NCBI GenBank assembly: GCA_003712125.1
Contig: RHLF01000002.1
Coordinates: 806,001-870,000, forward strand
Reading direction: 5' to 3'
Length of the DNA: 64,000 nt
Source of the DNA: Allomuricauda sp.
GTDB lineage: Bacteria > Bacteroidota > Bacteroidia > Flavobacteriales > Flavobacteriaceae
The notes beneath the pieces were generated by a model, which was not told the DNA's origin, ran no database searches, and saw only the letters and a list, made by a program, of their open reading frames with translations. How positions within the stretch are numbered: position 1 is the first letter of the stretch; the number at the start of each line of letters is the position of its first letter. The translations under genes were made by a program, and so were the position numbers. Positions 1 through 64,000 of the stretch are shown here, one piece after another.

Positions 1-291
1 AAAGAAGCACCTGCTTTTCAGTTGGGTGCCGACGAGTTGCACTACCTATTTGCCAATGATGAGGCGACGGCGGTTCCTAAATATATGGATCAGGTGCTTC
101 AGGTTTCAGGTACTGTTACTGAAATGGAGGAAACCAATATTGTATTGGACCAGCGCGTGTTGGTCAACTTTCTACCCGGTGCAGTAAGTGATTTTCAAGA
201 TGGTCAGACCATTGTGATCAAAGGACGATGTGTAGGTTTTGACGAATTATTGCTTCAGGTAAAAATCGATCAAGCTACCCTAATCAAATAA
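1..291 (+). CDS. tRNA_anti-like (OB-fold) protein, truncated by left window edge
   Basis: Frame is open from base 1 (KEAPAFQLGADELHYLF...); OB-fold-like strand pattern VLQVSGTVTEM...IVIKGRCVGFDELLLQVKIDQATLIK. Confidence 0.55.
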   Translation, partial: KEAPAFQLGADELHYLFANDEATAVPKYMDQVLQVSGTVTEMEETNIVLDQRVLVNFLPGAVSDFQDGQTIVIKGRCVGFDELLLQVKIDQATLIK

Positions 292-311
292 GAACACTAA
301 AACCAAATAAA

Positions 312-1166
312 ATGAATATTAAAAGATTGATATATATCGCACTGCTAACACCCATTTGTTTTTTTGGGCAAGATGATTTGTTGGCTGAAATTGATACGGT
401 AAGCGCAGATGACTATAAAGCCGCCGCTTTTAAGGGGCTCAAAATTGTAAACTTCGAATCGACCAAAATGGTGGGCCAAAAAGAATTATACTTTGTGGTT
501 TCTCACAGGTTTGGTTCTGTCAAGACTGGGTTTGAAGACTTTTTTGGACTTGACCAAGCCGTCACCAGGCTCAATTTTATATATGGCGTCACTGACGGAA
601 TCAACGTTGGTGTTTCAAGAAGTTCTTTTCAAAAGATTTATGAAGGTTCCTTAAAACTAAGATTGCTTCGGGAAAAAAAGGGAGGTTTTCCCTTTACTGT
701 TGTTAGTTCGAACAATATTTTGCTCAACACCGCTCTTGATGAAGTGGTATTGCCAGGTCTCACCTTTGAAAACAGATTGGGATATACTGCCCAACTTTTG
801 ATTTCAAAGAAAATTAGTGAAAACCTATCCCTTCAATTGATGCCCACCTTTTTTCATGATAACTATGTGGCGATTGATGAACAACACAATTCACAGTATG
901 TCATGGGCTTTGGCGGACGACAAAAATTGACCAAGCGTTTTTCGCTCAACTTCGACTATGGGCTTCATCTGAACCGTGCCGAAACTTCACCATTTCGAAA
1001 TTCTCTTTCGGTGGGGGTCGATATTGAAACTGGGGGGCATGTGTTTCAATTGCACTTCACCAATGCGCAGCCAATGAATACCAATGGCTTTTTGGGGCAG
1101 GGAACTGGCGATTGGGGCTCGGGTGATTTTTTCTTCGGGTTTAATCTATCACGCGTATTCAACTAA
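312..1166 (+). CDS. DUF5777-like outer-membrane beta-barrel protein
   Basis: Signal peptide MNIKRLIYIALLTPICFFGQ, then amphipathic strand repeats; resembles the DUF5777 family and the paralogue at 3895. Confidence 0.65.
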   Translation: MNIKRLIYIALLTPICFFGQDDLLAEIDTVSADDYKAAAFKGLKIVNFESTKMVGQKELYFVVSHRFGSVKTGFEDFFGLDQAVTRLNFIYGVTDGINVGVSRSSFQKIYEGSLKLRLLREKKGGFPFTVVSSNNILLNTALDEVVLPGLTFENRLGYTAQLLISKKISENLSLQLMPTFFHDNYVAIDEQHNSQYVMGFGGRQKLTKRFSLNFDYGLHLNRAETSPFRNSLSVGVDIETGGHVFQLHFTNAQPMNTNGFLGQGTGDWGSGDFFFGFNLSRVFN

Positions 1167-1177
1167 AAGACCTAAAA

Positions 1178-1444
1178 ATGATCAGCAAAGAAAATATAGC
1201 TAGGGTAGAGGTGCAGAAGGACTTTTGCCAAAAATGCCAGTCTTTAATAAAAACTGAATTGCAAAAGATTGAAAATATCGCCAATGTGATTTTGTATCCA
1301 GAGCATGCCCTGGTAGTCTTCAGTTTTTTCAAGGCCAATGAATTGTCGGTTGCCTTAAATACATTAAGCAGACTGGGGTATCCTGAAATTGGTGAGATGC
1401 CATCCCGAAAATCGAATGAGAACGCCTTGAAATGTGCCTGCTAA
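1178..1444 (+). CDS. HMA-like (heavy-metal-associated fold) small protein with CxxC motif
   Basis: VEVQKDFCQKCQSLIKTELQKIENIANVILYPEHALVVF pattern, CxxC and a C-terminal CAC. Confidence 0.5.
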   Translation: MISKENIARVEVQKDFCQKCQSLIKTELQKIENIANVILYPEHALVVFSFFKANELSVALNTLSRLGYPEIGEMPSRKSNENALKCAC

Positions 1445-1575
1445 ACAAAAGAGATGTTCCCTTTCAAAGCCATTTTTTCGGCTTAACCCAATATTAGTTG
1501 AAAAAAGGGTGAAAGGGGCGCTTTATTTGCCTCGAATATTATAATCCTAAATACAAAAACAAAAATCAATTTAAA

Positions 1576-2805
1576 ATGAAAAAGATGATTAAAATGAAAA
1601 AAGTGATGCTAGCCTTGTTGGTACTGACCACAATAATAGCTTGTGAATCTGAAGATGAAGGTGTAGTAATCGACACCCCAGACCCGATCGGTAATACCGA
1701 TGATGATCCCCAGGATCCAACACCAAATCAAGTACAGTTGCGAACTGATGCTACCTTTGGTCAGGTGCTAACCGATGCCGATGGTTTTACCTTATATTTC
1801 TTTGCTCCGGATAGCGACGGAAATTCCAATTGTACAGGAGGGTGTATTAATGCCTGGCCAGTATTTAACCCTTCCGAGTTAAGCTTAGACAATGGTTTGG
1901 ATGCTTCAGATTTTGGTACAATAACAAGAGAAGATGGTGCAACCCAAACCACTTATAAGGGATGGCCACTTTACCGATTTGCCAACGATGCCGCTGCCGG
2001 TGATGTCAATGGTGATGGGTCAGGGTCTGTTTGGTTTGTGGCAAAACCAGATTACTCAATCATGTTAACCAGAGCACAATTGGTTGGTCGTGATGCCGAT
2101 GGTAATGAAACTAACCTGACCAGTGGGTATGAACCAGGGGATGAGGAGACCACATACATGACCGATGCCAACGGTAACACCCTGTATCTTTTTATCAACG
2201 ATACAGAAGGCACCAATAATTTTACCAATGATGATTTTTCAAATAATGGAGTTTGGCCAATATTTCAGGAAACTGTAATTAATGTGCCCAGTATATTTGA
2301 TGCTGCCGATTTTGGAACTACAACAGTCTTTGGAGAAACCCAAATTACTTACAAGGGTTGGCCCCTATATTATTTTGGTGGTGATGAAAATCGAGGAGAC
2401 AACTTTGGTGTTGGTTTCCCGGTTGCCGGAATTTGGCCCATTTTGAACAACGATACCGAGCCTGCCCCTGAAAATGACCAACAGTCGAGCATTGAAAGAA
2501 CTTTTGAAGTCGGTAATATCGGCGCCTCAGCTTACACCTTTGCTTTCACCAATGTTGAAAATCCTGAATTGGAATTGCAAAGAGGTAAAACCTATGAGTT
2601 TCAAATTAATACTCCAGGTCACCCTTTTTTAATAAAGACAAATCAAAATACAGGAACAGGCAGCACTTTTGATGATGGCGTGACCAATAATGGTGCGGCC
2701 ACAGGTACGATAACCTTTACCGTACCTTCCAATGCCCCTGACACCTTGTTTTATGTCTGCGAATTTCATGCTTCTATGACAGGTCAGATAAACATTGTTG
2801 ATTAA
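1576..2805 (+). CDS. Lipoprotein with two COG4315/PF03640-type repeats and a C-terminal cupredoxin-like domain
   Basis: Lipobox TIIAC; DADGFTLYFFAPDS...CTGGCINAWPVF and TDANGNTLYLFIND...GVWPIF repeats; C-terminal GHPFLIK...FYVCEFHASMTGQINIVD with His/Cys/His/Met type-1 copper pattern. Confidence 0.75.
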   Translation: MKKMIKMKKVMLALLVLTTIIACESEDEGVVIDTPDPIGNTDDDPQDPTPNQVQLRTDATFGQVLTDADGFTLYFFAPDSDGNSNCTGGCINAWPVFNPSELSLDNGLDASDFGTITREDGATQTTYKGWPLYRFANDAAAGDVNGDGSGSVWFVAKPDYSIMLTRAQLVGRDADGNETNLTSGYEPGDEETTYMTDANGNTLYLFINDTEGTNNFTNDDFSNNGVWPIFQETVINVPSIFDAADFGTTTVFGETQITYKGWPLYYFGGDENRGDNFGVGFPVAGIWPILNNDTEPAPENDQQSSIERTFEVGNIGASAYTFAFTNVENPELELQRGKTYEFQINTPGHPFLIKTNQNTGTGSTFDDGVTNNGAATGTITFTVPSNAPDTLFYVCEFHASMTGQINIVD

Positions 2806-2856
2806 GGGCAACAAAAAAATTAAGTTTAGTGTTTCAGTTAGTTAATTTTGGTTAGC

Positions 2857-2890
2857 AATCAGGGAGCCACCTTGGTTCCCTGATTATTTT
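2857..2890 (+). terminator. Intrinsic terminator-like hairpin
   Basis: AATCAGGGA...TCCCTGATT stem followed by ATTTTA, just after the lipoprotein stop. Confidence 0.6.
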
Positions 2891-2956
2891 ATATTGGACC
2901 TTTTACGAAAGCATGCCATGTTGATTAATTTTGTTTCCATGCATTTTGCAAAACAC

Positions 2957-3367
2957 ATGATAAATTCAAAGAACATTGTAGCCGTCCTGCTTGTATCGGT
3001 ACTCATGTTAAGTTGTGAAAGCATGCTGGAAAAAGACATATCAATGGTTGCTCCCGTCGCCTTTTATGAGGCTGATGTGCTCTTAGACGATATGAAAAAA
3101 GGGAGAAAATTTCCAAAGGAGCAGGTAATTTATGTAGAAGGCTACATTAAAGAAACAAACACTAAAAATGGAAATTTCAATATCCTGATAAAAGGAACAA
3201 CCAACCAAAGCCATTACATCATTTGTGAAATGAATGATTCTTTTAAAAAAGCTACCTTAGGTTTGGAAAAAGGGCAAGCTGTCGCAATCAAAGGGGTCTT
3301 AAAGGGATACCTGAACGATGTGATACTTTTAAATTGTGTAATGGACAATACTTTTCTAGATGAATAA
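2957..3367 (+). CDS. tRNA_anti-like (OB-fold) lipoprotein
   Basis: ATG at 2957 gives MINSKNIVAVLLVSVLMLSCES lipoprotein signal; VIYVEGYIKETN...GQAVAIKGVLKGYLNDVILLNCVM OB-fold pattern. Confidence 0.6.
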   Translation: MINSKNIVAVLLVSVLMLSCESMLEKDISMVAPVAFYEADVLLDDMKKGRKFPKEQVIYVEGYIKETNTKNGNFNILIKGTTNQSHYIICEMNDSFKKATLGLEKGQAVAIKGVLKGYLNDVILLNCVMDNTFLDE

Positions 3368-3908
3368 AGTATTACTTCTTTTAACAACCTTGGTTTTGAC
3401 GCTTTCAAATGATAGCTCAGATAAAGTAATTTGTAGGCAGGGCAGCGTATCTTTTTTCTCCTACACCTCGGTAGAAAACATCAAAGCCCAAAACAATCAG
3501 GTTTCGAGTATTATTGATTTTGAAAGCTCAAAGATTGCAGTGAGCATGCTCATGAATGCCTTTGTTTTCGAAAAGGCGTTGATGCGAGAACACTTTAACG
3601 AAAGCTACATTGAGTCTGATATATATCCTAAAGCCACTTTTGAAGGTGAAATCTTGGATTTTGAGCCTGCAATGGAAGGAGCGCAAATACGCATTGTCAA
3701 AGGCTTGTTTACTATGCATGGGGTGGCTGAAGAGCTTGAAATAAAAACGAAAATAGAAAAGTCAGGAAGTACGTTCACCTTGACAGGAAGCTTTGAAACC
3801 TTGGTAGAATCCTACGACATCAACATACCGCCATTATTGGCTGGTAATATAGCAAAGACCATTTCGGTTGATTTTAGATTTGAATATGAGCCTTATGAAG
3901 AAAAGTAG
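3360..3908 (+). CDS. YceI family protein
   Basis: GSVSFFSYTSVENIKAQNNQVSSIIDFESSKIAVSMLMNAFVFEKALMREHFNESYIESDIYPKATFEG is typical YceI. Confidence 0.85.
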   Translation: MNKVLLLLTTLVLTLSNDSSDKVICRQGSVSFFSYTSVENIKAQNNQVSSIIDFESSKIAVSMLMNAFVFEKALMREHFNESYIESDIYPKATFEGEILDFEPAMEGAQIRIVKGLFTMHGVAEELEIKTKIEKSGSTFTLTGSFETLVESYDINIPPLLAGNIAKTISVDFRFEYEPYEEK

Positions 3909-4788
3909 TTGTAGCCTTCTTATTTTGGTGTTGCTTTGGTCGAATGGCGTTTTTGGTCAAGATCTTCTGAATTTATTGGAAGCGGAGCAAAAAGATGAAA
4001 ATCAATATGCACCGTCAGCATTCATGATGACCCGAATTGCCTTTGGTCATTCCACTGAGGTACGCCCGCAAAATGTACTTGATGTCTTTGTTGCCAACAG
4101 GTTTTGGAACACACCCGAAGAAAGCACCCAAAGCTTCGTGGCAGACCGTATGAGCAGTCGAATAGCCTTAGAATATGCCATATCGGATCGATTGACTTTT
4201 GGAGCCGGTGCAACTACCTTTGATGGGTTATTCGATGCACACCTTAAATACCGAGCTGCCTTACAGCGAAACGGAGATGGATGGCCAATCACGCTGACCC
4301 TGTTTCAAAATATGAGCTATGACAGTAGCCCGATTGCCGATCAAAGCGTTTCCGATGATTTTTCTGACAGACTTTCGTTTACCTCCCAGATTTTGGTCTC
4401 AAAACGGTTCAATAAAAATTTCTCCCTACAATTGGCACCCACATTGGTGAATCGAAGTTTAGGTCTGAGTGCGGCGGACCCAACAAGCATTTTTGCGCTT
4501 GGCGCAGGTGTTCGATACAAGCTAGGGCCACATGTGAGTTTTGTGTCGGAGTATTACCAAGTTTTTAATCCACTTGAGTCTAGAACCACATTTGATCCAA
4601 TAGCTTTTGGGGTCAACTGGGAATTGGGGGACTTGATGCTCCAATTCATGCTGACCAATTCTTGGTTTATGGTTGAAGATGCTTTCATTACCCGTACCCC
4701 CAACAATTTTAATTTTCGGAACCCCAATTTGAATTTTGGATTTAACGCCACCTACGTCATCCATTTCAAGAACAAGCTAAAAAAGTAA
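3895..4788 (+). CDS. DUF5777-like outer-membrane beta-barrel protein
   Basis: ATG 3895 gives signal peptide MKKSSCSLLILVLLWSNGVFGQ; barrel repeats; overlaps the end of the YceI CDS. Confidence 0.65.
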   Translation: MKKSSCSLLILVLLWSNGVFGQDLLNLLEAEQKDENQYAPSAFMMTRIAFGHSTEVRPQNVLDVFVANRFWNTPEESTQSFVADRMSSRIALEYAISDRLTFGAGATTFDGLFDAHLKYRAALQRNGDGWPITLTLFQNMSYDSSPIADQSVSDDFSDRLSFTSQILVSKRFNKNFSLQLAPTLVNRSLGLSAADPTSIFALGAGVRYKLGPHVSFVSEYYQVFNPLESRTTFDPIAFGVNWELGDLMLQFMLTNSWFMVEDAFITRTPNNFNFRNPNLNFGFNATYVIHFKNKLKK

Positions 4789-4851
4789 CCTTCATTTTTC
4801 CGCTTCTTTCAAAAGCGTTACCCTTTTCATAGCTTTGCCAAAATCGACAGT

Positions 4852-6045
4852 ATGCCGGGATTTGAATTATTTGGTGAGGCCGAAAGAAATGAGGTAAACA
4901 AGGTACTTGAAACAGGGGTATTGATGCGCTATGGTTTTGATGGCATGCGACAAGACCAATGGAAAGCCCGTGAATTGGAGGCCGCTTTGCAAACGCGGAT
5001 GCAAACCGAATATGCCCATGTTGTAAGTAGCGGTACGGCTGCACTGACCGTGGCTTTGGCCAGCGCCGGAGTTGGCGCTGGTGATGAGGTCATCATGCCC
5101 ACCTTTACCTTCGTGGCCAGTTTTGAATCGATCATAGCCTTGGGTGCCGTTCCTATTCTGGTCGATGTCGATGATACCCTAACCTTGGACCCTAAGGCGG
5201 TTGAAGCAGCAATAACCCCCAAAACAAAGGTCATTATGCCGGTTCATATGTGCGGTTCTATGGCCGATTTGGATGCCTTAAAAGCAATATGCCAAGGCCA
5301 CGAAATCTTATTGCTCGAGGACGCCTGTCAGGCGATAGGCGGTTCTTATAAGGGTCAACCTTTGGGAAGTATAGGTGATTTGGGCTGTTTTTCATTTGAC
5401 TATGTAAAGACCATTACCTGTGGCGAAGGGGGTGCCTTAATTACGAACAACCAGGAGTACTATGAAAATGCCCACAAGTATACGGATCATGGCCATGATC
5501 ATATAGGTCATGATAGGGGGGCAGAAACCCACCCCTTTCTGGGGTATAATTTCCGTATTTCCGAACTCAATGCTGCCGTGGGCTGTGCCCAGATTCAACG
5601 TTTGGATGAATTCTTGGCGATTCAAAAGCGCAACTATACCCATGTAAGAGAGGCACTTTCAAAAATTTCTGAAATATCGTTTAGAAGGGTCCCTGAGGGA
5701 GGAGAGGAGAACTACTCTTTTCTCAATTTTTTTCTTCCTACTGAAGAATTGGCGAAAAAGGCACATCAGGCATTGGTTGAAGGTGGTGTAGATGCTTGTT
5801 TTTATTGGTACGACAACAATTGGCACTACTACCGCAAATGGGAACATCTTACAAACCGAAAGTCGCTGGGAAAACTTCCGATGGAACTCAAAAATGGGTT
5901 GCAGCATATTGGAAGTGTTGACTTTTCTGCCTCCGATCATTGGGTCGGAAGAACGATTTCGTGCTTGGTGAAACTGGGTTGGTCAGAAGAGGAGGTAGCC
6001 AGCAGGGCCACAAATATGGCAGAAATACTTCGTAAAGTGGTTTAA
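4852..6045 (+). CDS. DegT/DnrJ/EryC1/StrS family PLP-dependent aminotransferase
   Basis: SSGTAALTVALASAGVGAGDEVIMPTFTFVAS, LLEDACQAIGGSYKG, FSFDYVKTITCGEGG (PLP lysine). Confidence 0.9.
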   Translation: MPGFELFGEAERNEVNKVLETGVLMRYGFDGMRQDQWKARELEAALQTRMQTEYAHVVSSGTAALTVALASAGVGAGDEVIMPTFTFVASFESIIALGAVPILVDVDDTLTLDPKAVEAAITPKTKVIMPVHMCGSMADLDALKAICQGHEILLLEDACQAIGGSYKGQPLGSIGDLGCFSFDYVKTITCGEGGALITNNQEYYENAHKYTDHGHDHIGHDRGAETHPFLGYNFRISELNAAVGCAQIQRLDEFLAIQKRNYTHVREALSKISEISFRRVPEGGEENYSFLNFFLPTEELAKKAHQALVEGGVDACFYWYDNNWHYYRKWEHLTNRKSLGKLPMELKNGLQHIGSVDFSASDHWVGRTISCLVKLGWSEEEVASRATNMAEILRKVV

Positions 6046-7187
6046 TACTTCACGTAGTCTACAATCTCTAGCCCATATCCAACCATTCCAACACGCCTTT
6101 CCTTGGGTTCCGAATTGGTAAGCAATCGAATTTTTGTGATATTCAAATCGTGCAGAATTTGGGCACCTATACCGAAATCTTTGGTATCCATTCCTATTTT
6201 GGGTGCTTTGACGATTTTTTCGGCTTGAAGCTCTTTTAATACGCCCAATCGTGATAAAAGGTTCATCGACCCTGCTTCTTGATTGATAAATACAAAGGCG
6301 CCTTTTTCTTCTGAATTTATGGCATTGAACATATCCTCCAACTTCTTGTCAGGATTATTGGTCAATGTTCCCAAAATATCATTATTGACCAAGGTTGAAT
6401 TGATACGGGTAAGTATTTGTTCCCCCTTTTTCCAACTTCCTTTGGTCAAGGCAATATGAACCTGGTCATTCGTTGTTTGCTGATAAGCATGTAGCCTAAA
6501 TGAACCGAAACGTGTTTTTAATTCAAAATCTTCCTTTTTTTCGATCAGACTGTCATGCTCCATTCGATAGGCCACCAAGTCTTCTATGGATACAATCTTG
6601 AGATTAAATTTCTGAGCGACTTGAACCAGTTGGGGCAAGCGCGCCATACTACCATCCTCGTTCAAAATCTCAACCAAGATGCCTGCCGGTTGCAAACCGG
6701 CCAAACGTGCAAAATCAATAGCTGCTTCTGTATGTCCTGTTCTTCGTAACACCCCACCTTCCTTGGCTTTCAACGGAAAGATATGACCTGGCCGACCCAA
6801 TTCATGCGGTTTGATACCCTCATCGACCAAGGCTTTAACCGTCTTTGAGCGATCATGGGCAGAAATTCCCGTAGTACACCCGTAACCCAGTAAATCAACG
6901 GAAACGGTAAACTGGGTGTTGTGCAAAACGGTATTGTTCTCGACCATCATATTGAGCTCGAGCTTTCTACAACGTTCTTCGGTCAATGGGGCACAAATAA
7001 GTCCTCTGCCATGGGTGGCCATAAAGTTGATCATTTCTGGCGTGACCATCTCGGCTGCGGCTATAAAATCCCCTTCATTTTCACGGTTTTCGTCATCAAC
7101 CACAATGATGACCTTGCCCGCTCTGATCTCAGCGATGGCTTCTTCAATTGTATTCAACTGTACCCTATCTTCTAAAACTCCAGTCAT
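6042..7187 (-). CDS. ribBA: 3,4-dihydroxy-2-butanone-4-phosphate synthase with degenerate GTP cyclohydrolase II domain
   Basis: [38 protein letters not shown] (RibB core); C-terminal half aligns with GCHII but lacks its cysteines. Confidence 0.92.
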
Positions 7188-8701
7188 TCTTTATCTGTAT
7201 TTCGCTTTTTCTTGAAAAGCGAGGTAAATCTGTCAGCAATATTTCCAAAACTCATTAATCCCTTATCGGCAGTTGCCCGCTTCGTTAAATAGACACCCAG
7301 TGGCAACATAATTAGGGTAGAAAGCCAAGCTCCAAACATAGGATTGATGGCTCCCTTTTTTGCCGAATTGTCGGCAAATACTCCAATAAAATGATAGGTC
7401 AAAAATAAGACAATGGCAATAACCATTGGAAGTCCCAGGCCACCTTTTCTAATTATGGCACCTAATGGTGCACCTACAAAAAATAGAATAATACACGAAA
7501 AGGCAAAGGCAAACTTTTTATGCAATGACAGGATGTGACGGTTGTATACCTCATAGCGCTTGTTCATTTCCTTCTTTTTGGTGCGCACCGTGGTCAGCAA
7601 ACCACCAATAGAATTTTTGGCATTGCTTAATAATTGTAAACGCTGCCACTCAGGAAACACGGCCAACAAATCTTTGGCTGATGCAATGCTATCCTTCGTT
7701 TTTTCGACCTTTGGGGTAGTTAGGGTTTCTGTTTTTGGAATAACAATATTGTTGGCCGCAGCCACCGAATCGTCTATTACCAAAGGAAAAACACCCATTC
7801 GGGTAATGATATTCTTTGAAAAGGCCTTGACTAATTTTACGTTGTTGTCTTTCAATGAATCAATATCCTTATTGAGCCGAAAAATGTTCTTCATTTTATC
7901 GGTGGTGATATCTGTTTCTTGCTCGAAGTCTTGGTTATTCAGGGATGAGACATCAATATTCTTGATATAAGTGTCAAATTTGGCCCTTGTAAAAGGGTAT
8001 TTTTTCTTTTCCTTATTGGATTTTGGAACGCGTTCTTCGTAATAATTACCATCGTTAAGAACCAATTGTATGATATCCGATTCCTCATCACTTACCAATT
8101 CACCATCTTTGGCTTTGATGACCGTGGTATTGATATTGGACCTATTTTTTTGGTGAATGACCACTCCATCCAATAGGCGGTCTTTTTCCCCTGATTTTTT
8201 ATCCACCTTTATGTTCATGTCAGATCCTTCGATATCGCTAAATACCCCTTCCACAATAACAGCTGCTGGTTTGACCTTGGCTATATTACGGCGCATATTG
8301 AAAATTTTCTGCTCGGATGCTGGGATTACATTATTGGAAAGAAAAAAGGTTCCCACACCCAATAGGATAACGAATATTACAATACTGCGCATGGCCTTTT
8401 GAAGGGAAATTCCAGATGCCTTCATTGCTGCAAACTCATAATTTTCTGCAAATGTTCCGAAGGTGAGAATAGAGGACAGCAATACCGTTAAGGGCAACAC
8501 CTTATCAATTAAGGTGGGCATATAATAAAGCAAAAATTTACCGATGATCCAGATGTCAAGGTCTTTGCCTGCCAAATCATCAATAAACAACCATATCGTC
8601 TGAAATATGAAAATGAACATCAGTATCGCAAACGAACTAAAAAAGTTGAATAGGAAACGCGATAAGATGTATCGGTCTATTATTTGCAAGGCTAGTTTCA
8701 T
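7184..8701 (-). CDS. LptF/LptG family LPS-export permease
   Basis: [53 protein letters not shown]-terminal TM bundle. Confidence 0.85.
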
Positions 8702-8780
8702 CTGTTGCTCAACATTTTTTCAAAGGTCAGATGTAATTCGCCCCGATGTCTAAACTAGTTTGTCGCACAAAATTCTAGGG

Positions 8781-9455
8781 CTAATTTCTTATGATGTAAT
8801 AGCCATCACTTTTGTATTTGGCCTCATCAAAAGTAAAGAAGCTTTTTGACAAGGGCTGATTCGTTTTGAAAGAATTAACTGTGATGGTGGTCTTTGTGCC
8901 ATTTTTCCCTGTTTCAATAAGCTTGTAAATATGTTTGGTTTGGGCATCAATACCGAGTAATATAGAATTTATCTCGGTGTTGGTATCAATGGGTACCAAT
9001 TTGACATACTGTACTTTTCTTCCCTGCACATTCTGAAGAATATCCCATGAATAGGTATGGCCCTTTCTATAAAATGTCAACATTTTTGAAGGGGTGACGG
9101 TATTGTCATCTTCAGATTTATCTTCGATGGTCACTTCTTCGTTGTCAGGAACAATAGTGTATACCTTGTTGCCATCATAAAGTTGCGTGGATCCAAATAC
9201 ATTGGCTTTGTATTTATCGCCTAATATGGTTACATCACCACGCGTCTCACTTTTGGTATTGGCATCTGTGTTTTCTAAGGTGTACTTAAAATCAACATAT
9301 ATATTGTCATAGGTGGTCACCTTCTCATAAACTTCATCAAGTAATGCCTTTGCTTTTTGTGCGTCTTGAGCATTGAGACCCATGCCTCCAATGCAGAGTA
9401 GGGTAAGGGCCACTATTTTCTTAATTCTATTCAACGGTCTGTGTTTTGTTTTCAT
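8781..9455 (-). CDS. lolA: LolA-like outer-membrane lipoprotein carrier
   Basis: Signal peptide, LDEVYEKVTTYDNIYVDFKYTLENT...GDVTILGDKYKANVFGSTQLYDGNKVYTIVPDNEEV. Confidence 0.8.
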   Translation of the reverse strand: MKTKHRPLNRIKKIVALTLLCIGGMGLNAQDAQKAKALLDEVYEKVTTYDNIYVDFKYTLENTDANTKSETRGDVTILGDKYKANVFGSTQLYDGNKVYTIVPDNEEVTIEDKSEDDNTVTPSKMLTFYRKGHTYSWDILQNVQGRKVQYVKLVPIDTNTEINSILLGIDAQTKHIYKLIETGKNGTKTTITVNSFKTNQPLSKSFFTFDEAKYKSDGYYIIRN

Positions 9456-11800
9456 TTGTTCTCGTTTTGTAAAAGCGCATCTAGAGCGTGCATGTCCGGT
9501 ACCAATACCTGACGGGCTTTGCTTCCTTCAAAAGGACCCACAATGCCGGCGGCTTCAAGCTGATCGATAATTCTTCCTGCCCTGTTGTAGCCAAGTTTTA
9601 GTTTTCGTTGAATTAACGAGGCAGAACCTTGTTGGGCAATTACAATGACTTCAGCAGCGTCGCGAAACATCGCATCTCGGTCTGCAATATCATAAGCAAT
9701 ACCCGTGCCAGAATCTTCGCCTACATATTCCGGTAAATGATGCGCATCGGGATAGGCACGTTGGGAACCAATATATTCGGTAATCTTTGCCACCTCAGGG
9801 GTATCAACAAAAGCACATTGCAAACGCACTACATCATTCCCTTGGGTGAAAAGCATATCACCCCGTCCGATCAATTGATCAGCACCCTGGGTGTCTAGAA
9901 TGGTTCGCGAATCAATCTTCGAGGTAACCCTGAAGGCAATTCTTGCTGGGAAATTGGCTTTTATAATTCCGGTTATCACATTTACGGAAGGTCTTTGGGT
10001 GGCTATGATCAAATGAATGCCTGTGGCACGCGCCAATTGCGCCAATCGGGCGATAGGGGTCTCTACTTCCTTGCCTGCGGTCATGATCAAATCGGCAAAC
10101 TCATCAATAATCAATACAATGTAGGGCAAAAACTTATGCCCGTCATTGGGGTTCAATTTTCTTGCTTTGAACTTGGCATTGTATTCTTTTACATTTCGAA
10201 CCATGGCCTGTTTGAGCAGTTCGTAACGGTTATCCATTTCAATACAAAGTGAATTTAAAGTATGAATGACCTTTGTATTGTCTGTGATAATTGCCTCCTC
10301 AGAATCAGGTAGCTTGGCCAAGAAATGACGTTCTATTTTGTTGTATAAGGTCAGCTCCACTTTTTTGGGATCAACCAAAACAAACTTTACCTCGGCAGGA
10401 TGTTTTTTATAAAGCAATGAAGTGATGACCGCATTTAAACCTACCGATTTCCCTTGCCCCGTAGCACCCGCCATGAGTAAATGGGGCATTTTTACCAAAT
10501 CAACAACAAAGGTTTCATTGCTTATCGTTTTACCAAAAGCAATTGGTAATTGCATTTCTGCCTTTTGAAATTTGGTAGATGCGATAACCGATCGCATACT
10601 TACAATGGTAGCATTTTTATTGGGCACTTCAATTCCAATGGTACCTTTTCCGGGTATTGGGGCTATGATACGGATGCCCAGTGCGGCAAGCGATAAGGCG
10701 ATGTCATCCTCAAGGTTTTTGATCTTTGAAATTCGAATGCCCGCTTCAGGAACAATTTCATAGAGGGTCACGGTTGGACCTATGGTGGCTTTGATTTGCG
10801 CAATGCCAATTTTGTAATTTTTTAAGGTGCCAACAATTCGATTTTTATTTTCTTCGAGTTCCTCTTGGTTGATGGTGATACCACCTGAAACTCCATGGGG
10901 ATCGAGCAATTCTAAAGTCGGAAACTTATAGTTGCCCAATTCAAGTTTTGGATCAAATTCCCCAAATTCTTTAACCAGGTTTTCGGCTTTAACATCCTTT
11001 ACCTCTTTCTCCTCTGAAATTTTTGTAACCTCTAAATCGATTTTTTCTTCCTCCAAAGCTTCGGGAAGATTTACATCAAGACCTGCACCTTGGTCTAGTG
11101 GAGGAATATCTTTCTTGTGTGTATAGGTTTCGATTTTTTCCTCAGGTTCCTCCTCAACGTTTAATTCAATAGAACTTTCGAAAGCTGTGGTGGGAACTAT
11201 TTCGGGCTTTTGTTTTTGCTTTGAGCGGAGGTAGGCACCAATGGCCTCTGGTGAAAAATTAAACAAGCGCACGAGAATCACAATCAGCACAAAGGTCAGC
11301 ACAAGAAAAACACCAATTTTTCCAATATAATCTTGCAAAAAATCATTCATTTCGTAACCGACGAGCCCGCCCAATAAAGGTTGTTCATAGGCAAAAAAAC
11401 CAAGTGCAATTGAGGTCCAAATTACACCAACCAATCCCCATATCCATTTGTTGATCAAACCGCTTCCCTTGAGTCCTAGAAAAAGATAAAGCCCAGTAAT
11501 GGCCAATAGCAGGGGGAAAGCAAAAGAGGCCAGGCCAAACCCTTTGTACATGAAGTAATGGCTAACATTGGCGCCAAACTTTTTCAGGAGATTTTCTGCC
11601 TCAGCGTTGCGATCACTGAATAAGGGCAAGGTACTTTGATCGGCTTGCCAAGTGAAATAGTATGAAGTGAACGAGAAAAATAGGGCAATGGCGAGTACAA
11701 TCAAAAGACTGCCAAAAATGATTTTGTTTTGTTTTGAAAAAAAAGAAGACGCCTTTTTCTTTTGGGTCTTTGATTTGGAAGTTCTTCTTTTTTTGGCCAT
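9452..11800 (-). CDS. ftsK: DNA translocase FtsK/SpoIIIE
   Basis: Four N-terminal TMs; PHLLMAGATGQGKSVGLNAVITSLLYKKHPAEVKFVLVDPKKVE; C-terminal gamma domain. Confidence 0.95.
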   Translation of the reverse strand: MAKKRRTSKSKTQKKKASSFFSKQNKIIFGSLLIVLAIALFFSFTSYYFTWQADQSTLPLFSDRNAEAENLLKKFGANVSHYFMYKGFGLASFAFPLLLAITGLYLFLGLKGSGLINKWIWGLVGVIWTSIALGFFAYEQPLLGGLVGYEMNDFLQDYIGKIGVFLVLTFVLIVILVRLFNFSPEAIGAYLRSKQKQKPEIVPTTAFESSIELNVEEEPEEKIETYTHKKDIPPLDQGAGLDVNLPEALEEEKIDLEVTKISEEKEVKDVKAENLVKEFGEFDPKLELGNYKFPTLELLDPHGVSGGITINQEELEENKNRIVGTLKNYKIGIAQIKATIGPTVTLYEIVPEAGIRISKIKNLEDDIALSLAALGIRIIAPIPGKGTIGIEVPNKNATIVSMRSVIASTKFQKAEMQLPIAFGKTISNETFVVDLVKMPHLLMAGATGQGKSVGLNAVITSLLYKKHPAEVKFVLVDPKKVELTLYNKIERHFLAKLPDSEEAIITDNTKVIHTLNSLCIEMDNRYELLKQAMVRNVKEYNAKFKARKLNPNDGHKFLPYIVLIIDEFADLIMTAGKEVETPIARLAQLARATGIHLIIATQRPSVNVITGIIKANFPARIAFRVTSKIDSRTILDTQGADQLIGRGDMLFTQGNDVVRLQCAFVDTPEVAKITEYIGSQRAYPDAHHLPEYVGEDSGTGIAYDIADRDAMFRDAAEVIVIAQQGSASLIQRKLKLGYNRAGRIIDQLEAAGIVGPFEGSKARQVLVPDMHALDALLQNENK

Positions 11801-11863
11801 TTAAAAATTTTGTACAGGACTAATTTACAAATTTACGTAGGTGCCCAATAGAATGGATGTCGA

Positions 11864-12229
11864 CTAAATTAATTTTGGCAGGTAAATCAACAGCCCAACG
11901 ATAAATGCCATCAAAGAAACAAACATGACAGCTCCAGCCGAAACATCCTTTATAAAGCCAATTTTGGCGTGATGATCTGGATGTACAAAATCGGCCAGTT
12001 TTTCTATGGCTGTATTGAGTCCTTCGATACCCAAAACCAGGCCAATGGCCAATAATTGCATCATCCATTCCGTCGCTGAAATTTCAAGATAAAAACCTGC
12101 TGCTGTGGCCAAAAGGGCAATGAAAAATTGAACTTTAATGCTTGCTTCGGTTCGCAGCAACAATAATAGGCCGCGCAAGGCATAGCCCACACTGCGCATT
12201 CTATTCTTAAAGAACGATTCTTTAGGCAT
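11864..12229 (-). CDS. dgkA: Diacylglycerol kinase (DgkA-type) family protein
   Basis: EASIKVQFFIALLATAAGFYLEISATEWMMQLLAIGLVLGIEGLNTAIEKLADFV; start MPKESF overlaps the tpx stop. Confidence 0.85.
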   Translation of the reverse strand: MPKESFFKNRMRSVGYALRGLLLLLRTEASIKVQFFIALLATAAGFYLEISATEWMMQLLAIGLVLGIEGLNTAIEKLADFVHPDHHAKIGFIKDVSAGAVMFVSLMAFIVGLLIYLPKLI

Positions 12230-12728
12230 TCGCCAATGCTTCAAGTGCTGATTTGTAATTCGGTTCGTCTGCGATTTCCGATACCTGCTCTGTATGGATT
12301 ACTGTACCGGCTTCGTCCAACACAACAATACAGCGCGAAGAAAGCCCTTTAAACGCTCCATCTACAAACAAAAGGCCATAGTTTTCGCTGAACTTTCCAT
12401 CCCTGAAATCGGAAAGCATCTCAACATTTTCGATGCCTTCCGCACCACAAAAGCGTTGTTGTGCAAACGGAAGATCGCGCGAGATACAGAGTACTTTGGT
12501 ATTATCCAAGTTCGCTGCTTCCTGGTTAAACTGGCGCACAGACTGTGCACAGGTTCCGGTGTCGACACTTGGAAATATATTCATAACCACTTTTTGCCCT
12601 GCATAAGAGGCCAGACTTGCTTCGGAAAGGTCAACCTTGACCATTGTAAAGTCGGGTGCCTTGCTATTTTTTGAAGGAAGTTCACCATTGGTTTGAACAG
12701 GTGTTCCTCCGAGAGTAACTGCTGCCAT
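12222..12728 (-). CDS. tpx: Thiol peroxidase
   Basis: VTLGGTPVQTNGELP...VVMNIFPSVDTGTCAQSVRQFNQEAA...VLCISRDLPFAQQRFCGAEG. Confidence 0.95.
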   Translation of the reverse strand: MAAVTLGGTPVQTNGELPSKNSKAPDFTMVKVDLSEASLASYAGQKVVMNIFPSVDTGTCAQSVRQFNQEAANLDNTKVLCISRDLPFAQQRFCGAEGIENVEMLSDFRDGKFSENYGLLFVDGAFKGLSSRCIVVLDEAGTVIHTEQVSEIADEPNYKSALEALANA

Positions 12729-12787
12729 AATAGAAATTTATGATACGCGAAGTTAGTAAAGCCTTTGGCCAAAACCAATAGAAAATA

Positions 12788-14278
12788 TCACCCCTTTTTA
12801 CGCGATGTCAATTGTTTGATTTTGATATTAAAGGCTGCGAAAAGCAAGGTCATAAACGGACTTAGCCAATTGAAAACCGCATAGAAAAAATAATCCCCAA
12901 CAGCAACACCCAGCACACCACTGTGATAGGCGCCACAGGTATTCCAGGGAACAAGAACAGAGGTCACCGTTCCTGAATCTTCGAGGGTACGGCTTAAATT
13001 TTCAGGTGCCAATCCGCGCTCTTCATAAGCCTTTGAGAACATTTTACCAGGAACGACCAAGGCCAAGTATTGATCCGAGGCAGTTACATTCAAGGCCAAA
13101 CAGCTTCCTACCGTACTAGCAAAAAGACCAAATGTGGTTTTTGCCAAATTCAACAATGATTTGGTTATGCGCTGCAATGCCCCTATGCCATCCATAATCC
13201 CACCAAAAACCATGGCACAGACAATCAACCAGATGGTTCCGAGCATACCACTCATTCCCTTTGCAGAAAAAAGATCAGTCAAACGGGCATTGTCGGTCGC
13301 AACAGAAGTTTTTACGGTTATTGCATTTAATATACCCTTGTAGCCCGTTTCAAAATTGAGTTGTTTGCCGCCACCAATATTTGCCACGATATCTGGTTGG
13401 AAAATCAGTGCGAATAATCCACCCAATAAGGTGCCAATAAGTAAAGCGGCCAGGGGCGGTGTTTTTTTGACAATGAGCACAATGACCACTACGGGTACTA
13501 TAAACAACAAACCGGTGATATTGAAGGTTGCGTCAATCGATGAAAGTATGGCATCGGTATCAGCCACTCCAGAGGTTTCTATGGTAAAACCAATAATAAC
13601 AAAGACCAGTAAGGCCACTGAGATCGTGGGAATTGTTGTTAAGGCCATGTATCTAATATGCGAAAACAATTCTCCTCCAGCCATAGCTGGGGCTAAATTG
13701 GTGGTATCACTTAAGGGTGACATTTTATCTCCAAAATATGCTCCAGAAAGTACAGCGCCAGCAGTCATGCCCAATGATATCCCTAAAGCTTCACCTATAC
13801 CGATCAATGCGATACCAACCGTTGCGGCAGTTGTCCAACTGCTGCCTGTTGCAATAGAAATGATTGCACAAATCACGACACAGGCTGCCAAAAAGATGGT
13901 GGGGTTCAATATCTGTAGCCCATAATAAATCATGGCCGGAATGATGCCGCTTACCATCCAAGTTCCGGCCAGGGCACCGACCATTAGGAGTATTAAAAGA
14001 GCCCCAGTTGTGGATCTGACATTTTCCGCTACTTCGGCCAACATCTGTTTGTAAGAGACTTTGTTGCGAAAACCTACAATTGCCGCCACTGCGGCACCCA
14101 TCAGTAGAATAAACTGATTTGAACCATCCAACGCACTGTCACCAAAAACATAAACGTTGTAGGCCAACATAGCCACCAAGGCGAAAACGGGAATGAGTGC
14201 TTCCCATATATTTAGCTCCCTATTCTCGATTATTCGTTCATCTTGACGGTACTTGGCTTTTTTTTCTGATTCGGCCAT
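12788..14278 (-). CDS. nhaC: Na+/H+ antiporter NhaC
   Basis: About 12 TMs; GSSWTTAATVGIALIGIGEALGISLGMTAGAVLSGAYFGDKMSPLSDTTNLAPA; start at MAESEK preferred. Confidence 0.9.
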   Translation of the reverse strand: MAESEKKAKYRQDERIIENRELNIWEALIPVFALVAMLAYNVYVFGDSALDGSNQFILLMGAAVAAIVGFRNKVSYKQMLAEVAENVRSTTGALLILLMVGALAGTWMVSGIIPAMIYYGLQILNPTIFLAACVVICAIISIATGSSWTTAATVGIALIGIGEALGISLGMTAGAVLSGAYFGDKMSPLSDTTNLAPAMAGGELFSHIRYMALTTIPTISVALLVFVIIGFTIETSGVADTDAILSSIDATFNITGLLFIVPVVVIVLIVKKTPPLAALLIGTLLGGLFALIFQPDIVANIGGGKQLNFETGYKGILNAITVKTSVATDNARLTDLFSAKGMSGMLGTIWLIVCAMVFGGIMDGIGALQRITKSLLNLAKTTFGLFASTVGSCLALNVTASDQYLALVVPGKMFSKAYEERGLAPENLSRTLEDSGTVTSVLVPWNTCGAYHSGVLGVAVGDYFFYAVFNWLSPFMTLLFAAFNIKIKQLTSRKKG

Positions 14279-14395
14279 TGGTTTGGTTTTTTGAATTGCG
14301 GTAATATTACGATTTTGACCTTTGACCACAAAATGACCCCTTTACAAAACTTTAACCTAAAATGGCGTTAAAGTCAATTCCCAATACAATTAGGG

Positions 14396-14833
14396 ATGCT
14401 AATTTTCAGTTTATCAATCAAATCAATCAAAAAACAACCCACTTTGAAATCAAAACGCTATTTAGGACTTACGTTTTTCGGTACCATAGTTGGTGCCCTT
14501 TGTCTGATCCTTTTTACGACCTTGGTTGAGGACGTATTCTTCAAAGAAATTAATTACTGTACCTCAACCCCCAGTGAATTGACATTTAAAACACTTGCAT
14601 TATTGGGCGCTGGCAGTGTGGTGGGATTTAAATCTTCGTTATTGGTTATGCGTTCCAACTTTTGGCCACATATCGTGCTTAGTGCCGCCGTTTTTGTACA
14701 ACTTTTTATCGTCAAAGAATGTCCCTTAACAGCAGATCCCATTTGGTATGATGCGCTTCAATGTTCTTTTTTGACGGGTGGTTTATGGCTTGGCAATTAT
14801 AGTGCCCATAAATTTCCTTTGGCACCGGTTTAA
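14396..14833 (+). CDS. Hypothetical small membrane protein
   Basis: 145-aa ORF with several hydrophobic segments; no family recognised. Confidence 0.45.
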   Translation: MLIFSLSIKSIKKQPTLKSKRYLGLTFFGTIVGALCLILFTTLVEDVFFKEINYCTSTPSELTFKTLALLGAGSVVGFKSSLLVMRSNFWPHIVLSAAVFVQLFIVKECPLTADPIWYDALQCSFLTGGLWLGNYSAHKFPLAPV

Positions 14834-14915
14834 GAACCCATAGATTTCCTTAAAACATTCGTATTTTTGTGGTCACTTTAAGACAATTCGTTCTATAAAT
14901 CCTTGAAAAACTAGT

Positions 14916-16322
14916 ATGAATCAATATGATGTAGCCGTAATCGGCTCAGGACCTGGGGGCTATGTTGCCGCCATTCGATGTGCGCAATTGGGAATGAAAA
15001 CAGCAATCATAGAGAAATATGCAACCCTTGGTGGCACATGCCTAAATGTAGGTTGTATTCCTTCCAAAGCTTTATTGGATTCTTCGCACCATTATGAAGA
15101 GGCCATAAAACATTTTGCGGACCATGGTATTGATATTCCGGGTGACATCAAGGTGAATCTAAAACAAATGATCGCCCGAAAAGATGGTGTGGTGGATCAG
15201 ACCACTAAGGGAATCCAGTTTTTAATGGATAAGAACAAAATTGACGTCTACCATGGCCTAGGGAGTTTTAAGGACTCCACCCATATAGATATTGCCAATG
15301 CCGATGGAAAGGTAGCGACCATTGAGGCGAAACACACCATTATTGCAACCGGTTCAAAGCCTTCTTCGCTTCCTTTTATCGAAATAGACAAGGAGCGCAT
15401 TATTACTTCTACGGAAGCCTTAAAACTTTCCGAAATCCCAAAACATATGATTGTTATTGGTGGGGGTGTGATCGGATTGGAATTGGGTCAAGTTTACAAG
15501 CGGTTAGGTGCAGAAGTAACAGTTATTGAGTACATGGACCGTATCATTCCTGGCATGGACGGGGCGCTGTCAAAAGAGTTGATGAAAGTGCTGAAAAAGC
15601 AAAAGGTAAAATTCAATCTTTCACATAAGGTTAAATCCGTTGAGCGAAAAGGCAATGAGGTAATTGTCAAAGCAGATGACAAAAAAGGCCAAGAAGTGGA
15701 GTTCAAGGGTGATTACTGTTTGGTTTCCGTAGGCCGACGCCCTTATACTGATGGTTTGAATCTCGAAGCAGCTGGTGTTCAATCCGATGATCGAGGCCGC
15801 GTTGCGGTTAATGCTAATTTGCAGACCAATGTGGCCAATATTTATGCCATTGGAGATGTTGTTCGAGGCGCAATGCTTGCCCATAAGGCAGAAGAAGAGG
15901 GAACTATGGTTGCCGAAATTTTGGCGGGTCAAAAACCCCATATCAACTACAATTTAATTCCCGGGGTTGTTTATACATGGCCAGAAGTGGCTGCGGTGGG
16001 CAAAACGGAAGAAGAATTAAAAGAAGCTGGAATTGAATATAAATCCGGACAGTTTCCAATGAGAGCCTTAGGTCGTGCGAGGGCAAGTATGGATATCGAT
16101 GGTTTTGTCAAAATTTTGGCCGATGCCAAAACAGATGAAGTTTTGGGTGTGCATATGATCGGTGCGCGTTGTGCAGATTTGATTACCGAGGCGGTGACCG
16201 CAATGGAATTCAGGGCTTCTGCGGAGGATATCTCTCGGATGAGCCATGCGCATCCAACTTATGCCGAAGCGGTTAAAGAGGCCGCTCTAGCTGCGACGGA
16301 CAATAGACCCTTACATATTTAG
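14916..16322 (+). CDS. lpd: Dihydrolipoyl dehydrogenase
   Basis: VIGSGPGGYVAAIRCAQLGMKTAIIEK...GGTCLNVGCIPSKALL; C-terminal HAHPTYAEAVKEA. Confidence 0.97.
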   Translation: MNQYDVAVIGSGPGGYVAAIRCAQLGMKTAIIEKYATLGGTCLNVGCIPSKALLDSSHHYEEAIKHFADHGIDIPGDIKVNLKQMIARKDGVVDQTTKGIQFLMDKNKIDVYHGLGSFKDSTHIDIANADGKVATIEAKHTIIATGSKPSSLPFIEIDKERIITSTEALKLSEIPKHMIVIGGGVIGLELGQVYKRLGAEVTVIEYMDRIIPGMDGALSKELMKVLKKQKVKFNLSHKVKSVERKGNEVIVKADDKKGQEVEFKGDYCLVSVGRRPYTDGLNLEAAGVQSDDRGRVAVNANLQTNVANIYAIGDVVRGAMLAHKAEEEGTMVAEILAGQKPHINYNLIPGVVYTWPEVAAVGKTEEELKEAGIEYKSGQFPMRALGRARASMDIDGFVKILADAKTDEVLGVHMIGARCADLITEAVTAMEFRASAEDISRMSHAHPTYAEAVKEAALAATDNRPLHI

Positions 16323-17527
16323 CTCCGAGACAAACCCAAGAGTCGGAGTAAGGCCAATCGCAATTTGGTTAAAAATTCCTTGGCAACCGGTGTCATGGTT
16401 TTTTGAAGACTCAAGGCTTTTCTCTTGCCATTCATGGCAGCAAGAGCAATTTGTGATTTGATTTCCAATTCGTGTTTCCCGTACAACAGGGCCAAGAAGG
16501 TACATGAAACCATAAATAGCAACGCACCGGGTATCACTAGGGTAGGGGTCAGTTCATGATGAAAAAACCGATACAGTCCAAGTCCCGTGAAACTCCCATA
16601 TAGTATAATAAAGTGAATGACATATATACTGAGTGTGCTGGCTCCGATTTTAAGCACTGTTCTATTTGTCATGAATTTTCTAAAAACCATGAAAACGGCA
16701 AATACAACGAACACATCACCCAATCGAATAAATAGGTAATTGTTCATTTGAATCATTTCGAATAGGCGTATTCCGGTCCATTCCTGCAGTGTCAAAAAAC
16801 CACTTGAAGAATAAGCGATAAGCGACAATCCAACCAATGTGAAAGTTGTGATGGCCACTGGGTATAAGTACCTGTTGGATTTAAATCGCGTGAAAATGAA
16901 CGATAAAAATCCACCTAAGCTTGCATAACCCAACCACGGAATAATGGTAAAAACGGATCCATTGGCCTTTGTAAAATAATTCGCCAATACTTCTGGCATA
17001 AAACCAAAGGACCATTGCTTATACAATGGTTCGAAAAGGAAAAGCAAAAGCGTAATGGTGAGCAAAATGGTTGGAAAAACAAATTTCTTTTTATTGTGGG
17101 CTATCAGATATACACCGACGATCGCCAATATGGAAAGACCGATACAATGGAGCACATCAACCAAATAAAATCCATGATACAGTTGACCATTAAAGAGTCC
17201 GAAAATATTCAAGCGAAGCAGGTAGCCAATCAACAAAAGCTGAAGACCGCGTTTGATCCCTTTTTTTACACGTGGATTCTCAAGTCCTTTTTGGGGCACC
17301 CGAATCAACAAATAGGTGAAAATAAAACCCGAAACTGTAAAGAAAACAGGGGCCGTAATGCCTCTAAAATAAAGCCAAATCGAATATATCGGATTTTCGG
17401 GATTCCTGAAGATGGGATCTAGCAGGCCATCAATAAAGTGTCCTTGCAACATCATCAAAATTGCCCAGGCCCGCATGGCGTCAATAAAGAACAAGCGATT
17501 TGATGCTATTTTAGTCCCTGTTTGCAT
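16319..17527 (-). CDS. DUF1624/HGSNAT-like membrane acyltransferase
   Basis: FIDAMRAWAILMMLQGHFIDGLL...YFRGITAPVFFTVSGFIFTYLL, multi-TM. Confidence 0.65.
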   Translation of the reverse strand: MQTGTKIASNRLFFIDAMRAWAILMMLQGHFIDGLLDPIFRNPENPIYSIWLYFRGITAPVFFTVSGFIFTYLLIRVPQKGLENPRVKKGIKRGLQLLLIGYLLRLNIFGLFNGQLYHGFYLVDVLHCIGLSILAIVGVYLIAHNKKKFVFPTILLTITLLLFLFEPLYKQWSFGFMPEVLANYFTKANGSVFTIIPWLGYASLGGFLSFIFTRFKSNRYLYPVAITTFTLVGLSLIAYSSSGFLTLQEWTGIRLFEMIQMNNYLFIRLGDVFVVFAVFMVFRKFMTNRTVLKIGASTLSIYVIHFIILYGSFTGLGLYRFFHHELTPTLVIPGALLFMVSCTFLALLYGKHELEIKSQIALAAMNGKRKALSLQKTMTPVAKEFLTKLRLALLRLLGLSRS

Positions 17528-17643
17528 ACCCTATATACTTGTATAACAATCCTTTTGGATGTTACAGCAGGCAAAATTAGCCAAAAAACTCGCACAGTGA
17601 CTGCATTTCATCTAATTTAGCAAAACAGCAATAATCGAATCAT

Positions 17644-18177
17644 ATGGCGCAAATATTGGCATTTGCAGGTAGTAATTCCTCTTCATCCATCAATTTCAAA
17701 CTTGTACAGCATACAATATCACTTATTGATGGGCATACGACCCAATCTTTGAACTTGGCAAATTATCCCTTTCCCATGTACAGTATTGATATGGAAAAGA
17801 ACAAAGGGTTTTCCAATTCGTTGGTGGAATTGAAGAACGATATTCAAAAGGCCGATGCATTAGTGCTTTCTGTAAATGAGCACAATAGCAATCCGTCTGC
17901 GTTTTTTAAAAATGTATTGGACTGGCTATCCAGAATTGATCGAAAATTCTTCGCTGACACCAAGATTCTGCTAATGTCTACCTCGGGCGGAAAGCGTGGT
18001 GCCATTGGTGCGCTTGAAGTTGTTGCCAATATGATTCCGCGTTTTGGTGGTGAGATTGTGGCGACCTTTTCGCTCCCTGATTTTTCCAATACATTCGAAA
18101 CGGGAACCGGAATCATTGATACGGAGTTGAAGATGGCACACGAAAAAGCACTGGAGGCATTTTTAGAATCAATCTAA
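17644..18177 (+). CDS. NADPH-dependent FMN reductase family protein
   Basis: ILAFAGSNSSSSINFKLVQHT...ADALVLSVNEHNSNPSAFFKNVLDWLSR. Confidence 0.9.
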   Translation: MAQILAFAGSNSSSSINFKLVQHTISLIDGHTTQSLNLANYPFPMYSIDMEKNKGFSNSLVELKNDIQKADALVLSVNEHNSNPSAFFKNVLDWLSRIDRKFFADTKILLMSTSGGKRGAIGALEVVANMIPRFGGEIVATFSLPDFSNTFETGTGIIDTELKMAHEKALEAFLESI

Positions 18178-18181
18178 TAGG

Positions 18182-19486
18182 GTGTTCGTGCGTATTAGGC
18201 GTAGTTTTCAAATTTCCTCTTCAATTGATTTTGAAAGAAAACTCTTTGAATGGGCAAAACAATACGATGACATTATTTGGCTTGAGAGTAATGACCATAA
18301 GGATAGGTATGGTGCTTTCAATTCAGCCCTGGCCGTTTCTAGTCATACCGGTCAGTCTAGAAAACGTATCGAAAGCCTAGACGCATTGCAACATTTTCTA
18401 AGCCATACTCAAGATTGGTTGTTTGGCTATTTTTCCTATGATTTGAAAAACAAATGGGAAGAATTGGATTCAGCAAATATTGACAGACTTTGTTTTCCTG
18501 AGTTATCCTTCTTTCAGCCTCAGAAGGTGATCTTGATGCAAAATGACCGGGTGACCTTTGAATATTTATCCGATAACGATCAAATCGATAAAGATTTTGA
18601 AGCCATTTCCAATATTGACCTTAGTCCGAAAGCAAGCTCCCAAGCCAATGCGCATATCAAGATTAGAATGCGAATCAAAAAAGACCAATATTTTGAAAAA
18701 GCAAGCCGTCTTTTAGCGCATATCAAAAGGGGAGATGTCTATGAGGTCAATTTTTGCCAAGAGTTTTATAGCGAGAACACCACTATTGATCCATGGTCCA
18801 CCTATGAACGACTCAATGCCATTTCAAAGTCGCCTTTTGCGGCTTTTATGAAACTAAACCAGCGGTATTTGGTTTCCGCCTCTCCAGAGCGCTATTTAAG
18901 ACGTTCGGGCAATACCCTAATTTCACAACCTATTAAGGGAACCGCAGCTCGTTCCGTTGATGCTCAGGAAGACAAATCGTTAAAAGAAGAACTTCGAAGC
19001 AATATCAAAGAAAGGGCCGAAAATATTATGATTGCTGATTTAGTGCGGAATGATTTATCGAAAAATGCGCTAAAAGGGACGGTTGAGGTTGCAGAGTTAT
19101 GTGGGGTCTATTCTTTTGAACAGGTACACCAGATGATCACCACCATTCGCTGTGCAGTAGCGCCAGAAAAACATGCCTTGGACTTGATTCGAGATACGTT
19201 CCCAATGGGTAGTATGACCGGAGCTCCCAAAGTATCTGCCATGAAATTGATTGAAACCCATGAAGAAACGAAAAGGGGTCTTTATAGTGGGGCTTTAGGG
19301 TATTTTTCACCGAGCGGAGACTTTGATTTCAATGTTGTTATTCGCAGTATTTTATACAATGCCCAAACCGCGTATGTTTCGTATTCGGTAGGAAGTGCCA
19401 TTACGGCCAAGTCCAATCCAGAACACGAATATCAAGAATGCCTTTTAAAGGCCAAAGCCTTAAGGCAGGTATTGGAAAGTGATTGA
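18182..19486 (+). CDS. pabB: Chorismate-binding enzyme, aminodeoxychorismate synthase component I
   Basis: GDVYEVNFCQEFY...SPFAAFMKLNQRYLVSASPERYLRR...PIKGTAARS...TFPMGSMTGAPKVSAMKLI; GTG start. Confidence 0.85.
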   Translation: MFVRIRRSFQISSSIDFERKLFEWAKQYDDIIWLESNDHKDRYGAFNSALAVSSHTGQSRKRIESLDALQHFLSHTQDWLFGYFSYDLKNKWEELDSANIDRLCFPELSFFQPQKVILMQNDRVTFEYLSDNDQIDKDFEAISNIDLSPKASSQANAHIKIRMRIKKDQYFEKASRLLAHIKRGDVYEVNFCQEFYSENTTIDPWSTYERLNAISKSPFAAFMKLNQRYLVSASPERYLRRSGNTLISQPIKGTAARSVDAQEDKSLKEELRSNIKERAENIMIADLVRNDLSKNALKGTVEVAELCGVYSFEQVHQMITTIRCAVAPEKHALDLIRDTFPMGSMTGAPKVSAMKLIETHEETKRGLYSGALGYFSPSGDFDFNVVIRSILYNAQTAYVSYSVGSAITAKSNPEHEYQECLLKAKALRQVLESD

Positions 19487-19504
19487 TATTATTAATTTTA
19501 CCGC

Positions 19505-20800
19505 ATGCTCCAGGAGTTTAATGACCATATTTCTGCTCGATTTCCCGATTTAAGGGAAACGAAGCTGCTGGTGGCCTGCAGTGGTGGATTGGATAGCATG
19601 GTATTGTCTAAGCTACTTCACGCTTTGAATATCAGTTTCGATTTGGCCCATTGTAATTTTGGTCTTAGGGGAGTCGAAAGCGATAAAGATCAAGAGTTTG
19701 TTGAAGCATTGGCCAAAGAATATGAGAGTCAGTTTTTTCACCATCAATTTGAAATGGACCCAAAATCGGGCTCAATTCAGCTAGAGGCGCGAAATCTTCG
19801 TTACAATTGGTTTGATAAGCTCTTGAACGAACACGATTACGATTATTTGCTCACTGCCCATCATATGGACGATGGTCTTGAAACGTTTCTGATTAATCTT
19901 GCTAGAGGGACCGGTATTGAAGGTTTGACAGGAATACCTGAGCGAAACGGTCAAATTGTTCGACCACTGCTTCCCTTTTCGAGAGAACAGCTCTTGAACT
20001 ATGCAAAAAAAGAAAATTTGACTTGGAGAGAAGATAGCAGCAATAGCGAAACAAAATACTTACGGAATAAAATACGCCATAAAGTTGTTCCAACACTCAA
20101 AGATTTGAATCCTATTTTTTTGAAAAGTTTTCAGGTCACCCAACATCGTTTGCGAGAATCCCATGAGTGGATTGAAAATCAAATTAAAGGATATCAACTA
20201 AAACTTTTTATAAAAGATGATAACAACTTTAAAATCAACATAAAACAATTAAAAAATATAGTGCCATTAGAAACCACGCTCTACTTGTTTTTTAAGCCCT
20301 ACGGTTTTACCAATGCTGTTGACCTGTTGGCACTTCTGGAAGCTGAAAGTGGTAAACAACTAATGTCAAGAACACACCGGTTGTTAAAAAATCGTGAACA
20401 CCTATTATTGGCAGCAATTGATGCGCCAACATTGGATACTGTTGAGATTCGGGAAGATCAATCAAGTATTGAAAAGCCTTTGCGATTGGAATTAAGGCGT
20501 GTTGAGAAATGGGAATCTCCCTCTAAAAACGAAATTTATGTTGATAAGGAAACGTTAAACTATCCGTTATTGATAAGAAAATGGGAAAATGGCGACTACT
20601 TTTATCCTTTTGGAATGGAAGGCCGGAAGAAGGTAGCCAAATTCTTCAAGGATGAAAAAGTTGACATTTTGTCCAAGGAAAAACAATGGTTGCTCTGTTC
20701 GGGAAATGATATTGTATGGGTTGTCGGGCGAAGAGCAGATAACCGCTTTAAGGTAACAAAGGCTACTGACCATATTGTAAAGATCACATGGCTAGAATAA
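19505..20800 (+). CDS. tilS: tRNA(Ile)-lysidine synthase
   Basis: KLLVACSGGLDSMVLSKLL (SGGxDS), HHMDDGLETFLINLARGTGIEGLTGIPERNGQIVRPLLPFSRE. Confidence 0.95.
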   Translation: MLQEFNDHISARFPDLRETKLLVACSGGLDSMVLSKLLHALNISFDLAHCNFGLRGVESDKDQEFVEALAKEYESQFFHHQFEMDPKSGSIQLEARNLRYNWFDKLLNEHDYDYLLTAHHMDDGLETFLINLARGTGIEGLTGIPERNGQIVRPLLPFSREQLLNYAKKENLTWREDSSNSETKYLRNKIRHKVVPTLKDLNPIFLKSFQVTQHRLRESHEWIENQIKGYQLKLFIKDDNNFKINIKQLKNIVPLETTLYLFFKPYGFTNAVDLLALLEAESGKQLMSRTHRLLKNREHLLLAAIDAPTLDTVEIREDQSSIEKPLRLELRRVEKWESPSKNEIYVDKETLNYPLLIRKWENGDYFYPFGMEGRKKVAKFFKDEKVDILSKEKQWLLCSGNDIVWVVGRRADNRFKVTKATDHIVKITWLE

Positions 20801-22773
20801 AATTTATTACAGCACTCCTGCTTCTTATTTTGTCCTTTACGGGCTTGTATGCACAGTCTGATGAAAATCCAGCATTCTGGAATCATGAGGTTCATAAAAT
20901 TGCGGAGGGGGAATACGAATTGATTTTTAAGGCAAAAATTTATGAAGGTTGGCACATTTATTCGCAACATACTGCTGAGGGTGGGGCCTTACCCAGCGAA
21001 TTTACCTTTAATGGTGCCGGAGAAACCTATGAATTAATTGGACCTACACAAGAAAGTGAAACCATAACTGCCTTCAGCGATGTTTTCGAGGTTGACGAAA
21101 CTTTTTTTAAGGACACGGCTGTTTTTACCCAGCGCATAAAATTACGAGATACCGATACTAGGCAAATTTCGGTTGCATTGTTCTATCAAATTTGTAAGGA
21201 GGTATGCATACCCAAAGACGAGGTTTTTGAAATTTCTTTGGATGGGAATGAGTTCGTTGTTGCCGAGCAAAATTTGGATGCTGAAAGCATTGCTTTGGGC
21301 GAGGCTTTAAAATTGGATTTGAAGGGAAAAGACATTCTTAATAAAGGTACCTTCTCTGATTCAGCGGCTGATTCCGGTTTATGGATGATATTTGGATTGG
21401 GTTTCTTGGGAGGACTCATAGCCTTGCTCACACCTTGTGTTTTCCCCCTGATTCCACTTACGGTATCCTTTTTTACCAAACATACCGGAAATCGATCTCA
21501 GGGCATCAAGAATGCCTTGATGTATGGCTTCTTTATTGTTTTGATTTACTTTTTATTGAGCCTGCCTTTTCACCTATTTGACTCTGTCGATTCACAGATC
21601 TTGAATACCATTGCGACCAATATTTGGCTCAATATTTTCTTTTTCTTGATTTTCGTCTTTTTCGCCTTCTCGTTTTTTGGGTATTATGAACTTACACTCC
21701 CTAGCTCATGGGCGAATAAACTTGATTCGGCCTCAACCAAAGTTGGGGGAGGGCTCGGCATATTTTTTATGGCCCTTACCCTGGCCATTGTATCGTTCTC
21801 TTGCACGGGTCCGATATTAGGGGGATTATTGGGAAGCACGGCATTGGCTGAAGGCGATGTTGCCATTAACCTTTCTGCGGGCATGACCGGTTTTGGCCTG
21901 GCATTGGCCTTGCCTTTTATGCTGTTTGCGCTATTTCCAACCTGGTTGAATTCCTTGCCAAAATCGGGAGGATGGATGACGACGGTCAAGGTAACCCTGG
22001 GATTTTTGGAATTGGCTTTGGCATTTAAGTTTCTCTCGAATGCAGATTTGGTGGGCAACTGGGGGCTGCTTAAACGCGAGATTTTCCTTGCAATTTGGAT
22101 CGTACTATTTCTCCTTCTGACGCTATATCTTTTTGGAATTTTCAGATTTCCACATGACGGACCAAAACAAGCACTTTCTCGTGGACGAAAGATTGTTGGT
22201 GTTCTCAGTGCTGCATTTACCATTTATCTCGTATTGGGTACGACGAACATGACCAACCTTAAATTATTGAGTGGATTTCCACCTCCTGATTTTTATAGTG
22301 TCGTTGAAAAAGATTCCGACTGTCCACTTGGGCTGGATTGCTTTAAGGATTTTGATTCTGGCGTTGCGCATGCCCGTTCTCAAAATAAACCCATTCTACT
22401 TGATTTTACGGGTTGGGCTTGCGTGAATTGCCGAAAAATGGAAGAAAACGTTTGGAGCGACCCCAAGATTTATGGGCTCATTCGTGACAACTATGTACTG
22501 ATATCATTGTATGTGGATGACAGAAAAGAACTTCCTGTCGAAGAGCAATTTGACTTTAAATATGAAACTGGTAGAATCAAGACCATTCAAACAGTGGGAC
22601 AAAAATGGGGTACATTCCAAACCCTGAACTTTAATGCTGCCTCACAACCTTATTATGTGTTGTTGTCTCCTGATCTTGAAGTTCTGAATGAGGCCGTGCA
22701 GTATGTCAATGCCGATATCTATGAGGAATGGCTGCAATCGGGCTTGGAAGCATATAACTTGTCTATGAAATAA
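20788..22773 (+). CDS. dsbD: DsbD-like protein-disulfide reductase
   Basis: N-terminal DsbD domain; TM region LLTPCVFPLIPLTVSFF and SFSCTGPILGGLLG; C-terminal thioredoxin motif GWACVNCRKME. Confidence 0.9.
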   Translation: MARIKFITALLLLILSFTGLYAQSDENPAFWNHEVHKIAEGEYELIFKAKIYEGWHIYSQHTAEGGALPSEFTFNGAGETYELIGPTQESETITAFSDVFEVDETFFKDTAVFTQRIKLRDTDTRQISVALFYQICKEVCIPKDEVFEISLDGNEFVVAEQNLDAESIALGEALKLDLKGKDILNKGTFSDSAADSGLWMIFGLGFLGGLIALLTPCVFPLIPLTVSFFTKHTGNRSQGIKNALMYGFFIVLIYFLLSLPFHLFDSVDSQILNTIATNIWLNIFFFLIFVFFAFSFFGYYELTLPSSWANKLDSASTKVGGGLGIFFMALTLAIVSFSCTGPILGGLLGSTALAEGDVAINLSAGMTGFGLALALPFMLFALFPTWLNSLPKSGGWMTTVKVTLGFLELALAFKFLSNADLVGNWGLLKREIFLAIWIVLFLLLTLYLFGIFRFPHDGPKQALSRGRKIVGVLSAAFTIYLVLGTTNMTNLKLLSGFPPPDFYSVVEKDSDCPLGLDCFKDFDSGVAHARSQNKPILLDFTGWACVNCRKMEENVWSDPKIYGLIRDNYVLISLYVDDRKELPVEEQFDFKYETGRIKTIQTVGQKWGTFQTLNFNAASQPYYVLLSPDLEVLNEAVQYVNADIYEEWLQSGLEAYNLSMK

Positions 22774-22804
22774 GTATCTTAGTGGGGACTAACTTAACTC
22801 CCCC

Positions 22805-25198
22805 ATGAAAAGATTTAAAAAAGTACTGTGGTCCTTACTCGGACTCGTTTTGCTTTTAGTTCTCGCATTTTTTATTTTTTTGAATTCCCTAAAACCTGAT
22901 TATAAGGGCAAGAAGGAACTTACAGGGATATCTGCGCAAGTAGAAACCTACTTTGACACTTACGGAATTCCACATATATATGCTGACAACGAAGAGGACG
23001 CCATGCGTGCATTAGGGTATGTGCATGCCCAAGACAGGCTATGGCAAATGGAATTGTTGCGAAGGGCTGGCGCAGGACGACTATCGGAAATATTTGGGGA
23101 TTTGACTTTGGAAACAGATAAATTTTTCCTGTCTCTCGGAATAGATGACCACAATGATAAAGCGCTGGCAAATTTAGATAGGAGCCAACCAAGTGTGATT
23201 CTGGCTGAGGCCTATTTGGATGGCATCAATCAATTTATTGAAGATGGTCCTACACCGGTTGAATTTTATCTAACAGGACTTAAAAAGCAAAAATTTGAAT
23301 TGAAGGATGTTTATAATGCCGTCGCATATATGGGCTTTACCTTTAATAAAGGGGCCCGGGATATTGTAAATTCCAATCTCTTAAGTGTTTTGGATTCTTC
23401 ATACACCAACGCGCTTTTCGAAAGCGACCCGGCATCTGAAATTGCGATTCCCGTATATAAAGATACCTCGGCCACTGATTTGATTGCTATTCATTCAAAA
23501 ATTGCAAAGGCTTTGGACCAATTGCCCATACCAGAAATTTACGGAAGCAACAGTTGGGTCTTGGCACCGGAAAAAACAGCAACCGGTAAGGTGCTTTTTG
23601 AGAATGACCCCCATATTGCCCAAGCCCAACCTTCAGTTTGGTATGAGGCCCATTTGGTAACCCCCAATTATGAAAAATATGGGTATTATCTGGCGGGAGT
23701 TCCTTTTCCATTGCTATCGCACGACAGAAATATGGTCCACGGTTTTACCATGTTGGCCAATGACGACACCAATTTTTATTACGAGGAAGAACATCCCACC
23801 GATACTACGTTATACCGGTATAAGGAAGAATGGCGAAAGTTCGAATACATAACCAAAATGATTCAGGTCAAAGATGTGGGCCCAGTAGAATTTCAGTTTA
23901 AAAAAACCCATCGTGGCCCCATTGTCAATAGCAATTTTGCCAACAGAACACGGGTAGAAGGTGAGCGTCTGGTAAGTATGCATTGGTTATTTACCCAATT
24001 TGAAAATAAATTGGTGCAAGGACTTTACGGTATCAACCATTCCAGTACAATTGATGAATTTAGCACCTATTTGCCTTTCATTCACGCTCCAGGACTAAAT
24101 GTGATGTACGGCGATGCCCAAGGTAATATTGCCTGGTGGGGTACTGCCAAGTTATATCGCATGCCTGACAGCAAAAGTACCAAGTTTATTTTAGATGGTG
24201 CCAGTGGCGAAGATGACCCAGTTGCCTATTTAGGATTTGAACATAATCCTAAATCAGTGAATCCCCCTTGGTCCTATGTATATTCGGCCAATAACCAACC
24301 AGATTCCGTTTCTTCCATGTATGTGCCTGGGTACTTTGCCAATTCAAGTCGTCGGGCGGGTCGCATAGTTGATTTGATGCAAGCGAAAGAAAAGGGGTGG
24401 ACTCGGGATGATATGGCGAAAATGGCAACAGACATAACCTTGCGAACCGCTCAAGAATATATGAACAGTTACCTTAAGGAAATCGAAATTGAGGGGCTTT
24501 CGGAGGAACAGCTGGCCTATTTAGACATCATCAAGTCATGGGATGGGGGTTTTGACCTCATGAGCAAAGGCGGTGTCTTTTTTGAAAAAATGGACGAGGT
24601 GCTTCACCAAAATCTTTTTGCGGATGAGTTTTCTTCGATTGAAGAATATCAATCGTATAGCGTTCAGTTAAAACTGGAAAAGATATTTTTTAATGAGGCT
24701 TCAATTTGGTGGGATGATGTGACTACGGCAACCAAAACAGAAAGCCGTAAAGAGATCATCAATAAGTCATTTCGCGATGCCTGGGCATTGCTATCGCAGG
24801 AATTGGGCAATGACTACCAAAACTGGACCTGGGAGAAAGTTCATTATTTAGAACATGACCATCCTATTGGTCGGGTGCCCTCTTTGAGAAAATATTTCAA
24901 TGTCGGACCCTTTCCTTCTTCAGGAACGTCTGGCACATTGAACAACCAAGGTTTTCGCGTTACGGAAGATAAGCGTTACAAGGTGACCAGTATTCCTTCT
25001 ACGAGACGGATTGTCGATTTTTCGGATATCGAAAACAGTATCAGTATTTTGCCTACAGGACAATCAGGGAACCCATTGAGTAAGCATTATAAAGATCAGG
25101 CCGAAATGTATTTGAAGGGTGAATTCAGAAAAATGATGCTCAATGAAGCGGAAATAAAAAACTCCTCAAATCTATTATCCTTTAAGCCCAAGGAATAG
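22805..25198 (+). CDS. Penicillin acylase family protein (Ntn hydrolase)
   Basis: TYGIPHIYADNEEDAMRALGYVHAQDRLWQMELLRRAGAGRLSEIFG; autoprocessing site YGSNSWVLAPEKTATGKVLFENDPH. Confidence 0.93.
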   Translation: MKRFKKVLWSLLGLVLLLVLAFFIFLNSLKPDYKGKKELTGISAQVETYFDTYGIPHIYADNEEDAMRALGYVHAQDRLWQMELLRRAGAGRLSEIFGDLTLETDKFFLSLGIDDHNDKALANLDRSQPSVILAEAYLDGINQFIEDGPTPVEFYLTGLKKQKFELKDVYNAVAYMGFTFNKGARDIVNSNLLSVLDSSYTNALFESDPASEIAIPVYKDTSATDLIAIHSKIAKALDQLPIPEIYGSNSWVLAPEKTATGKVLFENDPHIAQAQPSVWYEAHLVTPNYEKYGYYLAGVPFPLLSHDRNMVHGFTMLANDDTNFYYEEEHPTDTTLYRYKEEWRKFEYITKMIQVKDVGPVEFQFKKTHRGPIVNSNFANRTRVEGERLVSMHWLFTQFENKLVQGLYGINHSSTIDEFSTYLPFIHAPGLNVMYGDAQGNIAWWGTAKLYRMPDSKSTKFILDGASGEDDPVAYLGFEHNPKSVNPPWSYVYSANNQPDSVSSMYVPGYFANSSRRAGRIVDLMQAKEKGWTRDDMAKMATDITLRTAQEYMNSYLKEIEIEGLSEEQLAYLDIIKSWDGGFDLMSKGGVFFEKMDEVLHQNLFADEFSSIEEYQSYSVQLKLEKIFFNEASIWWDDVTTATKTESRKEIINKSFRDAWALLSQELGNDYQNWTWEKVHYLEHDHPIGRVPSLRKYFNVGPFPSSGTSGTLNNQGFRVTEDKRYKVTSIPSTRRIVDFSDIENSISILPTGQSGNPLSKHYKDQAEMYLKGEFRKMMLNEAEIKNSSNLLSFKPKE

Positions 25199-25298
25199 AC
25201 CTTAGCGTTAATGGCACTCAGAAATTTTAAAAATTTACCTCGATCAAAAACGAAATCTTGATACAAGTTTTAGCTGGCTTGCATATGTACCTTATAAG

Positions 25299-25361
25299 TC
25301 GGTCAATTGTGATTTTATGAATAATACCTTTCCCAAATCACAAATGCTTAAAACTGACCGA
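25299..25361. repeat. Compound inverted repeat in intergenic region
   Basis: Outer TCGGTCA (25299-25305)/TGACCGA (25355-25361); inner TTGTGATTT (25307-25315)/AAATCACAA (25335-25343). Confidence 0.7.
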
Positions 25362-25441
25362 GATAGTTTTGTTAAAAACAAAATCCTTGTAATCATTGAT
25401 AAATGTCACCCAAAAAATTAATATTTTAACGGGACATTAAG

Positions 25442-28258
25442 ATGATAGCTATGCAAAAAGAAAGAAGAACGGGGAATTCTTCCTCGATTCGTCTTGTGCT
25501 GTTTTTGGGCCTGATGTTATGTTTGGTTTTAAAATCTAGTGCCCAAGAAGAAAACACCACCATACCTTCTGATACACTTACCTTAAAAGCTGCATTGGTG
25601 CAATTGGAAGCTGAAACAGGATATCAATTTTTCTTTGTTGATGATTGGTTGGAGGGTAAACTCGCCCCTGAAAATAGTTCCAATGATGATTTGGCAGGCA
25701 CCCTTGGGGCTTTGCTGGCTGATACGGCCTTGAATTTTTATGTTTTGGAGGATGAAAAAAGGGTCATTCTCTTACAAAATACTATCATTTATGAAGAATT
25801 GCCACGGTTTTTCTTTGGCCGACCAGACTCCCTTGCTACAGAAGTAACCAACCTAGTCGAAGACAATAGACCACCTCCCGCGTTTTTTATAGAAAATAAC
25901 GAAAGAAGTGCCAGACAATACCCCTTGGTACGAATTGGAAAAGCAACCAACAATAATCTGAAAAGTAGGTATCAACTTCGTGGAAAGGTTGTCAACCGGA
26001 GGACAGGTGAGGCGGTTCCTGATTTGGCGATTCGGGTACTCGGTACAAATTTGGCGGCGGTTAGTGATTCCAATGGCAACTACGCCATAGAGCTTCCTTC
26101 GGGCTACAATGTCATATCTGCCACCGCCATGGGTATCGAAGACATGCGACGTGAAATTGTCATGTACAACGATGGCAACTTGGACTTGGCCATGGAAGAA
26201 GGCCTGCAAGAATTGGAAGGGGTTACCGTAGAGGCCGATGCCATTAGTAATGTTGAAGATACCAGCACCGGAACAGAATCCATTGATTTAGAGGAATCCA
26301 AAAACATTCCTTTGGTACTCGGAGAAAGAGATTTGCTCCAAGTTGCCAAGGCGTTGCCAGGTATATCTTCGGCAGGCGAAGGTGCTACGGGTCTAAATGT
26401 TCGTGGCGGCAAAACAGATCAAAATTTAGTATTGTTAGACGATGCGGTTATTTATAACCCCACCCACTTTTTTGGCATTTTTCAAGCGTTAAATCCATTT
26501 ACAACCGAAGGGGCCGATATCTATAAAGGAAGCATACCCGTAGAATTTGGAGGACGTCTGTCTTCGGTTTTTGATATTCGAACCAAAAATGGGAACGTAG
26601 AAAAATTCTCTGGCGAGGGATCCATAGGTCCTGTAACTGGAAACCTTGCACTTGAAATTCCCGTAAAAAAAGACACCTCTTCTTTAGTCATTGGGGGTAG
26701 GGGTGCCTATGCCGATTGGATTTTACGTTCATTGGATGAGGAATCGTTGAACAATAGCCAAGCGTCGTTCGTTGATGTCATCGCCAAGTATCACCACCGC
26801 TTTAATGAAAACAGCGAAATCAAGGGTACGGCTTACTTCAGTAGGGACGACTTTAGTATTACCTCAGATTCACTTTACAATTACACCAACCGCCTGGCCT
26901 CATTGCGATGGGACCACAGGCTCAGTGAAAAGACGATTGGCGCCTTGTCTGTGGCAAACAGTGATTACCGATTCGGAATTGATTTTGATGGTGAGGCCAA
27001 CACCGATTTTGATCTGAACTACAGTATTAATGAATCAGAATTAAAATACAAACTGAATACCCGCCTGAACGATCGGCATTCTTTAGATTATGGACTTTCC
27101 GCTAAATTTTATTCCGTAAATCCCGGAAGTATAGAACCTGAAGGAGGTGATTCGGATATTGCACCAATTTTTATTGACGAAGAACGTGCTGTTGAAGGCG
27201 CAGTGTACATAGGTGATGAAATTGAACTTACCGAGAAACTAAGTCTTGATTTGGGGGTACGCTATGCCTTTTTTGCTGCCTTGGGTTCAGCCACACAACG
27301 AACCTATTTTAATGGTCAGCCCAGAAATGAGGCTACTGTACAAGATACCATCAGCTACGGTAGTGGTGAGGTTATCGAAACCTACGGAGGTCCTGAAGCG
27401 AGAGTGGCGCTTCGCTATTTATTGGCACCCGATTTCTCGATCAAGGCCAGCTTTAACAATGCGTATCAATTCATTCACACCCTTACCAATAATACCACGG
27501 TATCTCCCATTGATACCTGGAAACTTTCCGATTTGAATATCGAACCGCAAACTGGGTACCAGGCCTCTTTAGGCCTATACAAGAATTTTAATGATAATAT
27601 GTACGAAGTAAGCCTTGAAGGCTACTATAAGCGCATGGATAACGTACTCGATTTCAAAACAGGTGCTGATTTGTTCTTGAATGAGAATGTGGAAACCGAA
27701 GTTTTGCAGGGTGATGGAAAAGCGTATGGGGTTGAATTTTTGATCAAGAAGAATAGAGGAAAGCTCAATGGGTGGTTAGGGTACACTTACGCCCGATCGT
27801 TGTATCGTTTTGACAGTCAGTTTAGCGAAGAACGCATCAATGGTGGAGAATTTTTCCCATCCAATTTTGACAAACCGCACGATGTGAGTTTAATTGCCAA
27901 TTACAAACTGACCAAGCGCTATAGCTTTTCGGCCAATTTTGTATATCAAACGGGGCGGCCAGTGACCTATCCTATAGGCACCTTCCGATTTAACAATGCC
28001 GATTTTGTGGCCTTTAGTGATAGAAACGAATTTAGAATTCCCGATTTCTACAGGTTAGACCTGGGAGTGAATATAGAAGGTAATCATAAGAAGAATAAAT
28101 TGGCCCACAGTTTTTGGACCATATCCGTTTACAATGTTCTGGGACGAAACAATCCGTATTCGGTGTTTTTTGTGACCGACAATGGTGAAGTTAAGGCATT
28201 GCAGAGTTCCATCTTTGCAATTCCTATCCCATCCATCACGTATAATTTTAAGTTTTAG
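25442..28258 (+). CDS. TonB-dependent receptor with STN-like and carboxypeptidase-like regulatory domains
   Basis: TLKAALVQLEAETGYQFFFVDDWL (STN-like); RGKVVNRRTGEAVPDLAIRVLGTNLAAVSDSNGNYAIELPSG; plug GATGLNVRGGKTDQNLVLLDDAVIYNPTHFFG; C-terminal barrel. Confidence 0.92.
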   Translation: MIAMQKERRTGNSSSIRLVLFLGLMLCLVLKSSAQEENTTIPSDTLTLKAALVQLEAETGYQFFFVDDWLEGKLAPENSSNDDLAGTLGALLADTALNFYVLEDEKRVILLQNTIIYEELPRFFFGRPDSLATEVTNLVEDNRPPPAFFIENNERSARQYPLVRIGKATNNNLKSRYQLRGKVVNRRTGEAVPDLAIRVLGTNLAAVSDSNGNYAIELPSGYNVISATAMGIEDMRREIVMYNDGNLDLAMEEGLQELEGVTVEADAISNVEDTSTGTESIDLEESKNIPLVLGERDLLQVAKALPGISSAGEGATGLNVRGGKTDQNLVLLDDAVIYNPTHFFGIFQALNPFTTEGADIYKGSIPVEFGGRLSSVFDIRTKNGNVEKFSGEGSIGPVTGNLALEIPVKKDTSSLVIGGRGAYADWILRSLDEESLNNSQASFVDVIAKYHHRFNENSEIKGTAYFSRDDFSITSDSLYNYTNRLASLRWDHRLSEKTIGALSVANSDYRFGIDFDGEANTDFDLNYSINESELKYKLNTRLNDRHSLDYGLSAKFYSVNPGSIEPEGGDSDIAPIFIDEERAVEGAVYIGDEIELTEKLSLDLGVRYAFFAALGSATQRTYFNGQPRNEATVQDTISYGSGEVIETYGGPEARVALRYLLAPDFSIKASFNNAYQFIHTLTNNTTVSPIDTWKLSDLNIEPQTGYQASLGLYKNFNDNMYEVSLEGYYKRMDNVLDFKTGADLFLNENVETEVLQGDGKAYGVEFLIKKNRGKLNGWLGYTYARSLYRFDSQFSEERINGGEFFPSNFDKPHDVSLIANYKLTKRYSFSANFVYQTGRPVTYPIGTFRFNNADFVAFSDRNEFRIPDFYRLDLGVNIEGNHKKNKLAHSFWTISVYNVLGRNNPYSVFFVTDNGEVKALQSSIFAIPIPSITYNFKF

Positions 28259-28279
28259 GATTTTAAATTGCTATGAATC

Positions 28280-29566
28280 ATGAAAACTAAAAGAAACTTC
28301 AGAATTGTATTTGTGTGCCTTTTGGCCCTTTTTTGGAATTCCTGCGTCGAAGAGTTCGAAGCAGAAGATTTGAATTTTGAAAGTATTTTGGTGGTTGACG
28401 CCCGCTTAAATGATAAGATTGAAAGTCAATCTATCAATCTTTCACGCACCTTTGAATTTGATTCAATTCCCAATCCAGAGCGAAACGCCCAAGTCACCTT
28501 AGTGGGGGATGATGGTTCCAGTTTTTCTTTTAATGAGGGTGCTGGGGGCACCTACACCAGTGCATCAGTATTGCAGTTGTCTTCTGGTGTGGCCTATCAA
28601 TTGCAAATAACCACCCAAGATGGCACCAGCTATTCCTCAAATTTTGAAAGGATTCCGGCGCCTATCGCGATTGGTGATATGGAGGCTGTACGGAGAATCA
28701 ATAACACGGGCCTTGAAGGGGTTGCAATTGTACTTGACAATGCCAACAGTTCGGGTCAATCGGAATTTTTTAGGTATGAATATGAAGAAACCTATAAGGT
28801 AATCGCCCCTGATTTCAATCCGTTTGAATGGGACGAGGTAGACTACGATTTTTTCTGTGAAGATGATGATGGTTGGGGGGCCACGGTAGCTCCCAGGCAA
28901 GAGGAGGCCCAAACCTGTTTTGCCATGAATAGGTCGAATGATTTGATCTTGGCTTCAACCGCAAGCCTTGGAACTTCGGGATTGGAGGATTACGAGATTC
29001 GCTTTTTGAGTAGGGACAACTATTTCATATCGCACAGATACAGCATTCTTGTGAAGCAGTTTCATCATACGGTTGATGCCAATTCTTTTTTTAATACACT
29101 ACTTGATTTTTCAGGCTTCGAAAGCATTTTCAGCAACGTTCAGACGGGTATGTTGGAAGGAAACATCAAAGCAACCAATTCAGAGGCTTCGGTATTGGGT
29201 TATTTTGAACTGAGTTCCTATAGTGAAAAACGCATGTATTTTAATTATGCAGATTTGTTTCCAAACGAACCCTTACCGCCATATGCCATTAGTTGTGAAC
29301 TCATAGGTACCCCTTCTTTATATCCTGAGGGCTTCCATGCCACACTAATTGACGGGAAATTAGTGCTTGATGGCACTTCCAATAGCCCATTGTTAGATCA
29401 AATTTTGGCGGGTACGGTGGCCTTTGTTGGCGAGAATGAAAACTATCCAGGCACCTTGCCAGATGGAGAGCCAGACCGTGCACCATTTTTTGTGAAGGCC
29501 ACGGGTTGTGTAGATTGTCGTGAATATGGCAGTAATGTAGCACCTGATTTTTGGGTAGAGGAATGA
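28280..29566 (+). CDS. DUF4249 lipoprotein (copy 1)
   Basis: Signal/lipobox FWNSCVEEFEAEDLNFESILVVDARLND; downstream of TonB receptor; paralogous to the next two CDSs. Confidence 0.8.
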   Translation: MKTKRNFRIVFVCLLALFWNSCVEEFEAEDLNFESILVVDARLNDKIESQSINLSRTFEFDSIPNPERNAQVTLVGDDGSSFSFNEGAGGTYTSASVLQLSSGVAYQLQITTQDGTSYSSNFERIPAPIAIGDMEAVRRINNTGLEGVAIVLDNANSSGQSEFFRYEYEETYKVIAPDFNPFEWDEVDYDFFCEDDDGWGATVAPRQEEAQTCFAMNRSNDLILASTASLGTSGLEDYEIRFLSRDNYFISHRYSILVKQFHHTVDANSFFNTLLDFSGFESIFSNVQTGMLEGNIKATNSEASVLGYFELSSYSEKRMYFNYADLFPNEPLPPYAISCELIGTPSLYPEGFHATLIDGKLVLDGTSNSPLLDQILAGTVAFVGENENYPGTLPDGEPDRAPFFVKATGCVDCREYGSNVAPDFWVEE

Positions 29567-30918
29567 AGGCAGGATGGCAACATATGGTTCTTTGGTTTTT
29601 ACCGTTGGCGGGTTGTGTGGAGCCCTTTGAGGTAGACCCTGAAATTATTGGAACCTCCAGCTTGGAGGGCACCTTGATTGTGCAGGCGAATATTACGAAC
29701 ACTAACGGAAGACAACAGGTATTTTTAAGTAGAATGCAACAAGTAGAGAGCGATAGCACTGTAAATGTTCCAGAAAATACGTTGTTCAACCCGTTTACTC
29801 CCGTATTGATACAAAATGGGTTGGAACCTCAATTTGAGTCTGATGCCATCGTACAGGTGAGGGATGATTTGGGTACCGTATATGCATTCAATGAGGTTGA
29901 ACCGGGTACGTATGAATCTGCGACGATTTTCGCCGCCGATCCCAACCGATCGTACCAATTGGTTGTGACCACAAGCGATAATGAAGCCTACGTTTCGAAC
30001 ACGGTTTCTGTTCCGAACGTATCCTCAATAGACGCCATTTATGCAGAACGCATAATGACCGATTTAGGGCAGGAAGGCATGGCCATCTTTGTCGATTCTT
30101 CGGTGCCCCAAGACGGCGATAACCTGATTCGATACGCCTATGAAGAGACCTATAAAATAATTGCTCCCAATTGGACTCCAAGTGAATTTCAAATCATTAG
30201 AGAAGACCTGGAGTTCGTTTTTGACCCGGTTACGGGTGAACAAACAGGTATTCTTTACCCCGACGTGACTACGGTGCCCAGGGCCCGGGAAGAAAGGGTG
30301 TGTTTCAAAACAGATTACTCCGCCGAGGTCATTTTAGGTGACCTCGATAATGTTACAAACAATAGTATTTCACGCAATAGAGTGCGGTTTTTAGACAGGA
30401 ACAATCCAGTGATATCGCATCGCTACAGCATTTTGGTCAGGCAGTTTGTCACGTCTCAGACGGCTTTTAATTTTTATGAAAACCTGAGAAATTTTTCCAG
30501 CAGTGAAAGTTTGTTCAGTCAAGTGCAACCTGGACCTATAGAGGGCAATATTCAAAATGCAAATGGAGAACCGGTATTGGGCTTGTTCGAAGTGACAACA
30601 GAGACTAGCCAACGCTTATATTTTAATTATGCGGACTTTTTTCCGGGCGAACCCTTGCCACCTTACTTTGGCGACGGGTTCAATTGTGATCGAGTGTTGA
30701 GTCCGCCCTTGCCTAATCCTGAACGGGATGGCCCGCCTTCACCCGATGGTGCATGTCCTCAACCTTTGATTGAGCGCATAAAACTGGGTTTGGTAGAGTA
30801 TGTGGATGTGAATGGTAATCCAGGTATATGTGAAGGCCCTTATTTTGTAACACCTACGCTATGCGGAGATTGCACTATCGTAGGTAGTAATGTTGTACCT
30901 GATTTTTGGGAAGAATGA
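29563..30918 (+). CDS. DUF4249 lipoprotein (copy 2)
   Basis: ATG 29563 overlaps the previous TGA (ATGA); LAGCVEPFEVDPEIIGTSSLEGTLIVQANITN; paralogous to neighbours. Confidence 0.8.
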   Translation: MKAGWQHMVLWFLPLAGCVEPFEVDPEIIGTSSLEGTLIVQANITNTNGRQQVFLSRMQQVESDSTVNVPENTLFNPFTPVLIQNGLEPQFESDAIVQVRDDLGTVYAFNEVEPGTYESATIFAADPNRSYQLVVTTSDNEAYVSNTVSVPNVSSIDAIYAERIMTDLGQEGMAIFVDSSVPQDGDNLIRYAYEETYKIIAPNWTPSEFQIIREDLEFVFDPVTGEQTGILYPDVTTVPRAREERVCFKTDYSAEVILGDLDNVTNNSISRNRVRFLDRNNPVISHRYSILVRQFVTSQTAFNFYENLRNFSSSESLFSQVQPGPIEGNIQNANGEPVLGLFEVTTETSQRLYFNYADFFPGEPLPPYFGDGFNCDRVLSPPLPNPERDGPPSPDGACPQPLIERIKLGLVEYVDVNGNPGICEGPYFVTPTLCGDCTIVGSNVVPDFWEE

Positions 30919-32225
30919 AGATAGTTAAACGCATAGTTCTTGTTTTGGGTGTTTTATTGGTTATAGCTTCTTGTATTGAAGAGCTGGAAACCGAAGTTTT
31001 TAGTGAAACGGATTTACCGGATATTTTGATCGTGGAAGCGACCTTGACCGATGAATTTAAACAACATGATATCAAATTAAGTTTGTTGGATTCCTTGGTC
31101 GACTTAGAAACCGATACCATTTTCAATCCATTTATCCCCCCAAGGGATGTTGAAATCGATTTGGTCAAACATGAAAGTGGCGCTTCGGTTCAAGTAACGA
31201 CCTCCAATGGAATGACCTATGATTTTTTTGAAGCTAGCCCAGGATTGTATCGCTCGAATCAAGAGTTTGCCGTAGCATCGGACGTTGATTATCAATTGTC
31301 CATCCGAAGGCAGAACGGTAAGGAATATAGCTCAGACCCCATGAAAATTGAAGGTATGGCAACAATTGGCAATATTTATGCCGAACGGACCGTCTCCGAT
31401 TTGGGCACGGTGGGTGTAGGTATCTTTATTGATTCAGAGACCCTTTCAGGCAATACGGGTAATTTAAGGTTCACCTATGATGAGACGCACAAAATAATAG
31501 CACCCAATTGGACATCTTTTCAATTCGAATTGACCAATTATGATCCCTGTGCCTTACCGGTACCAACATATGATTTAGAAATTGTTGAACGAACCACAGA
31601 GAGCAGAGTCTGTTTTAGTACAGAAGCCTCTCAAGAAATAGTACAAAGCCAACTAGATTTTAGTTCGGGTCAAAATTTGGAGCGCTTTATGGTACGCTTT
31701 ATAAGTCAAGATGATTATAAAATTGCCAATCGTTATAGTATCGAAGTACAACAAATGGTCTCTGGAGCGCAAGCATACGGGTTCTATGAACAGTTGGATA
31801 ATTTTAGCCGCAGTGACAACCTGTTTTCTCAAATACAACCGGGATTGCTGGGCGGCAATATAAGTATGGCTGATGGTAGTCAAGACGGGGTTATTGGTTT
31901 TTTTGACGTGGTCTCAGTTTCTAAAAGTCGCTTGTTTTTTAATTATGACGATTTTTTTGAAGGTGAGGAATTACCGGATTATCCTGTGGATTGCGGATTG
32001 CACTCATCACCTGAGTCGCACGCCTCATACTGTGCCAGTGGTTTGCTAGCCAATGATTGTCCGCAATCAATTATCGAGCGGGTAGATATTGGTGTGATAT
32101 CTTATGTGGGTGTAAACGGACTCAATCTTGGAACCTGTCCCGGACCTTATTTATATGTAGCCACACCCTGCGGTGATTGTACAAGACTAGGTAGCAATGT
32201 GGTTCCCGAATTTTGGGAAGAATAA
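30915..32225 (+). CDS. DUF4249 lipoprotein (copy 3)
   Basis: ATG 30915 overlaps the previous TGA; IASCIEELETEVFSETDLPDILIVEATLTDE; paralogous to neighbours. Confidence 0.8.
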   Translation: MKIVKRIVLVLGVLLVIASCIEELETEVFSETDLPDILIVEATLTDEFKQHDIKLSLLDSLVDLETDTIFNPFIPPRDVEIDLVKHESGASVQVTTSNGMTYDFFEASPGLYRSNQEFAVASDVDYQLSIRRQNGKEYSSDPMKIEGMATIGNIYAERTVSDLGTVGVGIFIDSETLSGNTGNLRFTYDETHKIIAPNWTSFQFELTNYDPCALPVPTYDLEIVERTTESRVCFSTEASQEIVQSQLDFSSGQNLERFMVRFISQDDYKIANRYSIEVQQMVSGAQAYGFYEQLDNFSRSDNLFSQIQPGLLGGNISMADGSQDGVIGFFDVVSVSKSRLFFNYDDFFEGEELPDYPVDCGLHSSPESHASYCASGLLANDCPQSIIERVDIGVISYVGVNGLNLGTCPGPYLYVATPCGDCTRLGSNVVPEFWEE

Positions 32226-32235
32226 ACAACTGATT

Positions 32236-33996
32236 ATGAAAAAAAGAAATTTCCTGACCCTAACCTTATTTTTTGCAGTAGTGACCTCATGGTCCCAATA
32301 TGTCATCAGATCTGTTGAAGAATTAAATAATTTGAAACAGGTTCCCCAAGAAAAGGTTTTCGTGAATCATACGGGGCCTGTGGTATTTGCAGGGGAGTAT
32401 ATGTATTATAGTTTTCAGTGTTTTAACGCTCAAAATAGCAGGCCATCAGCAGTAAGTAAAGTGGGGTATATTGCTTTGGTAAATGAAGAACGTGAATATG
32501 TGTTGGAACAAAAAATCAAATTGGTCAAAGGTTTAGGACAGGGTGATTTTTTCGTTTCTACCGATATCGCTTCAGGGAATTACAAACTTTTGGGATATAC
32601 CCAATGGATGAAGAATAATGGGTTGGCCCAAGTATTCAAAGACGATGTGGTTATCGTTAATCCGTATACTGTTGATCAATCCGCTTTGTTGGCAGATGCA
32701 GCTGCGGAAGAAAAAGAAATGGTGGCGCAAACCGCTCAAGTCATGGATTCCTCCACCGTTGGGTTGTTATTGAACGGTACGGTTTATGGAAAACGGGAAA
32801 AGGTCAACTTTTCATTAAAAAACTACAAGGGCAATTTGGGTAACGGCACCTATACCATTAAAATTAGGAAGAAAAGTGTCATCAACCCTGTGAACAAAAT
32901 GAATGCCATTACCTATGCCAAGGATTATTTGAATGTTGACAAGCAAATAAAATTGAAGGTTGGTGACAGTTTGTTTTTACCGGAACAGCGCGGGGAGTTG
33001 TTATTTGGAACGGTAACTGACGCGCTTTCAAACCAGCCCCTTTCGAATACTCCGGTGGTGGTTTCACTTCCTGGGAAAGAATTCGTGTTGAAATTTGCCA
33101 CCACTGATGACAATGGAACTTTTTACACGTATTTGCGAAAAGATTACAAGGAGCGCGTTGCCATTGTTCAGGTAGAAGACTCCGATAGGGACGTGGATAT
33201 TGTGATCAAAGCTCCTCGAAAATTGGATGTGTCCGAATTGGAATTCGGTACGTTTACCTTCAATGAAAAACTAGCCTCCGCCATTAAGAAACGAAGTGTT
33301 CATAACCAGATAGAGAACCAGTTTTTTTCACTAAAACCTGATTCTATTCTTTTGGGAGATCCCATCGACCCGTTTGATGGGGGAATTCCTGAGGTTTTTG
33401 TTTTAGACGACTATACCCGCTTCCCCACCTTTCAAGAAACCTTGGTTGAGATCTTAAACAATGCGGGATACCGTAACAATGCAGAGGGCAATGACTATAT
33501 ACGAATTGCGCAAGATTTTGAAACCTTTAATGAAGAATTCAATAGTTTCCCGGCGATTGTGCTGTTTGATGGGGTGTATATCACAAATCATGAGGCAATG
33601 AAGGAGTTTGATGCGCGAACCATTAAAAGCATTAGCCTTATTCGAGATCAATTTCAGTTGGCCAATAAGGAATATCAGGGAATATTATCGGTTGAAACTT
33701 TTGACGGAGATTATTTTGAAAACTACAACCAAATAAATGGTACTATCAATTCGATAATAAAACCAACGCCCATCAAGAATTACTATGTGCAAACCTATGG
33801 GAGCAACGATTTCAATCGAATTCCTGATTACCGAACACTGCTATTTTGGAAACCCAATGTTGTAGTGGAGGAAGGCAGTAATCTAGATTTTGAATTCTTC
33901 ACCTCCGACATCAGTGGCGAATATGAGGTCATCGTCGATGGTTTTACCACGTTTGGCAAGCCCATTTCTTTTACACGAAGTATTTTTGTTGAATAG
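32236..33996 (+). CDS. Large secreted protein, possibly macroglobulin (MG)/Ig-like
   Basis: Start MKKRNFLTLTLFFAVVTSWSQ; VFVNHTGPVVFAGEYMYYSFQCFNA...LNGTVYGKREKVNFSLKNYKGNLGNGTYTIKIRKKS. Confidence 0.6.
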   Translation: MKKRNFLTLTLFFAVVTSWSQYVIRSVEELNNLKQVPQEKVFVNHTGPVVFAGEYMYYSFQCFNAQNSRPSAVSKVGYIALVNEEREYVLEQKIKLVKGLGQGDFFVSTDIASGNYKLLGYTQWMKNNGLAQVFKDDVVIVNPYTVDQSALLADAAAEEKEMVAQTAQVMDSSTVGLLLNGTVYGKREKVNFSLKNYKGNLGNGTYTIKIRKKSVINPVNKMNAITYAKDYLNVDKQIKLKVGDSLFLPEQRGELLFGTVTDALSNQPLSNTPVVVSLPGKEFVLKFATTDDNGTFYTYLRKDYKERVAIVQVEDSDRDVDIVIKAPRKLDVSELEFGTFTFNEKLASAIKKRSVHNQIENQFFSLKPDSILLGDPIDPFDGGIPEVFVLDDYTRFPTFQETLVEILNNAGYRNNAEGNDYIRIAQDFETFNEEFNSFPAIVLFDGVYITNHEAMKEFDARTIKSISLIRDQFQLANKEYQGILSVETFDGDYFENYNQINGTINSIIKPTPIKNYYVQTYGSNDFNRIPDYRTLLFWKPNVVVEEGSNLDFEFFTSDISGEYEVIVDGFTTFGKPISFTRSIFVE

Positions 33997-34192
33997 CTCC
34001 CTTAACGATTATTTTCTTTATTCGAACTAAAATTAGATGTGATATTGTATAGCTGATTCATCTAGGTCATTGATACATTAACAGCTAATTTGAATGAATT
34101 TTCGAAGATTTTTACTTTCCCTTAAAAGAAAATAGTTTAAAATAATAGAGTATATATTCTATAATATTCTATTTTTGTGGCAAATAGTAAAG

Positions 34193-35728
34193 ATGCTCAC
34201 TAAAGTATTTGGGAGTGCGGTATTTGGGGTGGAAGCCCAAACCATTACCGTGGAAGTCAATGTCGACAAGGGAGTCGGATACCACTTGGTAGGACTACCT
34301 GACAACGCTATAAAAGAAAGCAATTATCGCATCGCGGCGGCGCTAAAAAATAATGGACATAAAATTCCAGGAAAGAAGATTACCATCAATATGGCGCCTG
34401 CTGATCTGCGTAAAGAGGGATCGGCCTATGATTTGACTTTGGCCATAGGCATTTTAGTGGCATCAGCGCAGATTCAAGCGCAACAAATAGATAACTATGT
34501 AATCATGGGTGAGCTTTCCCTTGATGGGGCTATCCAGCCCATAAAGGGAGCATTGCCGATTGCCATACAAGCACGAAAAGAGGGTTTTGAAGGCTTTATT
34601 TTACCAAGGGAAAATGCCAGGGAAGCAGCAGTCGTTGAAGGTTTGAAGGTCTTTGGAGTGCGTACTATTAAAGAAGTGATTGATTTTTTCGATAGCGGAG
34701 AACCACTTCAACGAACCGTTGTAAATACCAGGGAAGAGTTCTTCAAGAATTTGGATATTCCTGAATTTGATTTTTCTGATGTCAAAGGACAAGAAAGTAT
34801 AAAACGATGCATGGAAATTGCGGCAGCAGGCGGGCATAATATCATTTTAATAGGACCACCTGGGGCAGGAAAAACCATGTTGGCGAAACGGTTACCATCT
34901 ATTTTACCTCCTATGACACTACATGAAGCCTTGGAAACAACGAAGATTCACAGCGTGGTTGGTAAGAATTCCAACAATGGGCTAATGAGTCAACGGCCCT
35001 TTCGTTCTCCGCATCATACCACAAGCAGTGTGGCCTTGGTGGGAGGGGGTAGTTATCCCCAACCGGGAGAGATTTCATTGGCACATAATGGGGTGTTGTT
35101 TTTAGACGAACTCCCCGAGTTTGAGCGTAAGGTGTTAGAGGTAATGCGCCAACCCCTGGAAGATCGTGAGGTCACCATTTCAAGGGCCAGATTTACGGTT
35201 ACCTATCCGAGTAGCTTTATGCTGGTAGCAAGCATGAACCCTAGTCCAAATGGTTATTTTAATTCCCCTGATGCCCCTGTGAAATCATCCCCTATGGAAA
35301 TGCAACGTTATTTAGGTAAGGTATCGGGCCCTTTACTGGATCGTATAGATATTCATATTGAAGTCACTCCGGTTCCTTTTGAAAAATTAGCGGAAGAGCG
35401 AAAAGGCGAGAGCAGTGTAGAAATTAGGAAACGGGTCATAGCAGCTCGAGAGTGTCAAATAAAACGCTTCGCACTTCTGGCAAAGGTGCATTACAATGCC
35501 CAAATGAGCACAAAACAGATTCGGGAATTTTGTGCCTTGGATAATACTTCGAAAAAGCTGCTTAAAAGAGCCATGGAACGACTCAATTTATCAGCAAGAG
35601 CCTATGACCGCATACTAAAGGTAGCACGAACCATCGCAGATTTAGCGGCTTCAGAAAATGTTGACGGGGACCATATTTATGAGGCCATTCAGTACCGCAG
35701 TCTAGACCGTGAGGGTTGGCTGGGGTAA
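34193..35728 (+). CDS. YifB/ComM family Mg chelatase-like AAA ATPase
   Basis: MLTKVFGSAVFGVEAQTITVEVNVDKGVGYHLVGLPDNAIKES; IILIGPPGAGKTMLAKRLPSILPPM; C-terminal Mg-chelatase helical domain. Confidence 0.95.
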   Translation: MLTKVFGSAVFGVEAQTITVEVNVDKGVGYHLVGLPDNAIKESNYRIAAALKNNGHKIPGKKITINMAPADLRKEGSAYDLTLAIGILVASAQIQAQQIDNYVIMGELSLDGAIQPIKGALPIAIQARKEGFEGFILPRENAREAAVVEGLKVFGVRTIKEVIDFFDSGEPLQRTVVNTREEFFKNLDIPEFDFSDVKGQESIKRCMEIAAAGGHNIILIGPPGAGKTMLAKRLPSILPPMTLHEALETTKIHSVVGKNSNNGLMSQRPFRSPHHTTSSVALVGGGSYPQPGEISLAHNGVLFLDELPEFERKVLEVMRQPLEDREVTISRARFTVTYPSSFMLVASMNPSPNGYFNSPDAPVKSSPMEMQRYLGKVSGPLLDRIDIHIEVTPVPFEKLAEERKGESSVEIRKRVIAARECQIKRFALLAKVHYNAQMSTKQIREFCALDNTSKKLLKRAMERLNLSARAYDRILKVARTIADLAASENVDGDHIYEAIQYRSLDREGWLG

Positions 35729-35730
35729 AT

Positions 35731-37923
35731 CTATTGCTCTTTGAACAAGTAATTCAGCTCTGCCCCATAATTTTCCCATTCTTGTTTGTCAGGATCGTAT
35801 AACCAAGAAAAACTGGCCACCGCTTCATCACCCTCAAATTCGAATTCGAAATGCAGGCGATAAGACGAAAGATTTAGATATCGGGTTTCAGATATGGGAA
35901 AGAGTTGTTTGCTGGCAATTCCCTGTCGCTTGTACATCAGTTTTCCGTCTTTGAGGAATAACTTTCGGGTATTCTCCACGCCCTCTTTTGAGTAGGTTCC
36001 AACAACCTTTTGGTACTGTTCCAATAATTGGGTGGAATCTTTTTCTTTCACATATGCGATATGCTGTAACACATACCTGAGGTAATAGTGGTTCGGATTG
36101 GCTTTAATGGCGGCCTTAAAGGCTGCTTCGGCTTTTTCATAATCTCCTTGCTGCAAAACTTCTTCAGCCGTTGTTATGGTATCATCCAATTTCCAAATCC
36201 AATAGGGTACCCTTCCGTTTTGGTAATGTTCTTCAACCTTAGCCGCATAGAATTCCCCTTGTGCATCCCTTTTAAAGTCGTACGAAGCTGAATATTGGTT
36301 GGGTTCCCCAATCACCATTTGATTCGCACCGGCAGGTATCATGATCCTAATTTTCTGATTGGAGTAATAATTCAACAAACGATCTTCTTCGACCCATAAA
36401 TCAACAGTCGCTTCGCTTTGGTGTGAGCGATAAACCCCAGTAAAGGCTTGTAAATAATCCTGGTCTATTTTGCGATCTGCCATAAAGTCTATAGCGGGTT
36501 CAAAGACCTTATTGATCGTGTCTTGGTTGGGGTGCACCAGTCTGATTTTTTCATAGGTACTACGGGCAGCTTGCTCGTCACCTTTTAAAATCAAGGGGGG
36601 GAGTGAAAAAGGGAAAATAAAATTATTCCCTGGATTCAAACTAATATATAGATTGACCATTTTAAGGTACTCCTCATAATCGCCAATCACCAAAGTGGCA
36701 TCGGCAATATTCTCAATATTATAAAAGCTTTTTGAAGCGCTAAACCGTTCTAAGGCCGTATTGAAAAAACCTTGGGCATCTTTGGTCTCCCCATAAATGC
36801 CATAAAGAATGTTGTTTAGGGATTGGTTTTGAGGTGAAATTTCCAATTGCATTTCAACCAATTCCTTGGCCTTGTCAAACTCATCATAGGCCAAATATTT
36901 ATTGGCCATGGCTTCCATTCGCAAATCATATGGCAGGCGTTCACGATACCTATATGCCTTGTCCGCATGGGCTTGTTCATCAATTTTACCGCGGCTAAAA
37001 CGGATGTTTCTACGAGAACTTTTTAAATAGGCCAGGGCGAAGGTGCTGTCTAAATCAATTGCATTCTCATAATTGGAATACACAAACTCCTTGATGGCGG
37101 GGATGGAAGTACTGACAAACTCCTTGATGCTTAAGTCAAGATATTGCAGCCGATTGTCTTCAGGGAGCGCGATGGCTTGGCGCACGTAAACACTTACCTC
37201 ATCAACAAGATCTAACAAATCGACACCGCTAAACGTTTCGCTGCTTTTTATATTCCCATTTTTACTATCTCGTACATTCACCTCAATGGTGTATTCATCA
37301 TCGACTATGTCGTAGGTGCCATCTACATAAACGGAAGCCGCTACACTCGACTCCAACACCTTGTCTGCTGTACTTCGGGCGTAATTTAGACTGGGGGCAA
37401 TATTTTTATCCTGTGACAAGTCATAGTACAACAATTCAGAAATACCTTCTCCTATCCATTTAAGTTCTTTGTTTTCATTGACTTGTTGAAAGTTGTAGAT
37501 TGGTATTTCGGTTCTGAACTCTTCCTTGGTAATTGTCGTTTGCGTCATTTCACCAAAGGAATCGACAAAGGCAATCTCTTTGGTGGTCGCACCAAGATCG
37601 GTGGTGCCAAACCCAATATAAAGACCAATAATTACCAAGATCACATTGGTGGGAAATATGATTTTCTCGCGAAGCTTTATAATTCTTTTGTTAATGCGTT
37701 CTTGGTGGTATAAATAAATGAGAAGGGAAGGGATGATGCCCACAAAGAACCAAAGAAAGATGTCTACCCAATGGGGTGAAATTTGATATCGATTAAGAAT
37801 CCATTCTAAAAATTGTAGAAAAGTCCAGGCGGCAACGAGGTAAGCTGCCAAATATTGAATCGTAGTAAGCCACTTTCTGGTTTTGGGGTTTTTACCCGCC
37901 ATTGATTTTCTTTTTTTGCTCAA
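35731..37923 (-). CDS. Membrane-anchored TPR protein with FlgO/TolB-like N-terminal region
   Basis: Two N-terminal TMs; IPIYNFQQVNENKELKWIGEGISELLYYDLSQ...; TPR helices in the C-terminal half. Confidence 0.65.
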   Translation of the reverse strand: MSKKRKSMAGKNPKTRKWLTTIQYLAAYLVAAWTFLQFLEWILNRYQISPHWVDIFLWFFVGIIPSLLIYLYHQERINKRIIKLREKIIFPTNVILVIIGLYIGFGTTDLGATTKEIAFVDSFGEMTQTTITKEEFRTEIPIYNFQQVNENKELKWIGEGISELLYYDLSQDKNIAPSLNYARSTADKVLESSVAASVYVDGTYDIVDDEYTIEVNVRDSKNGNIKSSETFSGVDLLDLVDEVSVYVRQAIALPEDNRLQYLDLSIKEFVSTSIPAIKEFVYSNYENAIDLDSTFALAYLKSSRRNIRFSRGKIDEQAHADKAYRYRERLPYDLRMEAMANKYLAYDEFDKAKELVEMQLEISPQNQSLNNILYGIYGETKDAQGFFNTALERFSASKSFYNIENIADATLVIGDYEEYLKMVNLYISLNPGNNFIFPFSLPPLILKGDEQAARSTYEKIRLVHPNQDTINKVFEPAIDFMADRKIDQDYLQAFTGVYRSHQSEATVDLWVEEDRLLNYYSNQKIRIMIPAGANQMVIGEPNQYSASYDFKRDAQGEFYAAKVEEHYQNGRVPYWIWKLDDTITTAEEVLQQGDYEKAEAAFKAAIKANPNHYYLRYVLQHIAYVKEKDSTQLLEQYQKVVGTYSKEGVENTRKLFLKDGKLMYKRQGIASKQLFPISETRYLNLSSYRLHFEFEFEGDEAVASFSWLYDPDKQEWENYGAELNYLFKEQ

Positions 37924-38179
37924 GATACTAATAAAGGATATAATTTTTATTGCAAATTTTAGGCCATTATTGCCACATTTTGAATTGCAATTCTGTAGTA
38001 AGATAATTAAGGAAAACTATTCAAGGTAGTGCTGTGCCCACTTGCGAAAGGACAAGCGATGGTAGCAGGTGATATTCGTAAACATAATTTCTTAACTTAC
38101 CTTTGATTTTTACATCCCCCTTTTAAAGTTAGTAGGTTTAGTATCAAATTTTTACAGCAGTTTTGTAATTGGTTGTGGC

Positions 38180-40411
38180 ATGACTCAATTTTTTGAAGAA
38201 CTCAAACGCAGAAATGTTTATAAGGTGGCCACAGCCTATGCGCTTACCTCATGGTTGTTGATACAGATTGCCAATACCATAGGCCCCAATCTGAATTTGC
38301 CCGATGCTGTACCGGCGACAATCACAAAAATTTTAATCATAGGATTTCCAATAGCCCTTGTTCTGGCTTGGTTATACGAATTGACCCCAAACGGCTTTAA
38401 ACTCACCAAAAGTTCCGATAGGTCCGCTGATGATGGTAAAAAACTGGGTAGACGACTCAACAAGGGTATTATTATTTTATTGACCCTGGCTGTGAGCTTA
38501 TTGTTGATCGACCGCTTTTTCTTTCGTGGTCAAAACCTGTTTCAAGAAGGCCAAACGGCAAGTATTGCTGTACTGCCTTTTGCCAACTTTAGCCCAGAAG
38601 TGGAAAATGGGTATATGGCCGACGGGCTCACTGAACAAATGTTGAACGAACTTTCGAATGTTAGCGGACTAAGGGTGCCAGCACGGACTTCCTCCTTTGC
38701 CTTCAAGGATAAAAATGAGGATATAAGACATATTGCAGAGCAACTCAAGGTAAATTACGTTCTTGAGGGCAGTGTTCGTTTTCACCAAGACAAAATTCGA
38801 ATCACGGTACAATTGATCAATGCGGCAAATGGATATCACCTATGGTCGAATACCTATGACGAGAACTTTGAAGAAATTTTTGAAATTCAAGAAAGCATTT
38901 CAAGAAAAGTAGTCAATGAGCTTAGGGTCAGACTCTTGCCGCAAGAGGAGGAAGCTTTAAGTAACAGACTTACCGAAAATTCGGAAGCGTATAAACTGTA
39001 TTTAAGGTCGAGAGAGTTCTCGCAATTACGAGATGATCCCTCGCTAAAAAGGGGTATAGCGCTATTGGAAGAGGCCTTAGCATTGGAACCCAATTTTGCC
39101 GAGGCCCATGCCGAGTTGTCTTTTCTGTATAATCAATGGCATTTTTATGGTAGTTTGGATAAGAAAACAAGGGATGCCAAATCGACCTTTCATATCAAGC
39201 GGGCCTTGGAATTGGCGCCCGAAAAACCAGAGGTCATAAGGGCCAATGCGAATTACCTAAGAAGTATAAAGGGCACCTTTGATCAAGATTCGGCAAAAAT
39301 AATACGCGAATTGCGCAAAGCATTGCAAGTCAAACCGAACTATGTGGATGGCCACTACATGTTACGATCAGCATTAACGGGCGCAAAGCAATACCGCTTG
39401 GCTGATTTACAAATGAAGAAAACTGTAGAGCTAGATCCCTTGAATAGCTTTTATGTAGTGCAGTACGCAGCGAACTTGTATTTGAATAAAGGCAAGACCA
39501 AAGAGGGCGAGGCTCTGATTGACGAATTACTCAAAAGGGACTCTTTGGATAAATCTGCGATACACCTCAAATCCATCATACTTTCATCTGCACCGTATGG
39601 GGAGTTGGCCGAGGTGTATAAAATTAATCATAAGAGTTTACGTGCGGCACCCAACAATAGGTCTATTCTAGCGCGAAGTTCGCGTGCCGCCTTGAATCTG
39701 GATTTATGGCCGTTGGCAGAAAAATACATCAAGACCACCCAACTACGATTTGCGGAAACAAATGCCATTTACACTAATGTGATGGATTATCATTTCTTCA
39801 GGCGAGATTATGCCAGTGCGCAAGAACTTTTACAGTATTTGATTGAAGAAAATTGGTTAGATTCTAATGCATTGAATTCGAAATCGGCTGAAATTGCATT
39901 TTTCTCAAATCAAACAGACCGGGCCTTGGAAATTTTTGAGACCGAATTTCCGAACATCACCGATGGGTCTATTTTTGACGAAACGCTAACCGACCTTATT
40001 GGGCAGCACATCGTAAAATATATAGCGTATTTACGAAAGTCTGGCAACATAAAAAAGGCTGACTCATATGCCTCTAATCTTTGCGCTTATTATAAGAATC
40101 GGATAGAAAACGACCCTATTCCTGATGGTTATAAGGATAATTTACAGTTGGATTGTTATTATGTTGCGGATCAAAAGGATGCGTTTTTGAAATTTCTTGA
40201 AAAAGTTTATTTCGAGAAAAAGAACCGACAAGACCTGTATAGCGATTTGAAGGCGGGGAGATTTTTGAATTTTGAGTCCGATGCGGAATATCAAGAACTG
40301 TTCAACAAAATTGAAGCCGAAACCCACCGTATGCGCGAAGAGGTCATCACCTATCTCAAGAAGGAAGGGGACTGGAATGCCGAATGGGATGCCGAACTAG
40401 GGCTAAGATGA
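38180..40411 (+). CDS. Membrane-anchored TPR protein with FlgO/TolB-like domain
   Basis: FFEELKRRNVYKVATAYALTSWLLIQIANTI; SIAVLPFANFSPEVENGYMADGLTEQMLNELSNVSGLRVPARTSSFAFK; TPR repeats. Confidence 0.75.
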   Translation: MTQFFEELKRRNVYKVATAYALTSWLLIQIANTIGPNLNLPDAVPATITKILIIGFPIALVLAWLYELTPNGFKLTKSSDRSADDGKKLGRRLNKGIIILLTLAVSLLLIDRFFFRGQNLFQEGQTASIAVLPFANFSPEVENGYMADGLTEQMLNELSNVSGLRVPARTSSFAFKDKNEDIRHIAEQLKVNYVLEGSVRFHQDKIRITVQLINAANGYHLWSNTYDENFEEIFEIQESISRKVVNELRVRLLPQEEEALSNRLTENSEAYKLYLRSREFSQLRDDPSLKRGIALLEEALALEPNFAEAHAELSFLYNQWHFYGSLDKKTRDAKSTFHIKRALELAPEKPEVIRANANYLRSIKGTFDQDSAKIIRELRKALQVKPNYVDGHYMLRSALTGAKQYRLADLQMKKTVELDPLNSFYVVQYAANLYLNKGKTKEGEALIDELLKRDSLDKSAIHLKSIILSSAPYGELAEVYKINHKSLRAAPNNRSILARSSRAALNLDLWPLAEKYIKTTQLRFAETNAIYTNVMDYHFFRRDYASAQELLQYLIEENWLDSNALNSKSAEIAFFSNQTDRALEIFETEFPNITDGSIFDETLTDLIGQHIVKYIAYLRKSGNIKKADSYASNLCAYYKNRIENDPIPDGYKDNLQLDCYYVADQKDAFLKFLEKVYFEKKNRQDLYSDLKAGRFLNFESDAEYQELFNKIEAETHRMREEVITYLKKEGDWNAEWDAELGLR

Positions 40412-40415
40412 GACT

Positions 40416-41162
40416 TTACCGATCGATCTTGAAAATTTCCAAATTGATATCATCCAAGCCATAATCGTCAAAAGGATACTCGAGCTGGTCTTGAATGTTG
40501 TATAGTGAAACGAGGATGAATTGCGTGAGTAACACAATAAAAAAAGTCACGAAAAGCGGGGCAGAGGTGCCTACGGTATGCAGAATGGTAGGTGCATAAA
40601 CCAAGGGGAACAAATAGATAAATATTTTACAATAGGCTTTCAAGCTTATTGGGGTTCTATGGGTGTTTATGGCATGTAGGTTTTCCAACGATTCATGAAG
40701 GTCGCTCATAAATCTAAAAATACGGTCCCTTAATTTGCCTGAAACAAGCGTATTGTAGCGAATCACGAAATCTTGTACCTGATGAACGATTTGGTCCAAG
40801 GCCTTGGTTTCGGTAGTATTTTCCTTTAAATGAGATATCGTTTTTTCACTGATACTCACCAAAATTTGGAACATTTCATTTTTATGATCTTCAGTAAGAA
40901 GCTTATCGTCACAGTACACGTAATTGTGCAGGGTTTTCAAGGCACTTCGAAACTGGCTCAGATGTTCCATTGCCTTTTCCCTTCGACGAAACGACCCTCG
41001 TATGGTGAAGACCAAGGGAAATATGATGGCAATGCTGAGCATGGTCAAATCAATACTAAAGTCAACGTTCCAATAATGCAGGGCAAAAGTTATGGCGAAA
41101 GATGAGAGCAGAACGAAAAAAGTTCTGTAATTTAAGATCGAAAGGTATTGATTTAAAGACAT
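40416..41162 (-). CDS. Bestrophin-like membrane protein (weak call)
   Basis: Four hydrophobic segments; C-terminal NIQDQLEYPFDDYGLDDINLEIF resembles the bestrophin family. Confidence 0.45.
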   Translation of the reverse strand: MSLNQYLSILNYRTFFVLLSSFAITFALHYWNVDFSIDLTMLSIAIIFPLVFTIRGSFRRREKAMEHLSQFRSALKTLHNYVYCDDKLLTEDHKNEMFQILVSISEKTISHLKENTTETKALDQIVHQVQDFVIRYNTLVSGKLRDRIFRFMSDLHESLENLHAINTHRTPISLKAYCKIFIYLFPLVYAPTILHTVGTSAPLFVTFFIVLLTQFILVSLYNIQDQLEYPFDDYGLDDINLEIFKIDR

Positions 41163-41191
41163 ATACTCGTAGCAAAACCAATATACAACTC

Positions 41192-42232
41192 ATGCAAGTA
41201 GTGACAAAATATACTCCGTTATTATTTGTTTTTTTCTTGCTGCAAATTTTAATTGCACAAGACAAGGGTCGACAGGTGTTTGATGATCAAACACCCTTAT
41301 CAATACAAATGGAACTTTCGTTTAAGGAAGTACGCAAAAACACCAATGACAGTACCTATATCGCAACCAAACTTGCTTATCAAGTTGATGAAGGGGAATG
41401 GGAGGTTTTGGAGGCTTCCATTCGCAAACGGGGGCGATCGCGTTTGGAGCGTTGTTATTTTGCCCCTATAAAACTCAAAATAAAGAAAAAGGAAGCCAAG
41501 GGTACGCTATTTCAGGGCAAGCGAAAATTGAAACTGGTATTACCCTGTCAGATGACCCAAGATAAAAATGATAATGTGATCAAAGAGTTTTTGGCCTATC
41601 GCATGTTTGAAGAATTATCCCCCTATCATTTTAAAACCCGACTCTTAAACATTACACTTGTCGAACATAGAGGGAATAAGGAAAAAACGCATCACATCAA
41701 AGGCTTCTTCATCGAAGACCTTGAAGAGTTGGAAGATCGCTTTAACGCCAAGGAACTCAAGCGAGAGGTACATCCGCTGCAACAAGAGAATCTCTGTTCG
41801 TTTAGAAACGATCTTTTTCAGTACATGATTGGAAACACTGATTTTTCGATTGCTTACCAGCACAATGTCAAATTGCTTTTTTTTCCTGATAAGTCAGTCA
41901 TTCCCATACCTTACGATTTTGACATGTCAGGTCTTGTCAATGCCAGTTATTCCTTTGTGTCCAAACCAGAAGGTGCCCAAGCCCCTATAAAAACGGTCAC
42001 AGATAGGTGGTTTCGAGGTTTCAAAAGAGATGAAGCGCTTTGCTGGAAAATAAGACAAGAATTCTTGGGGAAAAAAGAAAAGATTTTTACGCTGTTCGAT
42101 AGCTATAAAGGCTATTTTGATAATGAGAACGAGTTTCAAGAAGCCAAGAATTTTATCCAAAGTTTTTATTTGCAAATAGGCAACAACGCTACCTACAAAT
42201 CAGAGGTATTAGCGAAATCAAGAATCAAATAA
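41192..42232 (+). CDS. Conserved hypothetical secreted protein
   Basis: ATG 41192, signal peptide MQVVTKYTPLLFVFFLLQILIAQ; VIPIPYDFDMSGLVNASY; possibly CotH-like, family not certain. Confidence 0.55.
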   Translation: MQVVTKYTPLLFVFFLLQILIAQDKGRQVFDDQTPLSIQMELSFKEVRKNTNDSTYIATKLAYQVDEGEWEVLEASIRKRGRSRLERCYFAPIKLKIKKKEAKGTLFQGKRKLKLVLPCQMTQDKNDNVIKEFLAYRMFEELSPYHFKTRLLNITLVEHRGNKEKTHHIKGFFIEDLEELEDRFNAKELKREVHPLQQENLCSFRNDLFQYMIGNTDFSIAYQHNVKLLFFPDKSVIPIPYDFDMSGLVNASYSFVSKPEGAQAPIKTVTDRWFRGFKRDEALCWKIRQEFLGKKEKIFTLFDSYKGYFDNENEFQEAKNFIQSFYLQIGNNATYKSEVLAKSRIK

Positions 42233-42288
42233 TGCCCTGCTTGTGGCATGCCATGGGCGAGGAGCCAAATCAATTCCTGTTGTATAAA

Positions 42289-43407
42289 TTAAGAGAGCAC
42301 CTTTTTTAAGGCAGTGTCAAATTGAGCCATTTGTGGTAGGGTTCCCGTACTGATGCGGCACCACTCATAGAAAGGCGGGAAAGGCCTCCCAACAATCACA
42401 TGCTCTTTTTTCATGGCCGGAATCAATTCTGATATGGGTCTTCCCGATTTGAAAAAGACAAAATTGGTATGTGATTTAATATATTCCAGATTTAGGTCGT
42501 CCAAAGTTTTATAGAGGGCATTTTTTGCCTCCATATTTTTGGTCAGGCTAAAGGTGTAAAACGCATCATCTTTCAAGGCTTCTTTGGCTGCTTCTATAGC
42601 CAAGACATTGGTCATTGCCATAATGTTTTTTCGCAATCTCGATGCGATATCGGGTCGCGCAACTAAATAGCCTATGCGCATTCCGGCAAGACCATAAACC
42701 TTTGAAAATGTTTTCGAAACGATAACGTTCATTCCCTCCTTGACCAATTCGACCATTGAGGGGTAATCGGGTTCCATGATAAAATCATAATAGGCCTCGT
42801 CACTGAAAACTACTGCTTTTTGACTTATGGTACTGCAGAAGTCGCGGAGTTGATTCTTTTCCAATAATGTTCCCGTTGGGTTGTTGGGATTACAGATGAA
42901 AATCAATCTTGTTTTGTTATTGATGCGTTGCGACATGGCATTGAGGTCATGGCCAAGTTGTTGGTCAACCGGAACGCGATGCACATAGGCCCCAAAACCC
43001 TCTGCATAACGTAGCATTGCCTGAAAAGTGGGGTCTGCCGCAATGATTTCACCTTGATCGATACCATAGGTGAGCCCAGTAGCTTTTAGTCCTTCCGTGG
43101 AGCCTCCGGTAATGACAATATGATCAGTAGGCACACCCTCGGTTTCCGCAATTTGCTCTAAAAGAGGTCGAAAAACGACAGAAGGATACCTACAGGCATC
43201 ATCAAAGGCTTTGCTAATGGCCGAACGAACCCGTTTTGAAGGTCCAAAGGGATTCTCGTTCGAGTTTAATTTTGCAATGCTAGTATCTACAGGTGTGGCA
43301 ATCAGTTCCTTGCCAGAAACCGCAATCGGGCCTAGGCCACCCATGAGGGTAAACCCACTACCCAAGCTCGCTTTTTTTAGCCATTGTCTTCGATCTATAC
43401 TTTTCAT
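42289..43407 (-). CDS. Class I/II PLP-dependent aminotransferase (HisC-like) with twin-arginine signal
   Basis: MKSIDRRQWLKKASLGSGFTLMGGLG; LNSNENPFGPSKRVRSAI; FICNPNNPTGTLL; SKTFSKVYGLAGMRIGYL. Confidence 0.9.
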   Translation of the reverse strand: MKSIDRRQWLKKASLGSGFTLMGGLGPIAVSGKELIATPVDTSIAKLNSNENPFGPSKRVRSAISKAFDDACRYPSVVFRPLLEQIAETEGVPTDHIVITGGSTEGLKATGLTYGIDQGEIIAADPTFQAMLRYAEGFGAYVHRVPVDQQLGHDLNAMSQRINNKTRLIFICNPNNPTGTLLEKNQLRDFCSTISQKAVVFSDEAYYDFIMEPDYPSMVELVKEGMNVIVSKTFSKVYGLAGMRIGYLVARPDIASRLRKNIMAMTNVLAIEAAKEALKDDAFYTFSLTKNMEAKNALYKTLDDLNLEYIKSHTNFVFFKSGRPISELIPAMKKEHVIVGRPFPPFYEWCRISTGTLPQMAQFDTALKKVLS

Positions 43408-43540
43408 AACCAGGATGTTTAAGATACCGGTTAATTTACAAGAAGTATTTCAGTATTCGCGGCTTGAAATAAAAAAAGATTCCGACAACCCCTGTGTCAC
43501 CGGAACCTTAATTCAAAATATAAATTGTAAGGCCTTTGGC

Positions 43541-43984
43541 TTAAATGACTTTCAAGTTGGCTTTTAATCCATCTATGATACCCAGAATGTTACTGACCGT
43601 ATCTTTTAGGTAATGTTGTACTGCAATCGCTGGAATACGCAAGGTGGTAAAGCCATTTTTAAAAGAACGCATGGCATCTTCCAAGTCATTAATGGCTTGT
43701 TGATGGGTTATGGTTTGTTGCTCTACATCAATTTCGATATTAAGCTTTACCCTTGAAATAGCGATGTCGATAGATTTTGTGCCATCCCACCACTCAAGCA
43801 TCGGATGTGCACCAGCTTCTTTTAGGGCATAGTACAATTGAATGGCTTCTAAAGGGGTATTGTTGTCTAGGATGATTTTTTTAATGAGCTTGGTATGGCG
43901 CTTGCATAATTCTATGCCCAGAGAGTCCATAGATTCCCTATGCTCCAGATAGCTCATATTTTTACCACAGTCTTTACAGGTCAT
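43541..43984 (-). CDS. Hypothetical protein with putative zinc ribbon and restriction-endonuclease-like (DUF559-like) domain
   Basis: CKDC...ELCKRH metal-binding pattern; SIDIAISRVKLNIEIDVEQQTITHQQAINDLEDAMRSFKNGFTTLRIP resembles DUF559/Vsr-type cores. Confidence 0.5.
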   Translation of the reverse strand: MTCKDCGKNMSYLEHRESMDSLGIELCKRHTKLIKKIILDNNTPLEAIQLYYALKEAGAHPMLEWWDGTKSIDIAISRVKLNIEIDVEQQTITHQQAINDLEDAMRSFKNGFTTLRIPAIAVQHYLKDTVSNILGIIDGLKANLKVI

Positions 43985-44165
43985 GTTAAGTAGGTCAGTT
44001 AAGTCAATAATAAGATTTGGGATAGTAATAACACAAGGGCCTTTGCTTTCGTATAAAAAATTCGACGTACGGTAGCCAAGATGTTGTGAAACTCAATTTT
44101 TTTGATGAAAAAGTCCATTCAAGACATAAACATGTTATTTTTCCATACAGAAATCAGCAAGAACG

Positions 44166-45356
44166 ATGAAGAAAATTGGACCCGGTGTATTGATCGCGGC
44201 AGCGTTTATTGGCCCTGGTACGGTAACCGTATGTACCCTGGCTGGTGTAAATTTTGGTTACTCATTGCTTTGGGCAATGTTGATTTCTATTTTGGCCACC
44301 ATTATTCTTCAAGAAATGGCATCTCGATTGGGTATTGTTACCCAAAAAGGCCTGGGGAGCGCCATTAGCACCGAAATCAAAAACAAAGCACTAAAGATTG
44401 TAGTTGTGGGTATTGTATTAGGTGCCATTCTTATCGGCAATGCTGCCTATGAAGCTGGCAATATAGGTGGTGCCGTATTGGGGGTCGAGGCAATATTCGG
44501 TGCAGAGTACAAGGTGTTTTACCCTTTCTTAATTGGTATCCTGGCGTTTTTTCTCCTGTGGTTTGGTACGTATAAAATATTAGAAAAAGTATTTCTTGTG
44601 CTTATTGGCCTGATGAGTATTTCATTTTTGTTGACCGCAATATTGACCAAACCCAACCTGATCGAATTGGTACAGGGCATTTTTGTTCCAAAACTCCCAG
44701 AGGGTTCAGTTTTAACCATTATTGCGCTTATTGGAACCACTGTCGTTCCGTACAATTTGTTCTTGCATGCGGCATTGGTCAGTGAAAAATGGAAATTGGT
44801 TGAGGATTTGAAATGGGTGCGAAGAGATACTGTGATTTCGATTGGTTTTGGAGGTTTGATATCAATGGCCATCATAATTGCCGCATCTGCCATTACTGTG
44901 GATGATGTAAATGGTGCTTCCGATTTGGCTAAAGGTCTGGAGCCGCTATTTGGAGATCTTGCGGTTTATTGTATGGGTGCCGGACTTTTTGCTGCGGGTG
45001 TCACGTCTTCAATAACCGCTCCTTTGGCCGCCGCATTCGTAGCAAGCAGTTTTTTTGGCTGGGGAAGAAACCTTAAGGATATCCGATTCCGAATCACATG
45101 GATTGTAATTTTGGTGGTAGGGACGTTTTCGCTCTTTTTCAATGTACGTCCCATTGAGGTCATCCAATTTGCCCAGGTGGCAAATGGCCTCTTGTTGCCG
45201 GTAATAGCAATAATATTAATTTGGATGGTCAACAAGGCCAATCTCATGGGCAAGCATCGCAACAGCTCCCTGCAAAATGTATTCGGCATTTTGATTGTCT
45301 TGTTGGCGTTGGCCTTGGGTAGTAAAAGTATTTTAAGTGTATTTGGAAGCTTTTGA
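44166..45356 (+). CDS. NRAMP/SLC11-like transporter lacking canonical metal motifs
   Basis: GPGVLIAAAFIGPGTVTVCTLAGVNFGYSLLWAMLIS; IALIGTTVVPYNLFLHAALVSEKW; multi-TM. Confidence 0.85.
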   Translation: MKKIGPGVLIAAAFIGPGTVTVCTLAGVNFGYSLLWAMLISILATIILQEMASRLGIVTQKGLGSAISTEIKNKALKIVVVGIVLGAILIGNAAYEAGNIGGAVLGVEAIFGAEYKVFYPFLIGILAFFLLWFGTYKILEKVFLVLIGLMSISFLLTAILTKPNLIELVQGIFVPKLPEGSVLTIIALIGTTVVPYNLFLHAALVSEKWKLVEDLKWVRRDTVISIGFGGLISMAIIIAASAITVDDVNGASDLAKGLEPLFGDLAVYCMGAGLFAAGVTSSITAPLAAAFVASSFFGWGRNLKDIRFRITWIVILVVGTFSLFFNVRPIEVIQFAQVANGLLLPVIAIILIWMVNKANLMGKHRNSSLQNVFGILIVLLALALGSKSILSVFGSF

Positions 45357-46100
45357 ATGGAACACAAAGCGATAGATATAAATTGTGATGTGGGCGAAGG
45401 GGTTGCCCACGAAGATTTACTTTTCCCGCATATCAGTTCTTGCAGTATTGCTTGTGGCGGGCATACGGGAAATGCTGATAGCATCAAAGCTGCTGCGCGC
45501 TTAGCGAAAAAGCATAAGGTTAAGATTGGGGCCCATCCCAGTTACCCCGATGCAATCAATTTTGGTCGGAAAGTGATCGATATTACCGATCAAGAACTCC
45601 AAAATAGTGTCTCTGCGCAATTGGATGAATTCACAAGGGTCATCGTTAAGGAAGGGTTGCTGATGAATCATATCAAACCCCATGGCGCCCTTTACAATCA
45701 AATTGCCAAGAATAGACGATTGGCTGTGGTTTTTTTAGAGGCCATAGAAGCCTACAGGGCAGAAGCAATGTTATATGCCCCTTTCGGTTCACAAGTTGCT
45801 GAAGAGGCCAACCGTAGAGGCTTTCGAATAAAGTATGAGGCCTTTGGGGACAGAAACTACAATGATGACCTTAGCCTTGTCTCGAGAACACAATCAAATG
45901 CCCTGATTGAAAGCCCCAAAGTAGTTGCCGAACACTTGTATCGGATGATTGCAGATAAGCACGTCAAAACAATTTCAGGCAAGAAGGTAGCCTTAAGGGC
46001 CAACACCTTTTGCATACACGGTGATACTTCCTCAGCATTGGAAATATTGACGTATCTTACTCATGAATTTCCTCAAAGAGGCATATATCTTGACAAGTGA
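45357..46100 (+). CDS. pxpA: 5-oxoprolinase subunit PxpA (LamB/YcsF family)
   Basis: IDINCDVGEGVAHEDLLFPHISSCSIACGGHTGNADSIKAAARLAKKHKVKIGAHPSYPD. Confidence 0.95.
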   Translation: MEHKAIDINCDVGEGVAHEDLLFPHISSCSIACGGHTGNADSIKAAARLAKKHKVKIGAHPSYPDAINFGRKVIDITDQELQNSVSAQLDEFTRVIVKEGLLMNHIKPHGALYNQIAKNRRLAVVFLEAIEAYRAEAMLYAPFGSQVAEEANRRGFRIKYEAFGDRNYNDDLSLVSRTQSNALIESPKVVAEHLYRMIADKHVKTISGKKVALRANTFCIHGDTSSALEILTYLTHEFPQRGIYLDK

Positions 46101-46828
46101 AAAGTTACCCCATAACGATAAGGCCTTTTGGTGAAAATGCGATTTTAATTGAATGGCCCAACGAGGTATCCGAAGCGATTCTTAACGATATTCTCCGTTT
46201 CGAAACTTTTTTAAAAGAAAAGCAACTCGAAAACTTCGAATATGTACCGGCGTACAATTCGTTGACGCTGGTCAACTTTTTTGGTATTACTGAATCGCAA
46301 AATCTCCAAAATAAGTTGAAACATTGGTATAAGGAACTTCCTCCCTTTGTGGAAGCCGAACGATTTTTATATGAACTGCCGGTATGCTATGACACTGAAT
46401 TTGGAATTGATCTACAAGAAACCGCCAAAATTCTTGATTTTTCGATTGATGAGCTCATTGCAGCGCATAGCACGCACGAGTACACGGTTTTTGGTATCGG
46501 GTTTTTACCAGGATTTATGTATTTGGGCGGCCTGCCTTCATCCTTGGAAACCTCTCGAAGGAAAGAACCAAGACTGAAGGTTAAAAAAGGGTCGGTTGGT
46601 CTGGCCGGAAAACAAACAGGAATTTATCCACAGGAGTCTCCCGGTGGTTGGAATATTATTGGGAATTGCCCCATTCCAATCTTCAATCAAAACAGCGAAA
46701 CCCCCTGTTTCATTAAAGTAGGGGATAAGGTGCGCTTTGTTCCCATAACCCGTGCCGAATATGATTTGCTCAAGATCGAAGGCGAGGTAGGTATTTTTAA
46801 TCCCAAAAAAATAGAGCTCAGTGTTTAA
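46097..46828 (+). CDS. pxpB: 5-oxoprolinase subunit PxpB (KipI-like)
   Basis: ELPVCYDTEFGIDLQETAKILDFSIDELIAAHSTHEYTVFGIGFLPGFMYLGGLPSSLETSRRKEPRLKVKKGSVGLAGKQTGIYPQESPGGWNIIG. Confidence 0.93.
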   Translation: MKSYPITIRPFGENAILIEWPNEVSEAILNDILRFETFLKEKQLENFEYVPAYNSLTLVNFFGITESQNLQNKLKHWYKELPPFVEAERFLYELPVCYDTEFGIDLQETAKILDFSIDELIAAHSTHEYTVFGIGFLPGFMYLGGLPSSLETSRRKEPRLKVKKGSVGLAGKQTGIYPQESPGGWNIIGNCPIPIFNQNSETPCFIKVGDKVRFVPITRAEYDLLKIEGEVGIFNPKKIELSV

Positions 46829-47657
46829 GATTTTAAAGCCAGGTTTTTTTACTAGCGTGCAGGACCAAGGCCGTTTTGGGTATCGTGACAAAGGAGTTCC
46901 TGTGTCGGGGGCAATGGATGCAATTTCAGCTTCAAGGGCAAACCGACTGCTTGAAAATGACCCTCGCTCGGCTTTGTTGGAGATAACCATGACAGGACCC
47001 GAAATCGAATTTGAGGCCCACACTTGTATTTGTTTGTCTGGTGCAAAATTTTCCGCGAAAGTAAATGAAGAGCCAATAGGCAATGATAAGGTCATACGCA
47101 TTCAAAAAGGGGATAAGTTGTCCTTTGGCAAACTTGAACAAGGATTCCGGGCCTATCTGGGAATAAAGGGTGGCGTTCAAGAAGAAACTGTGCTGGGCAG
47201 CAAGTCCTTCTACTTTCCATTGACCAAGAGGAGCAGTTTGAAAGCACATACCGAGATCGATTTTGAGCCCTCCGATTTTGTGCCCAAAATTTCGGAAATG
47301 AAGATTGAAGGGTTTTTGTCATCGAAGATCATTGAAGTTCAAAAGGGGCCAGAATTCGATTTGTTGAACCAATCGCAATTGACACAACTATTTGCTGAGC
47401 CATTTACCGTTTCGAAGGAAAACAATAGAATGGCCTATCAATTGAATGAGTATTTGGATGGGCACACCATGAAAATGTTAACTTCGGCCACATTACCGGG
47501 TACGGTTCAGTTGACCCCTGCAGGACGCCTTATCATATTAATGAAGGATGGGCAGACCACAGGTGGATATCCTAGAATTCTCCAATTGACCAATACATCC
47601 ATTTGTGTATTGGCCCAAAAGAAATTTGGCGATACGATAAAATTCAAATGGGCTTAA
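46821..47657 (+). CDS. pxpC: 5-oxoprolinase subunit PxpC (KipA-like)
   Basis: LKPGFFTSVQDQGRFGYRDKGVPVSGAMDAISASRANRLLEND; TPAGRLIILMKDGQTTGGYPRI. Confidence 0.93.
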   Translation: MFKILKPGFFTSVQDQGRFGYRDKGVPVSGAMDAISASRANRLLENDPRSALLEITMTGPEIEFEAHTCICLSGAKFSAKVNEEPIGNDKVIRIQKGDKLSFGKLEQGFRAYLGIKGGVQEETVLGSKSFYFPLTKRSSLKAHTEIDFEPSDFVPKISEMKIEGFLSSKIIEVQKGPEFDLLNQSQLTQLFAEPFTVSKENNRMAYQLNEYLDGHTMKMLTSATLPGTVQLTPAGRLIILMKDGQTTGGYPRILQLTNTSICVLAQKKFGDTIKFKWA

Positions 47658-48391
47658 ATACGGTGATAAACAGAATCAAAAGGTACTCGAAACCGCGGCG
47701 CATAAATTCCTTTTTCATCACGAATACCACAACCGATTACCATATTGATTTCGGCGCCACTCGTTAACTTTAAAATTTGTTTGACACGTAGGGTGTCGCT
47801 GCCTTCCATAGGACAGGTGTCGTACCCAATGGCAGCCATGCTGATCATAAAGTTTTGCGCAGCCAAACCAGCGCTTTTGTGAGCCACTATGCGCATATCT
47901 GAATTGCGCGTTTGTCTGTAAATGGGTTTGAACAGACCAGCAATTTGAAAAGCACCATATTTTATCCAGCCAAGAATGCCAAGAAAATCAGTATACACCG
48001 TGGGAATTAATTTTTTGTAATAGGTAAGGGCGAACTTTTCACGCTTGGTATAGTCTTCAGCCTTTTTGGCACCATAAAGTGATTTTAAGAAAGCAATATT
48101 CGCTTGTGCTCGTGCTCTCCAGAGGTCTTTTCTGGCTACAACCACAACCAACTGTTTCGCGGTTTTGGCTGCATTTTGTCCGAGACAGGCCTGTGTCATC
48201 TTTTTGAGTATTTCCTGGTCAGTAATATGATAAAACTCCCAAAGTTGTAGGTTACTGCTCGTGGCTGCCAAAGAGGCATTAACAAGGCATTGTTTTACTT
48301 TGTCCGTGTCAATCTCCGTATCGGATTTGAAAATGCGAACCGAACGGCGATACGCAATCGCTTCGCTTACCGTTTTTTCCATAAGTGGCAA
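47654..48391 (-). CDS. Nitroreductase family protein
   Basis: VSEAIAYRRSVRIFKSDTEID...AAQNFMISMAAIGYDTCPMEGSD. Confidence 0.85.
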   Translation of the reverse strand: MPLMEKTVSEAIAYRRSVRIFKSDTEIDTDKVKQCLVNASLAATSSNLQLWEFYHITDQEILKKMTQACLGQNAAKTAKQLVVVVARKDLWRARAQANIAFLKSLYGAKKAEDYTKREKFALTYYKKLIPTVYTDFLGILGWIKYGAFQIAGLFKPIYRQTRNSDMRIVAHKSAGLAAQNFMISMAAIGYDTCPMEGSDTLRVKQILKLTSGAEINMVIGCGIRDEKGIYAPRFRVPFDSVYHRI

Positions 48392-48449
48392 ATTTAGACA
48401 AATTGCACTTTTATTTTGAGAAGCGAATTAATTTGCATACACTTGTTAG

Positions 48450-48509
48450 GTGGAGACAAACCAACACATAATCAGTAATAGAGTAGTCATTATTTCCTCA
48501 CGGGAATGA
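48450..48509 (+). CDS. Candidate Ile/Val leader peptide METNQHIISNRVVIISSRE (GTG start)
   Basis: GTG GAG ACA AAC CAA CAC ATA ATC AGT AAT AGA GTA GTC ATT ATT TCC TCA CGG GAA TGA; starts right after an in-frame TAG; Ile/Val-rich; upstream of a terminator and ilvD. Confidence 0.7.
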   Translation: METNQHIISNRVVIISSRE

Positions 48510-48565
48510 TGCAGTCTTTATTGTGATAAAAAAGCCTGTGTCTTATCGATACAGGCTTTTTTTTT
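48488..48565 (+). promoter_or_regulatory. Candidate transcription attenuator (1:2, 2:3 and 3:4 hairpins)
   Basis: 1:2 CATTATTTCC-TCAC-GGGAATGATG (48488-48511); 2:3 GATGCAG (48508-48514) with CTGTGTC (48536-48542) plus inner pairs; 3:4 AAAAAAGCCTGT/ACAGGCTTTTTT. Confidence 0.75.
48528..48565 (+). terminator. Strong intrinsic terminator in the ilv leader
   Basis: AAAAAAGCCTGT-GTCTTATCGAT-ACAGGCTTTTTTTTT, 12-bp perfect stem with T-tract. Confidence 0.88.
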
Positions 48566-48697
48566 GACCCTAAAAATAATTGAATATGATAATTGAATGA
48601 CTAATAATATGCTGAAAAACAGTTGTTTAAATATTTTTCAGAGGAAATGAATTTAGAGTGTTGTCAACTGTTAAAAAAGCAGGGTATTTGAAACATA

Positions 48698-48705
48698 TAT
48701 CTTTG
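48698..48705 (+). promoter_or_regulatory. Possible Bacteroidetes -7 element TATCTTTG
   Basis: Matches TAnnTTTG, downstream of the leader terminator; no convincing -33 box. Confidence 0.3.
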
Positions 48706-48754
48706 AATGTTAAAGGAATTACAAGGGATACCATCATTTTCAAGAAACCTTTCA

Positions 48755-50431
48755 ATGGAATTGAACAAATACAGTAAAAATGTCACCCAAGACCCAACCC
48801 AACCAGCGGCGCAGGCCATGCTGCACGCGATTGGTCTGAGTGAGGAAGATTTAAAAAAACCGCTAATCGGTATTGGAAGCACGGGCTATGAAGGGAATCC
48901 TTGCAATATGCATCTCAATGACCTATCCAAACACGTTAAAGAGGGCATACATGCAACCGATCTGGTAGGTCTCATTTTCAATACAATTGGTGTCAGCGAT
49001 GGAATTTCGATGGGCACCTATGGCATGCGGTATTCTTTACCATCAAGGGATATCATCGCCGATTCTATGGAAACCGTTGTTCAGGCCATGAATTATGATG
49101 GACTCGTTACCGTGGTGGGTTGTGATAAAAACATGCCCGGCGCTTTGATGGCCATGATTCGGTTGAACCGTCCATCGGTATTGGTTTATGGTGGCACCAT
49201 TGCCTCGGGCTGCCATAACGGTAAAAAACTTGATGTGGTATCTGCTTTTGAGGCCTGGGGAGAGAAAGTTGCTGGCACGATGGATGAGGGAGAATACAAG
49301 GCTGTGATTCAAAATGCTTGCCCCGGTGCCGGTGCTTGTGGGGGTATGTATACGGCTAATACGATGGCATCAGCTATTGAGGCATTGGGTATGGCCATGC
49401 CCTACAATTCATCCAATCCGGCTATAGGCGAAGAGAAGATGGAGGATTGTATCAACTCAGGAAAGGCCTTACGTCATCTATTGGAAAATGACATCAAACC
49501 GAAAGATATTGTCACCAAGAAGTCTTTGGAAAATGCAATTCGCTTGGTCACGGTTATGGGTGGATCCACAAACGCCGTACTTCATTTTTTGGCGATTGCC
49601 AAAACTGCTGAAATCGATTTCACCCTTGATGATTTTCAACGTATTAGTGATTCCACACCATTTTTAGCTGATTTAAAGCCCAGTGGAAAATTCCTTATGG
49701 AAGATGTGCACCGCGTGGGTGGTACGCCGGCGGTTATGAAGTTTATGTTGGAGAAAGGAATGCTGCATGGTGATTGTTTAACGGTTACCGGAAAGACTTT
49801 GGAGGAAAACCTTTCAAATGTTCCCAGCCTTACCGAAGGGCAAAAAGTGGTGCACGATTTGGATGATCCCATCAAGGAAACGGGACACCTACGAATTTTA
49901 TATGGTAATCTTGCTGAGGACGGGGCGGTTGCCAAAATCACCGGAAAAGAAGGACTCAAATTTTCAGGAACGGCCAAAGTTTTTAATGGTGAATTTGAGG
50001 CCAATGCAGGTATAAAGAATGGGTTGGTCAAAAAGGGCGATGTTGTTGTCATTCGTTATGAAGGGCCGAAGGGTGGCCCAGGGATGCCGGAAATGTTGAA
50101 ACCTACCGCTGCAATAATGGGAGCAGGACTTGGTAAAGATGTGGCATTGATAACCGATGGTCGATTTTCGGGTGGTTCCCACGGATTTGTGGTGGGTCAT
50201 ATCGCTCCAGAGGCACAAGATGGAGGTACACTAGCTTTGGTTGAAGATGGTGATATCATAACCATTGATGCGGTAAAGAATACCATATCTGTTGATTTGA
50301 CAGATGATGAATTGACAAAAAGAAAAGCAAGTTGGAAACAGCCCGATTTAAAGGTTAACAACGGAAGTTTATACAAATATGCAAAAACCGTTTCATCGGC
50401 CTCTAAGGGCTGTGTAACGGACATGCTGTAA
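48755..50431 (+). CDS. ilvD: Dihydroxy-acid dehydratase
   Basis: [62 protein letters not shown] 48755 preferred. Confidence 0.95.
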
Positions 50432-50441
50432 CACTGTGGAT

Positions 50442-52175
50442 ATGGAAACATTGAAAGCGGAAAAGAAAGAAAAGAAAACAAAAAAACAATTGCGGATATC
50501 TGGAGCGGAGGCAGTTATACACTGTTTATTGGAAGAAGGGGTTGATTTGATTTTTGGTTATCCAGGAGGTGCCATTATGCCTGTTTATGATGAGCTGTAC
50601 AAGTTTCAAGACAAACTCACCCATATTTTGACACGTCATGAGCAAGGCGCCACGCATTCAGCACAGGGCTATGCCCGAATAAGTGGAAGAGTAGGTGTAG
50701 CCATAGCTACTTCAGGTCCGGGTGCCACAAATTTGGTCACAGGTTTGGCTGATGCACAAATCGATTCAACACCCATGGTATGCATTACTGGGCAAGTACC
50801 AAGACATTTATTGGGTTCCGATGCGTTTCAAGAGACTGACATTGTTGGCATTTCAACCCCGGTGACCAAATGGAACTATCAGGTTACCAAAGCCGAGGAG
50901 ATTCCTACTGTACTTGCCAAAGCTTTTTACATTGCCAAGTCTGGTAGGCCAGGTCCGGTTTTGATCGATATCACTAAAAATGCCCAGTTTGATGAATTGG
51001 ATTTTAGCTATGAGAAATGTACGGGAGTTCGAAGTTATGTACCCGAACCTTCGCCAGATGTGAAGGAAATCGAAAAAGCGGCGGAACTCATCAACAACGC
51101 TAAGAAGCCCTACATTGTTTGGGGGCAGGGGGTGATTCTTGGGGAAGCGGAAAAAGAATTACAAGACTTAATAGAAAAAACTGGCATCCCGGCGGCTTGG
51201 ACCATTATGGGAGAATCGGCCATTGACTCTGACCATCCCTTAAATGTGGGAATGGTGGGCATGCACGGAAACTACGGTCCGAATGTTTTGACCAATGAAT
51301 GTGACTTGCTCTTGGCCATTGGTATGCGCTTTGATGATAGGGTTACGGGAAATTTGGACACCTATGCCAAGCAGGCCAAAATTGTTCATTTTGAAATCGA
51401 TCCCGCTGAAATCAACAAAAACGTAAAAGTTGATGTGGCCGTTTTGGGCAATGCCAAAGAAACTTTAAAACTTTTGTTACCAAAAGTCAACAAGAATAGC
51501 CATGACCAATGGAAGGCCGAGTTTGATAAAAAGTATGAAGAAGAATTTAGTACCGTTATAAAAAATGATTTGCATCCCACGAAACCTGGATTGACCATGG
51601 GTGAAGTCATAGAGCAGATCAATTTGGCTTCGGAACAAAAAGCAGCCATAGTCACTGATGTCGGTCAACATCAAATGGTGGCTTGTAGGTATGCCAAATT
51701 CAAGCAGAGCAAGAGTAATATAACATCAGGAGGCCTTGGCACCATGGGATTTGCCCTTCCTGCTGCCATTGGGGCAAAGATGGGAGCTCCTGACCGCGAA
51801 GTGGTTGCAGTTATCGGTGATGGTGGTTATCAAATGACCATACAGGAATTAGGGGTTATTTTTCAGCACAAACTTCCTGTTAAGATTGTAGTATTGAACA
51901 ATGACTTTTTGGGTATGGTTCGCCAATGGCAACAACTCTTTTTTGAAAAACGATATGCTTCCACCGAGTTGGTGAATCCTGATTTTGTAAAGATTGCAGA
52001 AGGCTACCATATCCAATCTAAGCGCGTATCCAAAAGAGAAGAATTACAAGGTGCTGTGGAAGAAATGATACGTTCGAAAGAACCCTATTTTTTGGAGGTG
52101 GTTGTTGAAAAAGAAGACAACGTATTTCCAATGATACCTTCTGGAGCTTCGGTTTCTGATATTAGATTAAAATAA
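50442..52175 (+). CDS. ilvB: Acetolactate synthase large subunit
   Basis: GYPGGAIMPVYDELY...LTRHEQGATHSAQGYARISGRVGVAIATSGPGATNLVTGLADA; ThDP motif GDGGYQMTIQELGVIFQHKLPVKIVVLNN. Confidence 0.96.
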   Translation: METLKAEKKEKKTKKQLRISGAEAVIHCLLEEGVDLIFGYPGGAIMPVYDELYKFQDKLTHILTRHEQGATHSAQGYARISGRVGVAIATSGPGATNLVTGLADAQIDSTPMVCITGQVPRHLLGSDAFQETDIVGISTPVTKWNYQVTKAEEIPTVLAKAFYIAKSGRPGPVLIDITKNAQFDELDFSYEKCTGVRSYVPEPSPDVKEIEKAAELINNAKKPYIVWGQGVILGEAEKELQDLIEKTGIPAAWTIMGESAIDSDHPLNVGMVGMHGNYGPNVLTNECDLLLAIGMRFDDRVTGNLDTYAKQAKIVHFEIDPAEINKNVKVDVAVLGNAKETLKLLLPKVNKNSHDQWKAEFDKKYEEEFSTVIKNDLHPTKPGLTMGEVIEQINLASEQKAAIVTDVGQHQMVACRYAKFKQSKSNITSGGLGTMGFALPAAIGAKMGAPDREVVAVIGDGGYQMTIQELGVIFQHKLPVKIVVLNNDFLGMVRQWQQLFFEKRYASTELVNPDFVKIAEGYHIQSKRVSKREELQGAVEEMIRSKEPYFLEVVVEKEDNVFPMIPSGASVSDIRLK

Positions 52176-52184
52176 TTTAAGGCT

Positions 52185-52715
52185 ATGGAAAATCAATGGT
52201 TTACCATTTCGGTTTATTCTGAAAACAGTGTTGGCTTACTCAATAGAATATCGGGTATATTTTTAAAGCGACACATTAATATAGAGAGTTTAAATGTCTC
52301 TAAATCAGAAATTGAAGAAGTTTCTAAATTTACAATAGTTGTATATACCACCCAAGATTGGGTTCGTAAAATTGTACAGCAAATAGAAAAGCAAATAGAA
52401 GTCATAAAAGCGTTTTACCATACGGATGACGAAACCATATACCAAGAATCTGCATTGTTTAAGATAGCCTCAAACCTTCTTTTTGATGAACGACAGATAC
52501 AGAACATCATAAAAGAAAGCCATGCACAAATTGTGACCGTGGCCAGAGACTTCTTTGTTTTGGCAAAAACGGGCAGGCGCTTTGAAATTGACGAGATGTA
52601 CGAAAAACTGGAACCCTTCGGTATCCTGCAGTTCGTACGGTCAGGAAGAATTACAGTAAGTAAGGCCAAAATGCCGATAACAGAACTTTTGGAAGAATTC
52701 CATTTAAATAATTAA
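52185..52715 (+). CDS. ilvN: Acetolactate synthase small subunit
   Basis: ACT domain [37 protein letters not shown]; gene order. Confidence 0.93.
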
Positions 52716-52738
52716 ACCTAAAATTTGAACTCAAAAAA

Positions 52739-54211
52739 ATGACAAATTACTTTAACACCCTTTCTCTTCGAGATCAACTGGAGCAGCTTGGCAAATGCCG
52801 GTTTATGGATGCCGGCGAGTTTGCCGATGGGGTAGATGCCCTGAAAGGAAAGAAAATAGTAATAGTTGGATGTGGTGCACAAGGATTGAACCAAGGACTT
52901 AATATGCGTGATTCCGGATTGGATATTTCGTACGCGCTTCGCGAAGCAGCCATAGCCGAGCAACGACAATCTTTTAAAAATGCATCCGAGAACAATTTCA
53001 ACGTTGGCACCTATGAGGCATTGATTCCTACTGCTGATTTGGTTATCAACCTCACTCCAGACAAGCAACATACCAATGTTGTTGGAGCTGTAATGCCATT
53101 GATGAAGAAAGGCGCCACCTTGTCGTATTCACACGGCTTCAACATTGTTGAGGAAGGAATGCAGGTGCGTAATGACCTGACCGTAATAATGGTGGCACCC
53201 AAGAGTCCGGGTTCTGAAGTACGTGAAGAATACAAACGAGGTTTCGGTGTACCGACTTTGATTGCCGTGCATCCTGAGAACGACCCTGAGGGCAAGGGCT
53301 TGGAACAAGCAAAAGCTTATGCTGCAGCTACTGGGGGACATAAGGCAGGAGTGTTGGAATCTTCATTCGTTGCCGAGGTCAAATCGGATTTAATGGGTGA
53401 ACAGACCATACTGTGTGGTCTTTTACAAACGGGCTCCATCCTTTGTTTTGATAAAATGGTGGATAAAGGAATTGATAAAGGCTATGCTTCCAAATTGATC
53501 CAATACGGTTGGGAAACCATTACGGAAGGCTTAAAACACGGAGGAATAACCAATATGATGGATAGGCTTTCGAATCCTGCCAAAATAAAGGCTTTCGATT
53601 TGGCGGAAGAAATGAAAGAAATCATGCGGCCTTTATTCCAAAAACATATGGATGATATCATGAGTGGTCATTTTTCAAAAACTATGATGGAAGATTGGGC
53701 CAATGATGACAAAAATTTGTTGACATGGCGCTCAGCCACAGGTGAGACAGCTTTCGAAAAAACACCAGCTGGTGGTGATGAAATAACTGAGCAGGACTAT
53801 TATGATAATGGTGTTTTAATGGTGGCTTTTGTAAAAGCTGGCGTTGAGTTGGCGTATGAGACCATGACAGAATCAGGAATAATAGGCGAATCAGCGTATT
53901 ACGAGTCCTTGCATGAAACGCCTTTGATTGCCAATACCATTGCGCGAAAAAAGCTTTTTGAAATGAATCGGGTAATTTCTGATACTGCGGAATATGGTTG
54001 TTATCTATTTGATCATGCGTGCAAGCCGTTACTCACCAATTTCATGAAGGATATCGATACTGATGTAATAGGTTCGGCCTTTGGCGGTGGTAAAGGAAAC
54101 GGAGTGGATAACCGTCGATTAATTGAAGTGAACAAAGCAATTAGAGAACACGATGTTGAGGTGGTAGGGGCGCGATTAAGGGCTTCAATGACCGCAATGA
54201 AGCCTATTTAA
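52739..54211 (+). CDS. ilvC: Ketol-acid reductoisomerase (long, class II form)
   Basis: [31 protein letters not shown]; 490 aa with duplicated C-terminal domain. Confidence 0.96.
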
Positions 54212-55521
54212 TGAAATTCCAGCAAAGGATTGGGCGGAGTTCGACACCAGTTGATATGAAAGAAACCACAACGACATATTTTCCGCAAATTGCAGATATC
54301 TACAAGGCAGCCAAAGTTATTGGAAAGGTGGCCCAAGAGACCCCTTTGCACCAAAGTATCCGTTACTCAAAGGAGTTTGAGGCGAACATTCTTTTAAAAC
54401 GCGAAGATTTACATCGTGTTCGAAGCTATAAGATTCGTGGAGCCTTCAATAAAATAAGTTCAATGTCTAAAGCTGAGTTGCAACAGGGTGTTGTTTGTGC
54501 AAGTGCTGGAAATCATGCCCAAGGGGTTGCTTTTGCCTGCAATCATCTGGGGGTCAAGGGAACTATTTTTATGCCTGTGGTAACACCACGACAAAAGATA
54601 GATCAAACCCAAATGTTCGGGGGTGATTGGATCGAAATTGTTCTTGAAGGCGACACCTACGATGACTCTTATAATGCTGCAATTGCTGCTTGTAAAGCAG
54701 AAGGAAAGACTTTTGTGCATCCGTTTGACGATCCCAAAACCATTGAAGGTCAGGCTACAGTGGGTTTGGAACTTTTGGAACAATCGGAGAATCCTATCGA
54801 CTATGTTTTTGTGGCTGTAGGTGGTGGTGGTTTGGCGTCAGGGCTTTGTGGAGCATTCGAGGCTTTGAGTCCGAATACAAAGATTATTGGCGTTGAGCCT
54901 ATGGGGGCCCCTTCGATGAAAGAATCCATTGCCAATGAGCAACGGGTGCAATTGACTGACATCGATAAATTCATTGATGGAGCAGCAGTGCAACAGGTCG
55001 GGGAGCTTACCTTCCAAATCTGCAAACAAAAGCTTCATAACATGGTTACGGTTCCTGAGGGAAAGGTGTGTCAGACCATTTTAGATTTGTACAATCGTGA
55101 TGCCATCGTAGTCGAACCTGCTGGGGCATTGACCATTGCTGCGCTAGATGATTTCAAAGATGAAATTAGGGGTAAGCATGTCGTATGTATAGTCAGTGGA
55201 AGCAATAACGATATCACACGCACTGCCGAAATTAAGGAAAGAGCTTTGCTCTATGCGAATCTAAAACATTACTTCATCATCAGGTTCCCACAACGTCCTG
55301 GGGCGTTAAAGGAATTTGTGGCGGAAATTTTAGGCCCCGATGATGATATTACCCATTTTGAATATTCCAAAAAATCAAGCAGGGAAAATGCCCCTGCGGT
55401 TGTCGGTATTGAGTTAAAGCGGCCCTCGGACCTCGCACCCTTGATCAAACGGATGAAAGAAAATAACTTTTTTGGCGACTATTTAAACGATAAACCCGAC
55501 TTGTTTCAATACCTAATCTGA
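54211..55521 (+). CDS. ilvA: Threonine dehydratase (biosynthetic)
   Basis: [48 protein letters not shown]-terminal regulatory domain; true start may be 54256. Confidence 0.94.
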
Positions 55522-55526
55522 ACACT

Positions 55527-57119
55527 ATGGCAGTTGTTGATTCAATTATACCAGAAGCCTTTAAAATAAGTGCCTCAATTGAACAGAGGCATTATTTAAT
55601 TGATGGCGAATTGCGAAAATGGACTGGGGAGACCACCGAGGTTTTTTCTACCATTTCTTCAACCGAAGTCTACCAACCGACACGTTTGGGCAGTATTCCC
55701 ACCATGGGGGAGCCAGAAGCCTTGGAAGCCCTTGATGCTGCAGTGAAAGCATACAACCAAGGTCAAGGGGTATGGCCCACCATGAAGGTCAAAGACCGGG
55801 TTGAATGCATGGAGAACTTCGTCAAAAAAATGGAAGAAAAGCGCGAAGAGGTCGTAAAACTATTGATGTGGGAAATTGGTAAATCAAAACCCGATTCATA
55901 CAAAGAGTTTGACCGTACAGTAGAGTACATTTACGACACTATCGAAGAATACAAACAACTGGATCGTGATTCCGCAAAATTCCAGAAGAATGACGGGGTT
56001 TATGCCCATATTCGTCGTGGTCCGCTTGGAGTTGTCCTTTGCTTGGGTCCTTACAATTATCCCTTAAATGAAACTTTTGCCCTTTTGATACCCGCTATCA
56101 TTATGGGCAATACCACCATATTCAAACCCGCCAAACATGGGGTACTTTTGATAACTCCCTTGTTAGAAGCCTTCCAGAGCAGCTTTCCCAAAGGCGTCGT
56201 CAATATTTTATTTGGGAGGGGGCGTGCCGTGGCCGGTCCTATCATGAAGACGGGTAAGGTGGACGTGCTCGCGTTAATTGGAAACAGTAAGTCGGCCAAT
56301 GCACTGCAAGAACAGCACCCGAAAAGCAATCGACTTAGACTGGTTTTAGGTTTGGAAGCTAAGAATCCAGCAATCATATTGCCCGATGCCGATATGAACC
56401 TCACCATAAATGAGGTTATTGCCGGCACGACTTCCTTTAACGGACAACGCTGCACCGCATTAAAGGTGGTTTATGTTCATGAAGATGTCAAAGAGGAGTT
56501 TTTACAAAAATATTCGGCTGCGATTGATGCCTTAAAATTTGGAAACCCATGGGATGATGGTGTGAAGCTTACGCCCTTGCCTGAACCAGGGAAACCCGAT
56601 TACATACAAGAATTATTGGACGATGCCTTGGCCAAAGGAGCCACCATTAGCAATCAAAAGGGCGGGCAGCGCAGTGACAACTATATATGGCCAGCAGTTT
56701 TGTTCCCGGTTACCAAAGAGATGCGGGTATACGAAGAAGAGCAGTTTGGTCCGATCGTTCCAGTGCTTTCCTTTTCAGATATTTCGGAGCCCCTTGATGA
56801 TATGGCCGAAAGTAATTATGGCCAGCAAGTGAGCCTTTTCGGTAAGGATGTCTATACACTTTCTCCTCTGATCGATACGTTGGCCAATCTGGTCTGCAGG
56901 GTGAACTTGAACAGTTCCTGTCAACGTGGACCCGATGTCTACCCATTTACTGGACGGAAAGATTCTGCACAGTCAACCTTAAGTGTGCACGATGCGTTGC
57001 GTTCTTTTAGCATCAGAACTTTTGTTGCTTTTAAAGACAATGAACTGAACAATGAGACCATTGAACAGTTGTTGGAGGCTAAGGTGAGCAACTTTTTAAG
57101 CACCGATTACATTCTATAA
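55527..57119 (+). CDS. gapN: NADP-dependent (non-phosphorylating) glyceraldehyde-3-phosphate dehydrogenase-like aldehyde dehydrogenase
   Basis: [61 protein letters not shown] catalytic Cys. Confidence 0.8.
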
Positions 57120-57252
57120 AGGACCGATGAACAAGTACTTGCTTTAACATCATCTTTACGTTCTTTAACAGATACCTAACGTTGTTCGGTGTTGGATATG
57201 AATACCTTAGGGGGATTAAAGTTTATTCATTAACCAGTAAACAACGAACACA

Positions 57253-58362
57253 ATGAAAAAAAGCTACTTAAAAACGGCTATAGGTTGCCTATTGGCCGTT
57301 TTTTGTTTTCAAACGGCAACATTCGGTCAATTGAACCTGCCACGAGGCAGTCAAATGGCTAAGGTATCCCAAAGGGTAGGAATTACCGATATCACTATCG
57401 TTTACTCCAGACCCAGCGTAAACAACCGAGAAGTTTGGGGTCAATTGGTGCCTTACGGCATGAACAATTTAGGTTTTGGAACCGCGGAAGAATCACCATG
57501 GAGGGCAGGAGCCAATGAGAATACCGTTTTTAAGACCACCCATAAGGTGATGATAGGGGGTAAGGAACTTTCGGCGGGCAAATATGGTCTGCATATGGTG
57601 GTTAACGAAGACGATACCGCAAAGATCATATTTACCAACAATCATGAGGCATGGGGCAGCTACTTCTTTGAGCCTTCCGATGTTGCATTAGAAGTTGACG
57701 TGACGACAAGCGAAATCCCTCACGTTGAGCAGTTAAGGTATGAGTTTAACGAAGTTGCCGCTTCATCAGCAGTGGCGAGCTTGAACTGGGAAAAAAAGCA
57801 AATCCCTTTTACCATTGAGGTGCCTGTTACAGATATTGTTTTGGCCGATATCCGTTCCAAAATGCAAAATCAACCAGGTTTCCAAAGACAGACCTGGGAA
57901 CAAGCCGCAAATTTTGCCATGAATAATGGCGGCGATTTGGATGAAGCCATGGGGTGGATTGATGCAGCGATAGCAGGTCAGTTCTTTAGTCAAAAAACCT
58001 TCAATAATTTAGCCATCAAAGCCCAAATCTTGATGAAACAGGGCAAGATGAATGAAGCCTTTGCCGTAATGGATGAAGCCATGCCCTTAGGTACTGTTTT
58101 TGAGGTGCACGGTTACGGCCGACAACTGATTGCGGCAGGTCAAAAAGAAAAGGCCTTGGAAGTATTTAGGTGGAACGCAAAAAGTCATAAAGGAACATGG
58201 CCTGTTGATTACGGTTTAGCGCGGGGATATTCAGCAGTAGGGAATTTCAAAACCGCACTTAAACACCTCAAAATAGCAGAGGGAAGAGCACCTGATGCTT
58301 TGAACAAAAACGCCATTGCAGCGAATGTAGAAAAGCTCGAGTCAGGGACCGACATTAATTGA
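57253..58362 (+). CDS. DUF2911 domain protein with C-terminal TPR-like region
   Basis: Signal peptide; VSQRVGITDITIVYSRPSVNNREVWGQLVPYGMNNLGFGTAEESPWRAGANENTVF. Confidence 0.88.
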   Translation: MKKSYLKTAIGCLLAVFCFQTATFGQLNLPRGSQMAKVSQRVGITDITIVYSRPSVNNREVWGQLVPYGMNNLGFGTAEESPWRAGANENTVFKTTHKVMIGGKELSAGKYGLHMVVNEDDTAKIIFTNNHEAWGSYFFEPSDVALEVDVTTSEIPHVEQLRYEFNEVAASSAVASLNWEKKQIPFTIEVPVTDIVLADIRSKMQNQPGFQRQTWEQAANFAMNNGGDLDEAMGWIDAAIAGQFFSQKTFNNLAIKAQILMKQGKMNEAFAVMDEAMPLGTVFEVHGYGRQLIAAGQKEKALEVFRWNAKSHKGTWPVDYGLARGYSAVGNFKTALKHLKIAEGRAPDALNKNAIAANVEKLESGTDIN

Positions 58363-58385
58363 TTAATTCAAATTTTAGTGCAAAC

Positions 58386-58412
58386 AAAGCCCGGCAAAGC
58401 TGGGCTTTTTTT
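58386..58412. terminator. Intrinsic terminator between convergent DUF2911 and recG genes
   Basis: AAAGCCCGGC-AAA-GCTGGGCTTTTTTT. Confidence 0.8.
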
Positions 58413-60519
58413 AACTAATGTAGCCCCATATAGCTTTGCCCTGGGTTAATTGGGCGTAGGTGTTTCGTATAGCGCGATTTTCAGGCTTCTCCAATTTCGG
58501 GTCATTTTTTAAAGTTTGAATGGCATAGTATCGGGCCGACTTTAATATTTGATTGTCCCTAACGATATCAGCAATTTTTAAGTTCAATAGGCCACTCTGT
58601 TGGGTTCCCATTAAGTCTCCCGGACCACGAAGTTTCAAATCTACTTCGGCAATTTCAAATCCATCGGAAGTGCGGACCATGGTTTCCAATCGGGTACGGG
58701 CTTCTTCTGACAATTTATGACTGGTCATTAAAACGCAATAGCTTTGTTCCGCACCCCTTCCTACACGACCGCGCAGTTGATGTAGCTGTGATAAACCAAA
58801 TCGTTCTGCGCTTTCGATGATCATAACGGAAGCATTGGGGACATTCACACCAACTTCAATAACGGTTGTGGCCACCATAATATGTGTTTCACCCTTGACA
58901 AATCGTTCCATTTCATAATCCTTGTCTTTGGGTTTCATTTTTCCATGAACTATCGATATTTGGTAATCTGGCAATGGAAATTCGCGAACAATACTTTCAT
59001 AACCATCCATTAAATCTTTGTAATCCAGTGCTTCACTTTCTTGTATCAAGGGATACACAATATAAATCTGTCTTCCTTTTTTGATTTCATCCCGTATAAA
59101 TCCAAAAACTTTGAGGCGGTTCGAATCGTAACGATGCACGGTCTTGATGGCTTGTCGACCCGGGGGCAACTCGTCAATAATAGAAATATCCAAATCGCCA
59201 TATAAGCTCATGGCCAAAGTTCTTGGAATGGGGGTGGCCGTCATAACCAAAATATGCGGTGGAATCTCGTTTTTCTGCCACAGTTTGGAACGTTGTGCAA
59301 CACCAAACCGGTGTTGTTCGTCAATAATGGCCAGACCAAGATTCTTGAATTGTACTTTATCCTCTAAAACGGCATGGGTGCCCACCAGAATATTGAGATT
59401 ACCATTTTCCAATTGATTGTGGAGCAGTGTCCGTTCTGTTTTTTTTGTAGAACCCGTAAGCAGCGCAATTTTCACTTCCATTTTCCGCAACAATTCCTTT
59501 AATCCGTTGTAATGTTGTTGCGCCAAAATTTCTGTTGGCGCCATTAAACAGGCTTGAAATCCGTTATCGATAGCCAGTAACATGCACATTAGGGCTACTA
59601 TGGTCTTCCCTGATCCCACATCACCCTGTAAAAGTCTGTTCATTTGTGCACTGCTGCCCAAGTCACCGCGTATTTCCTTAATGACACGTTTTTGGGCACC
59701 GGTAAGTTCAAAGGGCAAGTGATGGTTGAAAAAATCATTAAAAAAATGACCGACGGTTGAAAAGGGCATGCCCTTAATTTTTTGTTTCCGGGCTGCTTTT
59801 TTAGACAAAAGCTGTAACTGAACAAAGAACAGTTCTTCAAACTTCAATCGAAATTGTGCCTTGGCCAGAAGATCCTGATTTTTCGGAAAATGAATGTTTA
59901 GTAGGGCTTCAGATCGAGAAATCAGTTTTAATGATGTTCGCAGTTCTTCATTTAGCGTCTCAGAAAAATTGGCCCGAGTTTCCAAGAAAAGTTGCTGTAA
60001 CATTTTGCTGATAATGCGATTGGTAATGCCTTTGGCACTCAATTTCTCTGTGGAGGGATAAATGGGCTGCATCGCAATCTTCATACCGGATTGGTGTTCC
60101 TTTAACAACTCCATTTCGGGGTGTGGCATAGAAAACGAATTGCCATATTTATTTAATCGCCCAAAAACTACGTAGGGTTCATTAAGGCGCAGGTTTTCCC
60201 GAATCCATTTTTGTCCACGAAACCAAACCAATTCAATTTCACCGGTATCATCAACAAAGGTTGCTACCAAACGTTTACCCCGTTTTTGTTCAACGGTTTT
60301 AATATGAATGATCTTCCCTAAGATCTGAACATCTGCACCACTCAGCTGTAATTGATTGATTTTGTAGTATTGTGTCTTGTCCAAATAACGGTTGGGGTAG
60401 AGTTGTAATAGCTCCCCAAAAGTTGTTATTCCCAATTCAGATTTTAGTGTTTCGGCACGATTGGGACCTACACCTTTGAGATAGACTATTGGAGTTTGCA
60501 GTTGATTGGGATTCATCAA
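58411..60519 (-). CDS. recG: ATP-dependent DNA helicase RecG
   Basis: LLQGDVGSGKTIVALMCMLLAIDNGFQACLMAPTEILAQQHY; IIDEQHRFGVAQR; ATPIPRTLAMSLYGDLDISIIDELPPGR. Confidence 0.97.
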   Translation of the reverse strand: MMNPNQLQTPIVYLKGVGPNRAETLKSELGITTFGELLQLYPNRYLDKTQYYKINQLQLSGADVQILGKIIHIKTVEQKRGKRLVATFVDDTGEIELVWFRGQKWIRENLRLNEPYVVFGRLNKYGNSFSMPHPEMELLKEHQSGMKIAMQPIYPSTEKLSAKGITNRIISKMLQQLFLETRANFSETLNEELRTSLKLISRSEALLNIHFPKNQDLLAKAQFRLKFEELFFVQLQLLSKKAARKQKIKGMPFSTVGHFFNDFFNHHLPFELTGAQKRVIKEIRGDLGSSAQMNRLLQGDVGSGKTIVALMCMLLAIDNGFQACLMAPTEILAQQHYNGLKELLRKMEVKIALLTGSTKKTERTLLHNQLENGNLNILVGTHAVLEDKVQFKNLGLAIIDEQHRFGVAQRSKLWQKNEIPPHILVMTATPIPRTLAMSLYGDLDISIIDELPPGRQAIKTVHRYDSNRLKVFGFIRDEIKKGRQIYIVYPLIQESEALDYKDLMDGYESIVREFPLPDYQISIVHGKMKPKDKDYEMERFVKGETHIMVATTVIEVGVNVPNASVMIIESAERFGLSQLHQLRGRVGRGAEQSYCVLMTSHKLSEEARTRLETMVRTSDGFEIAEVDLKLRGPGDLMGTQQSGLLNLKIADIVRDNQILKSARYYAIQTLKNDPKLEKPENRAIRNTYAQLTQGKAIWGYIS

Positions 60520-60563
60520 GCTAAAAATAGGTAAATTGGTGTGACTTTTGCTTCCCTTTATTC

Positions 60564-62681
60564 ATGAGGTTCATACATTTTATTATTACTTGGTTTTTTA
60601 TTGTTCCCATTTTTGGGCAACATGAAAAAGCTGTTGATTTTCAGAAAGTCGAAGTGAAAATTGCCCCCCTTCTTTCAAATCAATCGATCATGGGGTGGGG
60701 TTCCTATGAGTTTGAGGTATACAGAAAAACAGATTCTATTTTTTTGGATGCCGTTGCCATGAAATTCCAATCTGTGAACTTAAATGGAAGAGCAATAAAC
60801 TATCGAAATTCTGGTCGTAGCATCGGTTTTAAAGCACCTAAAAAACCTGGTACTTATAAATTGAAATTGAGCTATACAGCCGAACCCAAGCAAACTGTCT
60901 ACTTTGTTGGCTTTGATGATGACTTGGAAAACAACGAACAGGTATGGACCCAAGGCCAGGGAAAATATACCAGTCATTGGTTGCCTTCGTTCGACGATAT
61001 GACAGAGAAGGCGGAATTCGATTTGTTATTTATTGTCAATAGCAACCTTGAGGTAATTGCAAACGGAAAATTATCGGCCAAACAAAAATTGAACGAAGCA
61101 CATGGATTTCCTGCCCCTGGTATGGCAAAGGAAAGGGTTCCAAAAAGCAGGTGGCGCTTTAAAATGAACAATCCTATGAGCAGTTATCTTGCCGCCTTTG
61201 TCATAGGTGATTTCGATAAGCAACTGACCCATTCCGCCTCTGGAGTGCCCATCGAACTGTACTATGAACCCAAGGATAGTCTAAAAGTTGAACCTACCTA
61301 CCGTTATACCACGGAAATCTTTGATTTTCTGGAAGAGGAAATCGGGGTGCCGTACCCATGGCAAAATTACAAGCAGGTTCCCGTTCGTGATTTTTTATAT
61401 GCAGGAATGGAAAACACTACCTGTACGATTTTCTCGGACCAATATGTTATTGATTCTACCGCCTTTGTTGATAAGAACTATGTGAATGTTAATGCCCACG
61501 AATTGGCACACCAATGGTTTGGAAATATGGTCACTGAGCAAAGCGGTGCAAACCATTGGTTACATGAAGGTTTTGCCACGTACTATGCCTATTTGGCTGA
61601 AGAAGTCTTGTTTGGTTCGGACCATATGTACTGGAAACTATATGAAACGGCGAAGACCTTGCATAACCTTTCGGAAAATGGGGATGGGGAGGCCTTGACC
61701 AACCCAAACGCAAACAGTTTGACTTTTTACGAAAAAGGAGCTTGGGCCTTGTTTTTGTTACGAGATCGGGTAGGGGATATAGCATTTAAAAAAGGTATTC
61801 AAAACTATTTGAACAAATACGCCTTTGGTAATGTCACTATCGATGATTTTTTAAATGAAATGGAGCGAACGAGTAATCAAAAGCTACAGTCTTTTAGGTC
61901 GCGTTGGTTGGAGGACGAAGAATTTCCTTGGCCAGATGTTCAAAAATATTTGATTGAAAAGAACGCATCTTTAAAATCATATTTCACGATATATCAATCG
62001 GGAGGATCATATCCTGATCTGGTTGACACGGTAATTCGGAATTGGGATGCGCTAGCGTCTGATCAGTTAAAAAAACAACTCATAAAGGATTGTTCCCAAT
62101 CACTCATACGAAAGGATTTTATTGAAAAATTAACCAATGAATCTGTAAAGGTGCGGCAGGCTTTTGTTATGGCTACACGAACCATTCCGGAAGACCTACG
62201 CCACTATTTTGAGGAATTCTTAGATGATCCCAGTTACCTTACGAAAGAAATTGCATTTGTCAAGCTTAGTCTAGCATTTCCCGAAAGAAGGCTACGTTAT
62301 TTGCAGGATTTGGAAAATATATATGGACTGCCCAACAAAAATATCAGATTGGTTTGGTTGACTGTTGCCCTTCTAACAGACGAGATTCCGCAAAAAGGAA
62401 AAGGACAGTTTTATAAAGAATTAAATGCCTATACGAATTCTAATTTCAGTTTTGAGACCCGTCAAATGGCTTTCGAATACCTGAGCCAAATAAATGCTTT
62501 AAGTGATTCTTCCATTCTCAATTTGATCGATGCAACAAACCACCATATTTGGCAGTTTAAAAAGTCATCCAGAAATTTACTCCGAAGTTTGGCGAAAGAG
62601 GAGAAGGATAGGGTAGAACGAATTCTAAACGGGTTGCCTTCACAAGAACAACTTCGCTTAAAAAAAATTATCACACCATGA
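60564..62681 (+). CDS. M1 family metallopeptidase (aminopeptidase)
   Basis: YAGMENTTCTIF (GAMEN-like) and HELAHQWFGNMVTEQSGANHWLHEGFATY (HExxH-x18-E). Confidence 0.95.
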   Translation: MRFIHFIITWFFIVPIFGQHEKAVDFQKVEVKIAPLLSNQSIMGWGSYEFEVYRKTDSIFLDAVAMKFQSVNLNGRAINYRNSGRSIGFKAPKKPGTYKLKLSYTAEPKQTVYFVGFDDDLENNEQVWTQGQGKYTSHWLPSFDDMTEKAEFDLLFIVNSNLEVIANGKLSAKQKLNEAHGFPAPGMAKERVPKSRWRFKMNNPMSSYLAAFVIGDFDKQLTHSASGVPIELYYEPKDSLKVEPTYRYTTEIFDFLEEEIGVPYPWQNYKQVPVRDFLYAGMENTTCTIFSDQYVIDSTAFVDKNYVNVNAHELAHQWFGNMVTEQSGANHWLHEGFATYYAYLAEEVLFGSDHMYWKLYETAKTLHNLSENGDGEALTNPNANSLTFYEKGAWALFLLRDRVGDIAFKKGIQNYLNKYAFGNVTIDDFLNEMERTSNQKLQSFRSRWLEDEEFPWPDVQKYLIEKNASLKSYFTIYQSGGSYPDLVDTVIRNWDALASDQLKKQLIKDCSQSLIRKDFIEKLTNESVKVRQAFVMATRTIPEDLRHYFEEFLDDPSYLTKEIAFVKLSLAFPERRLRYLQDLENIYGLPNKNIRLVWLTVALLTDEIPQKGKGQFYKELNAYTNSNFSFETRQMAFEYLSQINALSDSSILNLIDATNHHIWQFKKSSRNLLRSLAKEEKDRVERILNGLPSQEQLRLKKIITP

Positions 62682-63592
62682 GAGCTCTGGTTATTTCCGG
62701 TGGTGGCAGCAAAGGTGCCTTTGCAGGGGGCGTTGCGCAATTTTTGATCGAAGAGGCCAAAAACGACTACGACATATTTGTAGGCACCTCTACAGGGAGC
62801 CTTTTGATTTCTCACCTTGCACTTGGTAAAATAGAAAAGATAAAAAATATTTACTCCTCAGTAAATCAGAAGAGTATTTTCAATAATTGCCCTTTTATCG
62901 TTAAAAAGAAATATGGTTCTGAAATCATAACCATGAACCATTGGAACATTTTGAAAAATTTCTTGAAAGGGAAAAAAACCTTTGGCGAAAGTGAGAATCT
63001 GAGGGAGCTCATAGGTGAAAGCATCACGCTAAACGAGTTTAATGCCTTGAAAGAAGGGAACACTGATGTGGTTGTCACCGTCTCCAATTTGTCCTTGAAC
63101 CAAGTAGAGTACAAATCAATAAACGATTGTTCCTATGAGGAGTTTTTGGATTGGATTTGGATTTCATCAAACTATACACCCTTTATGAGTTTGGTGCGTA
63201 AAAATGGCTGCGAATATGCCGATGGTGGTTTGGGGAGTCTCGTTCCCATCGAAGAGGCCATCAAGCGAGGCGCCACCGAAGTTGACGTGGTGGTCTTGCA
63301 TACCGAGGTTAGTTATTACAATAGAATGCCTTCACGTAATCCCTTTGAGTTGATAACCAGCATGATGGGCTTTATGTTGGATCGTATAGAAACGCAAAAT
63401 ATTCGTGTTGGTAAATTGGTGGCAAGTCAACAAGGGGCCATAATCAATATATATTACACCCCAACCATACTAACGACCAACTCACTCATTTTTAACAAGG
63501 AGAAAATGACCCACTGGTGGATGCGCGGGTATCTTTATGCCAAGAATAAGAATACAGAAATTATGCCTATTCAACCTGAAATTCAGGAGTAA
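62678..63592 (+). CDS. Patatin-like phospholipase family protein
   Basis: LVISGGGSKGAFAGGVAQFL; VGTSTGSLL (GxSxG); EYADGGLGSLVPIEEAIKRGA; ATGA overlap with upstream gene. Confidence 0.92.
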   Translation: MRALVISGGGSKGAFAGGVAQFLIEEAKNDYDIFVGTSTGSLLISHLALGKIEKIKNIYSSVNQKSIFNNCPFIVKKKYGSEIITMNHWNILKNFLKGKKTFGESENLRELIGESITLNEFNALKEGNTDVVVTVSNLSLNQVEYKSINDCSYEEFLDWIWISSNYTPFMSLVRKNGCEYADGGLGSLVPIEEAIKRGATEVDVVVLHTEVSYYNRMPSRNPFELITSMMGFMLDRIETQNIRVGKLVASQQGAIINIYYTPTILTTNSLIFNKEKMTHWWMRGYLYAKNKNTEIMPIQPEIQE

Positions 63593-63593
63593 A

Positions 63594-64000
63594 CTACCAC
63601 AGTTCAGAAACCTCTTTCTTGATGTAAGCCAATGCCGCTGACGAAGGAGATTGCTTATCTATGGTCTGGTTTAAGATATCTTCACGAAGTTTATCAACAG
63701 AATCAGAATCGCTCATTCCAACCGAACGAATAATCTGTATGGTCGCGTTCTTGGCGGTCTTGATTATGTTCCAACATTCGTCGGTCATATAAATCTGTTG
63801 CGAAAGATTGTGTTCAAATTCCGTTTCAATCTGCTTTATCAACAAATTTTCATAAGCCGATTTATCCTTTGTTTTAGGACTCACCCGAACCACTAAGCTG
63901 TTCAACGTAATTCGTTCCAAGAAAAGCACCATACGCTCGTAGGCCTGTAACCGTCTTGGAAGCGTCTCTTGTTGCGTATCCTTGTGCAATAAATAACGCC
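63594..64000 (-). CDS. Conserved hypothetical protein, N-terminus truncated by right window edge
   Basis: Minus frame stays open past 63989 (...RYLLHKDTQQETLPRRLQAYERMVLFLERI); possibly DUF7935-like. Confidence 0.55.
   Translation of the reverse strand, partial: RYLLHKDTQQETLPRRLQAYERMVLFLERITLNSLVVRVSPKTKDKSAYENLLIKQIETEFEHNLSQQIYMTDECWNIIKTAKNATIQIIRSVGMSDSDSVDKLREDILNQTIDKQSPSSAALAYIKKEVSELW

Follow-up and report, generated by a model that had tools for sequence, protein, structure and literature searches.

A flavobacterial locus of DUF5777 barrels, YceI lipocalins and redox lipoproteins as a candidate redox module under dedicated regulation in the outer envelope

RESULTS

Two Paralogous Barrel Cassettes Adjoin a Divergent Regulator Gene

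The window analyzed here is a stretch of 64,000 nucleotides from Allomuricauda sp. (contig RHLF01000002.1, positions 806,001 to 870,000). An earlier note, made from the letters of the window, had listed seven plus-strand genes at its start (OB-fold, DUF5777, HMA-like, COG4315-cupredoxin, OB-fold, YceI, DUF5777), and we find all of them in this order and with Pfam support. The note also placed part of the cluster beyond the left edge. Extension to the left indeed recovers three more genes, which encode YceI-1, the monohaem cytochrome c lipoprotein and the Cache-LytTR regulator. The locus consists of ten genes, the divergent regulator and nine co-oriented genes, which follow it in the order monohaem cytochrome c lipoprotein, YceI, OB-fold, DUF5777 barrel, four-cysteine HMA protein, Lipoprotein_15-cupredoxin, OB-fold, YceI and DUF5777 (Table 1). 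Two paralogous cassettes can be recognized. Each combines a YceI lipocalin and an OB-fold protein with a DUF5777 barrel predicted to have 12 strands; a His/Met monohaem cytochrome c lipoprotein stands at the head of one, a cupredoxin lipoprotein at the head of the other. OB-fold and DUF5777 genes thus both occur twice, as had been noted, but so does YceI, whose first copy lies left of the window. Neighboring genes overlap by a median of 4–8 bp (OB-fold/YceI) and 11 bp (YceI/barrel).

BB1 and BB2 fall into separate, fully supported clades, which rules out a recent local tandem duplication; BB2 belongs to its own clade with LytTR-associated cassettes. PADLOC recognized none of the ten genes, which speaks against a known anti-phage defence system. 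Hairpins 3' of the cupredoxin gene, like the one in Table 1, were also seen by eye in several relatives.

Table 1. Genes and sequence features of the locus. Coordinates follow window numbering; negative values are positions left of the window start.
Feature	Position	Strand	Evidence or remark
Cache-LytTR membrane regulator, 372 aa	-2364..-1246	-	divergent; LytTR E 2.4e-16, dCache_2 E 3.4e-4
Direct-repeat operator 1 (putative)	-1162..-1133		upstream of cytochrome gene
Monohaem cytochrome c lipoprotein	-1063..-686	+	CITCH and axial Met; PF13442 E 1.2e-4, below cut-off
YceI-1	-670..-110	+	YceI profile E 7.4e-13
OB-1, tRNA_anti-like (PF12869)	-110..291 (1..291 inside window)	+	E 1.5e-6 cut, 9.4e-9 entire
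BB1, DUF5777 barrel, cassette 1	312..1166	+	PF19089 E 5.9e-87
HMA-like protein	1178..1444	+	HMA E 0.022 alone; C17, C20, C86, C88
Direct-repeat operator 2 (putative), TTCCCTTTCAAAGCCATTTTTTCGGCTTAA	1457..1486	+	upstream of cupredoxin lipoprotein gene
Lipoprotein_15 (COG4315) x4 and C-terminal cupredoxin lipoprotein	1576..2805	+	PF03640 E 2.2e-42, 4 stretches
Intrinsic-terminator-like hairpin, 13 pairs	2857..2885	+	3' of cupredoxin gene
OB-2, OB-fold (tRNA_anti-like) lipoprotein, cassette 2	~2957..3367	+	PF12869 E 2.4e-9
YceI-2, cassette 2	3360..3908	+	PF04264 E 2.8e-11
BB2, DUF5777 barrel, cassette 2	~3886..4788	+	PF19089 E 9.7e-71

The Cassettes Encode a Probable Outer-membrane Barrel with YceI and OB-fold Partners

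Both DUF5777 proteins of the window belong to PF19089 (291 and 238 bits, cut-off 23.1). The AlphaFold2 model of BB1 is a 12-strand barrel (pLDDT 94.1) whose fold matches NanC, KdgM, FapF and OmpG, and the barrels are probably the outer-membrane part of the system, as the earlier note had proposed. The 12-strand acidic-sugar porins KdgM and NanC resemble the model in barrel size and general fold, but no sequence relation between them and DUF5777 was found, and in contrast to these porins no sugar-use genes are linked to the locus.

The two YceI proteins score 44.5 and 49.6 bits against the family profile (cut-off 23.7). The group carries the motif EHFNENY..ES, which we take to be a departure from canonical YceI sequences. 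A profile search finds solved YceI lipocalin structures, including 5ixg/5ixh. A YceI gene that an iron-limitation study of Riemerella lists as changed could not be tied to this cassette.

An N-terminal membrane anchor followed by an OB-fold is apparent in the alignment of OB-1. We considered a CcmE-like haem chaperone, but the agreement is limited to this layout, and the sole clear match of the OB-1 profile to solved structures is a putative nucleic acid-binding lipoprotein (3f1z, E 7.5e-5) rather than CcmE, so that the assignment is speculation.

Redox Ligands Are Conserved in the Cytochrome and Cupredoxin Lipoproteins

The cytochrome carries CITCH and AMPP, as expected for a class I monohaem protein, and matches PF13442 only below the curated cut-off. 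In 152 relatives carrying a CX2-4CH motif the distal Met is conserved in 98% and a Trp in 99%. The cytochrome lipoprotein signal has 3.2 Asp/Glu and no Lys/Arg in positions +2 to +8, resembling the surface-export signal of lipoproteins (PMC5080379), and is weaker in the wider phylum set.

The C-terminal cupredoxin domain proposed by the note has no Pfam match of its own, but is upheld by its ligands and its fold: the type-1 copper ligands His, Cys, His and Met are invariant in 24 relatives, and the domain is modelled with pLDDT >90 and matches rusticyanin (the best hit) and plastocyanin. The domain alone is reliable in the model, with pLDDT values of about 27–52 in the middle Lipoprotein_15 repeat region. 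Titles, abstracts and hit counts in the literature contain nothing functional on COG4315, SCO0930 or PF03640. An acidic pair is present in the signal of 92% of the cupredoxin lipoproteins, compared with 25–45% of other lipoproteins. From the composition of their signals, both the cytochrome and the cupredoxin lipoproteins are predicted to be surface-exposed.

The HMA-like protein contains a conserved CxxC (C17, C20) and a C-terminal CxC (C86, C88); among 55 sequences these cysteines are 94–100% conserved, those of the CxxC 98–100%. Although the window member alone stays below the cut-off, 19 of 21 relatives match the HMA profile (best E 4.6e-6). In 301 genomes, the 15 best matches to the protein are each found no more than 30 bp from a match to DUF5777, and its closest paralogues adjoin a ResB/Cytochrom_C_asm cytochrome c assembly gene. 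The suggestion of an exported redox or metal system is supported. The HMA protein, which lacks a signal peptide and is cytoplasmic, is therefore not part of an exported relay.

A Dedicated Cache-LytTR Regulator Is Linked to Two Putative Operators

The Cache-LytTR regulator and cassette 2 occur together in 39 cases and are both missing in nine, with no discordant case. Its putative direct-repeat operator is found at only two sites in the 3.1-Mb genome when up to three mismatches are allowed. One site precedes the cytochrome gene and the other the cupredoxin gene, and the latter site is conserved in relatives. A search of the genome for a wider LytTR regulon found none, the operator being confined to this locus. 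In LytTR regulatory systems (LRS) direct-repeat operators likewise lie at the regulator's own locus, and LRS-like regulators of Bacteroides are likewise membrane proteins (PMC6193735). LRS differ in having a separate membrane inhibitor, whereas here a Cache domain is fused to LytTR as the sensor, and the operator has another sequence with a repeat period of 19–20 bp.

A Cytochrome Is the Common Partner of DUF5777 Barrels across Bacteroidota

Of 301 Flavobacteriaceae genomes sampled, 155 carry DUF5777, as do 163 of 393 Bacteroidota genomes. A single-protein barrel search of genome contigs reaches close relatives only. The gene arrangement described above recurs in tens of Flavobacteriaceae loci with varying flanking genes. 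Among 79 DUF5777 loci from Bacteroidota, 78 have YceI and/or a cytochrome (CX2-4CH protein) within three genes, which excludes a chance association and establishes the recurrent neighborhood on which the earlier proposal depended. CxxCH motifs occur in 68 of 480 genes near DUF5777 compared with 8 of 646 genes farther away (Fisher p 1.4e-18). Proteins with a haem, Rieske or cupredoxin motif lie within three genes in 71/79 loci; the other eight (L039, L043, L073, L076, L092, L094, L106 and L108) have no recognizable redox partner in this range. The type of redox protein beside the barrel varies between cytochrome, Rieske, plastocyanin-like and Lipoprotein_15-cupredoxin. A separate DUF5777 clade keeps the cytochrome neighbor inside a respiratory-type operon with EB_dh, 4Fe-4S and NrfD genes, and has no YceI in its cassette. 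The redox system postulated from the window is supported, but the near-universal partner of DUF5777 is the His/Met monohaem cytochrome c, which lies outside the window together with the dedicated regulator.

The partner common to all main DUF5777 clades is this cytochrome, not YceI or the OB-fold protein. This, together with the multiple alternative redox domains beside the barrel, argues against trafficking of lipids or isoprenoids to the outer membrane by YceI, OB-fold protein and porin, with the cytochrome serving only to sense redox state or to help in assembly. The binding of isoprenoids by the YceI family (PMC9113575) and the overlaps between OB-fold, YceI and barrel genes would fit such a role, which we judge the least probable of those considered.

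Acquisition and delivery of copper or another metal appears improbable as well. The surface cupredoxin would bind the metal, the barrel would pass it, and inside the cell the HMA protein would handle it for cuproenzymes or haem-copper oxidases; the strong conservation of the cupredoxin ligands and HMA cysteines is in line with this, as is the proximity of the closest HMA paralogues to a cytochrome c assembly gene. The copper parts are, however, the least conserved (Lipoprotein_15 near 3/79 and HMA near 1/79 DUF5777 genes), whereas the haem protein is almost always present. In several tandem loci the cupredoxin is missing or has given way to lamin-tail repeats, and neither a P-type ATPase nor a TonB-dependent copper receptor is linked at the locus. 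With the HMA protein limited to one branch and cytochrome and YceI near-constant, the label of a purely copper module, considered in the note, is too narrow.

YceI and the cytochrome are both found beside the barrel in 52 of the 79 loci. YceI lipocalins bind ubiquinone-8 and isoprenoids and act with cytochrome b561 against lipid peroxyl radicals, as do BcnA (YceI) and LcoA (cytochrome b561) in Burkholderia (PMC9113575). The locus could by analogy defend the envelope against lipid peroxides and oxidative damage: YceI would scavenge oxidized lipids or bear an antioxidant quinone, cytochrome c instead of cytochrome b561 would recycle it, and the barrels would help lipids or quinone to reach the outer leaflet. 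Beyond the pairing itself, the profile matches to 5ixg/5ixh and other YceI structures favor this explanation. We consider it unlikely, given that the cassette has no b561, aldehyde reductase or peroxidase, that the cupredoxin and the surface-type lipoprotein signals would be left unexplained, and that the EB_dh/NrfD-linked clade does without YceI. The locus shares with BcnA-LcoA the genetic tie of a YceI lipocalin to a cytochrome, but has a monohaem cytochrome c lipoprotein and an added barrel; no b561-like gene was found in the extended locus or among the recurrent neighbors.

DISCUSSION

We somewhat favor the view that these genes specify an outer-envelope redox module under dedicated regulation, which would exchange electrons at the outer membrane. 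This reading rests on the linkage of cytochrome, YceI and barrel, the intact redox ligands, the outer-membrane barrel model, the surface-export-like signals and the dedicated regulation, and also on the varied redox partners beside the barrel, the EB_dh/NrfD clade and the YceI precedent (PMC9113575).

In the mechanism that we propose, the Cache domain would sense a compound outside the cytoplasm, and binding of the LytTR domain to both direct-repeat operators would switch on the cytochrome-YceI-OB-BB1-HMA genes together with the cupredoxin gene. The barrels would be placed in the outer membrane, and YceI may ferry an isoprenoid lipid or a quinone across the periplasm. The quinone of this bacterial group is menaquinone. 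Electrons could then move between the YceI-borne carrier and the lipid-anchored cytochrome, and from there to or from the surface cupredoxin. Either direction is conceivable: the module could reduce an acceptor, either external or a lipid peroxide, or it could oxidize an external donor. The HMA protein would most likely handle copper or thiols in the cytoplasm for cofactor supply. The electron route is not closed, as neither a terminal enzyme nor an inner-membrane quinol oxidoreductase is encoded at the locus.

Comparison with known systems reveals partial likeness. The Acidithiobacillus rus system (Cyc2 and rusticyanin) also combines one c-type haem at an outer-membrane barrel with a blue-copper protein. 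Here, haem and barrel reside on separate proteins (the DUF5777 proteins of the window contain no CXXCH, the haem motif being on a lipoprotein), the cupredoxin is part of a lipoprotein whose signal is of the surface type, there are additional YceI and OB-fold partners, and oxidase genes are absent from the locus. The MtrCAB, PioAB and MtoAB conduits share a barrel and a c-type cytochrome with our locus, which has a single haem motif and a narrow barrel instead of a multihaem wire. Cyc2 has roughly 17 strands and MtrB/PioB have 26 (PMC10654088); that the 12-strand barrel is narrower than either speaks against electron exchange at the outer membrane. A new type of trans-outer-membrane electron exchange, switched by Cache-LytTR in ordinary marine flavobacteria and using detachable single-cofactor parts in place of a multihaem wire, is a doubtful extension. 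Its parts would be the monohaem cytochrome, the 12-strand barrel, a quinone-carrying YceI and the surface cupredoxin.

The individual protein families are already known, but none of the open papers searched describes the cluster or names DUF5777. The linkage reported here joins DUF5777, tRNA_anti-like lipoproteins, Lipoprotein_15 and a four-cysteine HMA protein into one unit with a regulator and operator. If electrons are indeed exchanged at the outer membrane, flavobacteria abundant in the sea would handle extracellular redox chemistry without multihaem cytochromes.

Organization of the locus

An envelope cluster of OB-fold, DUF5777, HMA-like, cupredoxin and YceI genes had been described in the earlier note, and gene calls and Pfam matches on the window show all seven genes as described. 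The cluster indeed continues off the left edge, as had been proposed: the window begins inside an operon, and genes called beyond it with a simple script comprise the start of OB-1 (an OB-fold, tRNA_anti-like protein), YceI-1, a monohaem cytochrome c lipoprotein and a divergent membrane-bound Cache-LytTR regulator. In this 3.10 Mb genome the complete order is <LytTR / cytochrome, YceI, OB, DUF5777, HMA / Lipoprotein_15-cupredoxin / OB, YceI, DUF5777. The cassettes are tightly packed in relatives (median gaps are -4 for YceI-OB, -8 for OB-YceI and -11 for YceI-DUF5777), and ∼115 bp flank the cupredoxin gene on either side. The borders of the unit are marked by the variability of its flanks: among Flavobacteriaceae loci, the 78 genes upstream belong to 53 different families and the 74 downstream to 52, and even the commonest family recurs in only 6 loci upstream and 5 downstream.

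Features of the locus and proteins found beside the barrel in relatives (negative positions lie left of the window; L-numbers are genome loci of relatives)
Feature	Position or locus	Strand	Remark
Cache-LytTR regulator	-2364..-1246	-	
Operator 1	-1162..-1133		
Monohaem cytochrome c lipoprotein	-1063..-686		
YceI-1	-670..-110		
OB-1	-110..291		
Terminator-like hairpin	2857-2885		strong; 3' of cupredoxin gene
Right-hand neighbour	4852-6045		aminotransferase-like by reading; outside the unit
Plastocyanin-like protein with type IX secretion tail	L042		
Rieske lipoprotein	L053, L100, L101, L105		L100 by Pfam, others by motif
Lipoprotein_15 protein	L044, L047, L085		
Lamin-tail-domain repeat lipoprotein	L140, L149		

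Recurrence and variation across Bacteroidota

DUF5777 is present in 163 of 393 Bacteroidota genomes versus 0 of 14 control genomes, and in 155 of 301 genomes from Flavobacteriaceae. We called genes and built local profiles for 79 barrel-bearing loci from the phylum, including the window's own; relatives here and in all other comparisons are not independent. Within three genes of the barrel, YceI and a same-family CX2-4CH cytochrome each occur in 65/79 loci; 78 loci have one or both, 52 have both, and 31 have an OB protein. As an internal control, CxxCH motifs are found in 68 of 480 genes up to three from the barrel versus 8 of 646 genes at least five away (odds ratio 13, p 1.4e-18, a value that overstates independence as the loci are related by descent, with the effect still spread over many families).

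Barrel and cytochrome are common to all main DUF5777 clades, and different genera fill the barrel-adjacent positions with different exported proteins (see table). One fully supported clade of eight rows (L041, L045, L056, L070, L071, L090, L091 and L110; barrel near 7900-8900) has the cytochrome in a cassette without YceI. In the members examined (L041, and L110 by its similar appearance), the DUF5777 gene shares an operon with genes for 4Fe-4S and NrfD-type membrane subunits and for a haem protein of the ethylbenzene-dehydrogenase type. This may be a respiratory complex, as yet undescribed, that has a partner in the outer membrane.

Several further neighbours recur. Six look-alike surface-type lipoproteins occupy the cupredoxin slot (L140, L141, L145, L148, L149 and L150, about 8240-10300); two of them were tested, and both have lamin tail domain matches. 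In some Flavobacteriaceae (L034, L035, L046, L060), genes for a FecI-like sigma factor, a FecR-like protein and an 844-residue receptor-like protein, named by eye, lie directly upstream of an OB-barrel-cytochrome-YceI cassette and may place it under different control. Other families (L093, L097, L100, L109, L112) have an ECF-sigma-like protein and a ∼400-residue protein with a C-terminal OMP barrel domain just upstream. A 340-360-residue lipoprotein without a Pfam family recurs beside the cassette in Flavobacteriaceae (L034:2056-3072, L040, L042, L051). Downstream, an ankyrin-repeat protein and a secreted type IX-tail protein occur together in at least eight loci (among them L036:6614-7132 and L034:10201-10992); the latter is DOMON-like by eye in a part without a Pfam match.

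The tandem arrangement

The DUF5777 barrels of cassettes 1 and 2 (BB1 and BB2) share 26% sequence identity. BB1 falls in a fully supported 29-row clade, mostly of Flavobacteriaceae and same-order cassettes, and BB2 groups with two LytTR-linked cassettes. A second tree, to which 15 additional tandem loci contribute, separates the barrels by cassette: those of cassette 1 make up one fully supported group and those of cassette 2 another. A recent tandem copy is ruled out by these separate groups, which argue instead that the tandem joins two old paralogous cassettes. A BB1 search returned 80 named Flavobacteriaceae loci (including ones from Croceitalea, Pelagihabitans, Winogradskyella, Aureisphaera, Flagellimonas, Maribacter, Hyunsoonleella and Ulvibacterium). 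The full order, as called by one script, is found in 21 of these. In 43, the HMA gene lies between the two barrels; small departures from the order include absence or replacement of the cupredoxin gene.

Regulation

Of the 48 loci with enough flank, 39 have both the LytTR gene and cassette 2 and the other 9 have neither; no locus has just one of them (p 6e-10, uncorrected for relatedness of the loci). A conserved direct repeat, TTCCCTTTTAAAGCC - TTCCCTTTCAC, with a period of mostly 19-20 bp, lies upstream of both the cytochrome and the cupredoxin gene (mean scores are 17.6 versus 13.7 for shuffles in 43 loci, and 16.4 versus 13.2 in 18 loci). LytTR systems use direct repeats spaced by about two helical turns and located 5' of the systems' own promoters (PMC6193735); spacing and placement are similar here, but the sequence is unlike the reported consensus. 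A pattern built from the window's two operators, which match it exactly by construction, found no third site in the whole genome at up to three mismatches; this absence is the informative part. The LytTR protein probably binds the direct repeats.

Protein components

Structure work covered BB1 and the cupredoxin lipoprotein. The AlphaFold2 model of DUF5777 (66 sequences, pLDDT 94) has 12 strands, and its nearest solved folds are NanC, KdgM, FapF and OmpG, with a TM of only about 0.5 on the query. We therefore predict an outer-membrane barrel, whose resemblance to these families is one of fold. Among cytochrome relatives selected by their CX2-4CH motif (152 sequences), conservation reaches 98% for the distal Met and 99% for a Trp. 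All 24 relatives compared with the Lipoprotein_15-cupredoxin retain its four type-1 copper ligands, and its cupredoxin domain (predicted pLDDT >90) matches rusticyanin and plastocyanin.

In Bacteroidetes, surface lipoproteins are marked by an acidic signal that follows the lipid-anchored Cys (PMC5080379). The cytochromes of the Flavobacteriaceae set have a mean of 3.2 acidic and no basic residues in this signal, and an acidic pair follows the Cys in 92% of cupredoxin lipoproteins versus 25-45% of other lipoproteins. The signal is clear in Flavobacteriaceae only, since in the wider phylum set the cytochromes average only 1.9 acidic residues, with an acidic pair in 33%.

The HMA protein is devoid of a signal peptide, and its CxxC and CxC motifs are 94-100% conserved (55 sequences). 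In an independent sample of 301 genomes, each of its 15 best matches has a DUF5777 match no more than 30 bp away. Close paralogues adjoin a ResB/Cytochrom_C_asm gene. The closest lies beside a weakly CCP_MauG-like gene (L207:3066-8664, L208:1629-7111, L210), with the ResB/Cytochrom_C_asm cytochrome c assembly gene on the other side in L207 and L208; a ∼130-residue upstream gene in these loci reads like truncated haemoglobin, without a Pfam match. A weaker, widespread paralogue (L195-L206, L211, L212) often clusters with rhodanese or metallo-β-lactamase (persulfide dioxygenase-like) genes and Crp-type regulators, and in L195 also with a sulfite-oxidase-like molybdoenzyme.

Proposed role

Gene content, conservation, ligands, predicted folds and conserved operators confined to the locus form the observed basis on which we lean slightly towards an outer-envelope redox module. 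Its nearest analogues are the Acidithiobacillus Cyc2-rusticyanin system, which likewise combines a single haem, a barrel and blue copper, and BcnA-LcoA, which likewise pairs YceI with a cytochrome. The locus is a member of neither, as the haem here is unfused to the barrel and there is no b561. The barrels would reside in the outer membrane, with the cytochrome and cupredoxin lipoproteins at the surface, and the LytTR protein would act on the locus via operator binding. Most solved YceI structures contain ubiquinone-8 or isoprenoid (PMC9113575), and YceI may thus be a lipid or quinone carrier; electrons would flow between this YceI-borne carrier, the cytochrome and the cupredoxin.
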